DNA from: Mycobacterium paraseoulense
GTDB lineage: Bacteria > Actinomycetota > Actinomycetes > Mycobacteriales > Mycobacteriaceae
DNA: 64,000 nucleotides
Reading direction: 5' to 3'
NCBI RefSeq assembly: GCF_010731655.1
Contig: NZ_AP022619.1
Location: 4,154,001-4,218,000, forward strand
Shown here: positions 1 to 64,000 of the stretch, piece by piece
How the letters are laid out: every line of letters begins with the position of its first letter
Numbering within the stretch: position 1 is the stretch's first letter
Position numbers and translations under genes: made by a program
The notes under the pieces: generated by a model
Databases searched by the model: none
What the model was told of the DNA's origin: nothing
The model's input: the letters and a program-made list of their open reading frames with translations, nothing else

Positions 1-451
1 ATGTCCACCGCTCCAGCAACGGTTCGTAGTGGCGCAACAGCGTCTCCACGATGGGCTCCGAACCCCTCTCGAGCGCCGTCGCCACGGCGGTGCTCTCGGC
101 GGCGAACAGCGCCTCGTTCAGTGGGTCGCCGTCCACCGATTCGACGCGCGCCAAGATCATCTCGGGCACCGAACGCGCGGGATCGTCCGGGGCGGCCAGT
201 GAGCGCACCAACTCGCCGAGCGCGCGGTCGACGCGCGCCAAGATCAGATCCAGCAGGACGTCGTCGCGGCCGGGGAAGTACCGGTACACAGTGGACCGCG
301 ACACTCCCGCCTCGTCGGCCACCTCGCCCATCCGGAACTGGGTGTTACCGCGTCGCACGATGCAGCGGCCCGCGGCGTCCAGGATGCGCCTGCGCGCCTC
401 TTCGTCGTCGAGGATCGCGCGGTCGTCGCCCCACCGACGGCTCGGTTCCAT
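1..451 (-). CDS. TetR/AcrR family regulator (3' end beyond window)
   Basis: The reverse strand encodes the N-terminal 150 residues of a TetR-type repressor; the C-terminal part runs off the left edge. The start is ATG at 449-451 (MEPSRRWGDD). The DNA-binding domain is clear: RRRILDAAGRCIVRRG is helix 1, then GEVADEAGVSRSTVYRYFPG is the helix-turn-helix with the usual YRYF recognition helix. The ligand domain begins around residue 70 and is too variable to suggest a ligand. The next gene lies 90 bp away on the same strand and is probably independent. The TetR assignment is secure; the target is unknown. Confidence 0.9.
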   Translation of the reverse strand, partial: MEPSRRWGDDRAILDDEEARRRILDAAGRCIVRRGNTQFRMGEVADEAGVSRSTVYRYFPGRDDVLLDLILARVDRALGELVRSLAAPDDPARSVPEMILARVESVDGDPLNEALFAAESTAVATALERGSEPIVETLLRHYEPLLERWT

Positions 452-542
452 GGCGCAGATGTTACGGCGCCCCTGGCGGGAAACAACGAAATCGATTGCC
501 AACCAAGCACATCGCCGATGCCTTGCACCAAGACCTCGACGC

Positions 543-1040
543 CTAGGGTCGTCGGGTCAGGGCGGTCCAGGTCAGCGTGACGCGGGTGCCCTGCGGCGTG
601 CGGTCGATGGTCACTTCGTCAGCCAGTGCCTCCATGAGCGGGATGCCGCGCCCGCGGAGCTGCTGATGGTGCAGTGCCGGAACTTTGTGGCGCCAGCGGC
701 CGCGATCGTCGACGGTGACGGCCAGGCCGTCGGATCGGTGGTCATAGGCCGCACTCACGTCCAGCGTCCCGCGCCGGGAGGCGTCGCAATAGGCGAATTC
801 CGCGGCGTTGGCGATGGCTTCGTTCACCGCCAGCAACACGTCGCTGAACCGGTCGGCGTCGCGGGCGAGGTGCGTTTCGAGCCAGGTCGCGAACTCGGCG
901 CGGGCCCGGGCGGCGCTGCGGGCGTCGGTGGGGACGCGGTTCCGTACAAAGCGGGACCGATCACCGAGGTTCGCCGCGCTGTGCGGCTGATGATCAGAAC
1001 ACCCCATCGTTCCCAGCTGTGCCCCCATCTCAGGCCTCAC
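543..1040 (-). CDS. anti-sigma regulatory factor, RsbW-type ATP-binding kinase
   Basis: A 165-residue GHKL/HATPase_c protein like the serine kinases that inhibit stress sigma factors. The N-box (NEAIANAAEFA), the G1 box (VDDRGRW) and the G2 region (GRGIPLMEALAD) are visible, so ATP binding looks intact. The GTG start at 1040 overlaps the TGA stop of the upstream STAS gene (GTGA), indicating translational coupling and stoichiometric production. A later ATG at codon 5 is an alternative. In this family the kinase phosphorylates the STAS antagonist on a serine and is released from its sigma factor. No sigma gene is adjacent in the window, so the target sigma factor is unknown. Confidence 0.85.
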   Translation of the reverse strand: MRPEMGAQLGTMGCSDHQPHSAANLGDRSRFVRNRVPTDARSAARARAEFATWLETHLARDADRFSDVLLAVNEAIANAAEFAYCDASRRGTLDVSAAYDHRSDGLAVTVDDRGRWRHKVPALHHQQLRGRGIPLMEALADEVTIDRTPQGTRVTLTWTALTRRP

Positions 1041-1414
1041 CCAGCAGCGACGCCGCTCAGCGCGTCGTCGAGCGAGCTGTAGAGCGCGAGCACGCTGTCG
1101 ATGCCCATCAGTTTGATCGGCCGGCTCGTCGCGGACCCGTTGGCGACGACCGCGAACCGGGTGGGCGGCTCGGCCTCCGCCTGCGCCGTGACCAGGACGG
1201 TCATCCCCGCCGATGCCAAGAAGTCGACTTTGGAGAGGTCGACGATGAGCGCGGCGGGTTTGGTCCCGAGCGCCGTCTGGATCGCGTCGGCCAGATGCGG
1301 CGAGCTGAGCATGTCCACCTCACCCGAGACGGTGAGCACGACCGCCTGATCTACCTGCTGTTTTCCTACTGCGAAAGCGGTCGGATCGATTGGATCGCCG
1401 GTTTGTTCGCCCAT
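1037..1414 (-). CDS. STAS-domain anti-sigma factor antagonist
   Basis: A 125-residue single STAS domain protein of the RsbV/SpoIIAA type. The core runs from AVVLTVSGEVDML through LIVDLSKVDFLASAGMTVL; in DFLASAGM the serine is the conserved phospho-acceptor position. It should bind and sequester the kinase encoded by the overlapping downstream gene. The start is ATG at 1412-1414. The two genes form a partner-switching pair without a neighbouring sigma factor, a common arrangement for accessory modules. No promoter of the GTTT/GGGTA SigF class could be placed convincingly upstream. Confidence 0.88.
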   Translation of the reverse strand: MGEQTGDPIDPTAFAVGKQQVDQAVVLTVSGEVDMLSSPHLADAIQTALGTKPAALIVDLSKVDFLASAGMTVLVTAQAEAEPPTRFAVVANGSATSRPIKLMGIDSVLALYSSLDDALSGVAAG

Positions 1415-1773
1415 GGTCCATCACTCACATTCGGTCCCCGGTGGGACGCCGTTAGCTCTCAAAATAGCCGCTGCCGAGGCCGGGGGCTGCTTGTTCAACC
1501 CCGCGGAAAGCGCTTGCCTTCGGAGGAGACACACTCCGTCGATCTGCGCTGCTAGCAACAGGTGCAGCCGCAACTTGTTTATTCGATGGTATGACACGGG
1601 GCGAACCACACTCAAAACGAGTGAACCGATCGCGCCACCGCCCCGTCCTGAGAGTGTGTCTGGCGGTCCCCGCAGAAGTTGCACCGGGCGTCGGCCCGTG
1701 CGTGAATCAGCTCAATCGGATTCGTGTCCAGTGTGGGCCTCGTTGCCTGCGCAAACACGGAAGGGCGGTGGGC
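1415..1773. other. 359-bp divergent intergenic region
   Basis: This lies between the STAS gene (reverse) and the catalase-like gene (forward). It must hold both promoters. I see AT-richer patches around 1560-1590 but no convincing -35/-10 pair and no strong palindrome. Open frames through it lack a ribosome site and family features, so I call no gene. Confidence 0.5.
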
Positions 1774-2901
1774 ATGGAGCCCGATGATCGCAGTGGCGAG
1801 CCGGACGACCCGCCCGGCGACGTTGAGTCCACCCGGCCCGTTGCCGACGCGGTGTCACGCCGGCGGGCGTTGCTGGGCATGGGGGCCGTGGCGGGGATCG
1901 CCGCGGTCGATGTGGGCGGGTTCGCCTACGCCGGCGGCTGGCTGCGGCCCGGCGCGCTGACCCCACCGCGATTCGCCGACCGCTTCGAACACGTCTACGG
2001 ACGCCACGACGGTTTCCGCCGGAACCACGCCAAGGGTCTGAGCGCGGTGGGAACCTTCGCGAGCACCGGCGCCGGGGCGGCGATCTGCCGGGCCGCGGTC
2101 TTGCGCGCGGGGAGCGTCCCGTTGATCGGCCGGTTCTCCCTGTCGGGGGGACTGCCCGATCAGGCGGACGCGCGCACCACGGTCAGGGGACTCGGCCTGC
2201 TCTTCCAGGGTCCCGGCGGCCAGCAATGGCGCACCGCAATGGTCAACATCCCCGTCTTCCCGGACCGCACCCCGCAGGGGTTCTACGACCGGCTGCTGGC
2301 GTCCCAACCCGTACCGGGGACCGGCAAGCCCGACCCCGACAAGATGGCCGCCTTCCTCGATCGCCATCCCGAGACCGTCGCGGCGATGAAGGTGATCAAG
2401 CAGGCCCCGCCGAGCGCGGGGTTCGCCGACAGCGCCTTTTATGGCCTGAACGCGTTCCGGTTCACCAGCGCCGCCGGGGCGACGGTTCCGGTCCGCTGGG
2501 CTGCCGTCCCGCAGCAAGCGGCGGGCACTCCGGGGCCGACGGGCGGCAAGGACTACCTGTTCGACGACCTGATCCGCGTGCTGGCCCAGCGACCGCTGAG
2601 TTGGCGGCTGGTCCTTACCATCGGCGAGCCCGGCGACCCGACGAACGACGCCACGAAACCGTGGCCGGTGGCCCGCCGCACCGTCGATGCCGGCACCATC
2701 ACCATCACCGCCGTACAGACCGAGGCTCCCGGCAACGCGCGCGACATCAACTTCGACCCGCTGGTCCTGCCGGACGGCATCGCCGCATCCGACGACCCGC
2801 TGCTGGCCGCGCGATCGGCGGTCTACGCCCGCTCGTTCACCCGCCGCGCCGAGGAACCCAAGACACCCAGCGCCGTCGACGTCTCCCGGGTGCTCCGGTG
2901 A
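1774..2901 (+). CDS. catalase-family (SrpA-like) haem peroxidase
   Basis: A 375-residue protein of the short catalase-related family. I chose ATG at 1774, behind a GGAAGGGCGG-like ribosome site, rather than longer in-frame extensions that lack family sequence. A possible Tat-type leader follows: [18 protein letters not shown] at about residues 28-45, suggesting export. The catalase-like core includes [13 protein letters not shown] (conserved His region), the GRFSLSGG and [11 protein letters not shown] segments and the C-terminal [12 protein letters not shown], typical of small catalase relatives rather than true catalases. The next gene, a cytochrome b561, overlaps by 4 bp, so the pair probably forms an exported haem-peroxidase/membrane electron-transfer unit. 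The substrate is unknown. Confidence 0.8.
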
Positions 2902-3476
2902 CGGGAGGCACCGCGGCGACCCGGTTCGCGCTGCCGTCCCGCGTGCTGCACTGGCTGATGGCGCCGATGGTCATCGCGCAACTGCTCATCGGTGTCACCA
3001 TGGTCGCGTCCCTGAGCTACTACCCGCTACTGCTGGCCATCCACCGGCCGCTGGGCATCCTGATCCTGGCGTTTGCCGTCGTGCGGCTGGCGAATCGGCT
3101 CAGACACCGCCCGCCACCGTTCCTGTCCACCATGAGCCGGGCGGAACGGCGGGTTGCGACGTGGTCGGAATACCTGCTGTACGCCCTGCTGTTGCTGCAA
3201 CCCCTGACCGGGTGGGCCACGCTGTCGGCCGCGCGGGTTCCCGTCACGTTGGTCGGGCCGCTGCGATTGCCGGGCATCGCGCCGCAGAGCATCGACGTGT
3301 TCGCGGTGCTGCGCGAGTGCCACGGCGCCTTGGCGTTGCTGCTGTTCCTGACGTTCACCGCGCACATGTGCGCGGTCCTCTTCCACACGCTCGTTCTGCG
3401 GGACCGGCTCCTCGATCGCATGGCGCTGTGGCGCGGCAGACCCGCCGCCGCGCAGCCCGATCACGCCGAGCTCTGA
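2898..3476 (+). CDS. cytochrome b561 family membrane protein
   Basis: A 192-residue integral membrane protein with about four hydrophobic helices. Histidines in [24 protein letters not shown] and [10 protein letters not shown] fit the bis-haem b ligand pattern of prokaryotic b561 (YodB/CybB type). The GTG start at 2898 overlaps the upstream catalase stop (GTGA), so the genes are translationally coupled. Bacterial b561 proteins pass electrons between quinol and periplasmic partners; here the exported catalase-like protein is the obvious candidate partner. That pairing is known for SrpA-like catalases and is inferred here from context. Confidence 0.85.
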
Positions 3477-3589
3477 CGGCCTGCCTCCTCGGGAGACGAC
3501 CGGCCGAATATGATCGGCACGATCATGGAGGGTGCGCCGCGCCGCGGGCGCCGCGCCCATACGCCGACCACGAAGGAGTGGGAACTTCC

Positions 3590-4483
3590 ATGCCGAACCA
3601 GCAGCAAGCCGACCGGATGACGTCAGGCAAGGGGTTCATCGCGGCGCTCGACCAGAGCGGCGGCTCCACGCCCAAGGCGCTGCGCCTCTACGGCATCCAG
3701 GACGACGCGTACTCGTCCGAGGAGGAGATGTTCGACCTCATCCACCAGATGCGCTCGCGGATCATCACCTCCCCGGCGTTCACCGGTGACCGCGTGCTGG
3801 CCGCCATCCTGTTCGAGCAGACGATGGACCGCGAGATCGCGGGCAAACCGTCAACCACCTACCTGTGGGAGACCAAGGGCGTGGTGCCCATCCTCAAAAT
3901 CGACAAGGGCCTGGCGGAGTCGTCCGACGACGTGCAGCTGATGAAGCCGATCCCCGGCCTGGACGGCCTGCTCGAGCGGGCGGTCGGCCTGGGTGTTTTC
4001 GGCACCAAGGAGCGCTCGGTGATCGGCGGCGCCAACAACAAGGGCATCGCCGCCGTGGTCGCCCAGCAGTTCGAGTTGGCCCGCCAGGTGCTCTCGCACG
4101 GTCTGGTGCCGATCATCGAACCTGAGGTCACCATCTCGATCCCGGACAAGGCCGAGGCCGAGGCGATCCTGCGCGACGAGATCACCAAGCAACTCGAGAA
4201 CGTGCCCGACGGGCAGCGCGTGATGCTCAAGCTGAGCTTGCCCAGCGAGGTCAACTACTACCGCCCCCTGATCGAACACCCGAGGGTGATGCGGGTGGTC
4301 GCGCTCTCCGGGGGCTATTCGCGCGAAGAGGCCAACGAGCTGTTGGCGAAGAACACCGGATTGATCGCCAGCTTCAGCCGCGCGCTGACCGAGGGGCTCA
4401 CGGTCGATCAGTCCGATGAGCAGTTCAACGCCACGCTGGACAAGGCGATCCAGTCGATTTACGACGCCTCGGTCGCCGGCTGA
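3590..4483 (+). CDS. fda: fructose-bisphosphate aldolase class I
   Basis: A 297-residue Schiff-base aldolase that splits fructose 1,6-bisphosphate into dihydroxyacetone phosphate and glyceraldehyde 3-phosphate. The start is ATG at 3590 with a good GAAGGAG ribosome site. Family features include [19 protein letters not shown] near the N-terminus, the [11 protein letters not shown] strand, [11 protein letters not shown] and the Schiff-base lysine strand RVMLKLSLP. The length matches bacterial class I enzymes. Many mycobacteria also carry a class II zinc aldolase; this is the metal-independent form. It stands alone and ends 1 bp before the convergent DUF190 gene. Confidence 0.93.
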
Positions 4484-4484
4484 C

Positions 4485-5564
4485 CTAGTAGCGGTGGTGG
4501 GCCATGCGCGGCGGGCCGTCGCCGCTATCGTGTTCGTCTGACACCACGGCGGGCACCATCTCGCTCGTCACCAGCCCCTCGTCGCGCGTCAATTCGTCGA
4601 TCACATCGAAGGTTTCGGCGATGTTGGCGGGGGTGTCCACGACGATGGTCACCACGGGGACGCGGCGGCGCAGCGACAGGAACTTGTCACCGTGCGGTCG
4701 ATGGTCACCGTGGTATCCCCAGATGCCCCGCAGCACGGTCGCCCCGTCGGGCGCTTCGTGCAGTCGAAGCCGCCGCACGATCGCGCGGTGAATCGGCGCG
4801 CCCTCGTGTAGGGCCGACTCGGACGTGTAGATCGTCAATTTCTGGAACAGCGGCAAGCCACGCTCGTCGACCCCGGGCAGCTCGTGCGGCCGTTCCAGTA
4901 GTTCGCCGTCGCGTTTGCACACGCGGACCCGCTCCAGCGTGAACATCGGGCGGCGCAGCAGCGCCGCCAGTTCCGGCAGGACCCTCGCGATGCGCTCACC
5001 GGAGCCGACGGCGAGGATCATCATCGGCACGTTGGCGTTCCGGCCGATGAAGCGCGCCCGGTGCCGCTGCCCGTCGGTGACGCCGTCGACCCCCAGCAGC
5101 ACCGATGCACCCGCGATGCGACGCCGGTGCAGGAGATCGCAGATGGCGATGTAGGCCGGGGTGCCGTTGACCCGTTCCTTGCGGCCGACGTAGACGGTCA
5201 GCTTGACGGCTTCGCGCAATTCGTCGGGCAGCTCCAGCGGCCCGACGTGTTCGCGCAGCAACCGCGCCCGCTCCAAGGTGACCAGGCCGCGCCGCTTGAT
5301 GGCAAGCACCGGGTCGAGCAGGGCCTCGATTTTCGCCCTGGTGTCGACCGCGACGATCGCGACGGGCGGATCCTCGGACAACGTCAATGACTCGTCGGTC
5401 CTCAGGTGGCGCCCGGTACCGAAGCCGCCTATGCCGCGCAGCACCACGGCACAGGCGATGCGATGCCGCGTACACAGGTCGAGCAGCGCATCGGACACGA
5501 AGCCGTCATCGGTTCGCCGACGCTCAGCCAGATAGGTGGTGAGCTTCAGGCTGTCCTCGTCCAT
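4485..5564 (-). CDS. triple DUF190 domain protein
   Basis: A 359-residue protein made of three successive DUF190 domains (about residues 1-110, 115-230 and 235-345). Each has the pattern KLT-Y-E-R------A-------GI-G-G----R followed by a V-I-AVD strand and a LVTLER/MFTLERVR turn. DUF190 has a PII-like fold and is usually a single 100-residue domain next to CrcB fluoride exporters. No crcB gene is visible here. A similar three-domain protein is found beside crcB in M. tuberculosis (my recollection of Rv3071). The function is unknown; PII-like ligand sensing is a reasonable inference. The ATG start at 5564 sits behind GGGAGCGG. Confidence 0.85.
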   Translation of the reverse strand: MDEDSLKLTTYLAERRRTDDGFVSDALLDLCTRHRIACAVVLRGIGGFGTGRHLRTDESLTLSEDPPVAIVAVDTRAKIEALLDPVLAIKRRGLVTLERARLLREHVGPLELPDELREAVKLTVYVGRKERVNGTPAYIAICDLLHRRRIAGASVLLGVDGVTDGQRHRARFIGRNANVPMMILAVGSGERIARVLPELAALLRRPMFTLERVRVCKRDGELLERPHELPGVDERGLPLFQKLTIYTSESALHEGAPIHRAIVRRLRLHEAPDGATVLRGIWGYHGDHRPHGDKFLSLRRRVPVVTIVVDTPANIAETFDVIDELTRDEGLVTSEMVPAVVSDEHDSGDGPPRMAHHRY

Positions 5565-5638
5565 GGCCGCTCCCGTCGGTTTGCCGCGATCTTACTCGCT
5601 TCAGACCGCAAGCGCGGCAACGGTGTTCGACGCTCAAG

Positions 5639-6811
5639 TCAACGCAGCTTCTCGGTCGGCACCGCGTAGCGGTCCTGGTAGGCGCGCACCCGCTCGCGCA
5701 CCTCGTCCTCTCGCAGGCCGGTGTCCGACCACGTGTAGCGGCCGCGCCCGCCGTCGCCCGGGTGGGCGGCCAGGAACTCACGCATCCTCTGCTCGGCCTC
5801 GGGTCGCAGCTCGCGATCCAGCCGCTGGTAGATGTCCTTGATGGTGGTCCACGGGTCGTTGACGAAGTCGCGGTATTGCACGTCGATCACGCGGTCGGCC
5901 GGCACCGCCCCGCTGTCGCGCAGGGCCATCTCGCGCTGCAGCCCGACGACGATCTCCTCATAGGACTGCGCCGCGCACTCGGCGATGCTGGACTCGTCGC
6001 TGCACATTCGGCGCAGGTGGTGGGTCAGGGCGGCGATCGACGAGATCACGTTGAGCGGGTCGCGGTGAGTCTGCACGATCAACGCGTCGGGGTATTCGGC
6101 CAGCAATGTGTCGAGCTGCCACAGGTGCGCCGGAGACTTGAGCAACCATTGACCGGGCACGCCGGACTGCAAGTGTTGCAAGAAGATTCGGTGGAAGCGG
6201 TAGGCGCCGGTGTGGTCGGCATCATACAGCAGCCAGCGGTAGTAGCTCGGCAGACGGTACTGCACCGAGAAGATCATGCTGACGAATTCTCCGGCGGTGA
6301 TGCGCACGCACTCCTGCCCGACCAGGGCGCCCATCGGATGAAAGGCCAGAAAGCCCGGCATGATCTGCTCGGACATGTCGATGCTGGCCTGCGTCTGCGC
6401 GATACGCGGATCGTCGTGATAGGTCTCGGGCCGCGGAACCGGACAGGGCTCGTCGACCTCCCATGTCAACGGGGCGCGCAGCTCCGGGTCCTGAGCGAGC
6501 AGGTCGTAGAGGATGGTGGTCCCGGTCCGGGGCTGCCCGACGATGAAAATCGGCGCCGCGACCGGCTTGGCGGCGATCTCGGGATGCTGCTTGCGCCAGG
6601 CGATTACGCCCAGGCGGTTCTTCAGGGCGCGCATGATGTCGAGGTGGGCGATCTCCACGCCGATGTCCGACAGCCGCGCGTCGTTGATCAGACCGTCGGT
6701 GAGGCGATGCAGCCCGGGCCGCCACCCCTCGGCGCCGAAGTCGTCGCTTCCGGCCTCCTCGCAGGCCGCGGCGATCAGCCGTTCGGGGGCGAATCGGTCC
6801 TGCAGGTTCAT
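5639..6811 (-). CDS. sulfotransferase family protein
   Basis: A 390-residue PAPS-dependent sulfotransferase-like protein of the large mycobacterial group. The 5'-phosphosulfate loop is FIVGQPRTGTTILYDLL at about residues 88-104, and the 3'-phosphate-binding region is VQTHRDPLNVISSI. WLLKSPAHLWQLDTLL is also typical. Its ATG overlaps the stop of the upstream DUF1214 gene by 4 bp (ATGA), so the two are co-translated. Acceptor substrates of this group are mostly unknown; lipids or sterols are often suggested. The short LPSYYRWLLYDAD segment is a family hallmark. Confidence 0.87.
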   Translation of the reverse strand: MNLQDRFAPERLIAAACEEAGSDDFGAEGWRPGLHRLTDGLINDARLSDIGVEIAHLDIMRALKNRLGVIAWRKQHPEIAAKPVAAPIFIVGQPRTGTTILYDLLAQDPELRAPLTWEVDEPCPVPRPETYHDDPRIAQTQASIDMSEQIMPGFLAFHPMGALVGQECVRITAGEFVSMIFSVQYRLPSYYRWLLYDADHTGAYRFHRIFLQHLQSGVPGQWLLKSPAHLWQLDTLLAEYPDALIVQTHRDPLNVISSIAALTHHLRRMCSDESSIAECAAQSYEEIVVGLQREMALRDSGAVPADRVIDVQYRDFVNDPWTTIKDIYQRLDRELRPEAEQRMREFLAAHPGDGGRGRYTWSDTGLREDEVRERVRAYQDRYAVPTEKLR

Positions 6812-7905
6812 ACCGGCTCCTCACACTGGCGCACCGACACCGTCACCTCGGGAGGGCTGGGGTTGTCCAGCCAGCGCAAGACGACGAAGCCTCGCTGCCT
6901 GCCACCGGTGTCAAGCCAGTGGCCGGCTCCGAAATTCTTGGCAGACACCGCGATCCGCACCCGGCCGTCGGCGTCGGGCACCACGCCGCAGTTCGTCACC
7001 GAGCTGTGCCGGGCGCGCGGTTCCAGGCACTCGTGCCAGATGCTTTCCAGCGTGACGTTCCAGTACCGGGTGTCGGGGGGCGCGATGTCGAGCACCAGGG
7101 CCTCGTCGGGTTGAAGCCGGTAGGTCCCGATCATGTACAGGTTGTCCGGTGTGGTGTCCGCGGCGCCCAGGCTCGCGGCCTCGGCGGTCAGCAGCGTGTT
7201 CGGCATGTCGAGCAGCTCCGGCTTGATGCTGCGGTGCAGTGTCGCGAGCTTCATCAACGACCAGGCCATCGCGGTGAACTGATCGGCGAGCTCGGCGTCC
7301 GTCAGCGGCGTCAGGGGGGCGGGATCCAAGGCCTCGATCCGCAGCGTGGCCAACCTCTCGTGCGCGCGATCACCGATGTATTCGCGGACCACCAACGACG
7401 AGGCGTCGGCGGGGATCTGCACCCACTGCGCACCGGCGAGGTCCGAGGGTTCGTCCGCCGAGAGCACGAGCGCGAATTCGCCTAAGTCCATTGCCAAGTC
7501 GCCGTCGCGGACATATCCGGCCATGCGGCGCGGTGTGAGTCCCGTGCCGGCCAGGACCTGCAGCCCCAGGTAGGCGCTGGTGCCCCGGGAACCGCTCACC
7601 CGGTAGCTCCGGTCGCCACGGATCATCGCCAGGTAATAGTTGCCGTCGGGGTTGGGGCCGCCGACCATGCGGTTCGGCGAACACATATCGAAGAAAAAGG
7701 GCCGCTCGGCATCGGCCTCGACCGACATTTGCGCGCACAGGGACGAGACGCGCGCGATCAGCCGCAACCCTTCAAGCAGCTCCCGCTCGGACTCGGCGTC
7801 CTCGGTGACGATCTTCGTCACGTCCGCGAGCATCTGCTGGAAGAACTGCCACGCGGCGCGCGTCTTCGGGGCCACCGGATCGGGCGAAGCGGGTTCCTGA
7901 GACAT
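6808..7905 (-). CDS. DUF1214-type protein
   Basis: A 365-residue protein resembling the DUF1214/DUF1254 group. Recognisable segments are the MVGGPNPDGNYYLAMI region near residue 85 and the C-terminal block DTRYWNVTLESIWHECLE, followed by VRIAVSAKNFGAGHWLDTGG and a hydrophobic strand RGFVVLRWLDN. The family's biochemical activity is not established. It is the first gene of a two-gene operon with the sulfotransferase and is divergent from a TetR gene across a 59-bp gap carrying a perfect inverted repeat. It is therefore likely under TetR control. The ATG is at 7905. Confidence 0.75.
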   Translation of the reverse strand: MSQEPASPDPVAPKTRAAWQFFQQMLADVTKIVTEDAESERELLEGLRLIARVSSLCAQMSVEADAERPFFFDMCSPNRMVGGPNPDGNYYLAMIRGDRSYRVSGSRGTSAYLGLQVLAGTGLTPRRMAGYVRDGDLAMDLGEFALVLSADEPSDLAGAQWVQIPADASSLVVREYIGDRAHERLATLRIEALDPAPLTPLTDAELADQFTAMAWSLMKLATLHRSIKPELLDMPNTLLTAEAASLGAADTTPDNLYMIGTYRLQPDEALVLDIAPPDTRYWNVTLESIWHECLEPRARHSSVTNCGVVPDADGRVRIAVSAKNFGAGHWLDTGGRQRGFVVLRWLDNPSPPEVTVSVRQCEEPV

Positions 7906-7915
7906 CGTCTCATGC

Positions 7916-7930
7916 TAAGACTATGTCTTA
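7916..7930. promoter_or_regulatory. TetR operator candidate (TAAGAC/GTCTTA)
   Basis: A perfect inverted repeat TAAGAC-TAT-GTCTTA sits in the gap between the DUF1214/sulfotransferase operon and the TetR gene, placed to control both directions. It is probably the binding site of the adjacent TetR protein. Confidence 0.6.
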
Positions 7931-7964
7931 CGATTAAGGCGTCGATTCGCGGAAAAGGTGGGGG

Positions 7965-8549
7965 ATGGCTGCCACGGCGTCGTTGGCCGAACGGAAGCGA
8001 ACGGCGATGCGTCAGCGCATCGCCGCGGCGGCGGCTCAGCTGGTCGCGGACCGCGGTTTGGCGGGCACGACGGTGGAACGCATTGCCGACGCAGCCGACA
8101 TCGGGCGGGCGACCTTCTTCCGGTACTTCAACTCCAAGGAAGACGCCGTCGCCGAGGGCATGACCGTGCATTGGCTCAACCGGATCACCACCGCGCTGGC
8201 CGCCCAGCCCGAGCGCTTGAGCGCCACCAACGCGGTCATCGGCGCCTTCGCCGAGCTCGCCGCCGGGTCCGCCGACATCGAGGACCGAATTCGTGAATTG
8301 GCGATTCTCACAAGGTCTTCCGAGACGCTGGACGCGTGGACGCTCCACATTTATGTGCGCTACGAGCTGGCGATCGCCGATCTCATCGCGCCGCGCCTGC
8401 CGCGATTGGCCCCGCAAGACCCCAGGCCCCGCCTGATCGGCGCGCTCGCGATGGCGACCGTGCGGATCGCGCTGGACGATTGGCTGAGCCACGGGGGATC
8501 CCTGCCGGACCGCGTGGCTCAGGGCCTGGCCGCGATCACGATCGGGTGA
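7965..8549 (+). CDS. TetR/AcrR family regulator
   Basis: A 194-residue repressor. The HTH is at residues 15-60: RQRIAAAAAQLVADRGLAG, then VERIADAADIGRATFFRYF with the FFRYF recognition helix. The start is ATG at 7965 after GGTGGGGG. The C-terminal domain ends with a DDWLSHGGSLPDRV segment seen in MftR-like actinobacterial TetR proteins. It is divergent from the DUF1214/sulfotransferase operon, with the 7916-7930 palindrome between them, so that operon is the likely target. The inducer is unknown. Confidence 0.9.
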   Translation: MAATASLAERKRTAMRQRIAAAAAQLVADRGLAGTTVERIADAADIGRATFFRYFNSKEDAVAEGMTVHWLNRITTALAAQPERLSATNAVIGAFAELAAGSADIEDRIRELAILTRSSETLDAWTLHIYVRYELAIADLIAPRLPRLAPQDPRPRLIGALAMATVRIALDDWLSHGGSLPDRVAQGLAAITIG

Positions 8550-8619
8550 GCCGGGATTCGATTCGGAACTCCGGCAGATCGCTTCCCCACGTGTCGCCGA
8601 TCACCGACGTCGGCACCGA

Positions 8620-8639
8620 TTGGGGACCAATGCCCCTGC
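8620..8639 (+). promoter_or_regulatory. DosR-like box upstream of the pyruvate kinase
   Basis: TTGGGGACCAATGCCCC begins at 8620 and matches the DosR (DevR) consensus TTSGGGACTWWAGTCCCSAA at 14 of 20 positions, including both the GGGAC and CCC cores. It lies about 120 bp before the GTG start of the atypical pyruvate kinase. A weak promoter (TTGAGG at 8676, 17-bp spacer, TACGCG at 8699) lies downstream. The match is by eye. Confidence 0.4.
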
Positions 8640-8754
8640 TGCGGAGCGCGTATCGTCGCTATTTTGGTGTGTGGCTTGAGGATTCGCGTCAATGGCGTTA
8701 CGCGAAGGTTAACACCGGGTGGCCGCCGCGATGCCATACAAACGAGGAGCTGCC

Positions 8755-10698
8755 GTGTCCGGTGAGCGCATGGCCAACCAGGTGGACAGCGCCCCGCACC
8801 TCATACGGGCAGGCGTGGAAGCCGGCGTCCCCCGGCGCCTGGTGGGTTTGCTCGATCAGATCGACGGCCTCCTGACCAGCTTGTCGGACGCGGAATCCTC
8901 CTGGGCGGGATGGCTATCGGCCGTCGCTACCGAGCATCGATCGAGCGCTCGGAACCTGGTGCACTATTGGGCAATTCGCCAATCCGATCTGCGCGATCTG
9001 CAGGCCACCCTGGCCGACTTCGGCCTTTCGTCGTTGGGTCGCAGCGAGGCACATGTGCAGGCCACCCTGGCGGCGGTTCGCTCGGCGATCGCCGCCATGG
9101 TGCACGGAAGCTGGCGGCCGCCGCCACCGTCAGCGGTGCCCATTGCGCAGGGACCGAGGATCCTGCGACAACGCGCGGCCGAGCTGCTGGGCCCTCAGCC
9201 CGCGCATCGCATGGCCCGCATCATGGTCACGCTCCCGTCGGAGGCCGCGACCGACCGCGAGGTGGTTCGCGGATTTGTGCAACGCGGCATGAACATTGCC
9301 CGGATCAACTGCGCTCACGACGATGTGCGGGCGTGGCGCGCGATGGTCCACCACGTTCGGGACGCGGCCGCATGCGCGGGCACGACATGTCTGGTGGCAA
9401 TGGATCTGGCCGGGCCGAAGCTGCGGACCGGGCCCCTGATGCCGGGGCCGCGCGTGATCAAACTGCGTCCGCGGCGGGACGCTCTCGGTCAGGTTGTCGC
9501 CCCGGCGCGCGCGTGGCTGACGTCGACCGAGGAACCGACCCACCCACCGGAACCCGGAATGGCCTTGGTTACGGTGCCGCGGGAGTGGCTGGCCAACCGC
9601 GCCGCCGGTGAGGTGCTGGCCTTGACGGACGCACGCGGATCCACGCGCCGGCTCGTCCTCGGGGCCCTCGGTGCGAGCCGCGGGCCGAGCGGATTCGTCG
9701 TGTCCGCGCGGCAGACAACGTACGTGCAGACGGGAACGGCGCTGCGCGCCGAAGGCGACGGGAAATCGACCGAAGTGGGGTTGCTCCCCACGACGGAGCA
9801 GAGCTTGCTGCTGCATGCCGGCGACCTGCTGCGGTTGACGCGCGACTGCTCACCGGCCCCGGTGGACGGAAGCCAAGCGATTCCGCGCATCGGTTGCACG
9901 CTGCCCGAGGCGTTCGATCAGGCCCGTGTCGATGATGCGGTCCACTTTGACGACGGCAGGATCGGTGGGCGGGTGGTGTCGGTCGACCGCGACGTTCTTA
10001 CCGTGCGCATCGACCATCCGGAGAATGGGCAAGCCCGCCTGAAGGCCGGCAAGGGCATCAACATGCCCGATACCGACCTGCCGGTGTCGGCGCTCACGGA
10101 CCGCGACGTCGTCGACTTGGCCGCGGTGGTCGAACTGGCGGATCTGGTCGATATGTCGTTCGTGCGAACGCCGTCGGACGTCGAACGGTTGCTCGATGAG
10201 CTCGACCGGCTGGGTGGCGACAACCTGGGCATCGTCCTCAAGATCGAAACCCGGCAGGGCTTCGAACACCTGCCGCAACTGCTGCTTACGGCGATGCGCC
10301 GCCCCCTGGCCGGGGTGATGATCGCGCGCGGGGATTTGGCGGTCGAGTGCGGCTATGAGCGGATGGCCGAGTTGCAGGAGGAAATCCTGTGGCTGTGCGA
10401 GGCTGCGCACTTGCCGGTGATCTGGGCGACGCAGGTGCTCGAGCAGCTCGCCAAAACCGGCTTGCCGTCCCGCGCCGAGATCAGCGATGCGGCCATGAGC
10501 GAGCGGGCGGAGTGCGTGATGCTCAACAAGGGGCCGTACCTCAACGACGCGATCACCGCCCTCGACAACATCATGTCGCGAATGGCGGAGCACCACTACA
10601 AGAAGAACGCATTGTTTCGTCCGCTGCGGTCCTGGTCAGCGTCCATCGGCGAGGGCCTCGACGATGAGCCGGGTGGTCCGCTCGGCCCGTCGTCGTGA
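8755..10698 (+). CDS. atypical pyruvate kinase with N-terminal extension
   Basis: A 647-residue protein. The central and C-terminal parts carry pyruvate kinase motifs: [50 protein letters not shown], the [11 protein letters not shown] strand and the metal/substrate helix [16 protein letters not shown], then ATQVLEQL. About 150 N-terminal residues precede the barrel and match no domain I know; the B-domain region looks enlarged, and the usual C-terminal regulatory domain is absent. I chose GTG at 8755 because GAGGAG lies 5 nt upstream; an in-frame ATG at 8731 is less well placed. It may act as a pyruvate kinase lacking the usual allostery, or on a related substrate. Its 3' end overlaps the convergent TetR gene by 63 bp. 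Confidence 0.8.
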
Positions 10699-11223
10699 GT
10701 AGGGCTGGGCGCCGGACAGGATCGGGTAGACGACCCCGCCGACGATCGCGTCCGCGGCCGACTCGGCGGTGGCCCCGTCGATGCCGTCGGCGACGATCCG
10801 CGCCCTGACGCTCTCGTGCAGGGGTTCACTGAACCCGCCGCGCAGTTTGACGGCGGTGTCCTCGTGTTCCATGCCCGCGGCGGTCAAGACTCGCAGCATC
10901 GCCGAGCCGCGGGCCGTCGTCAGCGTGGTGGCGAGCCTGCGCACCCACCCCACCAGGTCGGCGGCCAGATCGTCGGTGTGATTCACCGACGCCAGGAGTT
11001 TGTCGGCGTCCTCGAGCATCACGTCGGCGACCAGGGCCGGGCGGCTGGGCCACCACCGATAGATGGTCTGCTTGCCGACCCCGGCGCGAGCGGCGACCGC
11101 CTCGATGGTCAGGCCGTCGAACCCGCGCTCGAGAAGCAGTTCGCGCGTGGCGGTGACGATCGCCCTGCGCGACTTCTCGCTGCGGCGCCTCGGCGCGCTC
11201 ACCTGGGTGAGATCGCTTGGCAT
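10636..11223 (-). CDS. TetR/AcrR family regulator of the CoA-ester island
   Basis: A 195-residue repressor with HTH at residues 17-65: [17 protein letters not shown], then [22 protein letters not shown]. The YRWW recognition helix and the C-terminal AcrR-type domain ([15 protein letters not shown]) are typical. It is divergent from the double acyl-CoA dehydrogenase, with two palindromes in the gap. One of them is repeated in front of fadD at 23.3 kb, making this gene the best candidate for the island's repressor. The ligand is probably an acyl-CoA or acid intermediate of the pathway, by analogy with KstR-like regulators (inference). Confidence 0.88.
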
Positions 11224-11265
11224 ATGGTGATCCTCACTGCCGCGGTGGCCGGCTTTACACAGCCT

Positions 11266-11282
11266 GACTACCCCCGGTAGTC
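11266..11282. promoter_or_regulatory. inverted repeat GACTACC/GGTAGTC
   Basis: A perfect 7-3-7 palindrome between the TetR gene and the acyl-CoA dehydrogenase. It overlaps a possible forward promoter (TTTACA at 11254, 18-bp spacer, TAGTCT at 11278). The half-site TAGTC recurs at 15261 and 15396 before the amidohydrolase. Confidence 0.45.
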
Positions 11283-11286
11283 TGCC

Positions 11287-11310
11287 ACAAGACGAGACGG
11301 TCCGTCTTGT
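11287..11310. promoter_or_regulatory. operator 1, shared with fadD promoter
   Basis: Nested palindromes: outer arms ACAAGACG and CGTCTTGT, inner AGACGG-T-CCGTCT at 11295-11307. The 18-mer GACGAGACGGTCCGTCTT is repeated exactly at 23311-23328 before the FadD gene. It sits about 60 bp before the acyl-CoA dehydrogenase start, just after its candidate -10. It is the probable binding site of the TetR protein encoded at 10636-11223. Confidence 0.7.
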
Positions 11311-11366
11311 AAGTCGGAAGGGTAGCAGTCCGTGCGGCCAACCTTAGTCACCTCACGGCCGTCACC

Positions 11367-13592
11367 GTGACCCTGGGACTGAGCCCGGAGCAGCAGGAGC
11401 TCAGCGCCGCCGTCGGGCAGTTCGCCGGCCGGCACGCGCCCATCGCCGCCACCCGCGAGAGCTTCGACGACCTCGCGGCCGGGCGGCGGCCCGGGTGGTG
11501 GGACGCCCTCGTGGGCAACGGCTTTCACGCGGTGCACCTGCCCGAGAGCCTGGGCGGGCAGGGTGGCCGGCTGATGGACGCCGCGTGCGTTCTGGAGGCG
11601 GCGGGCAAGGCGCTGTTGCCCGGCCCGCTGCTGCCCACGGTCTCCGCCGGGGCCGTCGCGTTGCTGGCCGACCCGACGCCGGCCGCCGAAGCCCTGGTAC
11701 GGGAGCTGGTCGCTGGGGTCACTGCGGCGGTCGTGCTTCCCGACGAAGGCGACTTCAGCGCACGCGCCGACGGCGGGGGGTGGCTGATCACCGGCGCGTC
11801 GGAGGTCTCCGCCGGTGTGTGTGCGGCGGGGACGGTTCTCGTCGGAGCGCGTGCGGAGGACGACGGCGTGGTCTGGGTGCTGGTGGACACCGAAAGGCCC
11901 GGTGTGACAGCGGAACCCGTCAACGGCACCGACCTGGTCGCCGACACCGGCACCTTGCGGCTCGACGACTACCGGGCGGCCCGCTCCGAGGTGCTCACCG
12001 GGATCGACCCCGACCGCGCGCGGTGCGTCACGCTGGCCCTGTTGGCCAGCGCGCTGTCCGGCATCGTGCAGTGGTGCGTCGAGGCGGTCACCGCGCACCT
12101 GCGCATCCGGGAACAGTTCGGCAAGGTGATCGGCACCTTCCAGGCGTTGCAGCACAACGCGGCGATGCTGCTGGTCAGCAGCGAGCTGGCCACCGCGGCG
12201 GCCTGGGACGCCGTGCGTGCCGCCGACGAACCGATCGACCAGCATCGCATGGCGGCCGCCGGCGCGGCGGTGATCGCGATCTCACCGGTGCCCGATCTCG
12301 TCCTCGACGCGCTGACCATGTTCGGGGCCGTCGGATTCACCTGGGAGCACGATCTGCACCTGTACTGGCGGCGGGCGATCAGCCTCGCCGCCTCGATCGG
12401 CCCGGCGAATCGCTGGGCCCGGCGCCTGGGCCTGCTGACCTGCAGCCGGCAACGCGACATGTCGGTCGACCTCGGCGACGCGGAATCGGAATTCCGGTCC
12501 TGGGTGGCCGAGACCCTGGACACCGCGGCGCAATTGCGCAACGACCAGCCCGGTCGCCAGGGCGACTACCCGGAGTTCGAGACCGGACCGCAGCGCACCC
12601 TGATCGCCGACGAGGGGTTGATCGCGCCGCACTGGCCGGCGCCCTGGGGCCTTGACGCCGGCCCGCTGCGGCAGCTCATCATCGACGACGAGTTCGCCAA
12701 GCGGCCCGACCTGGTGCGTCCCTCCCTGGGCATCGCCGAGTGGATCCTGCCGTCCGTGTTGCGCGCGGCGCAGCCGGATCTGCAGGAGAAGCTGATCCCT
12801 CCGACGCAGCGCGGCGAGATCGCGTGGTGCCAGCTTTTCAGCGAGCCCGGCGCCGGATCGGATCTCGCCGCGCTGTCCACGCGGGCCACGAAGGTCGACG
12901 GCGGCTGGAAGATCAACGGGCACAAGATCTGGACGTCGGCGGCGCATCGGGCGGACTTCGGGGCCCTGTTGGCGCGCACCGATCCTGACGCCGGCAAACA
13001 CCGCGGCATCGGATACTTCATCGTCGACATGCGATCGGCCGGCATCGAGGTCCAGCCGATCAAGACGGCGACCGGCGACGCGCACTTCAACGAGGTCTTC
13101 CTGACCGACGTGTTCGTGCCCGACGACATGCTGCTCGGCGACCCGACCGGAGGGTGGAACCTCGCGATCGCCACCATGGCCGAAGAGCGTTCCGCCATCA
13201 GCGGTTACGTCAAATTCGACCGGGCGGCCGCGCTGCGCCGGCTTGCGGCCGAACCGGGACCGGACCGCGACGACGCACTCCGCGCACTCGGCGAGCTTGA
13301 CGCCTACACCAATGCCATCAAGGCGCTGGGCGTGCGGGAAACGATCCGGTTGCTCGACGGCCAGGCATCGGGGCCGGCCTCCAGCATCGCCAAGGTGGCG
13401 ATGAACGTGCTGCTGCGCAGGACGTTCGAGGCCACGCTGCGCTTGACCGGCCGTGCGGCGATGGTCGCCGACTCCGACCCCGACATCGTGGAGCGCTACC
13501 TGCACCTGCCCGCCGAGTTGATCGGCGGCGGCACCCGGGAGATCCAGCTGAACATCATCGCGCAGATGATCCTCGGACTACCCCGAAAGTAG
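11367..13592 (+). CDS. two-domain acyl-CoA dehydrogenase (FadE6/FadE34-like fusion)
   Basis: A 741-residue tandem fusion of two acyl-CoA dehydrogenase units. The first (about 1-365) contains RIREQFGKVIGTFQALQH and VGFTWEHDLHLYWRR. The second (about 370-741) has LFSEPGAGSDLAALSTRA, the FAD/substrate strand WKINGHKIWTS and a C-terminal helix ending GTREIQLNIIAQMILGLPRK. Such fusions occur among mycobacterial FadE proteins, including FadE34, where they act on branched or sterol side-chain acyl-CoAs. The GTG start at 11367 is the first in frame. As first gene of the island it sits behind operator 1, and likely introduces an alpha-beta double bond into the pathway's acyl-CoA. Which half is catalytic was not resolved. 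Confidence 0.88.
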   Translation: MTLGLSPEQQELSAAVGQFAGRHAPIAATRESFDDLAAGRRPGWWDALVGNGFHAVHLPESLGGQGGRLMDAACVLEAAGKALLPGPLLPTVSAGAVALLADPTPAAEALVRELVAGVTAAVVLPDEGDFSARADGGGWLITGASEVSAGVCAAGTVLVGARAEDDGVVWVLVDTERPGVTAEPVNGTDLVADTGTLRLDDYRAARSEVLTGIDPDRARCVTLALLASALSGIVQWCVEAVTAHLRIREQFGKVIGTFQALQHNAAMLLVSSELATAAAWDAVRAADEPIDQHRMAAAGAAVIAISPVPDLVLDALTMFGAVGFTWEHDLHLYWRRAISLAASIGPANRWARRLGLLTCSRQRDMSVDLGDAESEFRSWVAETLDTAAQLRNDQPGRQGDYPEFETGPQRTLIADEGLIAPHWPAPWGLDAGPLRQLIIDDEFAKRPDLVRPSLGIAEWILPSVLRAAQPDLQEKLIPPTQRGEIAWCQLFSEPGAGSDLAALSTRATKVDGGWKINGHKIWTSAAHRADFGALLARTDPDAGKHRGIGYFIVDMRSAGIEVQPIKTATGDAHFNEVFLTDVFVPDDMLLGDPTGGWNLAIATMAEERSAISGYVKFDRAAALRRLAAEPGPDRDDALRALGELDAYTNAIKALGVRETIRLLDGQASGPASSIAKVAMNVLLRRTFEATLRLTGRAAMVADSDPDIVERYLHLPAELIGGGTREIQLNIIAQMILGLPRK

Positions 13593-13600
13593 GACAACCC

Positions 13601-14809
13601 ATGGGATTACGCGGGGAAGCCGCGATCGTCGGCTACGTCGAACTTCCGCCTGAGCGCCTCAATAAGGCCTCGCTCGCCCCGTTCGCGATCGAGCAATGGG
13701 CGGAGTTGTCCGCCGCCGCCCTCGACGATGCCGGGTTGGCCGGCGATGTCGTCAACGGAATCGTGGCATCGCACCTGGCGGAGTCCGAGATCTTCGTGCC
13801 GTCCACCATCGCCGAATACCTCGGCGTGGGTGCGCGATTCGCCGAGCACGTCGACCTCGGCGGTGCCAGCGCCGCCGCCATGGTCTGGCGGGCCGCCGCG
13901 GCGATCGAGCTGGGCATCTGTGACGCGGTGTTGTGCGCGCTGCCGGCCCGGTACATCACGCCGTCTTCGAAGAAGAAGCCCAGACCGTTGGTCGACGCGA
14001 TGTTCTTCGGTTCGTCGAGCAACCAATACGGCTCTCCCCAAGCCGAATTCGAGATCCCCTACGGCAACCTCGGCCAGAACGGCCCGTACGGGCAGGTGGC
14101 GCAGCGCTACGCGGCCGTCTATGGCTACGACGAGCGGGCGATGGCCAAGATCGTCGTCGACCAGCGGTTCAACGCGAATAACACCGAGGGAGCGATCTGG
14201 AAGGACAAGCCGCTCACGGTCGACGAGGTCCTGGCCAGCCCGGTGATCGCCGACCCGCTGCACATGCTGGAGATCGTCATGCCCTGCGTCGGGGGTGCCG
14301 CGGTGGTCGTCGCCAACGCCGACCTCGCCAGGCGTGCCCGTCATCGACCGGTGTGGATCAAGGGATTTGGTGAGCACGTGCCGTTCAAGACCCCCACCTA
14401 CGCCAAGGACCTGCTGCACACCCCGATCGCGGAGGCCGCCGACACCGCGTTCGCCATGACGGCTCTGAGCCGGGAGCAGATGGACATGGTGTCGATTTAC
14501 GACTGCTACACCATCACCGTGCTGCTGTCGCTCGAGGACGCCGGGTTCTGTGAGAAGGGCAAGGGCATGGAATTCGTCGCCGATCATGACCTGACGTTCC
14601 GCGGTGACTTCCCGCTGAACACGGCGGGCGGGCAGCTGGGCTTCGGGCAGGCCGGGCTCGCCGGTGGGATGCACCATGTCTGCGACGCCACACGCCAGAT
14701 CATGGGCCGCGCGGGTGCGGCGCAGGTCGCCGACTGTCACCGCGCCTTCGTGTCCGGCAACGGCGGAATCCTGTCGGAACAAACCACGCTGATACTCGAG
14801 GGGGATTGA
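13601..14809 (+). CDS. thiolase (SCP-x/Ltp-like lipid-transfer protein)
   Basis: A 402-residue thiolase-fold protein of the Ltp type. Visible are the N-terminal AAIVGYVELPPE, the GGASAAAMVWRAAAAIELG helix, the MPCVGGAAVVV turn, the YDCYTITVLLSLEDAGF segment and the C-terminal VSGNGGILSEQT motif. These proteins often work with a DUF35 partner in retro-aldol or thiolytic cleavage of CoA esters, as Ltp2 does in cholesterol side-chain breakdown. The next gene encodes a DUF35 protein, 7 bp downstream. A second thiolase/DUF35 pair is at 19.4-21.0 kb. The start is ATG at 13601, 8 bp after the dehydrogenase stop. Confidence 0.87.
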   Translation: MGLRGEAAIVGYVELPPERLNKASLAPFAIEQWAELSAAALDDAGLAGDVVNGIVASHLAESEIFVPSTIAEYLGVGARFAEHVDLGGASAAAMVWRAAAAIELGICDAVLCALPARYITPSSKKKPRPLVDAMFFGSSSNQYGSPQAEFEIPYGNLGQNGPYGQVAQRYAAVYGYDERAMAKIVVDQRFNANNTEGAIWKDKPLTVDEVLASPVIADPLHMLEIVMPCVGGAAVVVANADLARRARHRPVWIKGFGEHVPFKTPTYAKDLLHTPIAEAADTAFAMTALSREQMDMVSIYDCYTITVLLSLEDAGFCEKGKGMEFVADHDLTFRGDFPLNTAGGQLGFGQAGLAGGMHHVCDATRQIMGRAGAAQVADCHRAFVSGNGGILSEQTTLILEGD

Positions 14810-14816
14810 GTCCGAC

Positions 14817-15230
14817 ATGGCCACCTTCGAACGCCCGATGCCGGTCAAAACCCCTACCAGCACGCCCTTTTGGGACGCACTGGCCCAGCACCGCATCGTC
14901 GTCCAGTATTCGCCCTCACTGGGAAGCTACGTGTTCTACCCGCGGGTGCGCGCCCCGCGCACTCTGGCCGACGATCTGGAATGGCGAGAGATCTCGGGAA
15001 TGGGGACGTTGTATTCCTACACCGTGGCGCGCCGCCCGGTCAGTCCGCACTTCGCGGACGCCGTCCCGCAACTGCTGGCCATCGTCGAATGGGACGAGGG
15101 GCCACGGTTTTCCACCGAAATGGTCAACGTCGACCCGGCCGACCTCCGGGTCGGGATGCGGGTGCGGCCGGTGTTCTTCGACTACCCGGAGCACGACGTG
15201 ACGATGTTGCGGTACGAGCCGGCCGACTGA
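14817..15230 (+). CDS. DUF35 OB-fold protein lacking the zinc ribbon cysteines
   Basis: A 137-residue protein with DUF35 layout: an N-terminal FWDALAQHRIVVQYSP segment where a rubredoxin-like zinc ribbon normally sits, then an OB-fold with the GTLYSYTVARRPV and PQLLAIVEWDEGP strands. It contains no cysteine in the ribbon region, so the zinc site is lost, unlike its paralogue at 20608-21030. It presumably binds the adjacent thiolase and shapes its acyl-CoA channel. The start is ATG at 14817, 7 bp after the thiolase stop. Confidence 0.8.
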   Translation: MATFERPMPVKTPTSTPFWDALAQHRIVVQYSPSLGSYVFYPRVRAPRTLADDLEWREISGMGTLYSYTVARRPVSPHFADAVPQLLAIVEWDEGPRFSTEMVNVDPADLRVGMRVRPVFFDYPEHDVTMLRYEPAD

Positions 15231-15253
15231 CCCCTTCGGCCCGGCAGCGACGC

Positions 15254-15266
15254 GGACTATTAGTCC
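15254..15266. promoter_or_regulatory. inverted repeat GGACTA-T-TAGTCC
   Basis: A perfect 6-1-6 palindrome between the DUF35 gene and the amidohydrolase. The same half-site TAGTCC recurs at 15396-15401, just after the candidate -10 of the amidohydrolase promoter. It may be a repressor site for the second half of the island. Confidence 0.4.
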
Positions 15267-15366
15267 ATAACAGGCGGCGACACCACGGGGGCGGCGCTCG
15301 AACGGGGGCGGTCTGTGCGCATTGCACGGCAACCGAATACGGCGGTCCGGGAACGACCGCGCACGG

Positions 15367-15394
15367 TTGACAGTGTGATCGGCGCCATTATCTA
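15367..15394 (+). promoter_or_regulatory. candidate SigA-type promoter of the amidohydrolase operon
   Basis: TTGACA at 15367-15372 and TATCTA at 15389-15394 are separated by 16 bp. Transcription would start near 15401, about 20 nt before the GAGGAG ribosome site (15411-15416) of the amidohydrolase. The half-site TAGTCC overlaps the predicted start, suggesting repression. It starts a new transcription unit inside the island. Confidence 0.55.
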
Positions 15395-15422
15395 CTAGTC
15401 CTATATCACCGAGGAGCGCGGC

Positions 15423-16760
15423 ATGAACAAGGACGACTTGATTCTGATCAGCGTGGATGACCACATCGCCGAGCCCGCCGATATGTTCGACGCCCACGTC
15501 CCCGCGAAATACAAAGACCGCGCACCCCGGGTGGTCATCGAACCCGACGGCGTCCAGCAGTGGTACTACGGCGAGGTCCGCGGCCGGAACATGGGGCTCA
15601 ATGCCGTGGCGGGGAAGCCCCGGGAGATGTACAACATCGACGCATCCCGGTACGACGAGATGCGGCCCGGTTGCTTCAACGTCGACGAGCGGGTTCGGGA
15701 CATGAACGCCGGCGGCCAGCTCGCCGGGCTGAACTTCCCCAACTTCACCGGCTTCTCCGGCCAGGTCCTCAACCAGGGTCCGGACCGCGCCGTCAACCTG
15801 GTGATGATCAGGGCCTACAACGACTGGCACGTCGACGAGTGGTGCGCGGCCTACCCGGGCCGATTCATCCCCTGCGGCATCCTGCCCCTGTTCGACGTGG
15901 CCGAGGCGGCCGAGGAGGTCAATCGCCTCGCCGGCAAGGGTTGCCACGCGGTGACGTTCTCCGAGAACCCGGAGGCGTTGCAAATGCCCAGCATTCACAC
16001 CAGATACTGGTACCCGCTGTTCGAGGCGGTTTGCGAGAACAAGACCGTCCTGTGCACCCACGTCGGCTCGGCGTCGCGTTCCCCGCAGGTGTCCAGCGAC
16101 GCTCCGCCCAGCGTGCAGATGACGGCGTCGTCGATGATGAGCATGTTCACCTTCACCGAGCTCATCTGGGCCGAGTTCTGGGCGGACTTCCCGCAGCTGA
16201 AGTTCTCGCTCACCGAGGGTGACGTCGGCTGGATACCGTACTTCCTCTGGCGGGCCGAGCACGTGTACAACCGCCATTCGGGGTGGACGCTGGCCAAGTT
16301 CCCGCCCGGTTACAGCGGGCCGGCCGACGTGTTCAAGCGGCACTTCTACACGTGCTTCATCAGCGACAAGGTCGGCGTGCACAACATGGACTGGTTCAAC
16401 GAAGACATGCTGTGCTGGGAGTCCGACTTCCCCCATTCCGACAGCAACTGGCCGTTCGCGCCCGAGGACGTCATCGAGACCATGGGGCATCTCGACGATT
16501 CGGTCATCGACAAGATCACTCACGAAAACGCCATGGCCGCTTACTCGTTCGACCCGTTCCGGCACATCCCCAAGGAACACGCCCGCGCCGGACGCCTCCG
16601 CGCCCAGGCCGCCGACGTCGACGTGGTCACGCACGTCGGCCGCCGGGCCAGCCAGCGTGACCGCGACGCGTGGACCCGGATGACCCAGTTCGCCCTGCAG
16701 GCGCAGGTGACGGCGGAAGCCGCCGGGATCGCGGGGCGCGCCACCACCCTGGGCAACTGA
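15423..16760 (+). CDS. amidohydrolase-2 family protein (TIM-barrel metal hydrolase/decarboxylase)
   Basis: A 445-residue protein. The N-terminal LISVDDHIAEPADMFDAHVP holds the D-x-H metal motif of amidohydrolase-2 enzymes. LCTHVGSASRSP supplies a further His, LSLTEGDVGWIPYFL-type and CWESDFPHSDSNWP segments give the late acidic residue, and ITHENAMAAYSFDP is the family's C-terminal signature. Relatives include ACMSD-type decarboxylases and ring-opening hydrolases in aromatic or terpenoid breakdown. ATG at 15423 follows GAGGAG. It is the first gene after the island's internal promoter and directly precedes the CoA-transferase, so it probably acts on a free or CoA-bound acid in the same route. 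Confidence 0.85.
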   Translation: MNKDDLILISVDDHIAEPADMFDAHVPAKYKDRAPRVVIEPDGVQQWYYGEVRGRNMGLNAVAGKPREMYNIDASRYDEMRPGCFNVDERVRDMNAGGQLAGLNFPNFTGFSGQVLNQGPDRAVNLVMIRAYNDWHVDEWCAAYPGRFIPCGILPLFDVAEAAEEVNRLAGKGCHAVTFSENPEALQMPSIHTRYWYPLFEAVCENKTVLCTHVGSASRSPQVSSDAPPSVQMTASSMMSMFTFTELIWAEFWADFPQLKFSLTEGDVGWIPYFLWRAEHVYNRHSGWTLAKFPPGYSGPADVFKRHFYTCFISDKVGVHNMDWFNEDMLCWESDFPHSDSNWPFAPEDVIETMGHLDDSVIDKITHENAMAAYSFDPFRHIPKEHARAGRLRAQAADVDVVTHVGRRASQRDRDAWTRMTQFALQAQVTAEAAGIAGRATTLGN

Positions 16761-16762
16761 AC

Positions 16763-19090
16763 GTGGCAGCTCAAGCGCCGTTCGCGGACTGGCGCGTGCT
16801 GGAGTTGTCCAACGGGATCGCGGTGTCCTACTGCGGCAAGATGTTCGCCGACGCCGACGCCGAAGTGGTGAAAATCGAGTCGGCGCAAGGGGATTCGTTA
16901 CGCAGGCGCTCCGCCGGCGGGCCCGCCGGGACGCTGTTCGGCTACCTGGCCGCGGGCAAGAAATCGGTGACCGGCGGCGGCCAGGCGGAGATCGCCGCGC
17001 TCCTGGCCGGCGCCGACATCGTGCTCACCGACCTGACCGACGGTTGGACGCTCGACGAAATCACGGCCCACACCGGCGCTTCGGCGGTGGTGGTCGCCGT
17101 GACACCGTTCGGCACGACGGGACCCTACGTAGACGATCGCGTGATCGCCAACGAGTTCATCCTGCAGGCATTGTGCGGCTCGATCGCCGGCCGCGGCTGG
17201 CCGGAGGACGAACCGGTGCAGGCCGGCGGGCAGCTCGGCGAGTTCCTGGCGGGCACCTTCGCCGCCGCGGTCGCCGCGGCCACCGCCCGGCACGCGGCGC
17301 GCAGCGGCCGCGGCGAGGTCGTCGACGTCTCGACGTACGAAGCGATGGTCATCGCGATGGGCGGGCTGTCGGCCATGTCGGCCAGCGTGCTGGGCGCGGA
17401 CTCCCTGCTGGGCCGGCGCAGTCTGGAACTGCCCTCGATCGTCCCGACGGCCGACGGGATGGTGGGCTTCTGCACCATCACGGCGCAGCAGTTCCAGGAC
17501 TTCCTGGTGCTCATCGATCGCGCCGATCTGCTCGACGACGCCGAGCTGGCATCGTTCGACGGGCGGGTCGCCCGCCGCGACGAGTTCCTCGCCATGGTGA
17601 CCCGGTGGACCCAGTCGCGCACCACGCAGGAGATCGTCGACCTCGCGGTCGCCTTCCGCATCCCGGTGGCCCCCATCGGAACACCCGAAATGCTGCCCAA
17701 GATCGACCATTTCGTGGAACGCGGGGTGTTCGTCGAATCCGGGGCCGGCGGGCTGCAGCCGAGGGTGCCGTATCGCAGCGACGCGATGGCGACGAGGCCA
17801 CCGGGGCGGCCGCCGCGGCTCGGCGCCGACAACGGCCGGGTCCGCTGGCCGCCACGACCGTCCCCGCCCCGGGGCGCCGGGGCCGGCGCACTCCCGTTGG
17901 CTGACACGCGGATCACCGATTTCACCGCCTTCTGGGCGGGGCCGGTCGCCACACAATTGCTGGCGGCTCTGGGCGCCGACGTGATCAAGGTCGAGGGGGT
18001 CCGCCGGCCCGACGGCATGCGGTTCTCCGCCGGCCGCCCGCCCAGCTGGGACCAGTGGTGGGAGTGGGGCCCGGTCTTCCTGTGCAGCAACAACAACAAG
18101 CGCGGCGTGAGCGTCGAACTCAGCACCGAGGCCGGGCGGGCCATCGCGCTGGAGCTCGTCGCCGCAAGCGATCTGGTCATCGAGAACTTCTCGCCCCGGG
18201 TAATGACGAACTTCGGTCTGGGCTGGGACGCCGTGCGCGCGGCCAACCCGCGCGCCATCATGGTGCGGATGCCGGCATTCGGGCTCGACGGTCCCTGGCG
18301 GGACCGCGTGGGCTTCGCCCAGACGATGGAGCAGGCGACCGGTATGGCGTGGATGACCGGCCACGCCGACGGGCCTCCCGTGATTCCGCGCGGCGTGTGC
18401 GACCCGATCGCGGGCCTGCACGCGGCCTTCGCCGCGGTGGCCGCGCTGGTGATCCGCGACCGCGACGGGAGTGGGATGCACGTGGAGTCCACCATGGTGG
18501 AGGCGGCGTTGAACGTGGCCGCCGAGATGATGCTGGAGTACTCCCGCAACGGGATCGCGATGCGGCGCAACGGTAATCGGGGCCCCGGCGCCTGCCCTCA
18601 GGGCGTCTACCGTTGCCGGGGGGATGACGACTGGCTGGCGCTGTCCGCGACGGACGACGACGCGCGGGTGGCATTGGCGCGGCTGCTCGGCCGGCCGCCC
18701 GACGGCGACTGGCGGGAGCGGCCGGACGAAAGCGACAGGCTCATCTCGGACTGGACGGCGCGCCGGTCGGTGGCCGAAGCGGTCGAAGCGCTGCGCGCGG
18801 CAGGGGTGGCCGCCGCGCCCGTCACGCCGGCGGCGGCACTCCTGAGCGACCCGCACCTGCGCACGCGCGGTTTCTGGGAAACCGTCGATCACCCGGTCGC
18901 CGGTTCCTTCCTGTGCACGGGAATGCCGTTCGCGTTCCTCGGCCGGCCGCGGCGCTGGATCCGCCGGGTGCCGCCCCTCTACGGCCAGCACACCGGCGAG
19001 GTCCTGACGGAGCTGTTGGGGCGCAGCCAACAAGATCTGTCGGCGTTGCGGCAGTCGGGGACCGTCAGCGACCGGCCGGCGGGCCTGTGA
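16763..19090 (+). CDS. double CaiB/BaiF (family III) CoA-transferase
   Basis: A 775-residue fusion of two family III CoA-transferase units. The first half begins FADWRVLELSNGIAVSYCGKMFAD and has KIESAQGDSLRRRS. The second begins near residue 380 with DTRITDFTAFWAGPVATQLLAALGADVIKVEG and contains NNNKRGVSVEL and VIENFSPRVMTNFGLGWDA. The catalytic aspartate region (FAQTMEQATG / DPIAGLHAAFA) is best preserved in the second half. I chose GTG at 16763, 2 bp after the upstream stop, because homology starts there. Expected role: move CoA from a donor acyl-CoA to the pathway acid. Fusion may replace the usual intertwined dimer. Confidence 0.87.
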   Translation: MAAQAPFADWRVLELSNGIAVSYCGKMFADADAEVVKIESAQGDSLRRRSAGGPAGTLFGYLAAGKKSVTGGGQAEIAALLAGADIVLTDLTDGWTLDEITAHTGASAVVVAVTPFGTTGPYVDDRVIANEFILQALCGSIAGRGWPEDEPVQAGGQLGEFLAGTFAAAVAAATARHAARSGRGEVVDVSTYEAMVIAMGGLSAMSASVLGADSLLGRRSLELPSIVPTADGMVGFCTITAQQFQDFLVLIDRADLLDDAELASFDGRVARRDEFLAMVTRWTQSRTTQEIVDLAVAFRIPVAPIGTPEMLPKIDHFVERGVFVESGAGGLQPRVPYRSDAMATRPPGRPPRLGADNGRVRWPPRPSPPRGAGAGALPLADTRITDFTAFWAGPVATQLLAALGADVIKVEGVRRPDGMRFSAGRPPSWDQWWEWGPVFLCSNNNKRGVSVELSTEAGRAIALELVAASDLVIENFSPRVMTNFGLGWDAVRAANPRAIMVRMPAFGLDGPWRDRVGFAQTMEQATGMAWMTGHADGPPVIPRGVCDPIAGLHAAFAAVAALVIRDRDGSGMHVESTMVEAALNVAAEMMLEYSRNGIAMRRNGNRGPGACPQGVYRCRGDDDWLALSATDDDARVALARLLGRPPDGDWRERPDESDRLISDWTARRSVAEAVEALRAAGVAAAPVTPAAALLSDPHLRTRGFWETVDHPVAGSFLCTGMPFAFLGRPRRWIRRVPPLYGQHTGEVLTELLGRSQQDLSALRQSGTVSDRPAGL

Positions 19091-19091
19091 C

Positions 19092-19433
19092 ATGGCGGTC
19101 ACCCTGTGCGTGCCACCCCGGCCCGGCGAATTGTGCGCGCCGGTGCGCTTTTTGGTGCGCGAGGACTCGGTGGTGATGGAACTGACCGCCCGGCATCGCA
19201 TCACCGGCGTCGAATGGGACGAGCGCGAGCGCGCGGTGGTGATGGTCGTCGAGATCACCGACCCGCAGACGGCGCGTCCCGTGGACGTGCGGATCGACGT
19301 CGTGGAACGGCGTCCGGCCACCGGGGGGCCGCCCCCCGACGTCCGGACCACGACGATCGGGACCATCACCCGTGACGGGCGGCAGTACGACGTCGTCGGC
19401 ACCTATCTCGGCGTCGTGGCGGACGAAAACTAA
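19092..19433 (+). CDS. hypothetical protein in the CoA-ester island
   Basis: A 113-residue protein I do not recognise. It starts at ATG 19092, 1 bp after the CoA-transferase stop, and ends 17 bp before the second thiolase, so it is part of the operon. It is beta-rich with alternating charged strands (TGVEWDERERAVVMVVEI, DVRIDVVERRP) and has no signal peptide or membrane helix. Position between enzymes suggests an accessory role, but nothing in the sequence shows what. Confidence 0.65.
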   Translation: MAVTLCVPPRPGELCAPVRFLVREDSVVMELTARHRITGVEWDERERAVVMVVEITDPQTARPVDVRIDVVERRPATGGPPPDVRTTTIGTITRDGRQYDVVGTYLGVVADEN

Positions 19434-19450
19434 ACGCGAAGGATCACGAC

Positions 19451-20611
19451 GTGGCAAGCACGAAACGCACCGCGGCGATCGTCGGGGTGCACAACACCCG
19501 GCAGGGCCGGCGCCTGGAGGGCGAGACCTCACGGAGCCTGGCACTGACCGCCATCCGCGGCGCGCTCGACGACGCGGGCCTGTGCCTCGACGACGTCGAC
19601 GGGATCAGTGCCGGGCCGCTGTCCACCGCGCTCATCTACGACCTGCGCCTCGGCCCGGCCTGGCAGGGGCTCGCCTTCGGCGTCGGCATGATCACCGAGG
19701 CGGCGGCCGCCATCGAGCACGGCATGGCCGACGTGGTGGTGCTGGTCGCGGCCCAGGCCGGGGAATACCGCGACCACGAGGCCACGGCGCCGTGGACCCG
19801 GCCCGAAAACGAATTCGTCGCGCCCTGGGGCATGTTCACCACCGCCGAGTTCGCGCTCATCGCGCGCCGCCACATGCACGCCTACGGCACCACCCGCGAA
19901 CAGCTGTCGATCGTGGCCGCGACCATCCGCAACAACGGATCACGCAACCCCCACGCCGTCTACTACCAACGCGGACCGTTTGCGCCCGACGACATCACCG
20001 CGTCCCGGCCCATCGCCGACCCGTTTCATCTGCTGGACTGCGCCACCACCTCCGAAGGCGGGTGCGCCCTGGTCGTGGCCAACGTCGAAAAGACCGATGG
20101 CGCAAGCCAACCCATCTTCATGCTGGGCAGCGGCGCGGACTTCCACGGCCCGTCCTACCAGCATCCGCCGGCGTGGGACCTGGCCGGGCGGGGGGACCGA
20201 TACGCCAACGGGGTGGTCGGCCGGCGCGCGGCCGAGCGCGCCTTCCGCCACGCCGGGTTGCGGCCCGACGACATCGACGTGCTGGAGCTCTACGACCCGT
20301 TCTCCTTCGAAATCATCCGCCAGCTCGAGGCGTTCGGGTTCTGCGGCGAGGGCGAGGGGGGACCGTTCGTCGCCGACGGCCACATCGCGATCGACGGCAG
20401 CCATCCCATCACCACCGACGGAGGAACCATGTCGTTCAGCCACGCGGGTTCCAATCCGCAGATGATGCAGCGGGCCGTCCGGGCCGTCGAGCAGCTGCGC
20501 GGCCAGGCCGGCGAACTTCAGGTCCCCGATGCCCATATCGCGTTGTGCAGCAACGGGGGAGCGGGGGCCTTATTCACCACGCTGCTGATCCTGGGGGACG
20601 AACCGCTGTGA
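19451..20611 (+). CDS. second thiolase (SCP-x/Ltp-like)
   Basis: A 386-residue thiolase-fold protein, only distantly similar to the one at 13.6 kb. Features include AAIVGVHNTRQGRRLEGE, GMITEAAAAIEHGMADVVV, ALVVANVEKTD, LELYDPFSFEIIRQLEAFGF and the C-terminal LCSNGGAGALFTTLLIL. A GTG start at 19451 follows GAAGGA. It overlaps the next DUF35 gene by 4 bp, so the two probably form a complex. Two separate thiolase/DUF35 pairs in one island suggest two carbon-carbon cleavage steps, or one thiolase and one aldolase-type step. Confidence 0.86.
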   Translation: MASTKRTAAIVGVHNTRQGRRLEGETSRSLALTAIRGALDDAGLCLDDVDGISAGPLSTALIYDLRLGPAWQGLAFGVGMITEAAAAIEHGMADVVVLVAAQAGEYRDHEATAPWTRPENEFVAPWGMFTTAEFALIARRHMHAYGTTREQLSIVAATIRNNGSRNPHAVYYQRGPFAPDDITASRPIADPFHLLDCATTSEGGCALVVANVEKTDGASQPIFMLGSGADFHGPSYQHPPAWDLAGRGDRYANGVVGRRAAERAFRHAGLRPDDIDVLELYDPFSFEIIRQLEAFGFCGEGEGGPFVADGHIAIDGSHPITTDGGTMSFSHAGSNPQMMQRAVRAVEQLRGQAGELQVPDAHIALCSNGGAGALFTTLLILGDEPL

Positions 20612-21030
20612 CCTCCGACGCCCTGCGCCCACAGACCGGTCCGGTGCCCCATGCCAGCAGCCACCTGAGCCTGCCCTTCTGGCAGGGCTGCCGGTCGGAG
20701 GAGCTGTGGTATCAGCGCTGCGACGCCTGCGGGTACCCGAACTTTCCGCCGACCGAGCACTGCCGCCAATGCCTTTCGGCCCAGGTGCGCTGGGAGCGCA
20801 GCGCCGGCCTGGGCGAGATCTACAGCTGGACGGTGGTTCACCGGCCGGTGACGGCTGAATTCTCCCCGCCCTACGCGCCCGCGATCGTCACGCTGGACGA
20901 GGGCTACCAGATGCTGACCAACGTCGTCGGCGTGGCGCCGGAGGAGTTGCGGATCGGCATGCGCGTGCGGGTTCAGTTTCACGCCGTCGCTCCCGACGTG
21001 ACCCTGCCCTACTTCACCGGCCAGGACTAG
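20608..21030 (+). CDS. DUF35 zinc-ribbon/OB-fold protein
   Basis: A 140-residue DUF35 protein with an intact rubredoxin-like zinc ribbon: CDACGYPNFPPTEHCRQC at about residues 37-54 (two C-x-x-C pairs). The OB-fold follows (GEIYSWTVVHRPV, APAIVTLDEGYQML, LRIGMRVRVQF). The GTG start at 20608 overlaps the thiolase stop (GTGA). It is the presumed partner subunit of the thiolase encoded just upstream. The contrast with its cysteine-free paralogue at 14817 is notable. Confidence 0.87.
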   Translation: MTSDALRPQTGPVPHASSHLSLPFWQGCRSEELWYQRCDACGYPNFPPTEHCRQCLSAQVRWERSAGLGEIYSWTVVHRPVTAEFSPPYAPAIVTLDEGYQMLTNVVGVAPEELRIGMRVRVQFHAVAPDVTLPYFTGQD

Positions 21031-21036
21031 GCAACC

Positions 21037-21690
21037 GTGAGCCCCCGGCGCACCAGCAACGGCCTGCCGGTAACCGCCTACCTGGTACTCGGCGTGCTCG
21101 CCGCCAACGACGAGCAGCTCACCGCGGGCGAGATCAAGATGCGCGCCGAGCTGTCCGTCGGCCACTTCTACTGGTCGCCGTCGGTCAGTCACGTGCGGCG
21201 CGAGCTGAACCGCTTGCTGGCGCGCGGCATGGTCGGCGAGATCGGCGCCCAAGCGGGCAAGCGGGCGATCACGCTCTACGAGACCACCGACGACGGACGT
21301 GACGCGCTGCGCCGGTGGGTGCAACACTTCCCCGGCCAGGACCAGGTCGTCATCAAGCACCCCGTCATCCTCAAGACCTGGCTCGCCCGCGGCGAGGACC
21401 CCGACCTCATCGTCGACACCCTGGACCGGCACCTCGAGGCGACCCGGGCGCGGCTGGACGAGGCGCTGTGGTCGCGTCAGCGGTCGCGTGAACTCGGCAT
21501 CAGCGCCGACCCGGACCAGCGCTTCTCGTTCGCCGTCCTGGACTACGCGATCCGCGGCCTGTATGCGGAGCTCTCCAACATCACGCAGCTGCGCGACGAG
21601 ATCGCCGGCGGCACAACGCGAGACCCCGTCAAGCGGGTGCGACGGTCGAAGGGCCAGATCCGCCGCCGGGTACCCCCGAGCCCGGACTAG
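21037..21690 (+). CDS. PadR family transcriptional regulator
   Basis: A 217-residue regulator with a PadR winged helix at residues 10-95: TAYLVLGVLAANDEQLTAGEI, SVSHVRRELNRLLARGMV, then the wing and TDDGRDALRRW. A C-terminal coiled-coil helical region (about 120-190) fits the PadR dimerisation domain. A GTG start at 21037, 6 bp after the DUF35 stop, makes it the last gene of the forward operon. It may sense an aromatic or acyl intermediate. Its 3' end overlaps the convergent FadD gene by 62 bp. Confidence 0.85.
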   Translation: MSPRRTSNGLPVTAYLVLGVLAANDEQLTAGEIKMRAELSVGHFYWSPSVSHVRRELNRLLARGMVGEIGAQAGKRAITLYETTDDGRDALRRWVQHFPGQDQVVIKHPVILKTWLARGEDPDLIVDTLDRHLEATRARLDEALWSRQRSRELGISADPDQRFSFAVLDYAIRGLYAELSNITQLRDEIAGGTTRDPVKRVRRSKGQIRRRVPPSPD

Positions 21691-23272
21691 GCGCGGCGAC
21701 CGCGTAGGCGGTGCCGCGCGCCTCGCGCTCCCACAGCGTTTCCCCCGCACCGATAGCCGTTCCTTCGGCGATCAGTTGGCGCTTGAGCACCTTGTGAGTG
21801 GCGGTGCTCGGCAGGTCGGCGGCGACGCGGACGTAGCGTGGGCGGGCCTTCGGGGACAGGTCGGGCTGAGCGTCGAGGAATGCCTCGAACGCGTCGGGGT
21901 CCAGGGTGTGCCCCTCGTTGAGCACGATCGCCGCCATCACCTGGTCGCCGACGCGCTCGTCCGGGACGGCGTACACGGCTACACGGTTGATCGAGTTGTG
22001 CCGCAACAGGATTCGCTCGATCGGTGCGGCGGCGAGGTTCTCCCCGTCCACCCGCATCCAATCGGCGGTGCGGCCGGCCAGGTAAATCCAGCCGTCGGCG
22101 TCACGGTAGGCGAGGTCACCCGACCAGTACATGCCGTGGCGCAGGCGTTCGGCGTTGGCGTCCGGGTCGTTGTAGTAGCCGGTGAAGAATCCCGATCCCG
22201 CCGTGTTGACCAACTCGCCCACGGCCTCGTCGGCATTGACCAGGGCGCCGTCGGCGTCGAACCGCGCGACCGCGCACTCGGTGACGGTGTCGCCGTTGTA
22301 GATCGCCACCCCGTCGACCCCTTTGCCGATCGAACCCTTCGGCGTGCCGGGTTCGCGGATCACGATGACCGCGTTCTCGGTCGAGCCGAAGCCGTCCTCC
22401 ACCTGCACGCCGAAGCGGCGCGCGAACTCCTCGATGTCCTTGTCGTTGGCCTCGTTGCCGAATGCCACCCGCAGGGGATTGTCGGCGTCGTCGTCGCGCT
22501 CGGGTGTGGCCAGGATGTAGGCGAGCGGCTTGCCCACGTAGTTCATGTACGTCGCGCCGTAATGGCGGACGTCGTCGAGGAAGCTGCTGGCCGAGAATTT
22601 CGCCGGCACGATCGCGGCGCCGGAGACCACCGCGGGCGCCCAGCCGGCGACGACGGCGTTGGAGTGGAACAGCGGCATCGACACGTAGCAGGTGTCCTGC
22701 TCGGAGAGCGCGAAGCGCTCGACCAGGTTGATGCCGGCGAACGTCGCCATCAGGTGCGACACCTGCACCGCCTTGGGATTCCCGCTCGTTCCCGAGGTGA
22801 AGATCATCATGAACGGGTCCATCGCGGTCACCTGCCGGTGCGGCTCCAGTTCGCCGGCCCCTTCGATGAACTCGGCCCACTGCGGGGTGGAGGTGTCGAG
22901 GATGTGCGTGCCCTCGAGGTCCAGGCCGTCCAGCAGCGGCCGGTGTTCGGCGTCGGTGACGAGGAACTGGCAATGCGCGCGCCGGACGTCGGCCGCCAGC
23001 GCCTCGCCGCGCCGGGTGTCGTTCAGGCCGCACAGCACGTAGCCGCCCAGGCCCGCCGCGGCCATCTGGGCCAGCATCTCGGGGTTGTTGCCCAGCAGGG
23101 CGCCGACATGCATCGGCCGGCCCGGGTCGGCCGCGGAGATCAGGGCCGCCGCTCGCTGCGCCGCTCCCGCCAGGTACTGACTCCAACTCCACTGCAGGCC
23201 GCGGTGTTTGACCGCGACGCCCGGGTCGGACAAGCGCCTGCGCAGCAGCGCCTGAATCGTGTCGTCAGTCAT
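21629..23272 (-). CDS. acyl-CoA synthetase (FadD17-like)
   Basis: A 547-residue AMP-forming ligase. Motifs: MIFTSGTSGNPKAVQVSH (ATP/AMP loop), FGNEANDKDIEEFARRFG, DGFGSTENAV (adenylate site), YWSGDLAYRDADGWIYLAGRTADWMRVDGENL (hinge) and STATHKVLKRQL with the C-terminal catalytic lysine. ATG at 23272 is preferred over GTG at 23305 because the operator (23311-23328) would then leave room for a leader. It resembles mycobacterial FadD17, which belongs to steroid side-chain metabolism, but the symbol is not certain. It would load the island's acid onto CoA. The shared operator places it in the same regulon as the dehydrogenase 10 kb away. Confidence 0.86.
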   Translation of the reverse strand: MTDDTIQALLRRRLSDPGVAVKHRGLQWSWSQYLAGAAQRAAALISAADPGRPMHVGALLGNNPEMLAQMAAAGLGGYVLCGLNDTRRGEALAADVRRAHCQFLVTDAEHRPLLDGLDLEGTHILDTSTPQWAEFIEGAGELEPHRQVTAMDPFMMIFTSGTSGNPKAVQVSHLMATFAGINLVERFALSEQDTCYVSMPLFHSNAVVAGWAPAVVSGAAIVPAKFSASSFLDDVRHYGATYMNYVGKPLAYILATPERDDDADNPLRVAFGNEANDKDIEEFARRFGVQVEDGFGSTENAVIVIREPGTPKGSIGKGVDGVAIYNGDTVTECAVARFDADGALVNADEAVGELVNTAGSGFFTGYYNDPDANAERLRHGMYWSGDLAYRDADGWIYLAGRTADWMRVDGENLAAAPIERILLRHNSINRVAVYAVPDERVGDQVMAAIVLNEGHTLDPDAFEAFLDAQPDLSPKARPRYVRVAADLPSTATHKVLKRQLIAEGTAIGAGETLWEREARGTAYAVAAPSPGSGVPGGGSGPSTVAPA

Positions 23273-23310
23273 CGGTCTCAAATCACCTTCACTCTGCCTG
23301 GCCACTGCGA

Positions 23311-23328
23311 GACGAGACGGTCCGTCTT
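23311..23328. promoter_or_regulatory. operator 2, identical to the site before the acyl-CoA dehydrogenase
   Basis: GACGAGACGGTCCGTCTT, the same 18 bases as at 11291-11308, with central palindrome AGACGG-T-CCGTCT at 23315-23327. It is about 40 bp upstream of the FadD ATG, where a repressor would block transcription. Confidence 0.7.
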
Positions 23329-23647
23329 ATGGTAGCGACCAGTTGAGGGTCGCAAAATCGCGGCAGTCGATCGACGTCGTCGGCACCGGACTGGCAGGGC
23401 CGTCCACCACCCCGTGTTGTGAGAGTTCATCCCAGATTTGCCCAGGATTCCCTACCGAACACTGCGTGTATCGCGGCCCCCTCCGTATTGAACGGCGAAC
23501 ATTGCCTCATGCTGTTTGAGTTGCACAGGTCGCTGATTCTGCTCAGGAATCGAGCGCGAGAATTCCATCGCCAAGTCTCACAATCACGATCGACGGATCT
23601 CTCCGGCCGGTGGCGCGATGGTGGTCGACTGGCCGCGCTCCCCGCCG
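23329..23647. other. 319-bp intergenic region without a gene
   Basis: This lies between operator 2 and the 3' end of the SDR gene. It is less GC-rich around 23400-23560 than its surroundings. I see no ribosome site with a family-like reading frame, no strong hairpin followed by T residues and no insertion-sequence signature. Confidence 0.5.
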
Positions 23648-24418
23648 CTATCCGCCCACCATCATCAGACCGCCATCGACCGCCAGCAGCTGCCCCGTGA
23701 TGAAGCCCGAACCGGGCCCGGCCAGAAAGACCAGCATCGGGCCCAGATCCCGGGCGGGATCCCCCAGTCTCCCGCCCAGGGGGATCATCATCTGCATCTG
23801 CTGGTCGATGAACGCACTCGCGTCGGGGCCGAGGAACTCGCGCAGCCGGTCGGCGCCGGCCGTCTGCACCGCAGGCGCCAGCGCGTTGACGGTGATCTTG
23901 TCCGCCGCCCAGGCCTTGGCGGCCGAGCGCGTCCACGCCTGGACCGCGCCCTTGGTCGCGGCGTAGACGGCCGAGATCGGGCTGCCCATCACGGCTTCGG
24001 ACGAGCCGAAGTTGATTATCCTGCCGCCCTTCGGGTCCTGGCCCTTCATGACGGAGTAGGCGGCCTGATTGGTCAGGATGGTCGCCTTGACGTTGGTGTC
24101 CAACAGGAACGAGATCTCGTCGACGCCGATGTAACCGGGAATGCCGGCCTGCCACAGCCCCGCGGCGTTCACCAACACGTCGAGCCCACCCATGCGTTCG
24201 GTGGCCTGCCGCACCATCGCCGAGACGGCGTCGGCGTCTCGCACGTCGCACTGCAGCCAGCCGGCCGCGAGGCCGTCCGGCGGCGGCGTCTGGTGATAGG
24301 TGGCGGCGACCTCGGCCCCGGCCTCGCTGAAGGCTCGCACGGCGGTCGCGCCGATCCCGGTCGCACCGCCGGTGACCAGGATCCGCCGGCCCCGCAGCGG
24401 TGGCGTCGTGTCTGACAT
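23648..24418 (-). CDS. short-chain dehydrogenase/reductase
   Basis: A 256-residue classical SDR. Cofactor motif TGGATGIGATA at residues 15-25, NAAG at about 90, catalytic S (NFGSSEAV), Y-x-x-x-K in YAATKGAVQAW, and a C-terminal GQLLAVDGGLMMVGG. The acidic residue after strand 2 is missing, and the segment VAATYHQTPP is more like an NADP-type or unusual cofactor pocket. ATG at 24418 was chosen as the start of homology. It lies 32 bp downstream of the alpha/beta hydrolase on the same strand, so they are likely one operon under the divergent TetR gene. Confidence 0.87.
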   Translation of the reverse strand: MSDTTPPLRGRRILVTGGATGIGATAVRAFSEAGAEVAATYHQTPPPDGLAAGWLQCDVRDADAVSAMVRQATERMGGLDVLVNAAGLWQAGIPGYIGVDEISFLLDTNVKATILTNQAAYSVMKGQDPKGGRIINFGSSEAVMGSPISAVYAATKGAVQAWTRSAAKAWAADKITVNALAPAVQTAGADRLREFLGPDASAFIDQQMQMMIPLGGRLGDPARDLGPMLVFLAGPGSGFITGQLLAVDGGLMMVGG

Positions 24419-24450
24419 GCGCAAGACGCTACCGCCGGCGGGGCGGGTGG

Positions 24451-25281
24451 TTACGTGCGCACCGCGATCGTCGACAACAGGTCGGCGAGCCGGTCCGGCT
24501 GGTCGATCATCGAGAATGTCCTGGCGCCTTCGATGACCTCGAGGCGGGCGTTGGGGATGGTGGCGGCCAGGCGGGCGCCGTCCTCCTGCTCGAAGAACAC
24601 ATCGTCGGCCGACCACGCGATCAGGGTGGGCTTGTCGAACTCGGGCAGCCGGGCCGCGACGCCCGTCGTCACCTCCGTGCGCATCGACAGGGTGAACTGG
24701 CGCAGGTCTTCGGCGATGTGCGGGTCGGACAGCCCCGGTCGCACCCACGCCTCGGTGAGGTCGTCGATGTTGCGGTGCGCCAGCCCGTCGAACGCGCGCT
24801 TGCGCGCCGCCGGCACCCGCATGGCCTGGGAGACGGCCCGAAACGTCGCTTTCGTCTTGGCCGCCAGGATCACCGGCTTGAGGATCGGTGGCGGAAAATG
24901 TTCGAACGCATCGCAACTCGTGAGCACCAGGGCGCCGAGCCGCTCGGGGTGGTGCACGGCCACGAGTTGGGTGACGACCCCGCCCGTGTCGTTGCCCACC
25001 AGCACCACGTCCTCGAGGTCGAGCGCGGTCAGCACCTGGGCGACCATCCCCGCGACCCCGGTGATGCTCCGATCGGCGCCGCGCCGCAACGGCTCCGGAT
25101 GCGCGCCCAGCGGCCACGTCGGTGCGATGCACCGCAGCCCGCGGTCGGCCAGGCGTTCGCTGACCTGGCGCCACAGCTGGCCGCCCATCATGTAGCCGTG
25201 CACGAAAACGACCGGCCTGCCGCTTTCGGGTCCGGTTGCTTCGTAATGGATGGTTCCGGCACTAATGTCGATCGTCGACAT
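24451..25281 (-). CDS. alpha/beta hydrolase with Asp nucleophile, no canonical His
   Basis: A 276-residue alpha/beta hydrolase. The oxyanion strand is VVFVHGYMMGG; the nucleophile elbow is VGNDTGG with Asp98 in place of serine, as in haloalkane dehalogenases and epoxide hydrolases. LIAWSADDVFF supplies the acid. The position where a GAGHF-type histidine would sit reads EGARTFSMIDQP, so the usual catalytic base is absent or located elsewhere. It may therefore be a non-hydrolytic or divergent member. It is first in an operon with the SDR and divergent from a TetR gene across a region with three TTACNAACAG half-sites. Confidence 0.82.
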   Translation of the reverse strand: MSTIDISAGTIHYEATGPESGRPVVFVHGYMMGGQLWRQVSERLADRGLRCIAPTWPLGAHPEPLRRGADRSITGVAGMVAQVLTALDLEDVVLVGNDTGGVVTQLVAVHHPERLGALVLTSCDAFEHFPPPILKPVILAAKTKATFRAVSQAMRVPAARKRAFDGLAHRNIDDLTEAWVRPGLSDPHIAEDLRQFTLSMRTEVTTGVAARLPEFDKPTLIAWSADDVFFEQEDGARLAATIPNARLEVIEGARTFSMIDQPDRLADLLSTIAVRT

Positions 25282-25306
25282 AGAGAACTCCTACCTCGGG
25301 ATACAT

Positions 25307-25342
25307 TTACAAACAGGCTGTCTGTTCGTAAGTTACCAACAG
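25307..25342. promoter_or_regulatory. triple half-site operator TTACNAACAG
   Basis: 25307-25331 is an inverted repeat: TTACAAACAG, a 5-nt centre, then CTGTTCGTAA, with one mismatch. A third copy, TTACCAACAG, follows at 25333-25342 directly before the TetR ATG. The spacing would allow cooperative binding by the TetR protein and control of both directions. Confidence 0.65.
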
Positions 25343-25347
25343 GTTGT

Positions 25348-25962
25348 ATGGAAAGCAAGAGACGGACTCAGGAAGAGCGCTCCGCGGCGACCCGCGACGC
25401 GCTGATCGCGGCTGGCCGCGAGCTGTGGGGGCTACGGGGTTACGCGGAGGTCGGAACGCCGGAGATCGCGGCCGTCGCGGGGGTGACGCGCGGCGCGATG
25501 TACCACCAATTCGCCGACAAGGCAGCGCTTTTCCGCGAGGTCGTCGAGGCGGTTGAGCAGGACGTGATGGCGCGGATGGGCACCCTGGTGGCAGAGTCGG
25601 GTGCGACGACACCGGCGGACGCGATCCGTGCGGCGGTCGACGCGTGGCTGGAGGTTTCCGGTGATCCGGAGGTGCGTCAGCTGATGTTGCTGGATGCCCC
25701 GAGTGTGCTGGGCTGGGCGGGTTTTCGCGATGTCGCGCAGCGGTACAGCCTGGGCATGACCGAACAATTGATTGCCGAGGCGATCCGGGCCGGCCAGTTG
25801 GCCAGGCAACCGGTGCGGCCGCTGGCCCACGTGCTGATCGGTGCGCTCGACGAGGCGGCCATGCTCATCGCGACCGCCGAGGATCCGAAACGCACGCGCC
25901 GGGATACCCGGCAGGTGCTGCACCGGCTGATCGACGGCATGCTGAACGGGCCCGCGCGCTGA
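25348..25962 (+). CDS. TetR/AcrR family regulator
   Basis: A 204-residue repressor. HTH: TRDALIAAGRELWGLRGYAE, then PEIAAVAGVTRGAMYHQFADKAALF at about residues 15-60 (MYHQF recognition helix). The C-terminal part (RQLMLLDAPSVLGWAGFRDV and GALDEAAMLIATAED) matches a common actinobacterial TetR subgroup. ATG at 25348 lies just after the third operator half-site, so autoregulation is likely. The probable target is the divergent hydrolase/SDR operon. Confidence 0.9.
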   Translation: MESKRRTQEERSAATRDALIAAGRELWGLRGYAEVGTPEIAAVAGVTRGAMYHQFADKAALFREVVEAVEQDVMARMGTLVAESGATTPADAIRAAVDAWLEVSGDPEVRQLMLLDAPSVLGWAGFRDVAQRYSLGMTEQLIAEAIRAGQLARQPVRPLAHVLIGALDEAAMLIATAEDPKRTRRDTRQVLHRLIDGMLNGPAR

Positions 25963-26000
25963 CGACATCAAGGACTGAGGCCCCGCGACGCACTGTTGCT

Positions 26001-26561
26001 TCAACCTTCGCAGCCAGCTCCTCGCTCGCGAACCACGGCGACGCCCGCGATGACGCCCTGGATGAGCCGGTCGAGGTGGTCGGCGCTGTCGACCGCGGGC
26101 TGCCCCGCGACGAACGTCAGCATGATCCCGTTGATCAGGGCGAGCGTGGCGATCGCCTGGTCTTCGACCAGCGCCGGGTCGGGGGCGCTCCCGTCCGGAT
26201 GCCAGTGGGCGACGACGTCGCGGGCCAGGGTGTAGAGCCGCTGCGCGGACTCGTCCAGGGTGGTGGCCAGTTCGGGGTCGCGGCCCGCGAGCAACGCGAG
26301 CTCGTAGCGCGCCTTGGCGCGGGTCAGCCACGGTTCGCTGTTGACGTACATGACGATGCGGGCCAGCCCCGCGGTGCCGGTGAATTGCGCGGCCGGATCC
26401 TCGGCGAGCTCGGCCATCCGGGAAAAGTCGGCCACGTCGAGCTCGGCCACGCGCGCCGCGGCCGCGTGCAGCAGCGCTTTACGGGTCCGGAAGTAGAACG
26501 ACGCGGTGCCGGGCGGCACGCCGGCGCGATCATCGACCCGGGGGTGGCTGACGCCGTGCAC
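26001..26561 (-). CDS. TetR family regulator with no normal start codon
   Basis: The first standard start is GTG at 26561 (186 residues), but it falls inside the DNA-binding domain. Coding resemblance clearly continues upstream to about 26627 (RRRQLADAAIELLGTNG is helix 1, joined to PRVDDRAGVPPGTASFYFRT). The frame stays open back to the TAG stop of the lipase gene at 26655-26657, with no ATG, GTG or TTG between. An ATC codon at 26643-26645 sits where a start would be expected, 4 nt after a GGA. Either a rare start is used or the start codon has been lost. The C-terminal ligand domain is intact. It is probably coupled to the lipase. Confidence 0.7.
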   Translation of the reverse strand: MHGVSHPRVDDRAGVPPGTASFYFRTRKALLHAAAARVAELDVADFSRMAELAEDPAAQFTGTAGLARIVMYVNSEPWLTRAKARYELALLAGRDPELATTLDESAQRLYTLARDVVAHWHPDGSAPDPALVEDQAIATLALINGIMLTFVAGQPAVDSADHLDRLIQGVIAGVAVVRERGAGCEG

Positions 26562-26654
26562 CCCGTTGGTGCCCAGCAGCTCGATGGCGGCGTCCGCGAG
26601 CTGGCGGCGCCGCTCGGGTGCGTTGTGCTTTCTGCGTGCTGGGATTGGTCCAGT

Positions 26655-27944
26655 CTAAAACTGGCCGCAGTTGGGCGCCGTCGGTTCTCCGTTGAATCGG
26701 GCGGCGATCCACTGCATGGCCGGCTCGCCGTCGACGAGCATCGGCAACGCGTGGTTGATGATGAGCTTGTTGAGGAACGGTGGTTCCTCGTTGGTCCGGA
26801 ACTCCACGTCGGCACCCTGGGCGCACCAGTCGCGACCGAGTTGATTGGCCGCGGTCCATGGCACCAGCGGGTCGTAGTGGTTGCTGTTGATCAGCACCGG
26901 CGCGTTAGGTTTGTAGCGCCCGAGCCGCTGGTCCTCGAACAGGGTGTTGAACGGCTCCTCGTTGACCAGCTGATCGATGTCTTCGGTGAAGTAGGGCTGG
27001 ATATGGCGAAACATGAAGTCCAGCAGGGTCTGCCCGACGCACTGGCGCGACACTGATTCGAGCATCGCCAGCCCACGTGGGGTCATCTTGGAACGGATGA
27101 CGTCGGCGAACTCCGGGTAGGCGGCCATGACGCTGTTGAGGGCGTACCCGACGACGCCGACCAGGACGCTCCCGTCCGCGTACGGCAACAACTCCTTGAG
27201 GTTGGCCGGCGGCGCCCCGGCGTAGGTCCCCACGATATGGAGATCGGGCGCGTAGGCCGACGCCAACTCGGCCGCCGACGCGGTCGCGCCCCCGCCCTGC
27301 GAGTAGCCCCAAAACGCCACCGGCCCATGGGGATCCAGCGATGTTCCCGGCAGCTTCATGGCGGCGCGGGCGGCGTCGAGGACCGCCTGCCCCTCGGCCA
27401 CGCGGCCGACGTAGGTGTGCATGGAGGTGGTGCCGAGGCCTTCGTAGTCGGTCATCACGATCGCGAAACCGCGGGCGACCATCGTCGCGACGAACAGTTC
27501 CTCGTAGTTGAACATGATGTCCCAGCCGCCCGAATAGTGGATGCCCTGGTTGAACATTCGCGACGGGGCGCACTGGTTGCCCTGGCCTTGGGTGCCCGGT
27601 GCGTAACTGATCAAGGGCCGCGGCCCGCGGCCCGGCCAGTCGTTGTAGGGCTCGAAGTAGGTGCCGGTGACCGCGATCGGGTTGCCCCGGGTATCGGTGC
27701 TGCGGTACATGATTCGCGTCCCGGTGGCCATGATCGCGCCCAGCTGGCCCGATGGCTCGAGCACCAGTCGGGACGGTTCGGTGCGGATCAGATCGCCCGG
27801 TTGGCCGGGCGGCAACGGGTCGGGCGGCGTGTAGAACTGCGCGTATTGCGGTTCGTCACCGCCGTCGGCGCGGGCGATGCCCGGGCCGACGAGCGCGGCG
27901 AAGAGGACCAGCAGGACGGCGACAGCTCCCCCAACCCGGCGCAT
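26655..27944 (-). CDS. secreted lipase (LIP family alpha/beta hydrolase)
   Basis: A 429-residue exported lipase. Signal peptide MRRVGGAVAVLLVLFAALVG ends with the AxA-like IARA site near residue 27. The catalytic serine is in FWGYSQGGGA; the acid is in NSNHYDPLVP and the histidine in IINHALPML. YAPGTQGQGNQCAP and the fungal-type secretory lipase layout place it in the LIP family (PF03583). ATG at 27944 gives a clean signal peptide; a GTG 9 codons upstream is less likely. A TetR gene follows on the same strand in the same frame. Substrate is probably an acylglycerol or other ester outside the cell. Confidence 0.86.
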   Translation of the reverse strand: MRRVGGAVAVLLVLFAALVGPGIARADGGDEPQYAQFYTPPDPLPPGQPGDLIRTEPSRLVLEPSGQLGAIMATGTRIMYRSTDTRGNPIAVTGTYFEPYNDWPGRGPRPLISYAPGTQGQGNQCAPSRMFNQGIHYSGGWDIMFNYEELFVATMVARGFAIVMTDYEGLGTTSMHTYVGRVAEGQAVLDAARAAMKLPGTSLDPHGPVAFWGYSQGGGATASAAELASAYAPDLHIVGTYAGAPPANLKELLPYADGSVLVGVVGYALNSVMAAYPEFADVIRSKMTPRGLAMLESVSRQCVGQTLLDFMFRHIQPYFTEDIDQLVNEEPFNTLFEDQRLGRYKPNAPVLINSNHYDPLVPWTAANQLGRDWCAQGADVEFRTNEEPPFLNKLIINHALPMLVDGEPAMQWIAARFNGEPTAPNCGQF

Positions 27945-28014
27945 TACGGAACGGTAACAATCGGGGTCCACCGGCGGAAGGGCATTCTCTAAAATTCTAG
28001 AGATTCGCCGCGGC

Positions 28015-28959
28015 CTAACGAAGGTGCTGAGCGAAGAACCGCCAGATGGTGTCGGTGGCGTTCAGGGCCGTCGAGGGTGCGGGGATGCCCGCGAGCTTCT
28101 CGGCGAGGGGGCTGGGCTCGCCGCCCGGCCATTGATGGCCCGCGCCGGCCACCGAGATCAGCTCGACCGTGCGCCCGTCCGCGCATGCCGCGATCTGTGT
28201 CGTCACGTCGCCGGTGGTGCTGGAGGTCGGCGGCCCGCACCCGTCGATGGCGCGCCAGGTGGCGTTGACGGCCTGCGCCGAAGGACCGTCGACGCGGGCG
28301 GTCCCGTTGAAGGCGAACGCCTTTCCCGGTCCGCCGTCGTAGGGGACCCGGTCGTCGGCCGTGCCGTGGATCTGTAGCACCGACGCGGGCCGCGCGCGGG
28401 AACAGTCCGTGAGCAGCGTGCCCGCCACCGGTGCGATCGCGGCGAACAGGTCGGACTGGCAGCCGAGCCGCAGCGCCATCATGGCCCCGTTCGACATGCC
28501 GGTGACATAGACGCGGGCCCGATCGATGGGGATCTGTTCCTCGATGGCGCCGACCATGGCCGTGATGAAGCCGACGTCGTCGGCGTCGACGCGCTGCGGT
28601 TCGCCGCAGCAGGTCCCGGCGTTCCACGCGCGGTTGAGCCCGTCGGGGTAGGCGACCAGGAAATGCCCGGCGTCGGCCTCGGCATCCCAGTGATAGGCAC
28701 GCTCGGCTTGCTCGCCGCTGCCGAAGCCGCCGTGCAGCATCACCACCAGCGGCACCGCATCGGTCAAGCCCTGGGGTCGGTACAGGTGAAAGGTCCGGCT
28801 GACGCCCCCCGCCTCGACGCTCTGGGTGGACTGCCCGACCGGGATCGATTGCGAGCCAGGCGTTCCCAGCGCTCGCCCGCCACTCAGGCAGCCACCGAGG
28901 GCGATAGCCAGGACGGCGACGAGGCACGCGCTGGCGGCCCGGGCGCGACGCGATTGCAT
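28015..28959 (-). CDS. lipoprotein esterase, PHB-depolymerase/feruloyl-esterase family (LpqC/LpqP-like)
   Basis: A 314-residue surface lipoprotein. The lipobox LAIALGGC places the lipidated cysteine at about residue 24. Oxyanion strand VVMLHGGFGSGEQAE; catalytic serine in VTGMSNGAMMALRLGC; acid in HGTADDRVPYDGG; histidine in GAGHQWPGGEP. This is the PHB depolymerase-like esterase group that includes mycobacterial LpqC and LpqP. It is divergent from a MarR gene with a perfect 19-bp palindrome between them, so it is likely MarR-controlled. Confidence 0.87.
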   Translation of the reverse strand: MQSRRARAASACLVAVLAIALGGCLSGGRALGTPGSQSIPVGQSTQSVEAGGVSRTFHLYRPQGLTDAVPLVVMLHGGFGSGEQAERAYHWDAEADAGHFLVAYPDGLNRAWNAGTCCGEPQRVDADDVGFITAMVGAIEEQIPIDRARVYVTGMSNGAMMALRLGCQSDLFAAIAPVAGTLLTDCSRARPASVLQIHGTADDRVPYDGGPGKAFAFNGTARVDGPSAQAVNATWRAIDGCGPPTSSTTGDVTTQIAACADGRTVELISVAGAGHQWPGGEPSPLAEKLAGIPAPSTALNATDTIWRFFAQHLR

Positions 28960-28987
28960 GGGGACATCGTGGCAGCCGATGCGGAAT

Positions 28988-29006
28988 TTGACAAGTCACT
29001 TGTCAA
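28988..29006. promoter_or_regulatory. MarR operator candidate
   Basis: A perfect 9-1-9 palindrome with arms TTGACAAGT and ACTTGTCAA, 28 bp from each of the two divergent start codons. Length and symmetry fit MarR-family operators. Each arm also holds a TTGACA hexamer, so binding could mask a -35 element. Confidence 0.7.
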
Positions 29007-29033
29007 TCTGGGGGTGGGTGGCACACTTTCCCC

Positions 29034-29492
29034 ATGCGACGCCCTGTCCATCCCGACTGGCAGCCCACCGTCCCGGCGCTGGTGAACCTGGTGGCCGCTT
29101 CCGGGGCGCCGCGGTTGCGGGCGGCGTTTGCCGCCGCAGGACTCGACGGCATCCGCCCGGCGCAAGCCGTCGCGCTCGTGCCGCTGGCGGCCGGAGGGCT
29201 GCACGCATCGGATCTGGCCGATCGGCTCCGGGTGAGCCGCCAGGCGGTGGCCCAGGCGATCGCCGGCCTGGAGCGACACGGTTACGTCACCCGCGCGCCC
29301 AATCCTCTCGACGCGCGAGCCCGAATCATCGAGCTGACGCCGCGCGGCCGGCAAGCGCTGCGGGTAATGCGTTCGAACGCAGTCGATTTGGAGGAACGCT
29401 GGGAGCAGATCCTGGGACCGCGGCGATTGGCCGAGCTGCGCGAGACCTTGCAGATGTTGCTCGCCGAGCAGACGGAGTCGGCGGGGGAGTGA
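29034..29492 (+). CDS. MarR family regulator
   Basis: A 152-residue winged-helix regulator. LHASDLADRLRVSRQAVAQAIAGLERHGYVTRAPNPLDARARIIELT (residues about 60-105) is the HTH plus wing with the family DxRA motif. Helices at both ends form the dimer. It faces the lipoprotein esterase across the 19-bp palindrome and is followed by a DUF4242 gene 76 bp downstream. Autoregulation and esterase control are inferred. Confidence 0.88.
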   Translation: MRRPVHPDWQPTVPALVNLVAASGAPRLRAAFAAAGLDGIRPAQAVALVPLAAGGLHASDLADRLRVSRQAVAQAIAGLERHGYVTRAPNPLDARARIIELTPRGRQALRVMRSNAVDLEERWEQILGPRRLAELRETLQMLLAEQTESAGE

Positions 29493-29568
29493 CGCCCGCT
29501 GAAAATTCCCGTGTCTTCACCGTCGTCTCAGGCTTAGGCTCGACTCAAGACAGTGACAGGAGTCCGCC

Positions 29569-29838
29569 GTGCCCATCTTCATGGTCGAGCGCAACTTTGC
29601 CGAGGACCTGGAACCGAGCCTCGAGGTTGCCGACGGCATCAACCGGATCAACGATCAAGAGGGCGTCCGCTGGATGTATTCGTTCCTGTCGGCGGACAAA
29701 CGCAAGACGTACTGCCTCTATGAGGCGCCGTCTCCGGAGGCCATCAGGTCCGCGGCCGCCCGCGCGGGCCTGCCCGCCAACGCCGTCGTCGAAGTGAGAG
29801 ACCGCCTGATGCCGGACGGGGCGCTGTCCGACATCTGA
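29569..29838 (+). CDS. DUF4242-like small protein
   Basis: An 89-residue protein starting MPIFMVERNFAEDLE and containing a MYSFLSADKRKTYCLYEAPSPEAI core typical of DUF4242, a dimeric ferredoxin-like fold. Function in the family is not settled; it is common in actinobacteria. A GTG start at 29569 has CAGGAG 6 nt upstream. It ends 7 bp before the convergent LuxR-type gene. Confidence 0.75.
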   Translation: MPIFMVERNFAEDLEPSLEVADGINRINDQEGVRWMYSFLSADKRKTYCLYEAPSPEAIRSAAARAGLPANAVVEVRDRLMPDGALSDI

Positions 29839-29845
29839 CGCGGCG

Positions 29846-32755
29846 TTAGCCGAGAAGCTCGTGATCGGCGGCGTACATCGCCGCCTGCGTGCGGTTCGCC
29901 GCCCCCGTTTTGATCAGGATGTTGCGCACATGGTTGGCGGCGGTGTTGGTGCTGATGAAGAGGCGTTCGCCGATCGCCCGGTTGCTCAACCCCTCGGCGA
30001 GCAGCCGCAGCACCTCGACCTCCCGCTCGGTCAGACCGTCGGGACCCGCGGGAGGCGCGGCAAGCACCGAATCCGCCAGGGCGACGACCCGGTTCTGGCC
30101 GATCGCACCGGCGACGGTTCGCGCTTCACCGGCGAGGTGCCGGGCTTCCTCGATGCGGCCGCACGACGCGGCGAACAACGCGTGCCGGGCCAGCGTCTCG
30201 CTGATGTGGACCACCGAGCCCATCCGGCGGTCCATCTCGATCGCGGCGGCGAAATGCCGCTGGGCCGCGGCGCCGTCCCCACAGAGCGCCGCCATCCGGG
30301 CCAGATACCGGTCGGCGCTGCCGAACAACGCGACGAACTGGCCGGCCACCAGGTTCTTCCCGGCATAACGGGAAACGAACGGGCGCAGCGCGTGGACCGC
30401 TTCGCGGTTGGACAGCGCTAATGCCGCCTCGACCATGAACACCAGCTCCATCGGCCACTGCGCATCCTCGAGGCGGTCGTCGAGGTTGCGGTTGAGCAGC
30501 CGATTCAGCGCGCGGGTCATGCCGTGTTCGCACTGGAGCTCGGTGTAGAGGGCAAGCAGGCCCGGAACCCAGCGGCCCGCGAATGTCTCGCTGCCGTCCA
30601 CGAACCCGCCGAACCTCTTCAGATCGCCGGTCTCGCGCCGAATCATGAACATCTGGACCCCATTCGAGCCTTCGGTGTCCTCGGCGCCGAACAAGTCCCC
30701 GGTGCGCAAGGCGAGATCGGCGCATCGTTCGGCGCCGGCGAAGTCGCCGCGCAGGTAGGCCAGCGCTTGCTCGATGCAGGCGCCGACGAAACCGAAGGAG
30801 GGTTGTCCGCAGGCCTGGGCCGCCCGGCGCATGTCGGCGGTCGCGGCGGCCAGTCCGTCGGGCCTTCCGGCCAGGTAGCTGACCAGGGCATGGAAATGTG
30901 AAGCCGCGCCCAATGATTCGTAGTCGCGGCGTGCCAGCGCCATGCCGGATACCTCGGCCGCACGCTCGGCCTGGACCTCACTCATCTCCGGGGTGAGGCC
31001 CTGCCACAGGCTCGTCTTCAAGGTGTGCAGCAGGACCGCCGTCTCGCCGATGGCCCGCGCGCGCTCGATCGCGTCGGCGCCGACCTCGCGCGCCCGCGCC
31101 GCCTCGCCGGCGAATGCCAGCGCTCGCCCGAAGCTGCCGAGCGCCTGCACGTAGCGGGGGTCATCGGCTTGCAGCCCGGATGATTCGAGCGCCGACGCCA
31201 GCAGGTCAGCTGCCCTCGAATTCGACTGTCCGGGCCGCCAATTGGCCTCCTCGTAGCCGACGGCAGCCTCCAACCGCGTCAACGGGTCGTCCATCGCGCC
31301 GATGCGTTCGTAGATCACCCGCGCGCGCACGAATGAGGCGCCGCGCACGTGGTTGGCGGCGGCGTCGAGGTGCAGCCTGGCCCGCTCGGCGAGGCTGAGC
31401 TCGGGAAGCGACGCCGCCCGCTCGAACCACTTCGCGGCGTCCTCGTAGGCCAGGCTCTGTTCGGCCATCCGGGCCGCCCGGCGCGCGTACTGCAACGCCT
31501 TCTCGTGGTAGCCCAGCACGTGCGCGCGCAGGAAGTGGTTGGCCAGGCGCGGAACGAGCGAGGGGTCCGCGCGTCCCTCGAGGGCCTCGGCGGCGCGCGC
31601 GTGCATGACCCGCAGCCGCGAGGCCGCCATCCCGGCGAGCACCGCCTCGCGGGTCAGCGCGTGCACGAACGCGAACTCACCGTCGGAGTCGTGAACCGCG
31701 CGCACCAACCCGACGGCCTCGGCCGAATCGATCGCCGCCAGCGTCGCGCCGACCTCCGTCTCGCACGTCGAGACGAGGGCCGGCAGGTCGAACGTTTGGC
31801 CAAGCACCGCCGCCTGCTCGATGACCGCACGCACACCGCCCCCGAGGCCGGCGAGGCGGCGGGCGATGGCGTCTCCGATCGACGCGGGGACCGTCTGGTG
31901 CGTCCCCAATGTCGCGAGACCGCCGCGGATTTCGAGGTCGTTGACCAGTTCGGTCAGGAAGAACGGATTGCCGCCGGTTTTCTCGCGCAGCAGGGCGGCG
32001 GCCGTGCGCGCCGACGCCGGGGCCATCTGCTGGGTGCGCGCCACGAACTCGGCGATTGCCTCGGTGTCCAGGCCCGCCAAATCCAGCCGCCGCACCCCGT
32101 CGAACCGGTGCAATTCGGCCAGCCGGGTGGCCAGATCGTCGGACCGGTCGGGCTCGGTCGTGCGAAAAGTGACCACCACCAGCACGCGAACGTCGGCACA
32201 CCCGATCAGCACGTGCTCGAGCAGCGCCAGCGTGGGGAGCTGCGCCCAGTGCAGGTCGTCGAGGATCAACGCGATGGGGCGGTCGACCGCCAGCCGCCGC
32301 AGAAAGCCGGTCATCGCGTCGAAGAGGGCCTGCCGCGCCGGCCCGGCGGGCGCGGCCGGGCCGTCGTCCGGCACATGCCGGCCGACGTGGGGCGACAGCC
32401 GCCGCAACTGCGACCCCACCTCGCTCAACGGTTCGGCCATCGAACCCGGCGGACCGGCGATCAGCAGCCGGTCGAGCGCTTCGGCGAAGGGCGCGTAGGG
32501 CACGTCCTCGTCGGCCGTCGAACTTCCGACGAGCACCGCGACGCCGTGGTCGAACAGCGTTCCCGCCACCTCCGCGGCCAGCCGCGTCTTACCGGCCCCC
32601 GGCTCGCCGCCGATGAAAACCGCCTGGCGGTTGCCCCGCTCGACCCGCTCCCAAGCCTGCTCGAACACCGCGAGTTCCGCGCCGCGACCCACCAGCGGGC
32701 CGCGGCGGCGAGCGATGAGTTCGGCCGGGAGCGGGGGCGGCACCCACTGCGCCAT
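29846..32755 (-). CDS. large LuxR-type regulator with AAA ATPase domain
   Basis: A 969-residue regulator. It opens with an AAA ATPase: [10 protein letters not shown], Walker [11 protein letters not shown] (about 49-58) and Walker [13 protein letters not shown] long middle region (about 380-880) of helical repeats with A/L-rich pairs looks TPR-like. The C-terminus is a Lux[24 protein letters not shown], then [19 protein letters not shown]. This matches the MalT/LAL-like class that senses an inducer through the repeats and ATP. It is divergent from a FAD-linked oxidase, with a 22-bp palindrome in the gap that could be its binding site. Confidence 0.9.
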
Positions 32756-32788
32756 GCAAACAAGGTAACCGCGGCGGTGTGGGCGGGT

Positions 32789-32810
32789 CGATAGTCAGAT
32801 GTGACTATCG
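32789..32810. promoter_or_regulatory. 22-bp perfect palindrome, LuxR-type operator candidate
   Basis: Arms CGATAGTCA and TGACTATCG around a 4-nt centre GATG. It is 34 bp from the LuxR start and about 105 bp from the oxidase start. The length suits a LuxR dimer site. Confidence 0.65.
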
Positions 32811-32914
32811 TGGAATGCCTCGGAAATGCTCGGTTGTGGTCATGACGCGCGGCTCACCGGCCTCGTAACGTTGCGACATCAACACCCGCGAGCAAACCCA
32901 AGGAGGTGTGGGCG

Positions 32915-34291
32915 ATGAGCCTCACAACCCCAACCGATGAATTGCGGGCCAGCCTCGGCTCGCAGGTGATCCTGCCGGACGACCCCGGTTACGACGAGGC
33001 GCGCGCGGTGCACAACGGCATGATCGACAAGCGGCCGGCGGTGATCGTCCGCTGTCAATCGGCTGCCGACGTCGCGGGTGCGCTCGAATTCGCCCGGAGG
33101 TCTGGCCTTGCGGTCGCCGTCCGCGGGGGCGGCCACAACGGCCCCGGATTCGGGTCGGTTGACGGCGGCCTCGTCATCGATCTGTCGCTGATGAACCTCG
33201 TCGACGTCGACCCGGGAGGGCGCACCGCCCGGGTGCAGGGCGGGGCGACGTGGGGACAGGTCGACGGCGCGACGCACGCGTATGGCCTGGCGATACCGAC
33301 CGGCATCGTCTCCACCACGGGTGTCGGCGGCCTGACCCTCGGCGGCGGCCACGGGTACCTCGCCCGCAAGCACGGCCTCACCATCGACAACCTGTTGGAG
33401 GCCGAGGTCGTGCTGGCCGACGGCAAGGTGGTGACGGCGTCGGAATCCGAGCACCCCGACCTGTTCTGGGCGCTGCGCGGCGGCGGCGGAAACTTCGGCG
33501 TCGTCACGTCGTTCACCTTCCGGCTGCATCCGGTCCACACGGTGATCTGCGGGCCCACCGCCTGGCCCGCTTCGGCCACCGCCGACATCCTCGCGTGGTA
33601 TCGGGATTTCATCCCGGCTCAGGACGAGGATCTCTACGGGTTCTTCGCGGCCATGACGGTCCCGCCGGTGGCGCCGTTCCCCGAGGCGTTCCACCTGCAG
33701 AAGGCCTGCGCCGTGGTCTGGTGCTACACGGGCGACCCCGCGGGCGCCGAGGAGGCGTTCGCGCCGGTCCGGCAGATGGAGCCGGCCTTCGACGGCCTGG
33801 GCGCCGCTCCCTTCCCGGCACTACAGTCCACCTTCGATGCCCTGTATCCCAAAGGCCTGCAATGGTATTGGCGTGGCGACTTCTTCCGGACGGTGCCCGA
33901 CGGCGCGGTTGCTGCCCACGCCCGCTTCACCGAGGAGTTGCCGACCATGCACTCCACGATGCACCTGTATCCCATCGACGGGGCGGTCCACCGCGTCGGT
34001 GAGTCCGAGACGGCGTGGGCGTACCGGGACGTCAACTTCTCGCAGGTCATCGCGGGGGTCGACCCCGACCCGGCGAACGCAAAACTGTTGAAGCGCTGGG
34101 CCGTCGACTACTGGGACGCGACCCACCCGTACTCGGCCGGCGGTGCGTACGTGAACTTCATGATGGACGAGGGCCAGGAGCGGGTCCGGGCGACCTACGG
34201 CCCGAATTACCGGCGGCTCACCGAGGTCAAGGCGCAATACGATCCGGGCAACGTCTTCCGCATCAACCAGAACATCCTGCCGGCGGGCTGA
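32915..34291 (+). CDS. FAD-linked oxidase, berberine-bridge type
   Basis: A 458-residue oxidoreductase. The FAD-binding PCMH domain is clear: VRGGGHNGPGFGSVDGGLVIDLS with the histidine that usually carries covalent FAD, GGLTLGGGHGYLARKHGL and WALRGGGGNFGVVTSF. The C-terminal BBE domain ends YDPGNVFRINQNI. There is no cysteine at the second covalent site, so FAD is probably attached once. Such enzymes oxidise alcohols, sugars or secondary metabolites. ATG at 32915 is chosen since AGGAGG lies 8 nt upstream, one of the strongest ribosome sites in the window. Likely controlled by the divergent LuxR-type gene. Confidence 0.87.
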   Translation: MSLTTPTDELRASLGSQVILPDDPGYDEARAVHNGMIDKRPAVIVRCQSAADVAGALEFARRSGLAVAVRGGGHNGPGFGSVDGGLVIDLSLMNLVDVDPGGRTARVQGGATWGQVDGATHAYGLAIPTGIVSTTGVGGLTLGGGHGYLARKHGLTIDNLLEAEVVLADGKVVTASESEHPDLFWALRGGGGNFGVVTSFTFRLHPVHTVICGPTAWPASATADILAWYRDFIPAQDEDLYGFFAAMTVPPVAPFPEAFHLQKACAVVWCYTGDPAGAEEAFAPVRQMEPAFDGLGAAPFPALQSTFDALYPKGLQWYWRGDFFRTVPDGAVAAHARFTEELPTMHSTMHLYPIDGAVHRVGESETAWAYRDVNFSQVIAGVDPDPANAKLLKRWAVDYWDATHPYSAGGAYVNFMMDEGQERVRATYGPNYRRLTEVKAQYDPGNVFRINQNILPAG

Positions 34292-34374
34292 CGGGGCCGC
34301 TGCGGTCCCGGCCTCGCCCGTCCCGGGAACAAGGTCGCCGCGATCAGGCGGTACCAGACGTTGACCGGCGCCCG

Positions 34375-34488
34375 CGGAACGCGTTGTTCATCGCCCGCGG
34401 TGTAGTGGAGGACAACGAGTTGTCAGAGGCCGTGCAACGCGGATACCACTCGCCTGCAAACGAATTCGTGGAATGTGCCCGCCGCTAG
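34375..34488 (+). pseudogene. possible remnant of a Rieske dioxygenase C-terminus
   Basis: A short forward segment encodes NALFIARGVVEDNELSEAVQRGYHSP and ends at a TAG. The E--EAVQRG--SP pattern resembles the extreme C-terminus of aromatic-ring-hydroxylating dioxygenase alpha subunits. No upstream part survives. Low confidence; it could be chance. Confidence 0.25.
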
Positions 34489-35294
34489 GGCGTCTTCAGG
34501 AACACGTCGTTGAGCGTGACCGTGCGCAGGTTGCGCTCGCGGATGAAGTCGACGAGTTGTGGGTAGACGTGCGTGACGGGCAGGTGGTTGAGGTGCCCGA
34601 TGACGATGGCCTGCGGTGTGAAGTACTGCTCGGCCATCTGCACGATGTAGTCCTCGGTGATCAGCGTCGAATCCGACAGCGATCCCGACCACAACGTCGG
34701 CACCGTGTAGCCCAGATCGGCGGCGACTGCGTCGACGACCGCATTGCGCTTCGCGTACGGCGGCCGCCAGTACGGCTTCGCGCCGACGCCGTACGTCTGC
34801 TTGAGGAATTCGTCGTTGCGGGTGAGCTGTCGGGCGATCTGGTCTTTGGGCAGCGCCGTCAGGTCGGGGTGGGACCAGGTGTGGTTGCCGAGTTGGATCT
34901 GCCCGCTGTCGACCAGGGGCCGCAGCATCTCCTTGTTCTCGGTCCAGGAGTCATAGGTGCCGTTGACGAAGTAGGTCAACCGCACACCGGTGTCCTTGGC
35001 GAACTGCGTGTACGCGCGCACCACCTCGCTGTTGACGCCGTCGTCGACGGTCAGCGCGAGCAGATCGCCTTCGCCGGGGATCTTGATCAATGCGCCGCCG
35101 CCGGGCAGCGGGATGCGGGCGTCGGGCGGCGGGGGCGGTAACAGGGCCGCCGGGGCGGCGGGGCCGGATACCGCCACGGAGGCCGGCGGCACTTGGGCGA
35201 ACGTCCGCGGCTGCGGGTCGACCACGAGCCGGGCGGCACCCACGCCGGCGACGACCGACGCGGCAAGCGAACCCAGGAACTGACGGCGGTTCAT
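34485..35294 (-). CDS. polysaccharide deacetylase family protein, Tat-like leader
   Basis: A 269-residue exported deacetylase (NodB-like, CE4). The start ATG at 35294 gives a Tat-type leader MNRRQFLGSLAASVVAGVG. The NodB domain shows motif 1 LTVDDGVNSE, motif 2 GNHTWSHPDLTAL (zinc histidines), motif 3 YWRPPYAKRN and late IGHLNHLPV. A proline-rich linker (PAALLPPPPP) lies between leader and domain. It probably removes acetyl groups from cell-wall sugars or peptidoglycan. It is the only gene on this strand until the esterase 184 bp upstream. Confidence 0.87.
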   Translation of the reverse strand: MNRRQFLGSLAASVVAGVGAARLVVDPQPRTFAQVPPASVAVSGPAAPAALLPPPPPDARIPLPGGGALIKIPGEGDLLALTVDDGVNSEVVRAYTQFAKDTGVRLTYFVNGTYDSWTENKEMLRPLVDSGQIQLGNHTWSHPDLTALPKDQIARQLTRNDEFLKQTYGVGAKPYWRPPYAKRNAVVDAVAADLGYTVPTLWSGSLSDSTLITEDYIVQMAEQYFTPQAIVIGHLNHLPVTHVYPQLVDFIRERNLRTVTLNDVFLKTP

Positions 35295-35428
35295 CTCGAC
35301 GGCGAAGGTGGTACGGACTCGACGTGGGTGGCGGCGCGGCGCGCACCGGGCCGACCCGCGGAGGGGTCGCCCGTCATGCAGTACATCGCAGCCATCAGCA
35401 GCGAACGGTACCACTACCAGGGCGAATA

Positions 35429-35442
35429 TAACGCGAGCGTTA
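35429..35442. promoter_or_regulatory. inverted repeat TAACGC/GCGTTA
   Basis: A perfect 6-2-6 repeat upstream of the deacetylase, nested in wider ACCAG/CTGGT arms. A possible regulator site; no evidence for which protein. Confidence 0.3.
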
Positions 35443-35478
35443 CTGGTGGGTCATCTGTGAATTTTGTGACCAGTGTGA

Positions 35479-36855
35479 TCAGCCGTGCTGGGGCAGCTGC
35501 ACCGGTTCGACTTCGGGCGTGCCCAGCCGCGAGGCCAGCCAGGGCAGCGCAGCGGTGAACGCCTGGGCCGCGAACGGCCAGTCGTGCTTGCCCGGCTGGC
35601 TCACCACGGCGCAGGTGATCCCGTTGGCGGCGCCGGCGGCGCACAGCGCGTTGGCGGCGGCGTCCTGGCCCTCCGGGTTGGCGGTGGGGTCGGTGCTGGG
35701 GGCCGCCCCGGTCGGGTTGGCCTCCTCGGCGACGTTGCGCGGCTCCGATGACCCCGGGACGTCGAACCAGCCCGCAAGCCCGGTATAGCGACCATGGCGC
35801 GCCATCACCGTGAGCGGGTCGAAGGCGGCCCACGCCGTGTGGTTGCCGCCGAACAATTTGGCGATCGTTTGGTCCTTGGGGCCGACATTGGGGCTGCGGT
35901 CACCGGCGATGTCGACGAACGCGCTGAACAACTCCGGATGCATGACGGCCAGGTCGACCGCGCAGGTCCCGCCCATCGACCAGCCGGCGACGCCCCAGTT
36001 GGCGCGGTCGGCACTGACGCCGAAGTTCGACACCACGAACGGCACGACATCCTTGGTCAGATGGTCGGCGGAGTTGCCGCGACTGCCGTTGACGCACTCG
36101 GTGTCGTTGTCGAACGAACCGGTGGGATCGACGAACACCAGCACCGGGGAGAACCCGTGATGCGCGGCGGCGAAGCCGTCGATCGCGGTGAAGGCGCCGC
36201 CCGGGCCCAGCCAGTCGGCCGGGGTGTTGAACGCCGAGCTGATCATCATGACCGCCGGCAGCCGAGGCGGCGGATTGCTGTTGAACCACGCCGGAGGCAG
36301 ATAGACCAATTCCCGGCGGTGGTGAAAGTGGGAGGCGTTGTCGTCGATGTCCACCGGCACCACCACGCCCTTTGTCGGCCTGGTCCCGGCGACCTGCATC
36401 TCGGTGACCCGCAGCCGGTCGACCTGGTCGGGCAACGGCACCGAGGTCAGTTGATTCCACGCGGCAAGCGCCGTCGGGAAATAGCCCACCCATCCGTTGA
36501 GGGCCAGACCCGCGCACAACACGCACAGAGGTACGGACAGCACCGCGAGTGCGCGGCGCCACCAGTGTGCGCCCGGCCAGCCCACCAAGACCACCGCGGC
36601 GGCCAGGCCGGTCAGCGCGATCCAGACCCACAGCGCGGTCGGCGCCGGGTCGCCGGCCACGCCGAGCGACGTGATGTACCAATACGAGAGCGCGGTCACC
36701 GCGACCGCCGCGATCAGGGCCACGGGCAGCACCCGCTTGAGCCAGGGCCGCGCACGCCACTGGATCGCGACGATGAGCACCAGCAACGTCAGTGCCTGCA
36801 CGACCGGCGGGAACCAGCCGTGCAGCAAGGACAGTCGTCCAAAGAATTGGTCCAA
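35479..36855 (-). CDS. membrane-anchored esterase (antigen-85/esterase D-like)
   Basis: A 458-residue protein. About 150 N-terminal residues contain four hydrophobic helices (ALTLLVLIVAIQW, VLPVALIAAVAVTALSYW, ALWVWIALTGLAAAVVLV, ALAVLSVPLCVLCAGLAL). An extracellular alpha/beta hydrolase domain follows, with AVMMISSAFNTP, VFVDPTGSFDNDTEC, the nucleophile GVAGWSMGGTCA and a late QPGKHDWPF histidine. The arrangement resembles mycobacterial membrane-tethered relatives of mycolyltransferases. The start is TTG at 36855, supported by AAAGG about 9 nt upstream; no ATG is available near the first helix. Confidence 0.83.
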   Translation of the reverse strand: MDQFFGRLSLLHGWFPPVVQALTLLVLIVAIQWRARPWLKRVLPVALIAAVAVTALSYWYITSLGVAGDPAPTALWVWIALTGLAAAVVLVGWPGAHWWRRALAVLSVPLCVLCAGLALNGWVGYFPTALAAWNQLTSVPLPDQVDRLRVTEMQVAGTRPTKGVVVPVDIDDNASHFHHRRELVYLPPAWFNSNPPPRLPAVMMISSAFNTPADWLGPGGAFTAIDGFAAAHHGFSPVLVFVDPTGSFDNDTECVNGSRGNSADHLTKDVVPFVVSNFGVSADRANWGVAGWSMGGTCAVDLAVMHPELFSAFVDIAGDRSPNVGPKDQTIAKLFGGNHTAWAAFDPLTVMARHGRYTGLAGWFDVPGSSEPRNVAEEANPTGAAPSTDPTANPEGQDAAANALCAAGAANGITCAVVSQPGKHDWPFAAQAFTAALPWLASRLGTPEVEPVQLPQHG

Positions 36856-36991
36856 CAGTCGTTGCCTTTGCTGAGTCGATCGCTACGCGGAGCGGACCGG
36901 TGGTCTGTTCGAACGCACTGGGTCGGAAGACAACTATCCCACACCGGCCCCGCCCCTCCGGCTGCCCGTCGCGGCGTGTGGGTGTGACGTT

Positions 36992-39232
36992 CTACGTGTT
37001 CGTCACGCTGCTGAACGAGCGGAGGCGCAGGCTGTTGGCGACGACGAAAACGCTGGAAAACGCCATCGCGGCGCCCGCCAGCATCGGGTTCAGCATGCCG
37101 AGCGCGGCGAGTGGGATGGCGGCGATGTTGTAGCCGAAGGCCCAGAACAGGTTGCCCTTGATCGTGGCCAGCGTTCGCCGGGACAGCCGGATCGCATCCA
37201 CCGCGGCGCGCAAGTCGCCGCGGGTGACGGTGATGTCGGCGGCTTCGATCGCGACGTCGGTGCCGGTGCCCATGGCCACCCCGAGGTCGGCGGCAGCGAG
37301 GGCCGCGGCGTCGTTGACGCCGTCGCCGACCATGGCCACCACCTTGCCTTCGGACTGCAGGCGTTTGACGGCGGCGACCTTGTCGGCGGGCATCGTGTCG
37401 GAGATGACCTGTTCGATGCCGACCTGCTCGGCGATCCGATTGGCGACGGTCCCGTTGTCGCCGGTCAGCAAGATCGGTGTCAGGCCCAGCCGCTTGAACT
37501 GCCGGATCGCCTCGGCGCTGGTGGGTTTGACGGTGTCGGCGACCACCAGGACTCCGCGCGTGCGGCCGTCCCATCCGACGGCGACCGCGGTCTTGCCCTG
37601 GCCCTCGGCGCGCGCCCTGTCCGCCGACAGCGCGGCGTCCAGTGGCTGGCCCGCATCGGCCAGCAGGCGCGGGCGTCCGACCGTGACCGTGTGGCCGTCG
37701 ACGACGCCCCGCACCCCGTTGCCCTCGAGGCTGGCGAAACCGTCGGGTGTGGGCAGCGCGTGCAGCTCGGCTTTGGCGGCCCTGGCGATGGCCTGCGCGA
37801 TGGGATGTTCGGAGGCGTCTTCGAGCGCCCCGGCGTAACGAAGGAGCGTCTCGCGGTCGGTCGCCGGCCCGGTGATCACGTCGACCAGGCTCATCTTCCC
37901 GGTGGTGACCGTGCCGGTCTTGTCGAGCACGATCGTGTCGACGTTGCGGGTGGACTCCAGGACCTCGGGACCTTTGATCAGCACGCCGAGCTGAGCCGCG
38001 CGGCCCGTGCCGACGAGCAGGGCGGTCGGGGTGGCCAGGCCCAGGGCGCACGGGCAGGCGATGATGAGCACCGCGACGGCCGCGGTCAGGGCCGCCGTGG
38101 CCGGGGAGCCCAGCGCGAGCCATGCGCCGAGCGTCGCCAGCGCGATGCCGATGACGACGGGGACGAACACGCTGGAGATGCGGTCGGCGAGTCGTTGCAC
38201 TCCGGCCTTGCCCGACTGCGCCTCCTCGACCAACTTGGCCATGTGCGCCAGTTGCGTGTCGTCGCCGACGCGGGTGGCGCGCACGACGAGACGTCCGCCG
38301 ACGTTGACGGTGCCGCCCGTGACGCCGCCGCCCGGGCCGACCTCCGCGGGGACGGACTCCCCGGTGAGCATCGAGACGTCCACTGCCGACGAACCCGAGA
38401 CCACGACGCCGTCGGTGGCCACCTTCTCCCCGGGCCGCACCACGAACTGGTCCCCGACCGTCAGGCGGTCCACCGGGATGCGGGTCTCGGCGCCGTCGCG
38501 CAGCACGGCGACGTCCTTGGCGCCGAGCTCGAGCAATGCGCGCAGCGCGGCCCCCGCCGTCCGCTTGGACCGCTTCTCGAAGTACCGCCCGGCCAGCACG
38601 AACAGGGTCACGCCCGCGGCGACTTCGAGGTAGATGTTGCCCGCACCGTCGGACGGCCGGACGGTCAGTTCGAAGCGGTCGTGCATCCCCGGTACTCCGG
38701 CCGTCCCCAGGAACAGCGCGTACAGCGACCACAGGAATGCCGACAGCGTGCCGATCGAGACAAGGGTGTCCATCGTGGCGGTGCCGTGTCTGAGGTTCGC
38801 CCAGGCGGCGGCGTGAAAGGGACGGCCCGCCCACACGACGACCGGCGCGGCGAGGACCAGCGAAGCCCACTGCCAATAGCGAAATTGCAGAGCGGGGATC
38901 ATCGCCATGGCGATCACCGGGGTGGCCAGTACGAGCGCAGTGACGACGCGGGTGCGAAGGGCGGTCAGTTCGGGGTCGGCGCCCTCCTCCGGGGCGGGCT
39001 CCTCCCGACGTTGCGGCAAGGCCGCCGTGTAGCCGGCCTGTTCGACGGCGGCGATCAGCTGTTGCGGGTCATACCCCGAGGGAACGGTCAGGGTGGCCTT
39101 TTCGGTGGCGTAGTTCACGGTCGCGGCGACCCCGTCGAGCCTGTTCAGCTTCTTCTCGATCCGGGCCGCGCACGATGCACACGTCATTCCCGCGATCGTC
39201 AGCTCGATATGGGTCACCGGCGCCACGCTCAT
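36992..39232 (-). CDS. copper-translocating P1B-type ATPase
   Basis: A 746-residue heavy-metal P-type ATPase. The N-terminal metal-binding domain has GMTCASC (Cys18, Cys21). Eight membrane helices are expected; the translocation site is IACPCALG. Other motifs: MLTGESVP (actuator), LDKTGTVTTG (phosphorylated Asp), SEHPIA (nucleotide-binding HP) and VGDGVNDAAAL. CPC with an HMA of the CxxC type indicates Cu(I) export. Its ATG overlaps the stop of the upstream chaperone gene by 4 bp. It resembles mycobacterial CtpA/CtpB; the symbol is left open. Confidence 0.92.
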   Translation of the reverse strand: MSVAPVTHIELTIAGMTCASCAARIEKKLNRLDGVAATVNYATEKATLTVPSGYDPQQLIAAVEQAGYTAALPQRREEPAPEEGADPELTALRTRVVTALVLATPVIAMAMIPALQFRYWQWASLVLAAPVVVWAGRPFHAAAWANLRHGTATMDTLVSIGTLSAFLWSLYALFLGTAGVPGMHDRFELTVRPSDGAGNIYLEVAAGVTLFVLAGRYFEKRSKRTAGAALRALLELGAKDVAVLRDGAETRIPVDRLTVGDQFVVRPGEKVATDGVVVSGSSAVDVSMLTGESVPAEVGPGGGVTGGTVNVGGRLVVRATRVGDDTQLAHMAKLVEEAQSGKAGVQRLADRISSVFVPVVIGIALATLGAWLALGSPATAALTAAVAVLIIACPCALGLATPTALLVGTGRAAQLGVLIKGPEVLESTRNVDTIVLDKTGTVTTGKMSLVDVITGPATDRETLLRYAGALEDASEHPIAQAIARAAKAELHALPTPDGFASLEGNGVRGVVDGHTVTVGRPRLLADAGQPLDAALSADRARAEGQGKTAVAVGWDGRTRGVLVVADTVKPTSAEAIRQFKRLGLTPILLTGDNGTVANRIAEQVGIEQVISDTMPADKVAAVKRLQSEGKVVAMVGDGVNDAAALAAADLGVAMGTGTDVAIEAADITVTRGDLRAAVDAIRLSRRTLATIKGNLFWAFGYNIAAIPLAALGMLNPMLAGAAMAFSSVFVVANSLRLRSFSSVTNT

Positions 39233-39441
39233 GCCACCAAGACGGCCTCGTAGCCCGCCTCGTCAACCGCGCCGAGGACCGCGGCCGTGTCGATGGGAAC
39301 CGAGCTGGTGATCACGAGCCGGCCCGTTTCGGCGCTGACGTCCACGCGCTCCACGCCCGGGAGGCGACCGACCTCGTTCTTTACCGCCACCTCGCAGTGG
39401 GCACAGCTCATCCCCGCCACGCGGTATTCGCTCGTGGTCAT
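39229..39441 (-). CDS. copper chaperone (HMA domain, CopZ-like)
   Basis: A 70-residue heavy-metal-associated domain with metal motif GMSCAHC (Cys13, Cys16). ATG at 39441 has AGGGGAG upstream; longer in-frame starts are not supported. The stop overlaps the ATPase start, so the two are made together, giving a Cu(I) delivery-and-export pair. A CsoR/RicR-type palindrome sits 16-32 bp upstream of the ATG. Confidence 0.9.
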   Translation of the reverse strand: MTTSEYRVAGMSCAHCEVAVKNEVGRLPGVERVDVSAETGRLVITSSVPIDTAAVLGAVDEAGYEAVLVA

Positions 39442-39456
39442 GATCTCCCCTTCCTC

Positions 39457-39473
39457 ATACCCCGCAGGGGTAT
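39457..39473. promoter_or_regulatory. CsoR/RicR copper operator
   Basis: A perfect 7-3-7 palindrome, ATACCCC-GCA-GGGGTAT. It contains TACCC-N5-GGGTA, the consensus of mycobacterial RicR/CsoR copper repressors. It is directly upstream of the copper chaperone/ATPase operon; Cu(I) should relieve repression. Confidence 0.8.
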
Positions 39474-39639
39474 GCTCGGCGGCAACGTTCGCGCCCCACC
39501 GCCGTATTCCCCCGCGGAGCCATGAGGCCAAACGGGGCGTCGGAAAAGATCCGGGCCCGATCCAGACGGCGAGGGCACCACCACCATTGTGCCTGGTCGA
39601 CGGTGTCGAAGGCGCGGCCGGGATCGGTGCGGACCGGGA

Positions 39640-40461
39640 TCAGACGTAGCCCACGCCGATGTCGACCGACACCTGGGTGGCCGTGACCAACCGGGACTGG
39701 TCGGAGGCAAGCCAGGCGACGGCGTCGGCGATGTCCTCCGGCTGCGCGATTCCCTCGGGCAGCAGTGGCTTATGCAGGCCGCGCAGATGTGGGTACGTGT
39801 CGGCGGCAGCCCGCAGCGCCTCGCGCATCCGCCCGGTACCCATCGGCGTCGCGACCGCTCCGGGGTGGAGGCTGTTGACGCGGATGTTGTGCCGGCCCAG
39901 CTCGGCGGCGAATGCACGCGCCATCCCCACCACGGCGTGCTTGCTCGCGGTGTAGTGGATCATGAACGACTGCATGTTGATGCCGGCCGCCGACCCGATC
40001 AGGATGATCGATCCGCCGCGACCGCCGTCGACGATGTGAGGGGCGCCGGCCATCACGGTGTTCCAGGTGCCCGTCACGTTGGTGTCGATGGTGTCGCGGA
40101 ACGCTTCCGCCGTGATCTGGTCCCACGGCGCGGGACTGCAGATCCCCGCGTTGGCGACGATGATGTCGAGGCGTCCCAGCTCGCTGACCGCCCGGTCGAC
40201 GGCTGCTTTGAGCGCCTCGAGATCGCGGATGTCGACGGACGCGGCGATGACCCGTCTGCCGTTGGCGCTCACCAGCCGCGCCGTTTCGGTCAGATCCTCG
40301 GGCGTCGGCGAATCGTAGGGAACGCTCGGCGGCAATGGCCCGGCGATGTCGACGGCGATGATGTCGGCGCCCTCGGCGGCCAGGCGTGCGGCGTGCGCCC
40401 GGCCCTGCCCCCGCGCGGCGCCGGTGATCAGTGCGACCTTGCCCGAAATTGACTGGCTCAT
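39640..40461 (-). CDS. mycofactocin-type SDR oxidoreductase
   Basis: A 273-residue SDR. The N-terminal loop TGAARGQGRAHAARLAAEGADIIAVDI and the long insertion after strand 2 (PLPPSVPYDSPTPEDL) are hallmarks of the mycofactocin-coupled SDR group, which holds NAD tightly and needs the mycofactocin redox carrier. Catalytic residues: NAG at 105, S in LIGSAAG, Y-x-x-x-K in YTASKHAVVG. ATG at 40461. Likely oxidises a secondary alcohol. It is divergent from the SRPBCC gene. Confidence 0.88.
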   Translation of the reverse strand: MSQSISGKVALITGAARGQGRAHAARLAAEGADIIAVDIAGPLPPSVPYDSPTPEDLTETARLVSANGRRVIAASVDIRDLEALKAAVDRAVSELGRLDIIVANAGICSPAPWDQITAEAFRDTIDTNVTGTWNTVMAGAPHIVDGGRGGSIILIGSAAGINMQSFMIHYTASKHAVVGMARAFAAELGRHNIRVNSLHPGAVATPMGTGRMREALRAAADTYPHLRGLHKPLLPEGIAQPEDIADAVAWLASDQSRLVTATQVSVDIGVGYV

Positions 40462-40541
40462 CGGTTCTCGAAGTCCTTTCTCACCAACCCGGCGAAGCGT
40501 AGCGTCGAGCTGGCTTTGCGAGCTCAGCGGAGGGAGGCACG

Positions 40542-41018
40542 ATGACCGTCACCGTCGTCGATGCGGGACCCCGGCAGGTGAGCCGGTCGGTTGAAGTGGC
40601 CGCGCCGGCCGCCGAGCTGTACGCGATGGCCGCCAACCCGCGCCGCCATAGCGAACTCGACGGCTCGGGCACCGTGCGCGACAACATCAAGATGCCGGCG
40701 GAAGTGGCTGTGGGATCGAAGTTTTCGACCAAGATGAAGATGTATGGCCTGCCCTATCGGATCACCAGCACCGTGACCGCCCTGAAGCCGAACGAACTGG
40801 TCGAATGGCGTCACCCGGTGGGCCACCGCTGGCGCTGGGAGTTCGAATCGCTGTCCCCGACGCGGACGCGGGTCACCGAGACTTTCGACTATCGCGACGC
40901 CGGCGCGATCAAGAACGCACTGAAGTACTACGAGCGGATCGGCGCCTGCAAAGGAAATGCCGCCGGCATCGAGGCCACGCTCGCCCAGTTGCGAGACCGC
41001 TACGCCGCCGCGCGATAA
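40542..41018 (+). CDS. SRPBCC (START-like) family protein
   Basis: A 158-residue polyketide-cyclase/START-like protein. [31 protein letters not shown] opens the fold, followed by [32 protein letters not shown] and a C-terminal helix [22 protein letters not shown]. Such proteins bind a hydrophobic ligand; no catalytic role is clear. GGAGGGAGG gives a strong ribosome site before ATG 40542. Divergent from the mycofactocin SDR. Confidence 0.82.
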
Positions 41019-41035
41019 CCGCGTTCCCCGACGCC

Positions 41036-41653
41036 TCACCGCATGCCGAGGCGCTTCAGGTGTTCGATCATGGTGTCTACCGCGGCTTCCAGAGGCGCGG
41101 TGTCGCGCCGCACCTGGCTGAGCAACAACCCACCTTGAATGCCGGCGAGCATGGCCAGAGCGACGCGCTCGACGTCCGTTCCGTCGGCCAGTTCACCGCG
41201 CGCGGCGATCGCGGCCAGGCTGTCGTGGATCATGTTCTCCCACTGGGCGAATGACCGGGCGAGCTGGGCGCGCGCAACGGGATCCGCTTCCGACAGCTCG
41301 TTGGCCATCGAGCCGATCGGGCAGCCTCCCGCGCAGCCCAGGCGTTGCACCAGGTTCACCATGATGTCGCGCCAGCGGCGCAGGTCCTCGATGCTGTCGA
41401 TGCGGTCGAGGCCCAGGTGCTGCACGCCGAGCACACGATCGGTTTGAAAATCGATGACGGCGGCCACGAGGTCGCTCTTGTCGGCGAAGTAGTGGTACAT
41501 CTGCGAGGTGCTGATGGCCGCGGCTTCCTGGATGTCCTCAATGGTCGTCCGCGCGACGCCGCGCTGCAGCATCAAGTCTGAAGCGGCGGCCACGATCCGC
41601 GCGCGGGTTGCGCGCCCTTTCGCCGTGAGTCTGTCGTACGGGACCGGCGCCAT
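41036..41653 (-). CDS. TetR family regulator of the peroxiredoxin locus
   Basis: A 205-residue repressor. HTH: TRARIVAAASDLMLQRGVAR, then IEDIQEAAAISTSQMYHYFADKSDLV (MYHYF). The C-terminal part contains CAGGCPIGSMANELSEAD, the signature of the NemR/YxaF-like group with paired cysteines that may sense electrophiles or oxidants. ATG at 41653 behind GAAAGGGGG is preferred to one 10 codons earlier. It is divergent from the peroxiredoxin-like/DUF417 genes with an inverted repeat between. Confidence 0.88.
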   Translation of the reverse strand: MAPVPYDRLTAKGRATRARIVAAASDLMLQRGVARTTIEDIQEAAAISTSQMYHYFADKSDLVAAVIDFQTDRVLGVQHLGLDRIDSIEDLRRWRDIMVNLVQRLGCAGGCPIGSMANELSEADPVARAQLARSFAQWENMIHDSLAAIAARGELADGTDVERVALAMLAGIQGGLLLSQVRRDTAPLEAAVDTMIEHLKRLGMR

Positions 41654-41696
41654 CGAGCCCCCTTTCCGTGGACTGAGCTTCACAGCCTACTCGTTT

Positions 41697-41712
41697 TGGA
41701 GTTGACACTCCA
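41697..41712. promoter_or_regulatory. operator candidate TGGAGT/ACTCCA
   Basis: A perfect 6-4-6 inverted repeat between the TetR gene and the peroxiredoxin-like gene. A TTGACA hexamer overlaps its right half. Such TGGAG-centred sites are common for this TetR subgroup (inference). Confidence 0.6.
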
Positions 41713-41806
41713 TTTTTGGTTCATCATGCTGAACGCAAACGTCTACTAATCCGTGCCGGAAGTTGTTGTGCGCCAGGCCGGCACGCATGCGAAGGGTGAG
41801 GACCTC

Positions 41807-42484
41807 ATGACAAGTACCGCAGACACCAACCACGTGACGATCGCCGAGCGGGTCGCGGGATTCCAGCAGGAGATGGCGAGCCAACTGCCCCAGGACGTTG
41901 CCGACACCTTTGGCGCCGAGCAGGCGCGGCTGCGGGCCGGTGGCGTGCCGGCCGGCGTCGCCGCGCCCGGCACCGCCATGCCCGGTGGGCAGCTGCTTGA
42001 CGTGCACGGCGAACCCACCACCCTGGCCGAGAGCGTCGGTGGACGCACTGCGGTGGTTGTGCTCTACCGCGGTGCGTGGTGCCCCTACTGCAACCTGGCA
42101 CTGCGCGCCTACCAGGAGCACCTGGTGCCGTCGCTGGCGCACCGTGATGTCGCGCTGGTGGCCATCAGCCCGCAGAAGCCCGACGGCTCATTGTCATCGC
42201 AGGAGATCAACGCTTTGAGCTTCACCGTGCTGTCCGACCCGGGCAATCAGCTCGCAGCGGGGCTGGGCGTACTCACCGCTCCGTCGGACGACGCCCAGGC
42301 CGCGCAGCGCAGCCTCGGCCTGGAGCTCCGGGAGGCGAATGCCGACGGGACGTACGGGTTGCCGATGCCAACCGTGACGATCGTCGACCGCGCCGGGACC
42401 ATCCGGTGGATCGACGTCCATCCCGATTACACGACCCGCACCGAGGTCGCCGACATCGTCGCTGCCCTGGATAGCCTCGAGTGA
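41807..42484 (+). CDS. peroxiredoxin-like (AhpC/TSA) protein
   Basis: A 225-residue thioredoxin-fold protein. The active site is LYRGAWCPYCN with Cys92 and Cys95, as in the AhpC/TSA 'peroxiredoxin-like' group rather than typical 2-Cys peroxiredoxins. VALVAISPQKPDGS and the LSFTVLSDPGNQLA strand complete the fold; MPTVTIVDRAGTIRW is the late strand. About 60 N-terminal residues form a helical extension. ATG at 41807 is chosen since GAGG lies 6 nt upstream. Probably reduces peroxides or reactive chlorine products; co-transcribed with DUF417. Confidence 0.85.
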   Translation: MTSTADTNHVTIAERVAGFQQEMASQLPQDVADTFGAEQARLRAGGVPAGVAAPGTAMPGGQLLDVHGEPTTLAESVGGRTAVVVLYRGAWCPYCNLALRAYQEHLVPSLAHRDVALVAISPQKPDGSLSSQEINALSFTVLSDPGNQLAAGLGVLTAPSDDAQAAQRSLGLELREANADGTYGLPMPTVTIVDRAGTIRWIDVHPDYTTRTEVADIVAALDSLE

Positions 42485-42515
42485 ACCCGGGGCTGCGGGA
42501 GCTCGTGCTCAGTAC

Positions 42516-43007
42516 GTGCTGAAAAACGACGTCGTCACCGCCCCAAGCTCAATCCCGTTGGGGCAACGGCTAACCGGGTGGGGGCAATTCATCGGCCGCT
42601 ACGGCCTGGTGGTCGTGCTGGCCTGGATCGGGTTCGGGAAGTACGTCAAGATGGAATCCCGCGTGCTGATCGAGCACAGCCCGCTGATGAGCTGGATATA
42701 CGACGTGCTGAGCGTCACCGCGGTCGCACGCGGGCTGGGCACCATGGAAATCGTTGCGGCACTGCTCATTGCGTTGCGGCCGGTATGGCCACGCGCGTCG
42801 GCGGCCGGCAGCGCGCTGGCGGTGGTGCTCTTCTTGGGGACGCTGAGTTTCTTGTTCACCACCCCCGGGGTCGTCGCCACCCACTCCGCGGGCCTGCCCG
42901 TGCTCTCGGCGCTACCGGGCCAGTTCCTGCTCAAGGACCTGGTGCTGATCGGCGTCGCGGTGTGGAGTTTGGGCGAGTCGCTGGGCGCACGAACAGCGTC
43001 CCCCTGA
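42516..43007 (+). CDS. DUF417 membrane protein (YkgB/RclC-like)
   Basis: A 163-residue protein with four hydrophobic segments (FIGRYGLVVVLAWIGFGKYV, MEIVAALLIALRPV, ALAVVLFLGTLSFLFTTPGV, FLLKDLVLIGVAVWSL). DUF417 includes E. coli RclC, part of the reactive-chlorine response. GTG at 42516 lies 32 bp after the peroxiredoxin-like gene. Together with the cysteine-bearing TetR protein this suggests a chlorine/oxidant defence unit. Its 3' end overlaps the convergent TetR gene by 77 bp. Confidence 0.82.
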   Translation: MLKNDVVTAPSSIPLGQRLTGWGQFIGRYGLVVVLAWIGFGKYVKMESRVLIEHSPLMSWIYDVLSVTAVARGLGTMEIVAALLIALRPVWPRASAAGSALAVVLFLGTLSFLFTTPGVVATHSAGLPVLSALPGQFLLKDLVLIGVAVWSLGESLGARTASP

Positions 43008-43605
43008 TCAACTCCTTCGCCGAGGCCAGCGTGGCCGCATAACCCTGCGGCGCCAGACTGGCCGCTCGCTCCGTCAGCCCGCGAGCCAGCGCGTAGATCG
43101 CATCGACTGCGGCGCGCGCGTCGGTGTCGGCGGACAGCGCGCCCCGGGCCCGGGCGTCCTCGACGATCTCGGCGACGATGTCGCGCAAGGCTTTCGGTCC
43201 GGGATACTGCGGCCGGCCGCGAACGGGATGTTCGGTGCTCTCCGCGCGGACCGCCCGATCGAATGCGGCGAGATGGGGATGTTCGCGCATGAGCCGGCTT
43301 GCCTCGTCCAACACCGCCGCAAGGCGATCGACCACGTCATCGCGCGATTCGGCGGCGGCCCGCAGCCGCGGCACCGCTTTCCGTTCGATGTCCTCGACGG
43401 CGGCGTCCAGCAATTCGGACTTGTTCGGAAAGTAGTGATAGAGGCTGCCGCTGGTCATGTCGGCAGCCCGGGCGATCTCACGAATCGTGGTGCGGGAATA
43501 ACCCTTCTCGGCCACGCACCGCATCGCCGCGGCGATGATGCGGGCACGGGTCTGCTCACCGTCGGCGCCCACCGGGCGGCCCAATTGCGATGCCGTGGCT
43601 CTCAT
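42931..43605 (-). CDS. TetR family regulator, paralogue A
   Basis: A 224-residue repressor. LGRPVGADGEQTRARIIAAA then CVAEKGYSRTTIREIARAAD and LYHYFPNKSELL form the HTH. It aligns almost end to end with the TetR protein encoded divergently at 43745 (shared LGRPVGA-GE-TR-RIIAA-MRCVA--GYSR-TIREIAR core), so the pair arose by duplication and inversion. The gap holds an inverted repeat that both may bind. ATG at 43605. Confidence 0.9.
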   Translation of the reverse strand: MRATASQLGRPVGADGEQTRARIIAAAMRCVAEKGYSRTTIREIARAADMTSGSLYHYFPNKSELLDAAVEDIERKAVPRLRAAAESRDDVVDRLAAVLDEASRLMREHPHLAAFDRAVRAESTEHPVRGRPQYPGPKALRDIVAEIVEDARARGALSADTDARAAVDAIYALARGLTERAASLAPQGYAATLASAKELIRGTLFVRPATRPNSTPRRRSAPGP

Positions 43606-43668
43606 GCGGCGCGGAACCCGCGGGTCCGTCGATCACCCACTGCGCACCTCCGCGGCCAACCTCGAACT

Positions 43669-43684
43669 AATCGATCACTCGATT
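43669..43684. promoter_or_regulatory. operator between the paired TetR genes
   Basis: AATCGA-TCAC-TCGATT, a 6-4-6 inverted repeat followed by ATAT. It resembles the repeat at 44409-44422 before the Baeyer-Villiger operon: both have TYGATTATAT on the right arm. Confidence 0.55.
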
Positions 43685-43744
43685 ATATTTGACCGCGTCG
43701 GCACCGAGGGCCGGCGGACAGGACGCGCGAGTGGGAAAGGCACG

Positions 43745-44404
43745 GTGACGCGGGCGCAGCTGGGGCGCCCCGTGGGCGCCAGCGGCGAGGAGACCCGGCG
43801 ACGGATCATCGCCGCCACCATGCGCTGCGTCGCCGACGTCGGGTACTCGCGAGCCACGATCCGCGAGATCGCCCGCATCGCGAACGTCACCAGCGCGAGC
43901 CTCTACAACTACTTCCCCAACAAGGCCGAGCTGATCAAAGCCGCGATCGCGGCGCGCACCGATGTCGCGCTGCCCCGGCTGCGTGCGGCCGCCGCCAAAC
44001 CCGGGCACGTCATCGACCGCATCGAGGCGGTGCTCGACGAATCGGGCCACCTGATGCGCGAGTACCCCGACCTCGCCGCCTTCGAGTGGGTCATCCGAGC
44101 CACGGGCGCCGTCGGCGCCGATTCGCAGCCCGCGGGTGGCGCCGGGTTTCAGGCCTTCCGCGAAATCATCGAGGGCGTCGTCGACGAGGCCTACCGCGCG
44201 GGCGATCTGGCTCACCGGCCCGATCGGGCCAGCGTCGTCGAGGCCGTCTACGCCCTGATCTACGGCTTGGTCGAACTGGCGGCCACGTCGCCGCCGCGGG
44301 AGTACCACGCCGCACTCGAGTCGGCCAAGCGAATGGTCCGGGGAACGCTGTTCGCCCCGGCCGGGCGGGATAACCGCAGGCAGGGAGTGCAAAGCCGCCC
44401 TTGA
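43745..44404 (+). CDS. TetR family regulator, paralogue B
   Basis: A 219-residue repressor. HTH: CVADVGYSRATIREIARIAN then SASLYNYFPNKAELI. The GTG start at 43745 was chosen because similarity with paralogue A begins there (RAQLGRPVGASGEETRRRII). It lies 49 bp before the first Baeyer-Villiger monooxygenase on the same strand. A second related operator lies just after its stop, so it is a likely repressor of the monooxygenase operon. Confidence 0.9.
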   Translation: MTRAQLGRPVGASGEETRRRIIAATMRCVADVGYSRATIREIARIANVTSASLYNYFPNKAELIKAAIAARTDVALPRLRAAAAKPGHVIDRIEAVLDESGHLMREYPDLAAFEWVIRATGAVGADSQPAGGAGFQAFREIIEGVVDEAYRAGDLAHRPDRASVVEAVYALIYGLVELAATSPPREYHAALESAKRMVRGTLFAPAGRDNRRQGVQSRP

Positions 44405-44408
44405 TATG

Positions 44409-44422
44409 ATCAAGCGATTGAT
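44409..44422. promoter_or_regulatory. operator before the Baeyer-Villiger operon
   Basis: ATCAA-GCGA-TTGAT, followed by TATATAG. It is 5 nt after the TetR paralogue B stop and about 30 bp before the monooxygenase GTG. It resembles the 43669-43684 repeat, consistent with joint control. Confidence 0.55.
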
Positions 44423-44453
44423 TATATAGTCGGGCCACGAGAGGAATCCGGCC

Positions 44454-46253
44454 GTGACTGAAACCGTTGGCGTTACCTTCGACGTCGACGCGCTGCGCCG
44501 CAAGTACGCCGAAGAGCGCGCGCGGCGCCTGCGCCCGGACGGCATCGCGCAGTACGTGGAGATGACGGGCCCGTTCGCCCGGTTCGCCGAAGACCCGTGG
44601 GTGGATGGGTGCTTCAGTCGGGAACCGCTCACCGACGAGGTGGACGTCGCCGTCATCGGGGCCGGCTTCGGCGGCCTGTTGACGGGGGTGCGCCTGCGTC
44701 AGCTCGGCGTGGACAGCGTGCGGTTAATCGACAGGGCCGCCGACGTGGGCGGCACGTGGTACTGGAATCGGTATCCGGGAATCGCCTGCGACGTCGAGTC
44801 CTATGTCTACATGCCGCTGCTCGAGGAGCTCGGCTACCTCCCGACCGAGAAATACGCCAAGGGCGCCGAGATCTTCGCGCATTGCCAGCGCATCGCCCGA
44901 CACTTCGACCTCTACCGCGACGCGTGCCTGCGCACCGAGGTGCGCGAGATCCGCTGGGACGCGGACGAATCCCGGTGGATCATCCGCACGAACCACGGCG
45001 ACGAGATGCGGGCCCGGTTCGTGTCGATGGCCAATGGCTACCAGGCCAAACCCAAGCTGCCCGGCATCGAGGGCCTGGGTGCGTTTCGCGGGCACGCGTT
45101 CCACACCAGCCGGTGGGACTACGCCTACACCGGCCAGGAGCTGGAGAAACTGGCGGATAAGCGCGTCGGCATCATCGGCACCGGGGCCACGGCGATCCAG
45201 TGCGTCCCACACCTCGCCCGGGCGACGCGGCGGCTCTACGTCTTCCAGCGCACACCGTCATCGGTGGACGTGCGGGCCAACCGCCCGACGGATCCCCAGT
45301 GGGCCAGCACATTACGGCCCGGCTGGCAGCGCGACCGCATCGAGAACTTCCAGATCCTCACCGCCGGCGGCCGGGCCGACGAAGACCTGGTCGCCGACGC
45401 GTGGACGAGCATCACCCGCAAGCTTCCGGTGATGCGCCATGATGGCGACGGCGTCATGGACCCGGCGCAACGCGGCCGCGACATCGAAATCGCGGACTTC
45501 GCGAAGATGGAAGAGATCCGGGCGCGAGTCGAGGGCATCGTCACCGACCCCTCCACCGCGGAGGCGCTCAAGCCGTGGTACGGGTACTTCTGCAAACGCC
45601 CGTGCTTCCACGACGAGTACCTGCAGACGTTCAACCGCGACAACGTCACGCTGGTCGACACCCGTGGTCGTGGCGTCCAGCGCATCACCGAGTCCGGTGT
45701 GGTCGTCGACGGTGTGGCCTACGAGCTCGACTGCCTGATCTTCGCAACGGGTTTCGAGGTGGGCACCGATTACTGCCGTCGCACGGGGTTCGAGCTCGTG
45801 GGCCGCGACGGGGTGTCACTGACCGAGCACTGGCGCGACGGGGTGCGCACCTTCCAGGGGCTGTGTACGACGGGGTTCCCGAACTGCTTCATCGAGAGCA
45901 TCGCCCAGGCGGGTTTGACGGTGAACTTCCCGTACCTGCTGGACGTGCAGGCAACCCACGCCGCGTGGATCATCGCCTGGGCGCTCGAGCACGGCTTGAC
46001 CGAGGTCGAGGCCGCGCCGGCCGCGGAGTCGGCCTGGGTCGAGACTGTCGTCGCCCGGTCGGCCGCCAGCGCGGAGCGCGCGCAGACGTGCACCCCCGGC
46101 TACTACAACCGCGAGGGCAAGGCGGACAACAAGACTCGGCAGGGCAGCTTCTTCTTCGGCGCGCCCACCGAGTACGCCGATCTGCTGCGCGAGTGGCGGT
46201 CCGGCGGTGACCTGGAGGGCTACCTGATCAAGGGCGGCGAGGCCGGGCCGTGA
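44454..46253 (+). CDS. Baeyer-Villiger type flavin monooxygenase 1
   Basis: A 599-residue FAD/NADPH monooxygenase. FAD fold VAVIGAGFGGLLTGVRLRQLG; ADVGGTWYWNRYPGIACD; the Baeyer-Villiger fingerprint FRGHAFHTSRWDY; the NADP fold VGIIGTGATAIQ; and CLIFATGFEVGTDY near the C-terminus. The long N-terminal segment (about 65 residues) before the FAD motif is as in cyclohexanone/steroid type enzymes. GTG at 44454 follows GAGAGGAA. It should turn a ketone into an ester or lactone. It overlaps the second monooxygenase by 4 bp. Confidence 0.92.
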   Translation: MTETVGVTFDVDALRRKYAEERARRLRPDGIAQYVEMTGPFARFAEDPWVDGCFSREPLTDEVDVAVIGAGFGGLLTGVRLRQLGVDSVRLIDRAADVGGTWYWNRYPGIACDVESYVYMPLLEELGYLPTEKYAKGAEIFAHCQRIARHFDLYRDACLRTEVREIRWDADESRWIIRTNHGDEMRARFVSMANGYQAKPKLPGIEGLGAFRGHAFHTSRWDYAYTGQELEKLADKRVGIIGTGATAIQCVPHLARATRRLYVFQRTPSSVDVRANRPTDPQWASTLRPGWQRDRIENFQILTAGGRADEDLVADAWTSITRKLPVMRHDGDGVMDPAQRGRDIEIADFAKMEEIRARVEGIVTDPSTAEALKPWYGYFCKRPCFHDEYLQTFNRDNVTLVDTRGRGVQRITESGVVVDGVAYELDCLIFATGFEVGTDYCRRTGFELVGRDGVSLTEHWRDGVRTFQGLCTTGFPNCFIESIAQAGLTVNFPYLLDVQATHAAWIIAWALEHGLTEVEAAPAAESAWVETVVARSAASAERAQTCTPGYYNREGKADNKTRQGSFFFGAPTEYADLLREWRSGGDLEGYLIKGGEAGP

Positions 46254-47866
46254 CCAGCCGGCAGGCCCGTTGGCGCTACGGCCTCGGACGGCTGCGGGCC
46301 GCGACCCGCCGCCGGCGCCCGCCCACGGTGGCGATCATCGGCGCGGGCTTCGGTGGCCTGGGCGCCGCTGTCGCGCTGCGCCGGGCCGGCATCGACGACC
46401 TGGTGATCGTCGAGGCCGACGACGGGGTCGGCGGCACCTGGCGGCGTAACACCTATCCCGGCGCCGCGTGCGACATCCAGAGTCATCTCTACTCGTTCTC
46501 GTTCGCGCCCAACAAATCCTGGAGCCGCACCTACGCGCGGCAGCCCGAGATCTTGGCCTACCTCGAATCGGTCGCCGATGACTTCGACCTGCGCCGGCAT
46601 CTCATGCTGGGCACCCGGGTCCGCTCGGTCCGCTGGAACGGCGCGGCCTGGGACTGCCAGCTGGACCGGGCCGGGCGCGCGGACACCCTGAGCGTCGACG
46701 TCGTCGTCTGCGCCGTCGGATTGTTCGGTGCCCCAAGGCTTCCCGACATCGCGGGTCTGAGCGACTTCGGCGGCACGCTCATGCACACCGCACAATGGGA
46801 TCACCGGGTCGAACTGGCGGGCAAGCGGGTGGCGGTGATCGGCACCGGCGCGAGCGGGGTGCAGGCGGTTCCCGAACTGGCCAAAATCGCCGAACGGGTC
46901 ACCGTCTTTCAGCGCACACCGCCGTGGATGGTGCCCAAGGACGACCGCCCCTACAGCGCAGCCGAATTGGCGCGGTTCCGGCGCAACCCGCTGGCCGCGC
47001 TCCGCACCCGCTGGCAGATCTGGAAGTTCCAGCACGACAACACGGCGACCTTCGCCGACGACCCCGTCATCGACGCCCGCACGCAGTTCGCGACGTCTTT
47101 CCTGGAGCGCACCGTAGCCGACGACGCGCTGCGGCGGGCGTTGACGCCCGACTACCCGTTCCGCTGCAAGCGGGTGTTGCTGGGTGACGATTTCTACCGG
47201 GCGCTGCAGCGGGACAACGTCGAGCTCATCACCGACCCCATCGAGCGGATCGGCGAATCGTCGGTGCTCACCTCGGCGGGACGCGCGGTCGACGTCGATG
47301 TGATCGTGCTGGCCACCGGGTTCGAGACGTCGCGCTACCTCTCGGGCATCGACGTCGTCGGGGCCGGGGGACGCAGGCTGCATGACCGGTGGGGTGACGA
47401 TCCGAGCGCGTACCTGGGTGTCGCGGTCAGCGGCTTCCCGAATTTCTTCATGCTCTACGGTCCCAACACCAACCAGGGTGGCAATTCGATCGTCTACATC
47501 CTCGAGGCCGGTGCGCGACTTGTCGCCAGCGCAGTCAGCCGGGTGGCGCGCCAGGGCGGTTACCTCGACGTCCGCCCCGATGCCGAAAGGCGCTACAACG
47601 CCCAGCTTTCCGCAGATCTGGAGCGCACCATCTGGACCCGGTGCGACAGCTACTTCCGGTCGCCCACCGGCCGTATCGTCACCCAGTGGCCGTACACCGA
47701 GCTGGAGTACGCCCGCCGCACCTGGCGGCTGCGGCCGCGCGACTGGCGCCTAGCGCAGGTCGAAGTCGACAACCCCGCGGATCAGGTGGCCGGCGGCCAG
47801 GTCGGCGTAGGCGTCGTTGATGTCGTCGAGCCGGTAGCGTTTGGTGATCATCTCGTCGAGGAGTAG
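46250..47866 (+). CDS. Baeyer-Villiger type flavin monooxygenase 2
   Basis: A 538-residue relative of the upstream enzyme. FAD fold VAIIGAGFGGLGAAVALRRAG; GVGGTWRRNTYPGAACDI; fingerprint FGGTLMHTAQWDH; NADP fold VAVIGTGASGVQ; VIVLATGFETSRYL. It lacks the long N-terminal arm. The GTG start overlaps the previous stop (GTGA). Family resemblance ends near RPRDW about 40 residues before the stop; the tail is the antisense of the alcohol dehydrogenase gene, so the natural stop may have been lost. Confidence 0.9.
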   Translation: MTSRQARWRYGLGRLRAATRRRRPPTVAIIGAGFGGLGAAVALRRAGIDDLVIVEADDGVGGTWRRNTYPGAACDIQSHLYSFSFAPNKSWSRTYARQPEILAYLESVADDFDLRRHLMLGTRVRSVRWNGAAWDCQLDRAGRADTLSVDVVVCAVGLFGAPRLPDIAGLSDFGGTLMHTAQWDHRVELAGKRVAVIGTGASGVQAVPELAKIAERVTVFQRTPPWMVPKDDRPYSAAELARFRRNPLAALRTRWQIWKFQHDNTATFADDPVIDARTQFATSFLERTVADDALRRALTPDYPFRCKRVLLGDDFYRALQRDNVELITDPIERIGESSVLTSAGRAVDVDVIVLATGFETSRYLSGIDVVGAGGRRLHDRWGDDPSAYLGVAVSGFPNFFMLYGPNTNQGGNSIVYILEAGARLVASAVSRVARQGGYLDVRPDAERRYNAQLSADLERTIWTRCDSYFRSPTGRIVTQWPYTELEYARRTWRLRPRDWRLAQVEVDNPADQVAGGQVGVGVVDVVEPVAFGDHLVEE

Positions 47867-48906
47867 CCGACCCGACTGGTATAGCGTGGCCAGCAGCGGG
47901 ATGTCGCTCTTGGGGTTACACGAACCGAAGACAGTGCCGCACAACGTCTTGTTCATCAGGATGAAGTCCTGCAGCGCGACGGCGATCGAGTGCGTCGCCG
48001 GGGACGGCAGGCCGGTCAGCACGCAGGTGCCGCCCTTGCGGGTGAGCGCCAGCGCCGTCGCGACGTCCGCCTCGCCGATCATCGCGGGCGAGACCACGAC
48101 GGCGTCCGCCATCACGCCGCGGGTCAGGTCTGCGACCAGCTCGAGCGCGTCGGCCGCCGTCGCGGCGACGTGGGTCGCGCCGAAAGCCGTTGCAGAGGTG
48201 CGCTTGAAGTCGCTCACGTCGACCGCGACGATCCCGGCCGCGCCGCTGATGCGAGCGCCCTGAACGGCCGCGGTGCCGATTCCGCCGGTGCCGATCACCA
48301 CCACCGTGTCACCGCCCGCACCCCGGCGCGCCGGGCGGCCGAGCCATATCCGGTGGGAACGGCGCACGCCAGCAGCGCGGCGGGCACCAGCGGAAATCCG
48401 GGATCGATCTTCACCAGCGAATTGGCCGCCACCACAGTGTGTTCGGCGAACGCGCCGATCTTGGACACGTGGCCGAGGTTGCGTCCGTCCAGGGTGTGGT
48501 GGCGAAAGGTGCCGTCCGTCGGCATGCCCGGTGCCAACGTCCCCGACCCCGTGTCGCACAGGTACTCCATCCCCGATGCGCACCATCGGCACCGGCCGCA
48601 GACCGCGACGAAGGACGTCACCACGTGGTCGCCCGGCGCGAACCCGGCGACGCCCGCCCCGACGTCGACCACCACGCCGGAACCTTCGTGGCCGCCGATT
48701 GTCGGCGACATGGCGGGTAATCCCATGGCGCGCGACGTTTCCGGCGGCGGCGCGAGCTTGCCTTGCCGGATGTGTTCGTCGGAGTGGCAGAGGCCGGTGG
48801 CGGCCAGCCGCACCAGGACCTCTCCCGGTCTCGGGGGATCGAGCTCGAACTCTTCGACCGACCAGGGCCGGCCGTACTCGTACAGGATGGCCGCGCGGCT
48901 TCGCAT
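47750..48906 (-). pseudogene. NDMA-dependent type zinc alcohol dehydrogenase, frameshifted
   Basis: The N-terminal part (ATG 48906, MRSRAAILYEYGRPW) holds the zinc motifs GLCHSDEHIRQG, GHEGSGVVVDVG and the structural cluster CGRCRWCASGMEYLC, then ends in a stop at 48295. The remainder (GDTVVVIGTGGIGTAAVQGAR to GHLIRGVVDFDLR) is in another frame. One base is missing in the G-rich run around 48312-48322, between GVRA and GDTVVV. Restoring it gives one continuous enzyme of the mycofactocin-linked NDMA-dependent class. This could be a true mutation or an assembly error. It is convergent with the monooxygenase operon. Confidence 0.82.
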
Positions 48907-48914
48907 CGACCGCG

Positions 48915-50312
48915 CTACCGGGCGGGGTCGGCGGCGACCTCGATGTGGCCGGCCGCGGCCGCGGCCCTCAGCTGGTGGAAATCGTCGAGCGACTTGTCGG
49001 CGTAGGCGTAGCACCACTCGGCCACGGCGTCCTGCACGATGTTGCTGGTGCCGACGTACCCGCGCAGCAACGACGCATTCGCGCTTTGGGAGTGCGCCCG
49101 CGCCAACAGCACCGCGCAGGCGGCGACGTAGTCGCTGAACGTGGCGGGCGCCATGCCCTCGGTGTCGATCGTGCCCTTCATGTCGTGGAACTGCCGGACG
49201 TAGTAGTCGCGGCCGTCCTTGCGGGTCGGCCCGAGAAACACATCCGACATCGCCTGCAGAATGCGCTGGCCGTCCACCACGCGCATGCCCTGCCCCTTGG
49301 CCTCGACGGCCGCCCCCAGCATGGCCGGCTGCGGCCAGCCGCCGTATTCGTCGAGCACCGACCGGACCGCCTCCTTGATCTGCAGGATGAGCGGGGTGCC
49401 GTTGGGACCCACCAGGATGACCAGGAAGCACCGGGTGCCCACGCTGCCTACGCCGACCACGCGCAACGCCACATCGGTCACGCGGAAGTGTGACAGCAGA
49501 AGCGCGATGTCGGCGGGAACGGTGGCCAGGTATTCCTGAATCGACTCCACCAGAACCGCTTCGGCGTCCTCGTCGAGGTGCTGCAGAACCGGCGGCGCCT
49601 CCCGCAGCCGCGGTGTCCCGTCGGCGCCGATCTCGGTGAGCTGCCTGAAGAGCCGCGCCGACGTCCGGCTGCGCGCCCGGGACGTCGTCTTCTGAATCAC
49701 GCCGAGCAGGCCCTTGGATACCGTCGCGGCGTGCCGCTCCGGTTCCACGCGCAGGTAGTAGCGGTCCAGGACGTCCATCGCGAGCATGGCCCGCAGGCTG
49801 GTCTGGTAGCCGACCAGCGCCTGCCCGACGCAGCGGCGGATGGCCTTGGCGGGGTACCCCGCATGCCGGCCGCCGACGATCGCGCTGGTGATCAGGCGCT
49901 TGACGTCCCATTCCGCCGGGGCGACGGCGGCCTCGTCGAAGTCGTTCAGGTCGAACACGATTGAGCGATGCGGCGCCGCGTACATGCCGAAGTTGGACAC
50001 GTGAGCGTCGCCGCAACACATCACTTCGATCCCGCTTGAGGGGCTGGCACCCAGGTCCGCGGCCATCACGGCCGCCGACCCGCGGTAGAAGGAGAACGGG
50101 TCGGCGAGCATGCGGGCAAACCGCAGCGGCACGAGTTCGGGTAGCCGCCCGGCGTTTTGAGCCACCAGTATTTCGGTGGCCGACCTCGCGGACGGGGTCA
50201 GCTGCGCGAGCGTGCGCCGCGGCACGGCCTTGCGCAGCGCGCGGCCGCGCGCCTCATCCTGGTCCGGAACCTCGAGATCGATCAGGCGTTCACGCAGCAC
50301 CCGTTGCGGCAT
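48915..50312 (-). CDS. DUF2252 domain protein
   Basis: A 465-residue protein of DUF2252, a family with a kinase-like fold: FRGSAAVMAADLG-type start, CCGDAHVSNFGMY, VFDLNDFDEAAVAPAEWDVKRL (like a DFD metal loop) and a late YYVRQFHDMKG, then ARAHSQSANASLLRGYVG. The biochemical role is unproven. ATG at 50312 is preferred; a GTG 20 codons upstream is possible. It ends 8 bp before the alcohol dehydrogenase start on the same strand, so the two were probably co-transcribed. Confidence 0.85.
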   Translation of the reverse strand: MPQRVLRERLIDLEVPDQDEARGRALRKAVPRRTLAQLTPSARSATEILVAQNAGRLPELVPLRFARMLADPFSFYRGSAAVMAADLGASPSSGIEVMCCGDAHVSNFGMYAAPHRSIVFDLNDFDEAAVAPAEWDVKRLITSAIVGGRHAGYPAKAIRRCVGQALVGYQTSLRAMLAMDVLDRYYLRVEPERHAATVSKGLLGVIQKTTSRARSRTSARLFRQLTEIGADGTPRLREAPPVLQHLDEDAEAVLVESIQEYLATVPADIALLLSHFRVTDVALRVVGVGSVGTRCFLVILVGPNGTPLILQIKEAVRSVLDEYGGWPQPAMLGAAVEAKGQGMRVVDGQRILQAMSDVFLGPTRKDGRDYYVRQFHDMKGTIDTEGMAPATFSDYVAACAVLLARAHSQSANASLLRGYVGTSNIVQDAVAEWCYAYADKSLDDFHQLRAAAAAGHIEVAADPAR

Positions 50313-50393
50313 CCGCTCAGCATAGGTAGCGAGCCCGTGGCCGCGGCGGGGTTTCGGCGCCTTGATCCGCACACGCGGGTGACGCCCACGGAA

Positions 50394-51230
50394 TCAACCG
50401 GCGGCGGCCACCCTGGCACGCTCGGCCATCGAGGCGATCACGCCACCGTCGTTGAGGATGTCGGTGCCGGTGAGATAGCCCGCCTTGTCGCTGGCGCAGA
50501 AGGCGAACAGCTCGGCCATCTCCTCGGGCTTGCCCCAGCGCGGGACGGCGGCGTTGGTGACCATCGCGCCCGCGCCCGCCTGCTCCTCGAGCCGGCCCAT
50601 CTCGGTGTCGACGGAGCCCGGCGACACCGAGACGATGCGCAAACCCCGCGCGTTGAAGCGCTCCGCCTGTGACTGGCTGTACCACTTGACGAAGCTCTTG
50701 CTGACGGCGTAGGCAATGCCGGGCCGCGCCTCCTCGGGCACGATGTCATAGGTCATCGCCATGGCGTCCAGGAACGCGTCCGCGTCCCGCAGCGCCAGCG
50801 AAAACTGGTCCACCGGAACCATTTCCGCGGGCAAAATGTGGGCCGCCATCGATGCCACGTTGACGATCGCCGCGCCCTCGCCGGCCACCGCGTAGAACGC
50901 CTCGTCGACGTTGAGCGTGCCGAGCGCGTTGGTCCGCATGATGAAGTCGGCGGGGCCCATGCTGGGGCTCACGCCCGCGGTGTGGATGACCGAGGCGAGC
51001 GTCCCGAGATTGTTTGCGGTGTCGAGCAGTTCAGCGACCGCCCGCCGGTCGGTGACGTCGCAGTCGACGGCCGTGGGGGTGATCCCGAGCTCGTCGAGGA
51101 CCGCTACCGCGTCGGCCAGGCGGTCCCGCCTGATGTCGCAGAGGACGACGGCGTGGTCGCGTCCGATGATCTTGGCCGTGGCCAGGCCCATGCCGCCCGC
51201 GCCGCCTGTGATGACCGACACCCGATTCAT
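50394..51230 (-). CDS. short-chain dehydrogenase/reductase
   Basis: A 278-residue SDR: TGGAGGMGLATAKIIG, cofactor strand VVLCDIRRDRL (Asp favours NAD), NVASMAAH (Ser), Y-x-x-x-K in YAVSKSFVKWYSQSQ and GTDILNDGG. An unusual insertion (PAEMVPVDQFSLALRDADAFLDAM) between the Ser and Tyr regions suggests a substrate lid; related insertions occur in hydroxysteroid-type SDRs. ATG at 51230. It lies between the antiporter and DUF2252 genes on the same strand. Confidence 0.87.
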   Translation of the reverse strand: MNRVSVITGGAGGMGLATAKIIGRDHAVVLCDIRRDRLADAVAVLDELGITPTAVDCDVTDRRAVAELLDTANNLGTLASVIHTAGVSPSMGPADFIMRTNALGTLNVDEAFYAVAGEGAAIVNVASMAAHILPAEMVPVDQFSLALRDADAFLDAMAMTYDIVPEEARPGIAYAVSKSFVKWYSQSQAERFNARGLRIVSVSPGSVDTEMGRLEEQAGAGAMVTNAAVPRWGKPEEMAELFAFCASDKAGYLTGTDILNDGGVIASMAERARVAAAG

Positions 51231-51264
51231 ATCTGGACCGTATACGGCGGGCGATCGCCGCGAG

Positions 51265-52548
51265 CTAGGGGTCCGGCACCGGATGGTGGGGGTGACCGCT
51301 GTGGCGGATCGCCGTCCCGAAGAACGGCGCCCGCAGGGTGGACCTCAGGTCGCGCCGATTTCGGATCAGCGCGATGAGCGCCACCGCGGTGTAAACGCCA
51401 CAGAGCAGGAGTCGGCCATGGGTGGAGGCGATGGGGAACTGCACGACGAACAGGCCCAGCAGGGTGCAGGCCGCGGCGCGGTGGAAGCGCAGCGCCAACA
51501 GCAGCGCCACCCCCATCATCGTCTGGGTGGCCGTCAGCAGCACTTCCTCCACCTGACGCTGGTCGAGCTGCAGGGAGAATCCGCCGCCGCCCAGCAGGTG
51601 GGCGATCGGCAGCGAGCCGATCAGTAGCGTCCACTGGTTGACCTTGGAGGAGATCAGGGTGGCGATGGCTGCCGTGCCCTTGCCGCGGGCGGCGAAGATG
51701 GTCGCGACGATGAACTCCGGGGCCTCCGAGGCGAGCGGGGCGAGCCATTGAACCAGCAGAAAGCGGTCGATGCCGAGCTCGGTGCCCGCGGCGACCAGGT
51801 TGTCGGCGAAGGGCTTGGCGCACAGCAGGATCACCGCGCCCGACGCCAGGAAGAGGCTGACGACCACGACGCGCCGGCGGCGATCGGGCAGCTCACCGAG
51901 CGCGGCGGCGGTCCCGATCAGATCGGGCTCCTCCACGTCGCCGTGGCTGACCTTGTAGAGGTAGAACCCGAACCAGGCCAGCAGCGCCAGCCCCAGACCG
52001 AAGTGGATTTGGCCGCTCGCCGGTATCGCGAACGCGATGACGCCGGCGATCAAAAGGAATCCGAGTTCGACCCGATTGGTCGGTTGTAACGTCAGGCCGG
52101 TGACCTTCCCGGCACCGGCCTTGCGGGCGACCACGATGCTGACCAATACGACGACGGGCCAACCGAGGCCCATCAGCAGCCGGTTGGACCCGGTCATGTT
52201 GGCGGCGGCGTATTGCGTGTATTCCGCGTTGTGACCCGACACGTACGCGTAGTAGAGGTCGACGGCGTACTCGGGCAGCACCGCGATCAGCGCCAGCACC
52301 GCGGTCGCCATCCCGCCGGAGACGTCGATCTGCGCGGCTTCGGCCGCCCAGGCCAGCAGGAAACTGGCCGACACCACCGCGGCGCCGAAGATCAGCAGGG
52401 CGATCACCGGGTCGGGGTGCAGGCCCCCGATGCGGACCACCAGCGCCGGGGCGACGAACGCCATGGTGATCGACGCCGAACGGGCCAGGGTGCGGCGCCG
52501 CGAGCGTTCGGCCGTGGAGACCGCGGCGGGCCTGTCTGTGGCGAGCAT
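51265..52548 (-). CDS. Na+/Ca2+-exchanger family membrane antiporter
   Basis: A 427-residue integral membrane protein with about 10-11 hydrophobic helices in two inverted halves. The alpha-1 repeat is TAVLALIAVLPEYAVDLYYA and the alpha-2 repeat is APLASEAPEFIVATIFAARG; both carry the P-E acidic pair used for cation binding. An extended loop (DVEEPDLIGTAAALGELPDRRRR) separates the halves. ATG at 52548 is chosen because GAAGGA sits 5 nt upstream; earlier in-frame starts lack homology. Ion selectivity is unknown. Confidence 0.85.
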   Translation of the reverse strand: MLATDRPAAVSTAERSRRRTLARSASITMAFVAPALVVRIGGLHPDPVIALLIFGAAVVSASFLLAWAAEAAQIDVSGGMATAVLALIAVLPEYAVDLYYAYVSGHNAEYTQYAAANMTGSNRLLMGLGWPVVVLVSIVVARKAGAGKVTGLTLQPTNRVELGFLLIAGVIAFAIPASGQIHFGLGLALLAWFGFYLYKVSHGDVEEPDLIGTAAALGELPDRRRRVVVVSLFLASGAVILLCAKPFADNLVAAGTELGIDRFLLVQWLAPLASEAPEFIVATIFAARGKGTAAIATLISSKVNQWTLLIGSLPIAHLLGGGGFSLQLDQRQVEEVLLTATQTMMGVALLLALRFHRAAACTLLGLFVVQFPIASTHGRLLLCGVYTAVALIALIRNRRDLRSTLRAPFFGTAIRHSGHPHHPVPDP

Positions 52549-52815
52549 CGTCATCCTTCGATACGGAGGGGTGGCGATCGTGGCGGCTACTGAGGTTAGG
52601 TTTGCCATGCCGAACCGCTTCCCCAAGTTACCCGTCAAGCCCGCCGCCAGCAACGTGGTATGCCCGAAGGCCGGCTTTGAACGTGCGACCATCTTTGCTG
52701 GCCAGATGGGCACCGGCGAAAAGTTAGGGCACCCCGATTCCGAAGTTTGGCAAACCTTCCGACCCGGGGATCCGGCCCTCTGCAGTACGACGGGCCGACT
52801 GAGGCGGAGGTTCCC

Positions 52816-53634
52816 CTACTTGTCGGGGCCCATGGCCGCGGCCGCGGCTTGGGCGAACAGCTCGACGGCTTGCTTGCGGGTTAGCGAGGCCAACATTTGC
52901 GCTGCGGCGCGCATCATGTCGCCGACCATCAGGGTCGGCCCGTTGCCCAGGTTGTCGAACGCCTCCGCGATGACTTCGGCCACCGGGGCCGCGCCCGGCG
53001 GCACCTCGTCGAGCGACGCTATCTGGCCGCGGCTGTGTTCGAGTTGCCGCAGGGCGGGAGTGTCGGTCTTGCCCAGGATCAACCCGAGGACGTCGACGCC
53101 CTTGTCGTGCAACTCGGCCCAAAGCGCCTCGGCGAAGACCATGTCGAACGCTTTCGTCGCTCCGTAAGCCACCATGTTGGCGCCGCCGGCCAGGCCGGCG
53201 CCCGACCCGAACAACACGATCCCGCCGCGGCCCCGCTCGACCATGGGGGCGGCGAAATGGTGGCACAGCTGCATCGGCACCATGCAGTTGCGCTGCACCA
53301 TCGCTTCGGCGACTTCGATCGGATTGGCCAGAAACGGCTCGAAGTTCGGGTCGGCGCCCGCGCAGTAGACGAGGAAGCCCACCTCCAGGTCGCTGGTCGC
53401 CGCGGCGATCGCGGCCGCCGCGTTCGGTTCGACGAGGTCGATGGCGAGCGTGCGCGTGGACGCCGACGTACCGTTGCGGATCTCGGCCGCGACCTCGTCG
53501 AGGACGGCTTGGCGGCGGGCGACCAGCACGACATTGATCCCGCGATCGGCGAGCCCGTGGGCGAACGCCGCCCCCACCCCGTCGGAGGCGCCCGCGACCA
53601 GCGCCCACGGTCCGTATTTGGTGGCGAACGTCAT
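52816..53634 (-). CDS. short-chain dehydrogenase/reductase
   Basis: A 272-residue SDR: WALVAGASDGVGAAFAHGLADRG, VVLVARRQAVLDEVA (Arg-rich, NADP-like), LVYCAGADP, LFGSGAGLAGG (Ser) and YGATKAFDMVFAEALWAEL. It is third in an operon with the ADH and SnoaL genes and starts directly after the SnoaL stop. It may act on the same substrate as its neighbours. Confidence 0.85.
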   Translation of the reverse strand: MTFATKYGPWALVAGASDGVGAAFAHGLADRGINVVLVARRQAVLDEVAAEIRNGTSASTRTLAIDLVEPNAAAAIAAATSDLEVGFLVYCAGADPNFEPFLANPIEVAEAMVQRNCMVPMQLCHHFAAPMVERGRGGIVLFGSGAGLAGGANMVAYGATKAFDMVFAEALWAELHDKGVDVLGLILGKTDTPALRQLEHSRGQIASLDEVPPGAAPVAEVIAEAFDNLGNGPTLMVGDMMRAAAQMLASLTRKQAVELFAQAAAAAMGPDK

Positions 53635-54048
53635 CTAGGGGCTCCCTACCGTCGTGAGGCGTACCTGGGTGTAGCGCCGCCGGGCGATGCGCCAGCCCTC
53701 AGCGGTGCGCACGATCTCGTCGTCGTAAAAACCGATCGCGTTGACGCCGGCCGTGTTGTCGCCGGCCATGATCAGCCCGTCGATGTAGGTCCGCGCGGTC
53801 GCCGTATCCCCCGCGACGGTGATCGCCTGGTTGGTCAGGCGGTGCAGCGTGTGCCCCGCCAGGGCGTGCACCTGCTCCATGAAGTCCGCGACGGCGTCGA
53901 TGCCCGTCCACGTTCCGATCTCCCCGTAGTCGAGTTCGCAGTCGGCCGTGAACACCGTGCGAAAGAGCGGCCAGTCGCGCCTGTCTATGCCGGTGGCGTA
54001 GCGCACCAGCAGCTCACAGATGTCCTGGCGGTCATCGCGTTCGGTCAT
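53635..54048 (-). CDS. SnoaL-like/NTF2-fold protein
   Basis: A 137-residue alpha-beta barrel protein: DDRQDICELLVRYATGIDRRDWPLFRTVFTADCELDYGE, then a C-terminal IVRTAEGWRIARRRYTQVR. The Y--GID-RDW segment is typical of SnoaL_4 proteins near dehydrogenases. ATG at 54048 overlaps the ADH stop by 4 bp (ATGA). The fold is shared by isomerases, hydratases and binding proteins; the reaction is not predictable. Confidence 0.82.
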   Translation of the reverse strand: MTERDDRQDICELLVRYATGIDRRDWPLFRTVFTADCELDYGEIGTWTGIDAVADFMEQVHALAGHTLHRLTNQAITVAGDTATARTYIDGLIMAGDNTAGVNAIGFYDDEIVRTAEGWRIARRRYTQVRLTTVGSP

Positions 54049-55097
54049 GGCGGGCCTCCGTTCGGATGGACCACGATGCGCGGCGGGCCGTCGGACCGGC
54101 GGGCCAGCTCGAGCGCGTCGGGCACTTCGTCGAGTCCGATGATCTTGCCGATGCTGGGGAGCAGATCGAGCCGCCGGGCCGCGATGGCGTCGAGCGTGCC
54201 GTACCAGTCCTGCGGGTGGGGGCCGCCGCCGAATTGGATGGTGACGCCTTGCCGGGTGGCGGTGGTGATGTCGAGCGTGTCGCCGGTGTACCAGCCGCCC
54301 GCGCAGTAGAGGCGGGTCGCCATCTCGGCGGATTCGACGAGGTTCTGGATCAGCCCGGTGGCGCCGACGCACTCGAATAGCACTGCCGGGCCGGGCAGTC
54401 CGCGTTGCGCGCGCACTGTTTTGAACGCGTCGAACGGGGACTGTTCGGCGGGGTCGATCACGACGTGTGCGCCGAACCGGTCGCGGGCCAGCTCCCGGCG
54501 GTCGGACTTGTAGTCCGCCACGAGGATCGGCTCGATGCCGCGGCCGGCCAGCGCGGCGACGGCCGAGAGACCGATCGCGCCGGCACCGACCACGATGGCG
54601 ACCTCACCCGGTTGCATGCGGGCCGACCGGACGTAGAACTCGCCCACGGCGAACGCGTCGGTCAGGGCCACGGCGTCACTGGACACGTCACCCGGGACGG
54701 GCTTGGCCGCCACCTCCGAAACCACCAGCAGTTCACCGAAACTGCCCTGCGCCTCGGGATGCTGGCCGATGATCCGCATCCCGCCGGCCCCGCCGTCGAC
54801 AAGGCGCACCGGCATGGCCGTCACGCGCGCACCGATCGCGAACTGATCCGTACAGCCCGGTCCGTGGCCGACGACCTCGCCGACGAACTCGTGACCCAAC
54901 ACAATGTCGCGGTCGGTGTCATACAGCGAACGGCCGGTCGGATCGTCGACGGCGAGTTCGGGATGGTCCATGAAATGTACGTCGGACGCGCAGATCGCGG
55001 TGCTCAGAGTGCGCAGCAAGAGCTCGCCGGGTCCGGGCTCCGGGTCGGGCGTCTCGCGGACCTGCAACCGACCGCCTCTCAGCACCGCAGCGCGCAA
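54045..55097 (-). CDS. zinc-dependent alcohol dehydrogenase family protein, no structural zinc cluster
   Basis: A 350-residue MDR-type dehydrogenase. CASDVHFMDHPE and GHEFVGEVVGHG give the catalytic zinc residues; AIVVGAGAIGLSAVAALAGRG is the NAD fold. The four-cysteine structural zinc loop is missing, replaced by RLVDGGAGGMRIIG. The start is TTG at 55097 (TTGCGCGCT), with AAGG nearby. First gene of an operon with SnoaL and SDR genes, divergent from the IclR gene. Confidence 0.86.
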   Translation of the reverse strand: MRAAVLRGGRLQVRETPDPEPGPGELLLRTLSTAICASDVHFMDHPELAVDDPTGRSLYDTDRDIVLGHEFVGEVVGHGPGCTDQFAIGARVTAMPVRLVDGGAGGMRIIGQHPEAQGSFGELLVVSEVAAKPVPGDVSSDAVALTDAFAVGEFYVRSARMQPGEVAIVVGAGAIGLSAVAALAGRGIEPILVADYKSDRRELARDRFGAHVVIDPAEQSPFDAFKTVRAQRGLPGPAVLFECVGATGLIQNLVESAEMATRLYCAGGWYTGDTLDITTATRQGVTIQFGGGPHPQDWYGTLDAIAARRLDLLPSIGKIIGLDEVPDALELARRSDGPPRIVVHPNGGPP

Positions 55098-55108
55098 ACC
55101 CTTAACCT

Positions 55109-55137
55109 TCTCGAATAGTCGATATAGAATCTCGAAT
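55109..55137. promoter_or_regulatory. TCTCGAAT direct repeats, IclR site candidate
   Basis: Two copies of TCTCGAAT (55109-55116 and 55130-55137) lie 21 bp apart, two helical turns, in the gap between the ADH operon and iclR. The same-face spacing fits a dimer or tetramer of IclR. It is the least GC-rich stretch nearby. Confidence 0.5.
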
Positions 55138-55156
55138 GTTCGTTTAACTCTAAATT

Positions 55157-56074
55157 GTGCGGCAGGGGAGTCAAGCCATTCGCGGATCGACGTCTGCGCC
55201 GACGGCCCGGGTGCTCGACGTTGTCGAGCTCCTGGCGCGGTCCGGAAATGCGCGGCTACGATTCTCCGACGTCGTGCGCGAACTCGGTCTGACCCAGGCG
55301 ACGGCGCATGCGATTCTGAAGACCTTGTGCGACCGGGGGTGGGCCAGCCGCGATCCGGTCACCAAAACGTTCACCCTGGGCCCGGCGCTGGCCGTCGTTG
55401 CGGCGCGAACGGACACCGTCCGGCCGCTCGCACACGCGGCCCGCTCCGCGGCGTTGCGGTTGTCCCGCGAAGTCGGCTACGCCTGCTCGGTGGTCGAGCG
55501 GTTCGGGGATTCGTTGGTGGTCACCGCGTTTGAGGGCGAGCCCGCCACCCAGCCGTCCGGAATACCCGGCGACCGCATCCCATACGCCCCGCCCTTCGGG
55601 GTCGCGCTCGCCGCCTGGGACGACGAGGATGAACAACGCGCGTGGATCCGCCGCGGCGCGGGCAACAACCCCGATCGCGTCCGGCGGCTCGAGCAGGTAT
55701 TGGCGCACACGCGTGAGCGCGGCTTCGACGTCGACTGGACGACGCCCGCGCTTGCCCAGGCCGTGCAGGTGGTCGGCACATTGGACAGCGCCGACATGCC
55801 GACGCCGGTGCGCTACATCATGGATCAATTGCTCGTCGAGTTCACCACCATCGGCTTCCTCTCCGACGACAACCCCGGCCGGCGCAAGCAACCCGTGGTG
55901 ACCATCGCCGCACCGGTTTTCGATGAGCGGCGGGTGGCCCTGATGGTGGCCGTGCACCCGCTGTGTCCGCTGTCCGCGCGGCAGATCCGGGTGATCGGGA
56001 AGCATTTGACCGACGAAACGACTGCGATCAGCGTGGGCCCGCGGCGGGCCGCGGCGGTCGATCGCGCCGTCTAG
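55157..56074 (+). CDS. IclR family regulator
   Basis: A 305-residue regulator. Winged-helix: TARVLDVVELLARSGNAR, FSDVVRELGLTQATAHAILKTL and WASRDPVTKTFTLGP. The C-terminal IclR ligand domain includes GDSLVVTAFEGEP and APPFGVALAAWDDEDE. The GTG start at 55157 has no strong ribosome site, so it may be leaderless. The probable target is the divergent ADH-SnoaL-SDR operon. Its TAG stop lies at the left edge of the inserted IS110 element; before insertion lysR probably followed 8 bp later. Confidence 0.88.
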   Translation: MRQGSQAIRGSTSAPTARVLDVVELLARSGNARLRFSDVVRELGLTQATAHAILKTLCDRGWASRDPVTKTFTLGPALAVVAARTDTVRPLAHAARSAALRLSREVGYACSVVERFGDSLVVTAFEGEPATQPSGIPGDRIPYAPPFGVALAAWDDEDEQRAWIRRGAGNNPDRVRRLEQVLAHTRERGFDVDWTTPALAQAVQVVGTLDSADMPTPVRYIMDQLLVEFTTIGFLSDDNPGRRKQPVVTIAAPVFDERRVALMVAVHPLCPLSARQIRVIGKHLTDETTAISVGPRRAAAVDRAV

Positions 56075-56129
56075 GCTCCGCTCAGTGTCAGGGTGAGGTT
56101 GCCGCTTGGTGCGGTGGTTGGATCCTGAT

Positions 56130-56273
56130 CACCTGGTGTTTGGCTCGTAGGCTCGTTGCCGCTTTCGGGTTGGCGTTCATGCGTTTTGTCGGCATCAGGT
56201 GTGAAGGACCGGCCGGCGTGACTTGATAGGAGCGTGGCATCGCCCCCACTGAGATGTGTCCGCCGACCGGCCC
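56130..56273 (+). ncRNA. candidate bridge RNA of the IS110 element
   Basis: The 5' non-coding region folds into two stem-loops. Stem 1: CACCTGGTG (56130-56138) pairs with CATCAGGTG (56193-56201), one G-U. Stem 2: 56206-56218 pairs with 56261-56273, 11 of 13 pairs. Each loop has TAGG in its 5' arm (56148 and 56227), the same four bases that flank the element. TAGGCTC (56148-56154) equals the left junction (56072-56078), ATAGGAG (56226-56232) equals the right junction (57361-57367), and CACTGAG (56247-56253) is complementary to 56081-56087. IS110 elements are known to encode guide RNAs in this position; the fold here is by eye. Confidence 0.55.
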
Positions 56274-56306
56274 AACCGTCACCTCACAGTGAAGGAGGCA
56301 ACCACC

Positions 56307-57359
56307 ATGGTTGTTGTTGGAGCCGATGTCCACAAGCGCACGCATACGTTTGTCGCCGTGGATCAGGTGGGCCGCAGAATCGGCGAGAAGGTCGTCGAGG
56401 CCACTACGGTAGGTCATCGCCAGGCGATCCGATGGGCTCGCACCCAGTTTGGTGTCGAGCTGGTGTGGGCGATTGAGGATTGCCGACATTTGTCGGCGCG
56501 ATTAGAGCGCGATTTGTTGTCCGCCGATCAGAAGGTGGTACGAGTCCCGTCGAAGTTGATGGCCCAGACCCGGGCCTCGGCTCGTACGCGGGGCAAGTCT
56601 GATCCGATTGACGCGTTGGCTGTCGCGCGGGCGTACCTGCGTGAGCCCGATCTTCCGGTGGCTTCCCACGATGAAGTGTCGCGGGAGTTGAAGCTGCTGG
56701 TGGATCGGCGTGAAGACCTTGTGGGGCAACGCACTTCGACGATCAACCGGTTGTTGTGGAGAGTGCACGAATTAGATCCTGGCCAGGCGCCGAAACCGGC
56801 GTCGCTGGATCTGGCCAAGCACCGCAGGACGCTCGGTGATTGGTTGGCCGCCCAGCCCGGTCTGGTGGCCGAGTTGGCCCGCGAGGAGTTGGCCGACATT
56901 ACCCGACTCACCGAGGCCATCAATGTTTTGGCGAAACGGATCGGCGAGCGTGTCCGCGCGATCGCTCCGGCGTTGCTTGCCATGCCCGGCTGCGGCGAGC
57001 TCACCGCCGCCAAGATCATCGGCGAAACCGCCGGGGTCGCCCGCTTCAAAAGCGAGGCGGCGTTCGCCCGGCACACAGGCGTGGCGCCTATCCCGGTGTG
57101 GTCAGGCAACACCGTCGGCCGCGTCCGGATGACCCGCACCGGCAACCGCCAACTCAACGCCGCTCTGCACCGCATCGCGGTCACCCAGATCCGTCTCGAC
57201 GGCCTCGGACAGGCCTACTACCGCAGCCGTCTGGCCGCCGGCGACTCCAGCACCGAGGCCCTGCGCTGCCTCAAACGCCGCCTCGCCAGAGTGGTCTTCC
57301 ATCACCTCCACACCGACCACAACATCCGAACAAAGCCTTGCCAACCGGCAGCGGCTTGA
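56307..57359 (+). CDS. IS110-family transposase (DEDD recombinase)
   Basis: A 350-residue recombinase. The N-terminal RuvC-like DEDD domain shows VVVGADVHKRTHTFVAV (first Asp), WAIEDCRHLS (Glu-Asp) and SDPIDALAVARAYL (final Asp pair). The C-terminal Tnp_20 domain has MPGCGELTAAKIIGET, FARHTGVAPIPVWSGNTVGRV and TGNRQLNAALHRIA with the serine region conserved in the family. ATG at 56307 follows AAGGAGG. The length and motifs look intact, so the element may still be active. It works with the RNA from the upstream non-coding region. Confidence 0.92.
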   Translation: MVVVGADVHKRTHTFVAVDQVGRRIGEKVVEATTVGHRQAIRWARTQFGVELVWAIEDCRHLSARLERDLLSADQKVVRVPSKLMAQTRASARTRGKSDPIDALAVARAYLREPDLPVASHDEVSRELKLLVDRREDLVGQRTSTINRLLWRVHELDPGQAPKPASLDLAKHRRTLGDWLAAQPGLVAELAREELADITRLTEAINVLAKRIGERVRAIAPALLAMPGCGELTAAKIIGETAGVARFKSEAAFARHTGVAPIPVWSGNTVGRVRMTRTGNRQLNAALHRIAVTQIRLDGLGQAYYRSRLAAGDSSTEALRCLKRRLARVVFHHLHTDHNIRTKPCQPAAA

Positions 57360-57373
57360 CATAGGAGAAACAT

Positions 57374-58303
57374 ATGGAATTGCGGCAGTTGCGCTATTTC
57401 GTGGCCGTCGCAGAGGAGTTGCACTTCGGCCGGGCCGCGCAACGCGTGCACATCTCCGGACCCGCGCTCTCGCAACAGATCATCGCGCTGGAGCGCGAAC
57501 TCGGCGCCGACTTGTTCGTGCGTGACCGGCGCAGCGTTCGGTTGACCGAAGCCGGACGGACCTTTCTTCCGGACGCGCGCCACATCGTGGCGCTGGCCGA
57601 CGACGCCAAGCGCCGGCTCGAGCGGGCGGCCGCGCGCAGCACGCCCGTGCGCCTGGGTTACGTCAGCTGGCTGCCCGAGGACATCACGACCCTGGTGGGG
57701 TCGGCGGCGGATTTGCGCCTCGACGAATGGGTGCTGCCCTCGCACGCGCAGGCCGACCGCGTGGCCGAGGGCACCCTCGACATCGCGCTGGCGTGGGTCA
57801 CCGCCGGCCAGGTCGAGGAAGGCGGCCTGACCGCGCACCTGCTGCGGACCGAGCCGCTGCGTGCGGTCCTTCCCGGTGCCAGTTCGACCGAACCCGTTGC
57901 AGCACAACACATCAGCGTGCTCGTCGACACCGACGAGTCGGCGTGGTCGTCGTGGAATCGGTACGCCACGGAATTCGCCGCCGCCGTCGGCGCCCGTGTG
58001 GTACGCATCGACGACGGCGGCATCACCGGGGATGCGTTCCACGCGCATGTGCGCCGGGTGGGCGGGGCCGTGCTCGCGTCACCGAAACGCCATACCGCGG
58101 CGCTCCCGCCCAGTCTGGGTCAGCGTCCCGTCGCCGACCCGATACCGCTGTGGACGTGGTCGCTGCTGCACCGCCGCGACGACGACCGCGCCAGCGTGCG
58201 CGGCGCCGTGGACGCGCTGCTGGCGATTGCGTGCACCCGCGGCTGGCCGACCCCGCCCGCCGGACGGTGGTGGGCCCCGGCGGACGACCCCCACCTGCGG
58301 TGA
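57374..58303 (+). CDS. LysR family regulator
   Basis: A 309-residue regulator. The winged-helix begins MELRQLRYFVAVAEELHFGRAAQRV with SGPALSQQIIALERELGADLFVRDRRSVRLTEAG. The periplasmic-binding-like sensing domain follows. AGGAG lies 6 nt before the ATG; it straddles the presumed IS junction. The IS110 element separates it from its original neighbour, so it may now be transcribed from the IS. The next gene, 92 bp on, is MmgE/PrpD, a possible target. Confidence 0.88.
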   Translation: MELRQLRYFVAVAEELHFGRAAQRVHISGPALSQQIIALERELGADLFVRDRRSVRLTEAGRTFLPDARHIVALADDAKRRLERAAARSTPVRLGYVSWLPEDITTLVGSAADLRLDEWVLPSHAQADRVAEGTLDIALAWVTAGQVEEGGLTAHLLRTEPLRAVLPGASSTEPVAAQHISVLVDTDESAWSSWNRYATEFAAAVGARVVRIDDGGITGDAFHAHVRRVGGAVLASPKRHTAALPPSLGQRPVADPIPLWTWSLLHRRDDDRASVRGAVDALLAIACTRGWPTPPAGRWWAPADDPHLR

Positions 58304-58395
58304 GAAGTCTCATCGAGCACTGGTAAGAGAACGGTCCTGGACGGCGGGCCTGCGCTGCGCTTCAGTGAAATGAGCAGCCTGGAAGGCAAAAAGTC

Positions 58396-59802
58396 ATGGC
58401 AGATAACTACGTTGTGGACGAGCTCGCCGGTTTCGTGGTCGGCGCCGAGTCGGCCGACCTGGCGGGCCGGCCGCGCGCGCTGATGAAGCGCAACGTGCTC
58501 GACAGCATCGCCTGCGCGGTCGGTTCGCTGGACGGTGAACTCGTCGGGGCGATTCGCGACCACACCATCCAGTTCAGCGGAGTTCCCACCGCCACACTGG
58601 TCGGCGGCGGACGGGCGTCGGTGGACCAGGCCGCCTTCTTCAACGCGGTGCTGGTGCGCTATCCCGATCTGTTGGACACCTATCTGACGATCGGAGGGCT
58701 GTGTCATCCCGCCGACAACTTTGGCGCCGTGTTGGCGGTCGCCGAGCACACCGGTGCCAGCGGAGCCGATTTCCTGCTGGCTCTGGCGGTCGCCTACGAG
58801 GTGCAATGCCGGTTCAGCGCGCAGGTTCCCGTGATGGCGCGGGGACTCAACCACGCGTTGCAGCTGTCGATGTCGGTCGCGGCCGCCGCGGCGAAGCTGC
58901 TTGGGCTCAGCGCCGGCGAGACCGCCAACGCGATCGCGGCCGCCGCGACCGACAATGTGTCGCTGGCGACGGTGCACGCCGAACCGGTCTCGAATTGGAA
59001 GGGCATTTCGCCGGCCATCACCGGCGTGCGCGCGGTGTACGCAACCATGTTGGCCGCCCGCGGCGTCACCGGGCCCAGGTCGTTGTTCGAGGGCCCACAC
59101 GGCCTGGTGCAACTGTTCGACCAGCCCATCGACCTGGCCACCGCCGACCGCCGGCTCGCCTGCGTCGAACAGACCTACCTCAAGCAGTACTGCTCCCTGA
59201 TCCACGGGCAGGTGGTCATCGACGCGGTCTTGGCGCTGCGCACCGAAAACGACCTGCGCGGCGAGGACGTCGCGCGGGTGACCCTCGAGGTCTTCCAGGG
59301 CGCGTACGACTTTGCCGGTGGGGGAGCCTACGGCGCCAAGGACGATCCGCGCACCAAGGAGCAGGCCGACTACAACCTCAAGTACCTCACCGCGGTGGCG
59401 CTCCTCGACGGCGGGGTGGGCCCCGAACAGCTGGAAACCGAACGCGTTTCACGCGGCGACGTGCGGGAGCTGTTGACGCGTGTCGACGTCAAACCCGCGG
59501 CCGACCTGACCGCCGACTATCCCCGGCGCACGGCGGCCCGGGTGCACCTGGTGACCCGCGACGGGCGCGAATTCGACCGTGAACAAGCCGATTACGAGGG
59601 CTCCCCGACCCGGCCCATGTCGTGGGAGCGCGTCGCGGACAAGTTCGGATGGCTGGCCGAGCCCTTCTGCGACGAAGCGCTGCGCGCCGACATCGTCACC
59701 GCGGTCGACCGCCTCGACGAGATTTCCGTCGCCGACCTCACCGCCCTGCTGGGCGCGGCGAGCCCCACCACCCAACGGCCGCGCACCCACCCCCGGTTCT
59801 GA
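58396..59802 (+). CDS. MmgE/PrpD family protein
   Basis: A 468-residue member of the 2-methylcitrate dehydratase/cis-aconitate decarboxylase-like family: RNVLDSIACAVGSLDGE, AFFNAVLVRYPDLLDTYL, GGLCHPADNFGAVLAVAE, GLNHALQLSMSVAAAAAKLLG, NWKGISPAITG and a late KEQADYNLKYLTAVALLDG. No prpB or prpC genes are near, so a propionate role is not supported. ATG at 58396 has GGAAGG upstream. Possibly controlled by the LysR protein. Confidence 0.87.
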   Translation: MADNYVVDELAGFVVGAESADLAGRPRALMKRNVLDSIACAVGSLDGELVGAIRDHTIQFSGVPTATLVGGGRASVDQAAFFNAVLVRYPDLLDTYLTIGGLCHPADNFGAVLAVAEHTGASGADFLLALAVAYEVQCRFSAQVPVMARGLNHALQLSMSVAAAAAKLLGLSAGETANAIAAAATDNVSLATVHAEPVSNWKGISPAITGVRAVYATMLAARGVTGPRSLFEGPHGLVQLFDQPIDLATADRRLACVEQTYLKQYCSLIHGQVVIDAVLALRTENDLRGEDVARVTLEVFQGAYDFAGGGAYGAKDDPRTKEQADYNLKYLTAVALLDGGVGPEQLETERVSRGDVRELLTRVDVKPAADLTADYPRRTAARVHLVTRDGREFDREQADYEGSPTRPMSWERVADKFGWLAEPFCDEALRADIVTAVDRLDEISVADLTALLGAASPTTQRPRTHPRF

Positions 59803-59857
59803 CGCGCGCCGTGCGCGCCCCCTTGCGTGGGCCGCCGCCCGCAGTCGATGATCGGCC

Positions 59858-60622
59858 ATGCGCAAAGATCAGGGCATCAATCGGTGGGAGTTGGTCACCT
59901 GTGCCATCGCGGGGCACGCCACCTATGCGCCCGACGACGATGGCCTCGCCGCGCGGCTGAGCGGTACCACCGGGCTCGGGGAAGTGTGGCGGTGCCTGCG
60001 CTGCGGTGAATTCACCGTGGGGGAGCCGCACGGCCGCGGGCGCGCCGAGGACGCGCCGATGATCATGCGCGGCAAGGCTTTACGTCAGGCCATCATCATT
60101 CGGACGCTCGCGGTGGAACGACTGTTCCGAGCGGTGGTGATCGCGCTCGCCGCGTATGCCGTGTGGAAGTTTCGCGGTGCGCGCGGCGCCATTCAGGCAA
60201 CCCTCGAACGCGACCTGCCCATCTTCCGCGCCGCCGGGTTCAAGGTCGATCAGATGACGATCGTGCACGAGTTGGAGAAGGCGCTGGCCGCCAAGCCCTC
60301 CACCCTGGCCCTGCTGACGTTGATGCTGGCCGCCTACGCGCTGCTGGAGGTCGTCGAAGGCGTCGGCCTGTGGTTACTGAAACGCTGGGGCGAATACTTC
60401 GCGGTGATAGCCACCTCGGTGTTCCTGCCGTTGGAGGTGCACGACCTGGCCAAGGGCATCACGATGACCCGGGTGGTCACCTTCACGATCAACGTGGCCG
60501 CCGTGATCTACCTGTTGTTCTCGAAGCGTCTGTTTGGATTGCGGGGTGGCCGCAAGGCCTACGACGAGGAACGGCGCGGCGAGCAGCTGCTCGACGTCGA
60601 GAAGGCCGCCGCCAGTACGTGA
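59858..60622 (+). CDS. DUF2127 membrane protein with N-terminal zinc-ribbon-like segment
   Basis: A 254-residue protein. The N-terminus has CAIAGHATY and WRCLRCGEF, a possible metal-binding ribbon. Then come four hydrophobic helices (LFRAVVIALAAYAVWKF, TLALLTLMLAAYALLEVVEG, YFAVIATSVFLPLEV, VVTFTINVAAVIYLLF) of DUF2127. Function unknown. It ends 2 bp before the convergent thioesterase gene. Confidence 0.8.
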   Translation: MRKDQGINRWELVTCAIAGHATYAPDDDGLAARLSGTTGLGEVWRCLRCGEFTVGEPHGRGRAEDAPMIMRGKALRQAIIIRTLAVERLFRAVVIALAAYAVWKFRGARGAIQATLERDLPIFRAAGFKVDQMTIVHELEKALAAKPSTLALLTLMLAAYALLEVVEGVGLWLLKRWGEYFAVIATSVFLPLEVHDLAKGITMTRVVTFTINVAAVIYLLFSKRLFGLRGGRKAYDEERRGEQLLDVEKAAAST

Positions 60623-60624
60623 CA

Positions 60625-61239
60625 TCAGCCCGGCGGCTGCCGCGGGTGGATGAAAATGCCGTGCGCTTCGACCGTGACACCATCCTCGTCGGCGAGGTGG
60701 CCGACGGCGAACGTCTTGACCCCGTCGGTGCGCTCGACATGGGCCTGTGCGCGCAACGGCCGCTCCAGCGCTGTCCGGCGGCGGTAACGCAGGGTGAGCG
60801 TGCCGGTGTAGGCGGGCCGGCCGGGCTGGTGCGCCGTCGCACCGAGCACATGGTCGAGCACCAGCGCGCAGACACCGCCGTGAACATGGCCCGGCGGTCC
60901 TTCGTAGGCCGGGCCCAGCGTGAATTCCGACCACACCAGGCCGTCGGCCTCGTGCCGGACCACCAATGGCGGTGCCACCGGGTTGCGGACGCCGATTACC
61001 GCGTTTCCCCACGCGACGGCCTGGCCGTCGGGGGTGTGGCGCACGCCCACGGGCCCCGGCTGCGCCGTCTCGCCCAATTCGGCTGCGGCCGCGTCGATCT
61101 TGGCCTTCGCCGAGGCCACCGCCGCCGGCTCGGCTTCGCTGCGGATGCTGACGTCGAGGAGCCGGCGGATCGAGTCGGCCAGCGGCGCGTAGACCGATTC
61201 GAGTTGGCTCAGATCGACGCGGGGCGTTTCGTCAGGCAT
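60625..61239 (-). CDS. PaaI-type hotdog thioesterase
   Basis: A 204-residue hotdog-fold protein. The helix and active-site strand GHVHGGVCALVLDHVLGATAH give the H-G-G ... D pattern of acyl-CoA thioesterases; GTLTLRYRRRTALERPLRAQAH is the following sheet. An N-terminal helical segment of about 70 residues precedes the fold. It probably hydrolyses an acyl-CoA. ATG at 61239; divergent from an SDR gene. Confidence 0.85.
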   Translation of the reverse strand: MPDETPRVDLSQLESVYAPLADSIRRLLDVSIRSEAEPAAVASAKAKIDAAAAELGETAQPGPVGVRHTPDGQAVAWGNAVIGVRNPVAPPLVVRHEADGLVWSEFTLGPAYEGPPGHVHGGVCALVLDHVLGATAHQPGRPAYTGTLTLRYRRRTALERPLRAQAHVERTDGVKTFAVGHLADEDGVTVEAHGIFIHPRQPPG

Positions 61240-61280
61240 CTCGGCAACCTAACAGGGCCGCGGCTGGTAAGAACGGAGCG

Positions 61281-62132
61281 ATGGGCACTTATGCGGTCAC
61301 CGGATCGGCTTCCGGGATGGGCCACGAAACCGCGCAGCGGCTCACGTCCGACGGGCACACCGTGATCGGCGTCGACATCAAAGACGCCGATATCGTCGCG
61401 GACCTGTCGACGCCGCACGGGCGCAAGCAGGCCGCCGACGGGGTGCTGGCGGCCTCGGGCGGCAGGCTCGACGGTGCGGTGCTGGCCGCCGGCCTCGGGC
61501 CCAGCCCCGGCCGAGAGCGGCTACGCCAGATCGGCCAGGTCAACTTCTTCGGGGTCGTCGAGCCGCTCGTCGCCTGGCGACCGGCGCTGGCCGCGGCCGA
61601 ATGCGCGAAAGTGGTGGTCGTGGCGAGCAATTCGGCGACCACCGTGCCCCTCGTGCCGGGCCGAGCCATTAAGGCCCTGCTCGCGCATGACTTCGATAAG
61701 GCGCTGCGGTCGGTGCGGCCGTTCGGCCCGGCCGCGCCGACGATGATGTACGCGGCGTCGAAGATCGCCGTCGGCCGCTGGGTGCGGCGCCACGCGGTGC
61801 TACCGGAATGGGCGGGCTCGGGTGTGCGCTTGAATGCCCTGGCACCCGGCGCCATCATGACGCCGTTGCTGCAGGAACAGCTCGCGACGCCGCGACAGGC
61901 CAAGGCGGTCCGGTCCTTCCCGGTTCCGGTCGGCGGCTTCGGTCAGGCGCGGCACATGGCCGACTGGATGTGTTTCATGCTGTCAGAATCCGCCGAATTC
62001 CTCTGCGGCAGCGTCATCTTCGTCGACGGCGGGACGGACGCGTATTTCCGGGCCGACGATTGGCCGAAAGCCCCGCCGGCCCGCGGCCTGCCTGCCTACC
62101 TGCGACGGTTCCGGCGTTCGAGCAAGCTGTGA
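61281..62132 (+). CDS. short-chain dehydrogenase/reductase
   Basis: A 283-residue SDR of the hydroxysteroid/coniferyl-alcohol-dehydrogenase-like type: YAVTGSASGMGHETAQRL, IGVDIKDADIVADLST (Asp for NAD), VVVASNSATT (Ser), Y-x-x-x-K in YAASKIAVGRWVRRH and CGSVIFVDGGTDAYF. A C-terminal extension of about 25 residues ends RRFRRSSKL. ATG at 61281, 41 bp from the divergent thioesterase start. The pairing suggests shared regulation. Confidence 0.87.
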   Translation: MGTYAVTGSASGMGHETAQRLTSDGHTVIGVDIKDADIVADLSTPHGRKQAADGVLAASGGRLDGAVLAAGLGPSPGRERLRQIGQVNFFGVVEPLVAWRPALAAAECAKVVVVASNSATTVPLVPGRAIKALLAHDFDKALRSVRPFGPAAPTMMYAASKIAVGRWVRRHAVLPEWAGSGVRLNALAPGAIMTPLLQEQLATPRQAKAVRSFPVPVGGFGQARHMADWMCFMLSESAEFLCGSVIFVDGGTDAYFRADDWPKAPPARGLPAYLRRFRRSSKL

Positions 62133-62277
62133 CGCCTGCCCGGCGTGCCCGCGGGTGTGCGTCGCGCCACAATGCGGCTTTTCGCGGTGTTCATCCCGGC
62201 GCGGCGCGTCGGTAAAGCGGGCCGGGTGCAATTCAATGAGTCGGCGCACCGGCCGAACAGACGAAGGATCGAAACCG

Positions 62278-62840
62278 TGGCAACACTGCCGTCCTGGATC
62301 AGCCAGAGCCCCACCCACCTCGATGTGATGACGCCGCTCAAGGCGCGCGCCTGTGACGCCTGGCAGGCGGTGCTGCGAAGCGGGCCCCGCCGGGCACGTA
62401 CCAACTTCACGCTCATGCAACGGGGCGCCGAGCGCTGCTGACGGTGGCGGGCGGTTGGCCGCGCAGCCGAACTACTGGAACCATAACGACGGACTGCATC
62501 GCGGCGACGTCCTGGACGTGGGATGCGGTGCGGGGCTTCTGGTCCGGCGGCCGGCGGCGGTGTCGCGCGGCGTTGTCGGCATCGACGCCGACCCGCCCTG
62601 GGTAGTACGGGCGGCGAACTGTCTACGCTCCGCCGAGAACGTGTCGGTGCGGCTCGCGCGCTTCGAAGACTTCGAGGCGGACGCGTGTTCGTACGACCTC
62701 GTCACGTTCGTGGCGAGCCTTCACCACCTGCGGCGGCGCGAGACGCTGTTCGAGGCGCGAAATGCTCAGGCCCGGCAGGGGAACTGGCCGTCGTCGGGTC
62801 GCCGATCCCCGGGAAAGTCTGCGCGAGATCCGCCTACTGT
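62278..62840 (+). pseudogene. decayed class I SAM methyltransferase
   Basis: A broken gene. Frame 1 (GTG 62278) encodes LPSWISQSPTHLDVMTPLKARA up to QRGAERC and a stop at 62441. A second frame resumes with LAAQPNYWNHNDGLHRGDVLDVGCGAGLL (SAM motif I), VVGIDADP and YDLVTFVASLHHL (motif IV). It shifts again near 62765 to the frame of PAGELAVVGSPIPGKV (motif V/VI). At least two frameshifts and a small deletion after the NYWN helix are apparent. It overlaps the end of the convergent CGNR gene. No function expected. Confidence 0.65.
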
Positions 62841-63430
62841 GGTGAAAGCGCTGAGCCCGTTTCCCGTTCGCGCCGGCGCGCCCGCGACGCGCGCAGGTTG
62901 GCGGCGTTGCCGCACGTCTTGACGTCGTGCCACACCCCGCTGTTGTTCTTGGAGCGGTCATAGAACGTCGATCCGCACCGATCGTTGTGGCACTGCTTGA
63001 CACGTCGCCAGGTGTCGGCCTGCTGACTGAGCAGAATCTCGGCAAAAAGCGCCGAGGCGAGCCAACGCCAGCCGGTGCCACTGGGCTCCAGCCGCACCGC
63101 ACCGTCGTCGGACATCACGAGGGATGCGGGAACGGTGCTTCGTCCAATCGGCGCCTCACCGGTGACGAGGGAGTCGATCCCGGCCCGCAATGCCCGCAGC
63201 CTGGCCAGGTCCGCATCGCCGAGCCTCGGCGGCGGCAGGTCCACGCCGCGGGCGGCCGACCAGGCGCGCACCGCGCCGGCCACCCAGTCGTGGGCGAGCG
63301 CGGTGTCGGCGAGCAGGTCCGGGCCGTATCCCTCGATTCCCCGGGTGTTGAGGAAGTCCTGGACCAGGCCCAGGCCTCCCGGCGCCGGGTCGAGGCCGTA
63401 CCGCTGTGACGCAGACCATGCAGCAGACAT
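62834..63430 (-). CDS. CGNR zinc-finger (ABATE domain) regulator
   Basis: A 198-residue protein. The N-terminal ABATE domain includes LGLVQDFLNTRG and ADTALAHDWVAGAVRAW. The C-terminal zinc finger is VKQCHNDRCGSTFYDRSKN then HDVKTCGNAANLRASRARRR: two CxxxxC/C pairs, but the signature Arg of CGNR reads Ala (CGNA). It is probably a DNA-binding regulator. ATG at 63430 is chosen over a TTG two codons upstream. It is divergent from an SDR with a perfect palindrome in the gap. Confidence 0.85.
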   Translation of the reverse strand: MSAAWSASQRYGLDPAPGGLGLVQDFLNTRGIEGYGPDLLADTALAHDWVAGAVRAWSAARGVDLPPPRLGDADLARLRALRAGIDSLVTGEAPIGRSTVPASLVMSDDGAVRLEPSGTGWRWLASALFAEILLSQQADTWRRVKQCHNDRCGSTFYDRSKNNSGVWHDVKTCGNAANLRASRARRRERETGSALSPQ

Positions 63431-63476
63431 ATGCAAAACATACTTGACTATGTCGACGCACGCAACTACGGTGACA

Positions 63477-63493
63477 TAATCAAACGTTGATTA
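63477..63493. promoter_or_regulatory. perfect palindrome TAATCAA/TTGATTA
   Basis: A 7-3-7 palindrome with an ACG centre between the CGNR gene and the SDR, 24 bp before the SDR ATG and 9 bp before its AAGGAG. Probable operator of the CGNR protein or a TetR protein outside the window. Confidence 0.6.
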
Positions 63494-63516
63494 CCTACGT
63501 CAAGGAGTTACGGATC

Positions 63517-64000
63517 ATGGTCAACATCAAAGGATCGAGGGTCGTGGTTACCGGCGGACAGCGCGGACTCGGCAAGGCCATCGTCGACGAGTTGCTGTCG
63601 CGGGGCGCCGCCAAGGTGTACGCCACGGCGCGGGCACCCCAACCCAGTGCGGACACCCGGGTGGTGAGCGTCGAACTGGATGTGACTAAACCGGAATCTG
63701 TTGCGGACCTGGCTGTTTCGGCTCCCGACGCTGGCATCGTCATCAACAACGCCGGGGTGTTGGGGGCGCGCAATCTGATCGACAGCGACATCGAGGAAGT
63801 GCGCGCGGTCTTCGAGACGAATTACTTCGGCGCGCTGCGGGTCGCCAAGGCGTTCGCCCCGATCCTGGCCGGCAACGGCGGCGGAGCCCTGGTCGACATC
63901 GCCTCGATCCTGTCCTGGATGCCCGGCTCCGGCGGATACGGCGACTCCAAGGCCGCGTTGTGGTCGGCGACCAATTCGCTGCGGATCGAACTGGAGAAGC
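63517..64000 (+). CDS. short-chain dehydrogenase/reductase (3' end beyond window)
   Basis: The first 161 residues of an SDR: VVVTGGQRGLGKAIVDELLSRG, then VVSVELDVTKPESV, VINNAGVLG, SILSWMPGSG and the Y-x-x-x-K region in GYGDSKAALW. ATG at 63517 follows AAGGAG. The gene runs off the right edge. It faces the CGNR gene across the 63477-63493 palindrome. Confidence 0.87.
   Translation, partial: MVNIKGSRVVVTGGQRGLGKAIVDELLSRGAAKVYATARAPQPSADTRVVSVELDVTKPESVADLAVSAPDAGIVINNAGVLGARNLIDSDIEEVRAVFETNYFGALRVAKAFAPILAGNGGGALVDIASILSWMPGSGGYGDSKAALWSATNSLRIELEK

Follow-up and report, generated by a model that had tools for sequence, protein, structure and literature searches.

Comparative sequence analysis identifies the stretch from about 56100 to 56276 of the window (the whole 64,000-nt stretch of DNA analysed here) as the bridge RNA of an IS110-group element, and the comparison of relatives shows that its target loop reads the host DNA to the left and to the right of the point of insertion. 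In those relatives left guides consist of TANNNT and about three more bases, and right guides pair with ATG or GTG together with the two bases ahead of it. Since one guide thus spells a -10 box and the other the complement of a start codon, the target has the form of a leaderless gene start, TANNNT-N6/7-RTG. As one explanation, a left-end bridge RNA aimed at leaderless starts, with accompanying roles for the host promoter, a Shine-Dalgarno sequence and a circular form, is in our view very probably correct. The features concerned are the following.

56072-56081, + strand: left target in host DNA, the -10 box TAGGCT (56072-56077) and four further bases, read by the left target guide
56082-57371, + strand: whole IS110-group element, 1290 bp without target duplication, delimited from the copies in its own genome and from filled versus empty sites
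56082-56088, + strand: left end TCAGTGT; its first six bases, TCAGTG, form the right-donor sequence, to which the right donor guide pairs
56089-56094, + strand: CAGGGT, sequence-predicted -10 box of the circle promoter
56100-56116, + strand: 5' hairpin of the bridge RNA, from the consensus structure of aligned left ends
56117-56121 with 56272-56276, + strand: outer helix of the bridge RNA, a conserved structure
56130-56201, + strand: target-binding stem and loop, the stem pairing 56130-56144 with 56188-56201
56148-56156, + strand: left target guide TAGGCTCGT, covarying with the left flank
56157-56163 with 56168-56175, + strand: upper stem of the target loop, with compensatory changes
56176-56182, + strand: right target guide TTCATGC, whose CATGC pairs with GCATG, two bases plus the start codon
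56209-56270, + strand: donor-binding stem and loop, the stem pairing 56209-56222 with 56258-56270
56227-56232, + strand: left donor guide TAGGAG, identical to 57362-57367 of the right end
56247-56253, + strand: right donor guide CACTGAG, complementary to (C)TCAGTG of the left end
56308-57359, + strand: transposase (DEDD recombinase), with ATG at 56308 and AAGGAGG ahead of it
57356-57371, + strand: right end TTGACA-TAGGAG-AAAC, combining the transposase stop codon, the predicted -35 box of the circle, the left-donor sequence and a Shine-Dalgarno-like AGGAG
57372-57376, + strand: right target in host DNA, AT plus ATG, the start of a LysR-type regulator gene

The ends of the element are fixed at 56082 and 57371 because filled sites could be compared with empty ones, and at both the dcd and the LysR-type gene sites this comparison finds the target bases unduplicated, as in the IS110 family. 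Three copies are present in the element's own genome, alike between the cuts at the resolution of the genome copy search and with flanks that are all different, reading TAGGCTCCGC, TAGGCTCGTC and TAGGCTCTGC up to the left cut and ATATG, GCGTG and GGATG from the right cut. The third copy (L003) is shorter by one base and its transposase frame appears broken. In the window the left target overlaps the stop codon of an upstream IclR-type gene, the downstream LysR-type gene carries Pfam HTH_1 from residue 3, and the natural target sequence of the element is TAGGCTCGTCGCGTG. The transposase, whose open reading frame as listed starts upstream of the ATG at GTG 56256, contains both domains of the IS110-family DEDD enzymes (PF01548, E 1.4e-23; PF02371, E 9.1e-22) and matches the solved structures of ISCro4 (E 3.5e-11) and IS621 (E 8.6e-9), while the non-coding ends, 226 bases on the left (56082-56307) versus 12 on the right (57360-57371), place the element in the IS110 rather than the IS1111 group. 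The left end TCAGTGT is invariant in 44 aligned elements, the rows of which had been chosen for that start, and the A and T of ANNNT in the adjoining CAGGGT box are likewise invariant in the 44 sequences. Joined in a circle, the two ends would create a predicted promoter, TTGACA (57356-57361), 17 bases, then CAGGGT. The AGGAG of the right end lies six bases ahead of the host start codon, i.e. at -11 to -7. At 56085-56096, the expected transcript start, the left end opens with a tiny frame, GTG TCA GGG TGA. The first-pass annotation had described TAGG as four bases present at both ends of the element, a description that has to be corrected: the left TAGG belongs to the promoter box in the host DNA and lies 10 bases before the cut, and the right TAGG is donor sequence inside the element. 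TAGG as a duplicated target or core was rejected, the empty sites showing no duplication.

Relatives were collected from Mycobacterium and other Actinobacteria (among them Gordonia, Nocardioides, Nakamurella, Knoellia and Pseudonocardia) by a genus search, with matches in 179 of 396 genomes, and a contig scan, from which the best 80 of 152 relatives were kept. Removal of 18 exact duplicates left 98 rows and removal of a further 22 without the left-end motif left 76, among which L087 and L101 each stand twice; as L043, L058 and L098 have no guide pair, 73 rows with 71 distinct left junctions were available for comparison of the loops with the DNA beside each copy.

In this set each of the two target guides varies in step with its own flank, so that covariation is seen on either side of the insertion site. 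The left guide, scored as the best of four registers against a control in which guides are shuffled among junctions, has a mean best match of 7.606/9 to its own flank, versus 5.557 when shuffled (0/5000 shuffles, 71 junctions); the match is at least 7 in 63 of the 71 and complete at all nine positions in 17. At the three inner letters of the -10 box, guide and flank agree at 0.932 versus 0.477 shuffled in the 64 boxed junctions, with all three identical in 52, and when one junction is taken for each distinct left guide the agreement is 0.951 versus 0.428 (n=34, 0/5000). For the right guide, tested on 56 junctions with L052 excluded, positions 1 and 2, which correspond to the two bases ahead of the start codon, give 0.696 versus 0.329 and 0.893 versus 0.702 shuffled, respectively (0/5000 for each), and there is no signal at positions 6 and 7, past the start codon, where 508 and 770 of 2000 shuffles do as well or better. 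The agreement is weak at left-guide position 9 (0.424 versus 0.282, 15/2000 shuffles) and at the first letter of the start codon (0.765 versus 0.656, 6/2000). None of these shuffles takes account of relatedness among the elements; in M. triplex, with 13 loci, three loci share one identical left end at three different promoters, which indicates that guide matches are not merely inherited with the site. The donor guides TAGGAG and CACTGAG match the element's own ends and are nearly invariant, so theirs is a match without covariation.

Three 7-nt matches had already been picked out in the first-pass annotation, namely TAGGCTC in the 5' arm of the first loop (56148-56154) with the left junction (56072-56078), ATAGGAG in the 5' arm of the second (56226-56232) with the right end (57361-57367), and CACTGAG (56247-56253) as the complement of 56081-56087. 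All three are present in the sequence, and its suggestion that they exceed chance and act as guides is borne out, because a chance 7-mer would not covary with flanks across relatives; the same covariation supports its reading of the region as a bridge RNA. What it had not recognised is the nature of the target, the start of a leaderless gene.

The evidence for that target comes from both flanks. A -10 box TANNNT occurs in the left flank of 64 of the 71 junctions, 9-12 bases before the cut, versus 10 of 2164 positions taken as controls from farther upstream in these flanks. On the right, a start codon stands exactly two bases after the end of the element at 68 of 74 distinct junctions (52 ATG, 16 GTG), counted only where GCTTGACATAGGAG is intact, so that more distant relatives are left out. 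The frames so opened run for at least 60 codons or to the edge of the sequence in 60 of the 68 cases and are shorter in eight, and a Pfam domain (e.g. HTH_1, DCD, Nitroreductase) was found in 19 of the 20 scanned from the 50 with at least 80 codons. The guides themselves carry the same signature: the distinct left guides of the promoter class read TANNNT in 33/33 while their other six positions vary, and 21/21 distinct right guides hold the complement of RTG (ATG or GTG). Of the seven junctions without TANNNT, three belong to elements with other guides, two (L034 and L071) show imperfect targets, and L112 and L061 are rearranged or unclear; the guides that lack TANNNT (L070, L075, L080) read no start codon either. 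Fourteen junctions not previously used all have the -10 box and the start codon (14/14), with a guide match of 8.07 versus 5.87 shuffled (0/5000). These came from 20 newly fetched stretches of the genus search, and a further 20 from a sister subfamily yielded 16 that were used. Set aside from the two groups were L179 and L200, with unreadable ends, the duplicates L173, L180, L181, L182 and L201, L178 (the L058 site again), L199, which has no left guide, and L202 (7/9 by eye).

Empty sites have the same layout, TANNNT-N6/7-RTG, as is found in leaderless genes. At dcd 28 of 30 fetched loci were readable, with TAGGCT in 25 and TACGCT in 3, followed after six bases by GTG or ATG, and the filled site is split two bases ahead of the start codon. 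For the LysR-type gene 20 loci were fetched and 16 printed, of which 14 (including L143-L146) consist of TANNNT, six or seven bases and ATG; the other two are the element's own filled site and L147, which has TAGGAGAAACG before the ATG. In L147 this TAGGAGAAACG abuts the LysR-type ATG and resembles a remnant of the right end, one base shorter than expected; the copy was possibly lost through recombination between two TAGG stretches. Two genomes (L002 and L076) have an element at one and the same dcd promoter site, with transposases about 92% identical.

The base ahead of the start codon is C in 56 of 68 cases. The base before the left cut, counted at 64 junctions, is C in 30, G in 29, A in 2 and T in 3, i.e. 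C or G in 59. In the parts of the M. tuberculosis start-site map drawn on here, 73% of primary starts have a TANNNT centred 7-12 bases upstream, there is no -35 motif, C is the commonest base at -1, and 26% of genes are leaderless (PMC3898074); the corresponding parts of a study of M. smegmatis give 24% leaderless genes and a Shine-Dalgarno window of -6 to -17 (PMC6448022). The promoter box, base preferences and Shine-Dalgarno window seen at the insertion sites agree with these mycobacterial maps, to the extent that the two sources were drawn on (PMC3898074, PMC6448022). As dcd is not named in the parts of the M. tuberculosis map consulted (PMC3898074), the leaderless state of dcd rests on sequence here. 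The element's own genome shows no enrichment of such sites, TAGGCTC-N5/6-RTG occurring 18 times versus 22 for the reversed control. Because the pattern is no commoner than its reversed control, the target is selective yet not specially abundant.

A sister subfamily with 70-75% identity reads something else. Eighteen new readable junctions from the 20 stretches include no -10 box and no start codon; left flanks are of GACAC or TTTTGYGTC type and right flanks mostly of GCTCG type (L183-L199, L202), and the right ends finish in CAAT, CTAT or CTAC, not AAAC. In the 16 used, left guides are flush with the cut and match at 8.44/9. Its motif TTTTGCGTCTGCTCGCG is absent from the element's own genome. 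Since the sister subfamily differs in both the left and the right flanks that it reads, the two guide arms have been retargeted together. More distant relatives (L102, L105, L106, L110, L111) end TTGACAGAGGAGC(T/A)AG followed by a GACA-like motif and seem to use yet another target.

These relatives bear on what we regard as the best-surviving, though unlikely, alternative, in which the guides are real, TANNNT is kept because the recombinase or the RNA requires guides that begin with TA, and promoter targeting is a side effect. The left donor guide TAGGAG does also begin with TA, and at most promoter sites the left target guide ends 1-3 bases from the cut, looser than the flush pairing of the sister subfamily, a slack that makes for a loose fit to promoters. 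However, multi-copy related elements exist with guides that lack TANNNT (L070, L075, L080, L183-L198), the T at guide position 6 is invariant in 33/33 yet absent from the donor guide, and a need for TA would not by itself predict that both arms change together.

A much less probable reading, that the element targets translation starts generally, as reported for IS900, and that the upstream TANNNT is incidental, would account for the start codons at 68 of 74 right junctions, and the IS900 motif, in the part of the report consulted, resembles on the other strand a Shine-Dalgarno sequence plus start codon (CATGNNNNNNTCTCCTT, PMC8141618); it does not account for a left guide that itself spells TANNNT with inner bases covarying with the flank, nor for the box in 64 of 71 left flanks versus 10 of 2164 control positions. 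Least credible of all is the view that the 5' region serves the transposase as an untranslated leader or attenuator and encodes no guide RNA. It does lie directly ahead of the transposase, and the lone sequence folds no better than shuffles, but the hypervariable bases of its loops follow the host DNA that flanks each copy.

The identification as a bridge RNA is consistent with the predicted structure. The consensus of 44 aligned left ends (of 58 prepared references) comprises a 5' hairpin, an outer helix, the target stem-loop and then the donor stem-loop, the order expected of a bridge RNA. The first-pass annotation had placed the candidate at 56130-56273, which takes in both stem-loops but misses the RNA start, as the 5' hairpin and the outer helix precede it. 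It had also looked to covariance among related elements, and this is found: both sides change in 7 of 50 pairs (44 sequences), 4 of 14 in the target stem, 2 of 7 in its upper stem and one in the donor stem, where 10 of 12 pairs never vary and which, being nearly invariant, gives little covariation evidence. Cells are paired in 99.6% versus 24.2-48.9% with one side slid, equalled by 0/500 shuffles, in an alignment that served for both structure prediction and pair counting. For this reason, and given the almost invariant donor stem, the case for a bridge RNA rests mainly on the guides. The folding energy of the lone sequence was rejected as evidence (z = -0.31, with 69 of 200 shuffles folding equally well or better), and Rfam gave no match within the window.

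The bridge RNA reading suggests how the element could live with its host. Inserting two bases before the start codon without duplication, it would leave the host -10 box intact beside its left end, from where a transcript would start at about 56084, so that one message from the host promoter could carry bridge RNA, transposase and host gene. The displaced gene would gain a leader, and the AGGAG of the conserved right end would keep it translated. In the circle, the joined ends would form TTGACA-N17-CAGGGT and express the RNA before the next insertion. The role of AGGAG in translation may be a by-product or secondary, because AGGAG doubles as donor sequence and persists in relatives aimed at sites other than start codons.

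A further proposition, to which we give an even chance, is that the guide RNA has evolved to read the grammar of leaderless genes, so as to land at a live promoter and repair translation, with a slack that follows promoter spacing. In this lineage one arm would read the -10 box and the other hold the complement of the start codon, GTG being readable through a G-U pair. The element would then always land where a live host promoter transcribes it, promoters would serve as landing pads, and the broken translation would be repaired by turning a leaderless gene into a leadered one with its own Shine-Dalgarno site. The 1-3 bases of slack between guide and cut would follow the natural spacing of promoters.

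Known bridge RNAs are read as programmable guide pairs with seemingly arbitrary targets. Here dozens of different guides retain three promoter letters and the start-codon complement as their remaining letters drift, a pattern suggestive of selection for a type of site and not for one particular sequence. Guides and targets together provide a naturally matched series in Actinobacteria, and indicate that in the IS110 family a recombinase can work with a gap of variable length between guide and cut. How a mobile element may sit immediately ahead of a gene and yet not silence it becomes open to test, and the insertion sites offer a simple genomic mark of leaderless gene starts.

The closest known systems share much of this organisation. 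As in the parts of the IS621 report used here (PMC11208160), a long left end encodes a 5' hairpin, then a target loop and a donor loop; left guides are identical, and right guides complementary, to the top strand; the target loop is variable and the donor loop conserved; and a promoter spans the joined ends, reported for IS621 and only predicted here. The transposases are also related. In IS621, unlike here, target and donor have a core dinucleotide in common and left guides pair through the core (PMC11208160, same parts), whereas CCGC/TCAGTG and AAAC/ATATG (slash at the cut) share at most C. Neither leaderless nor start codon appears in the main text of that paper (PMC11208160), and in that of the ISEc21 paper leaderless is absent and start codon occurs once (PMC11187229). 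In the portions of the latter drawn on, the ISEc21 seekRNA, also of the IS110 family, resembles the present RNA in its upstream non-coding position, duplication-free insertion, circle promoter (predicted here) and natural redirection in a relative, there ISMch6, but it is directed at part of the coding sequence of IS3-family genes (PMC11187229). A search of openly licensed published papers turned up no account of IS110 guides directed at leaderless promoters. IS900 of M. avium subsp. paratuberculosis is likewise a mycobacterial member of the IS110 family without target repeats, and is reported, in the sections consulted, to aim at translation initiation signals, its motif CATGNNNNNNTCTCCTT combining start codon and Shine-Dalgarno sequence in opposite orientation (PMC8141618). 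In the present element, unlike IS900, the -10 box and start codon have the same orientation and the guides are identified. The bridge RNA is thus known as a kind, and what its guides read, a promoter box and a start codon, is new.
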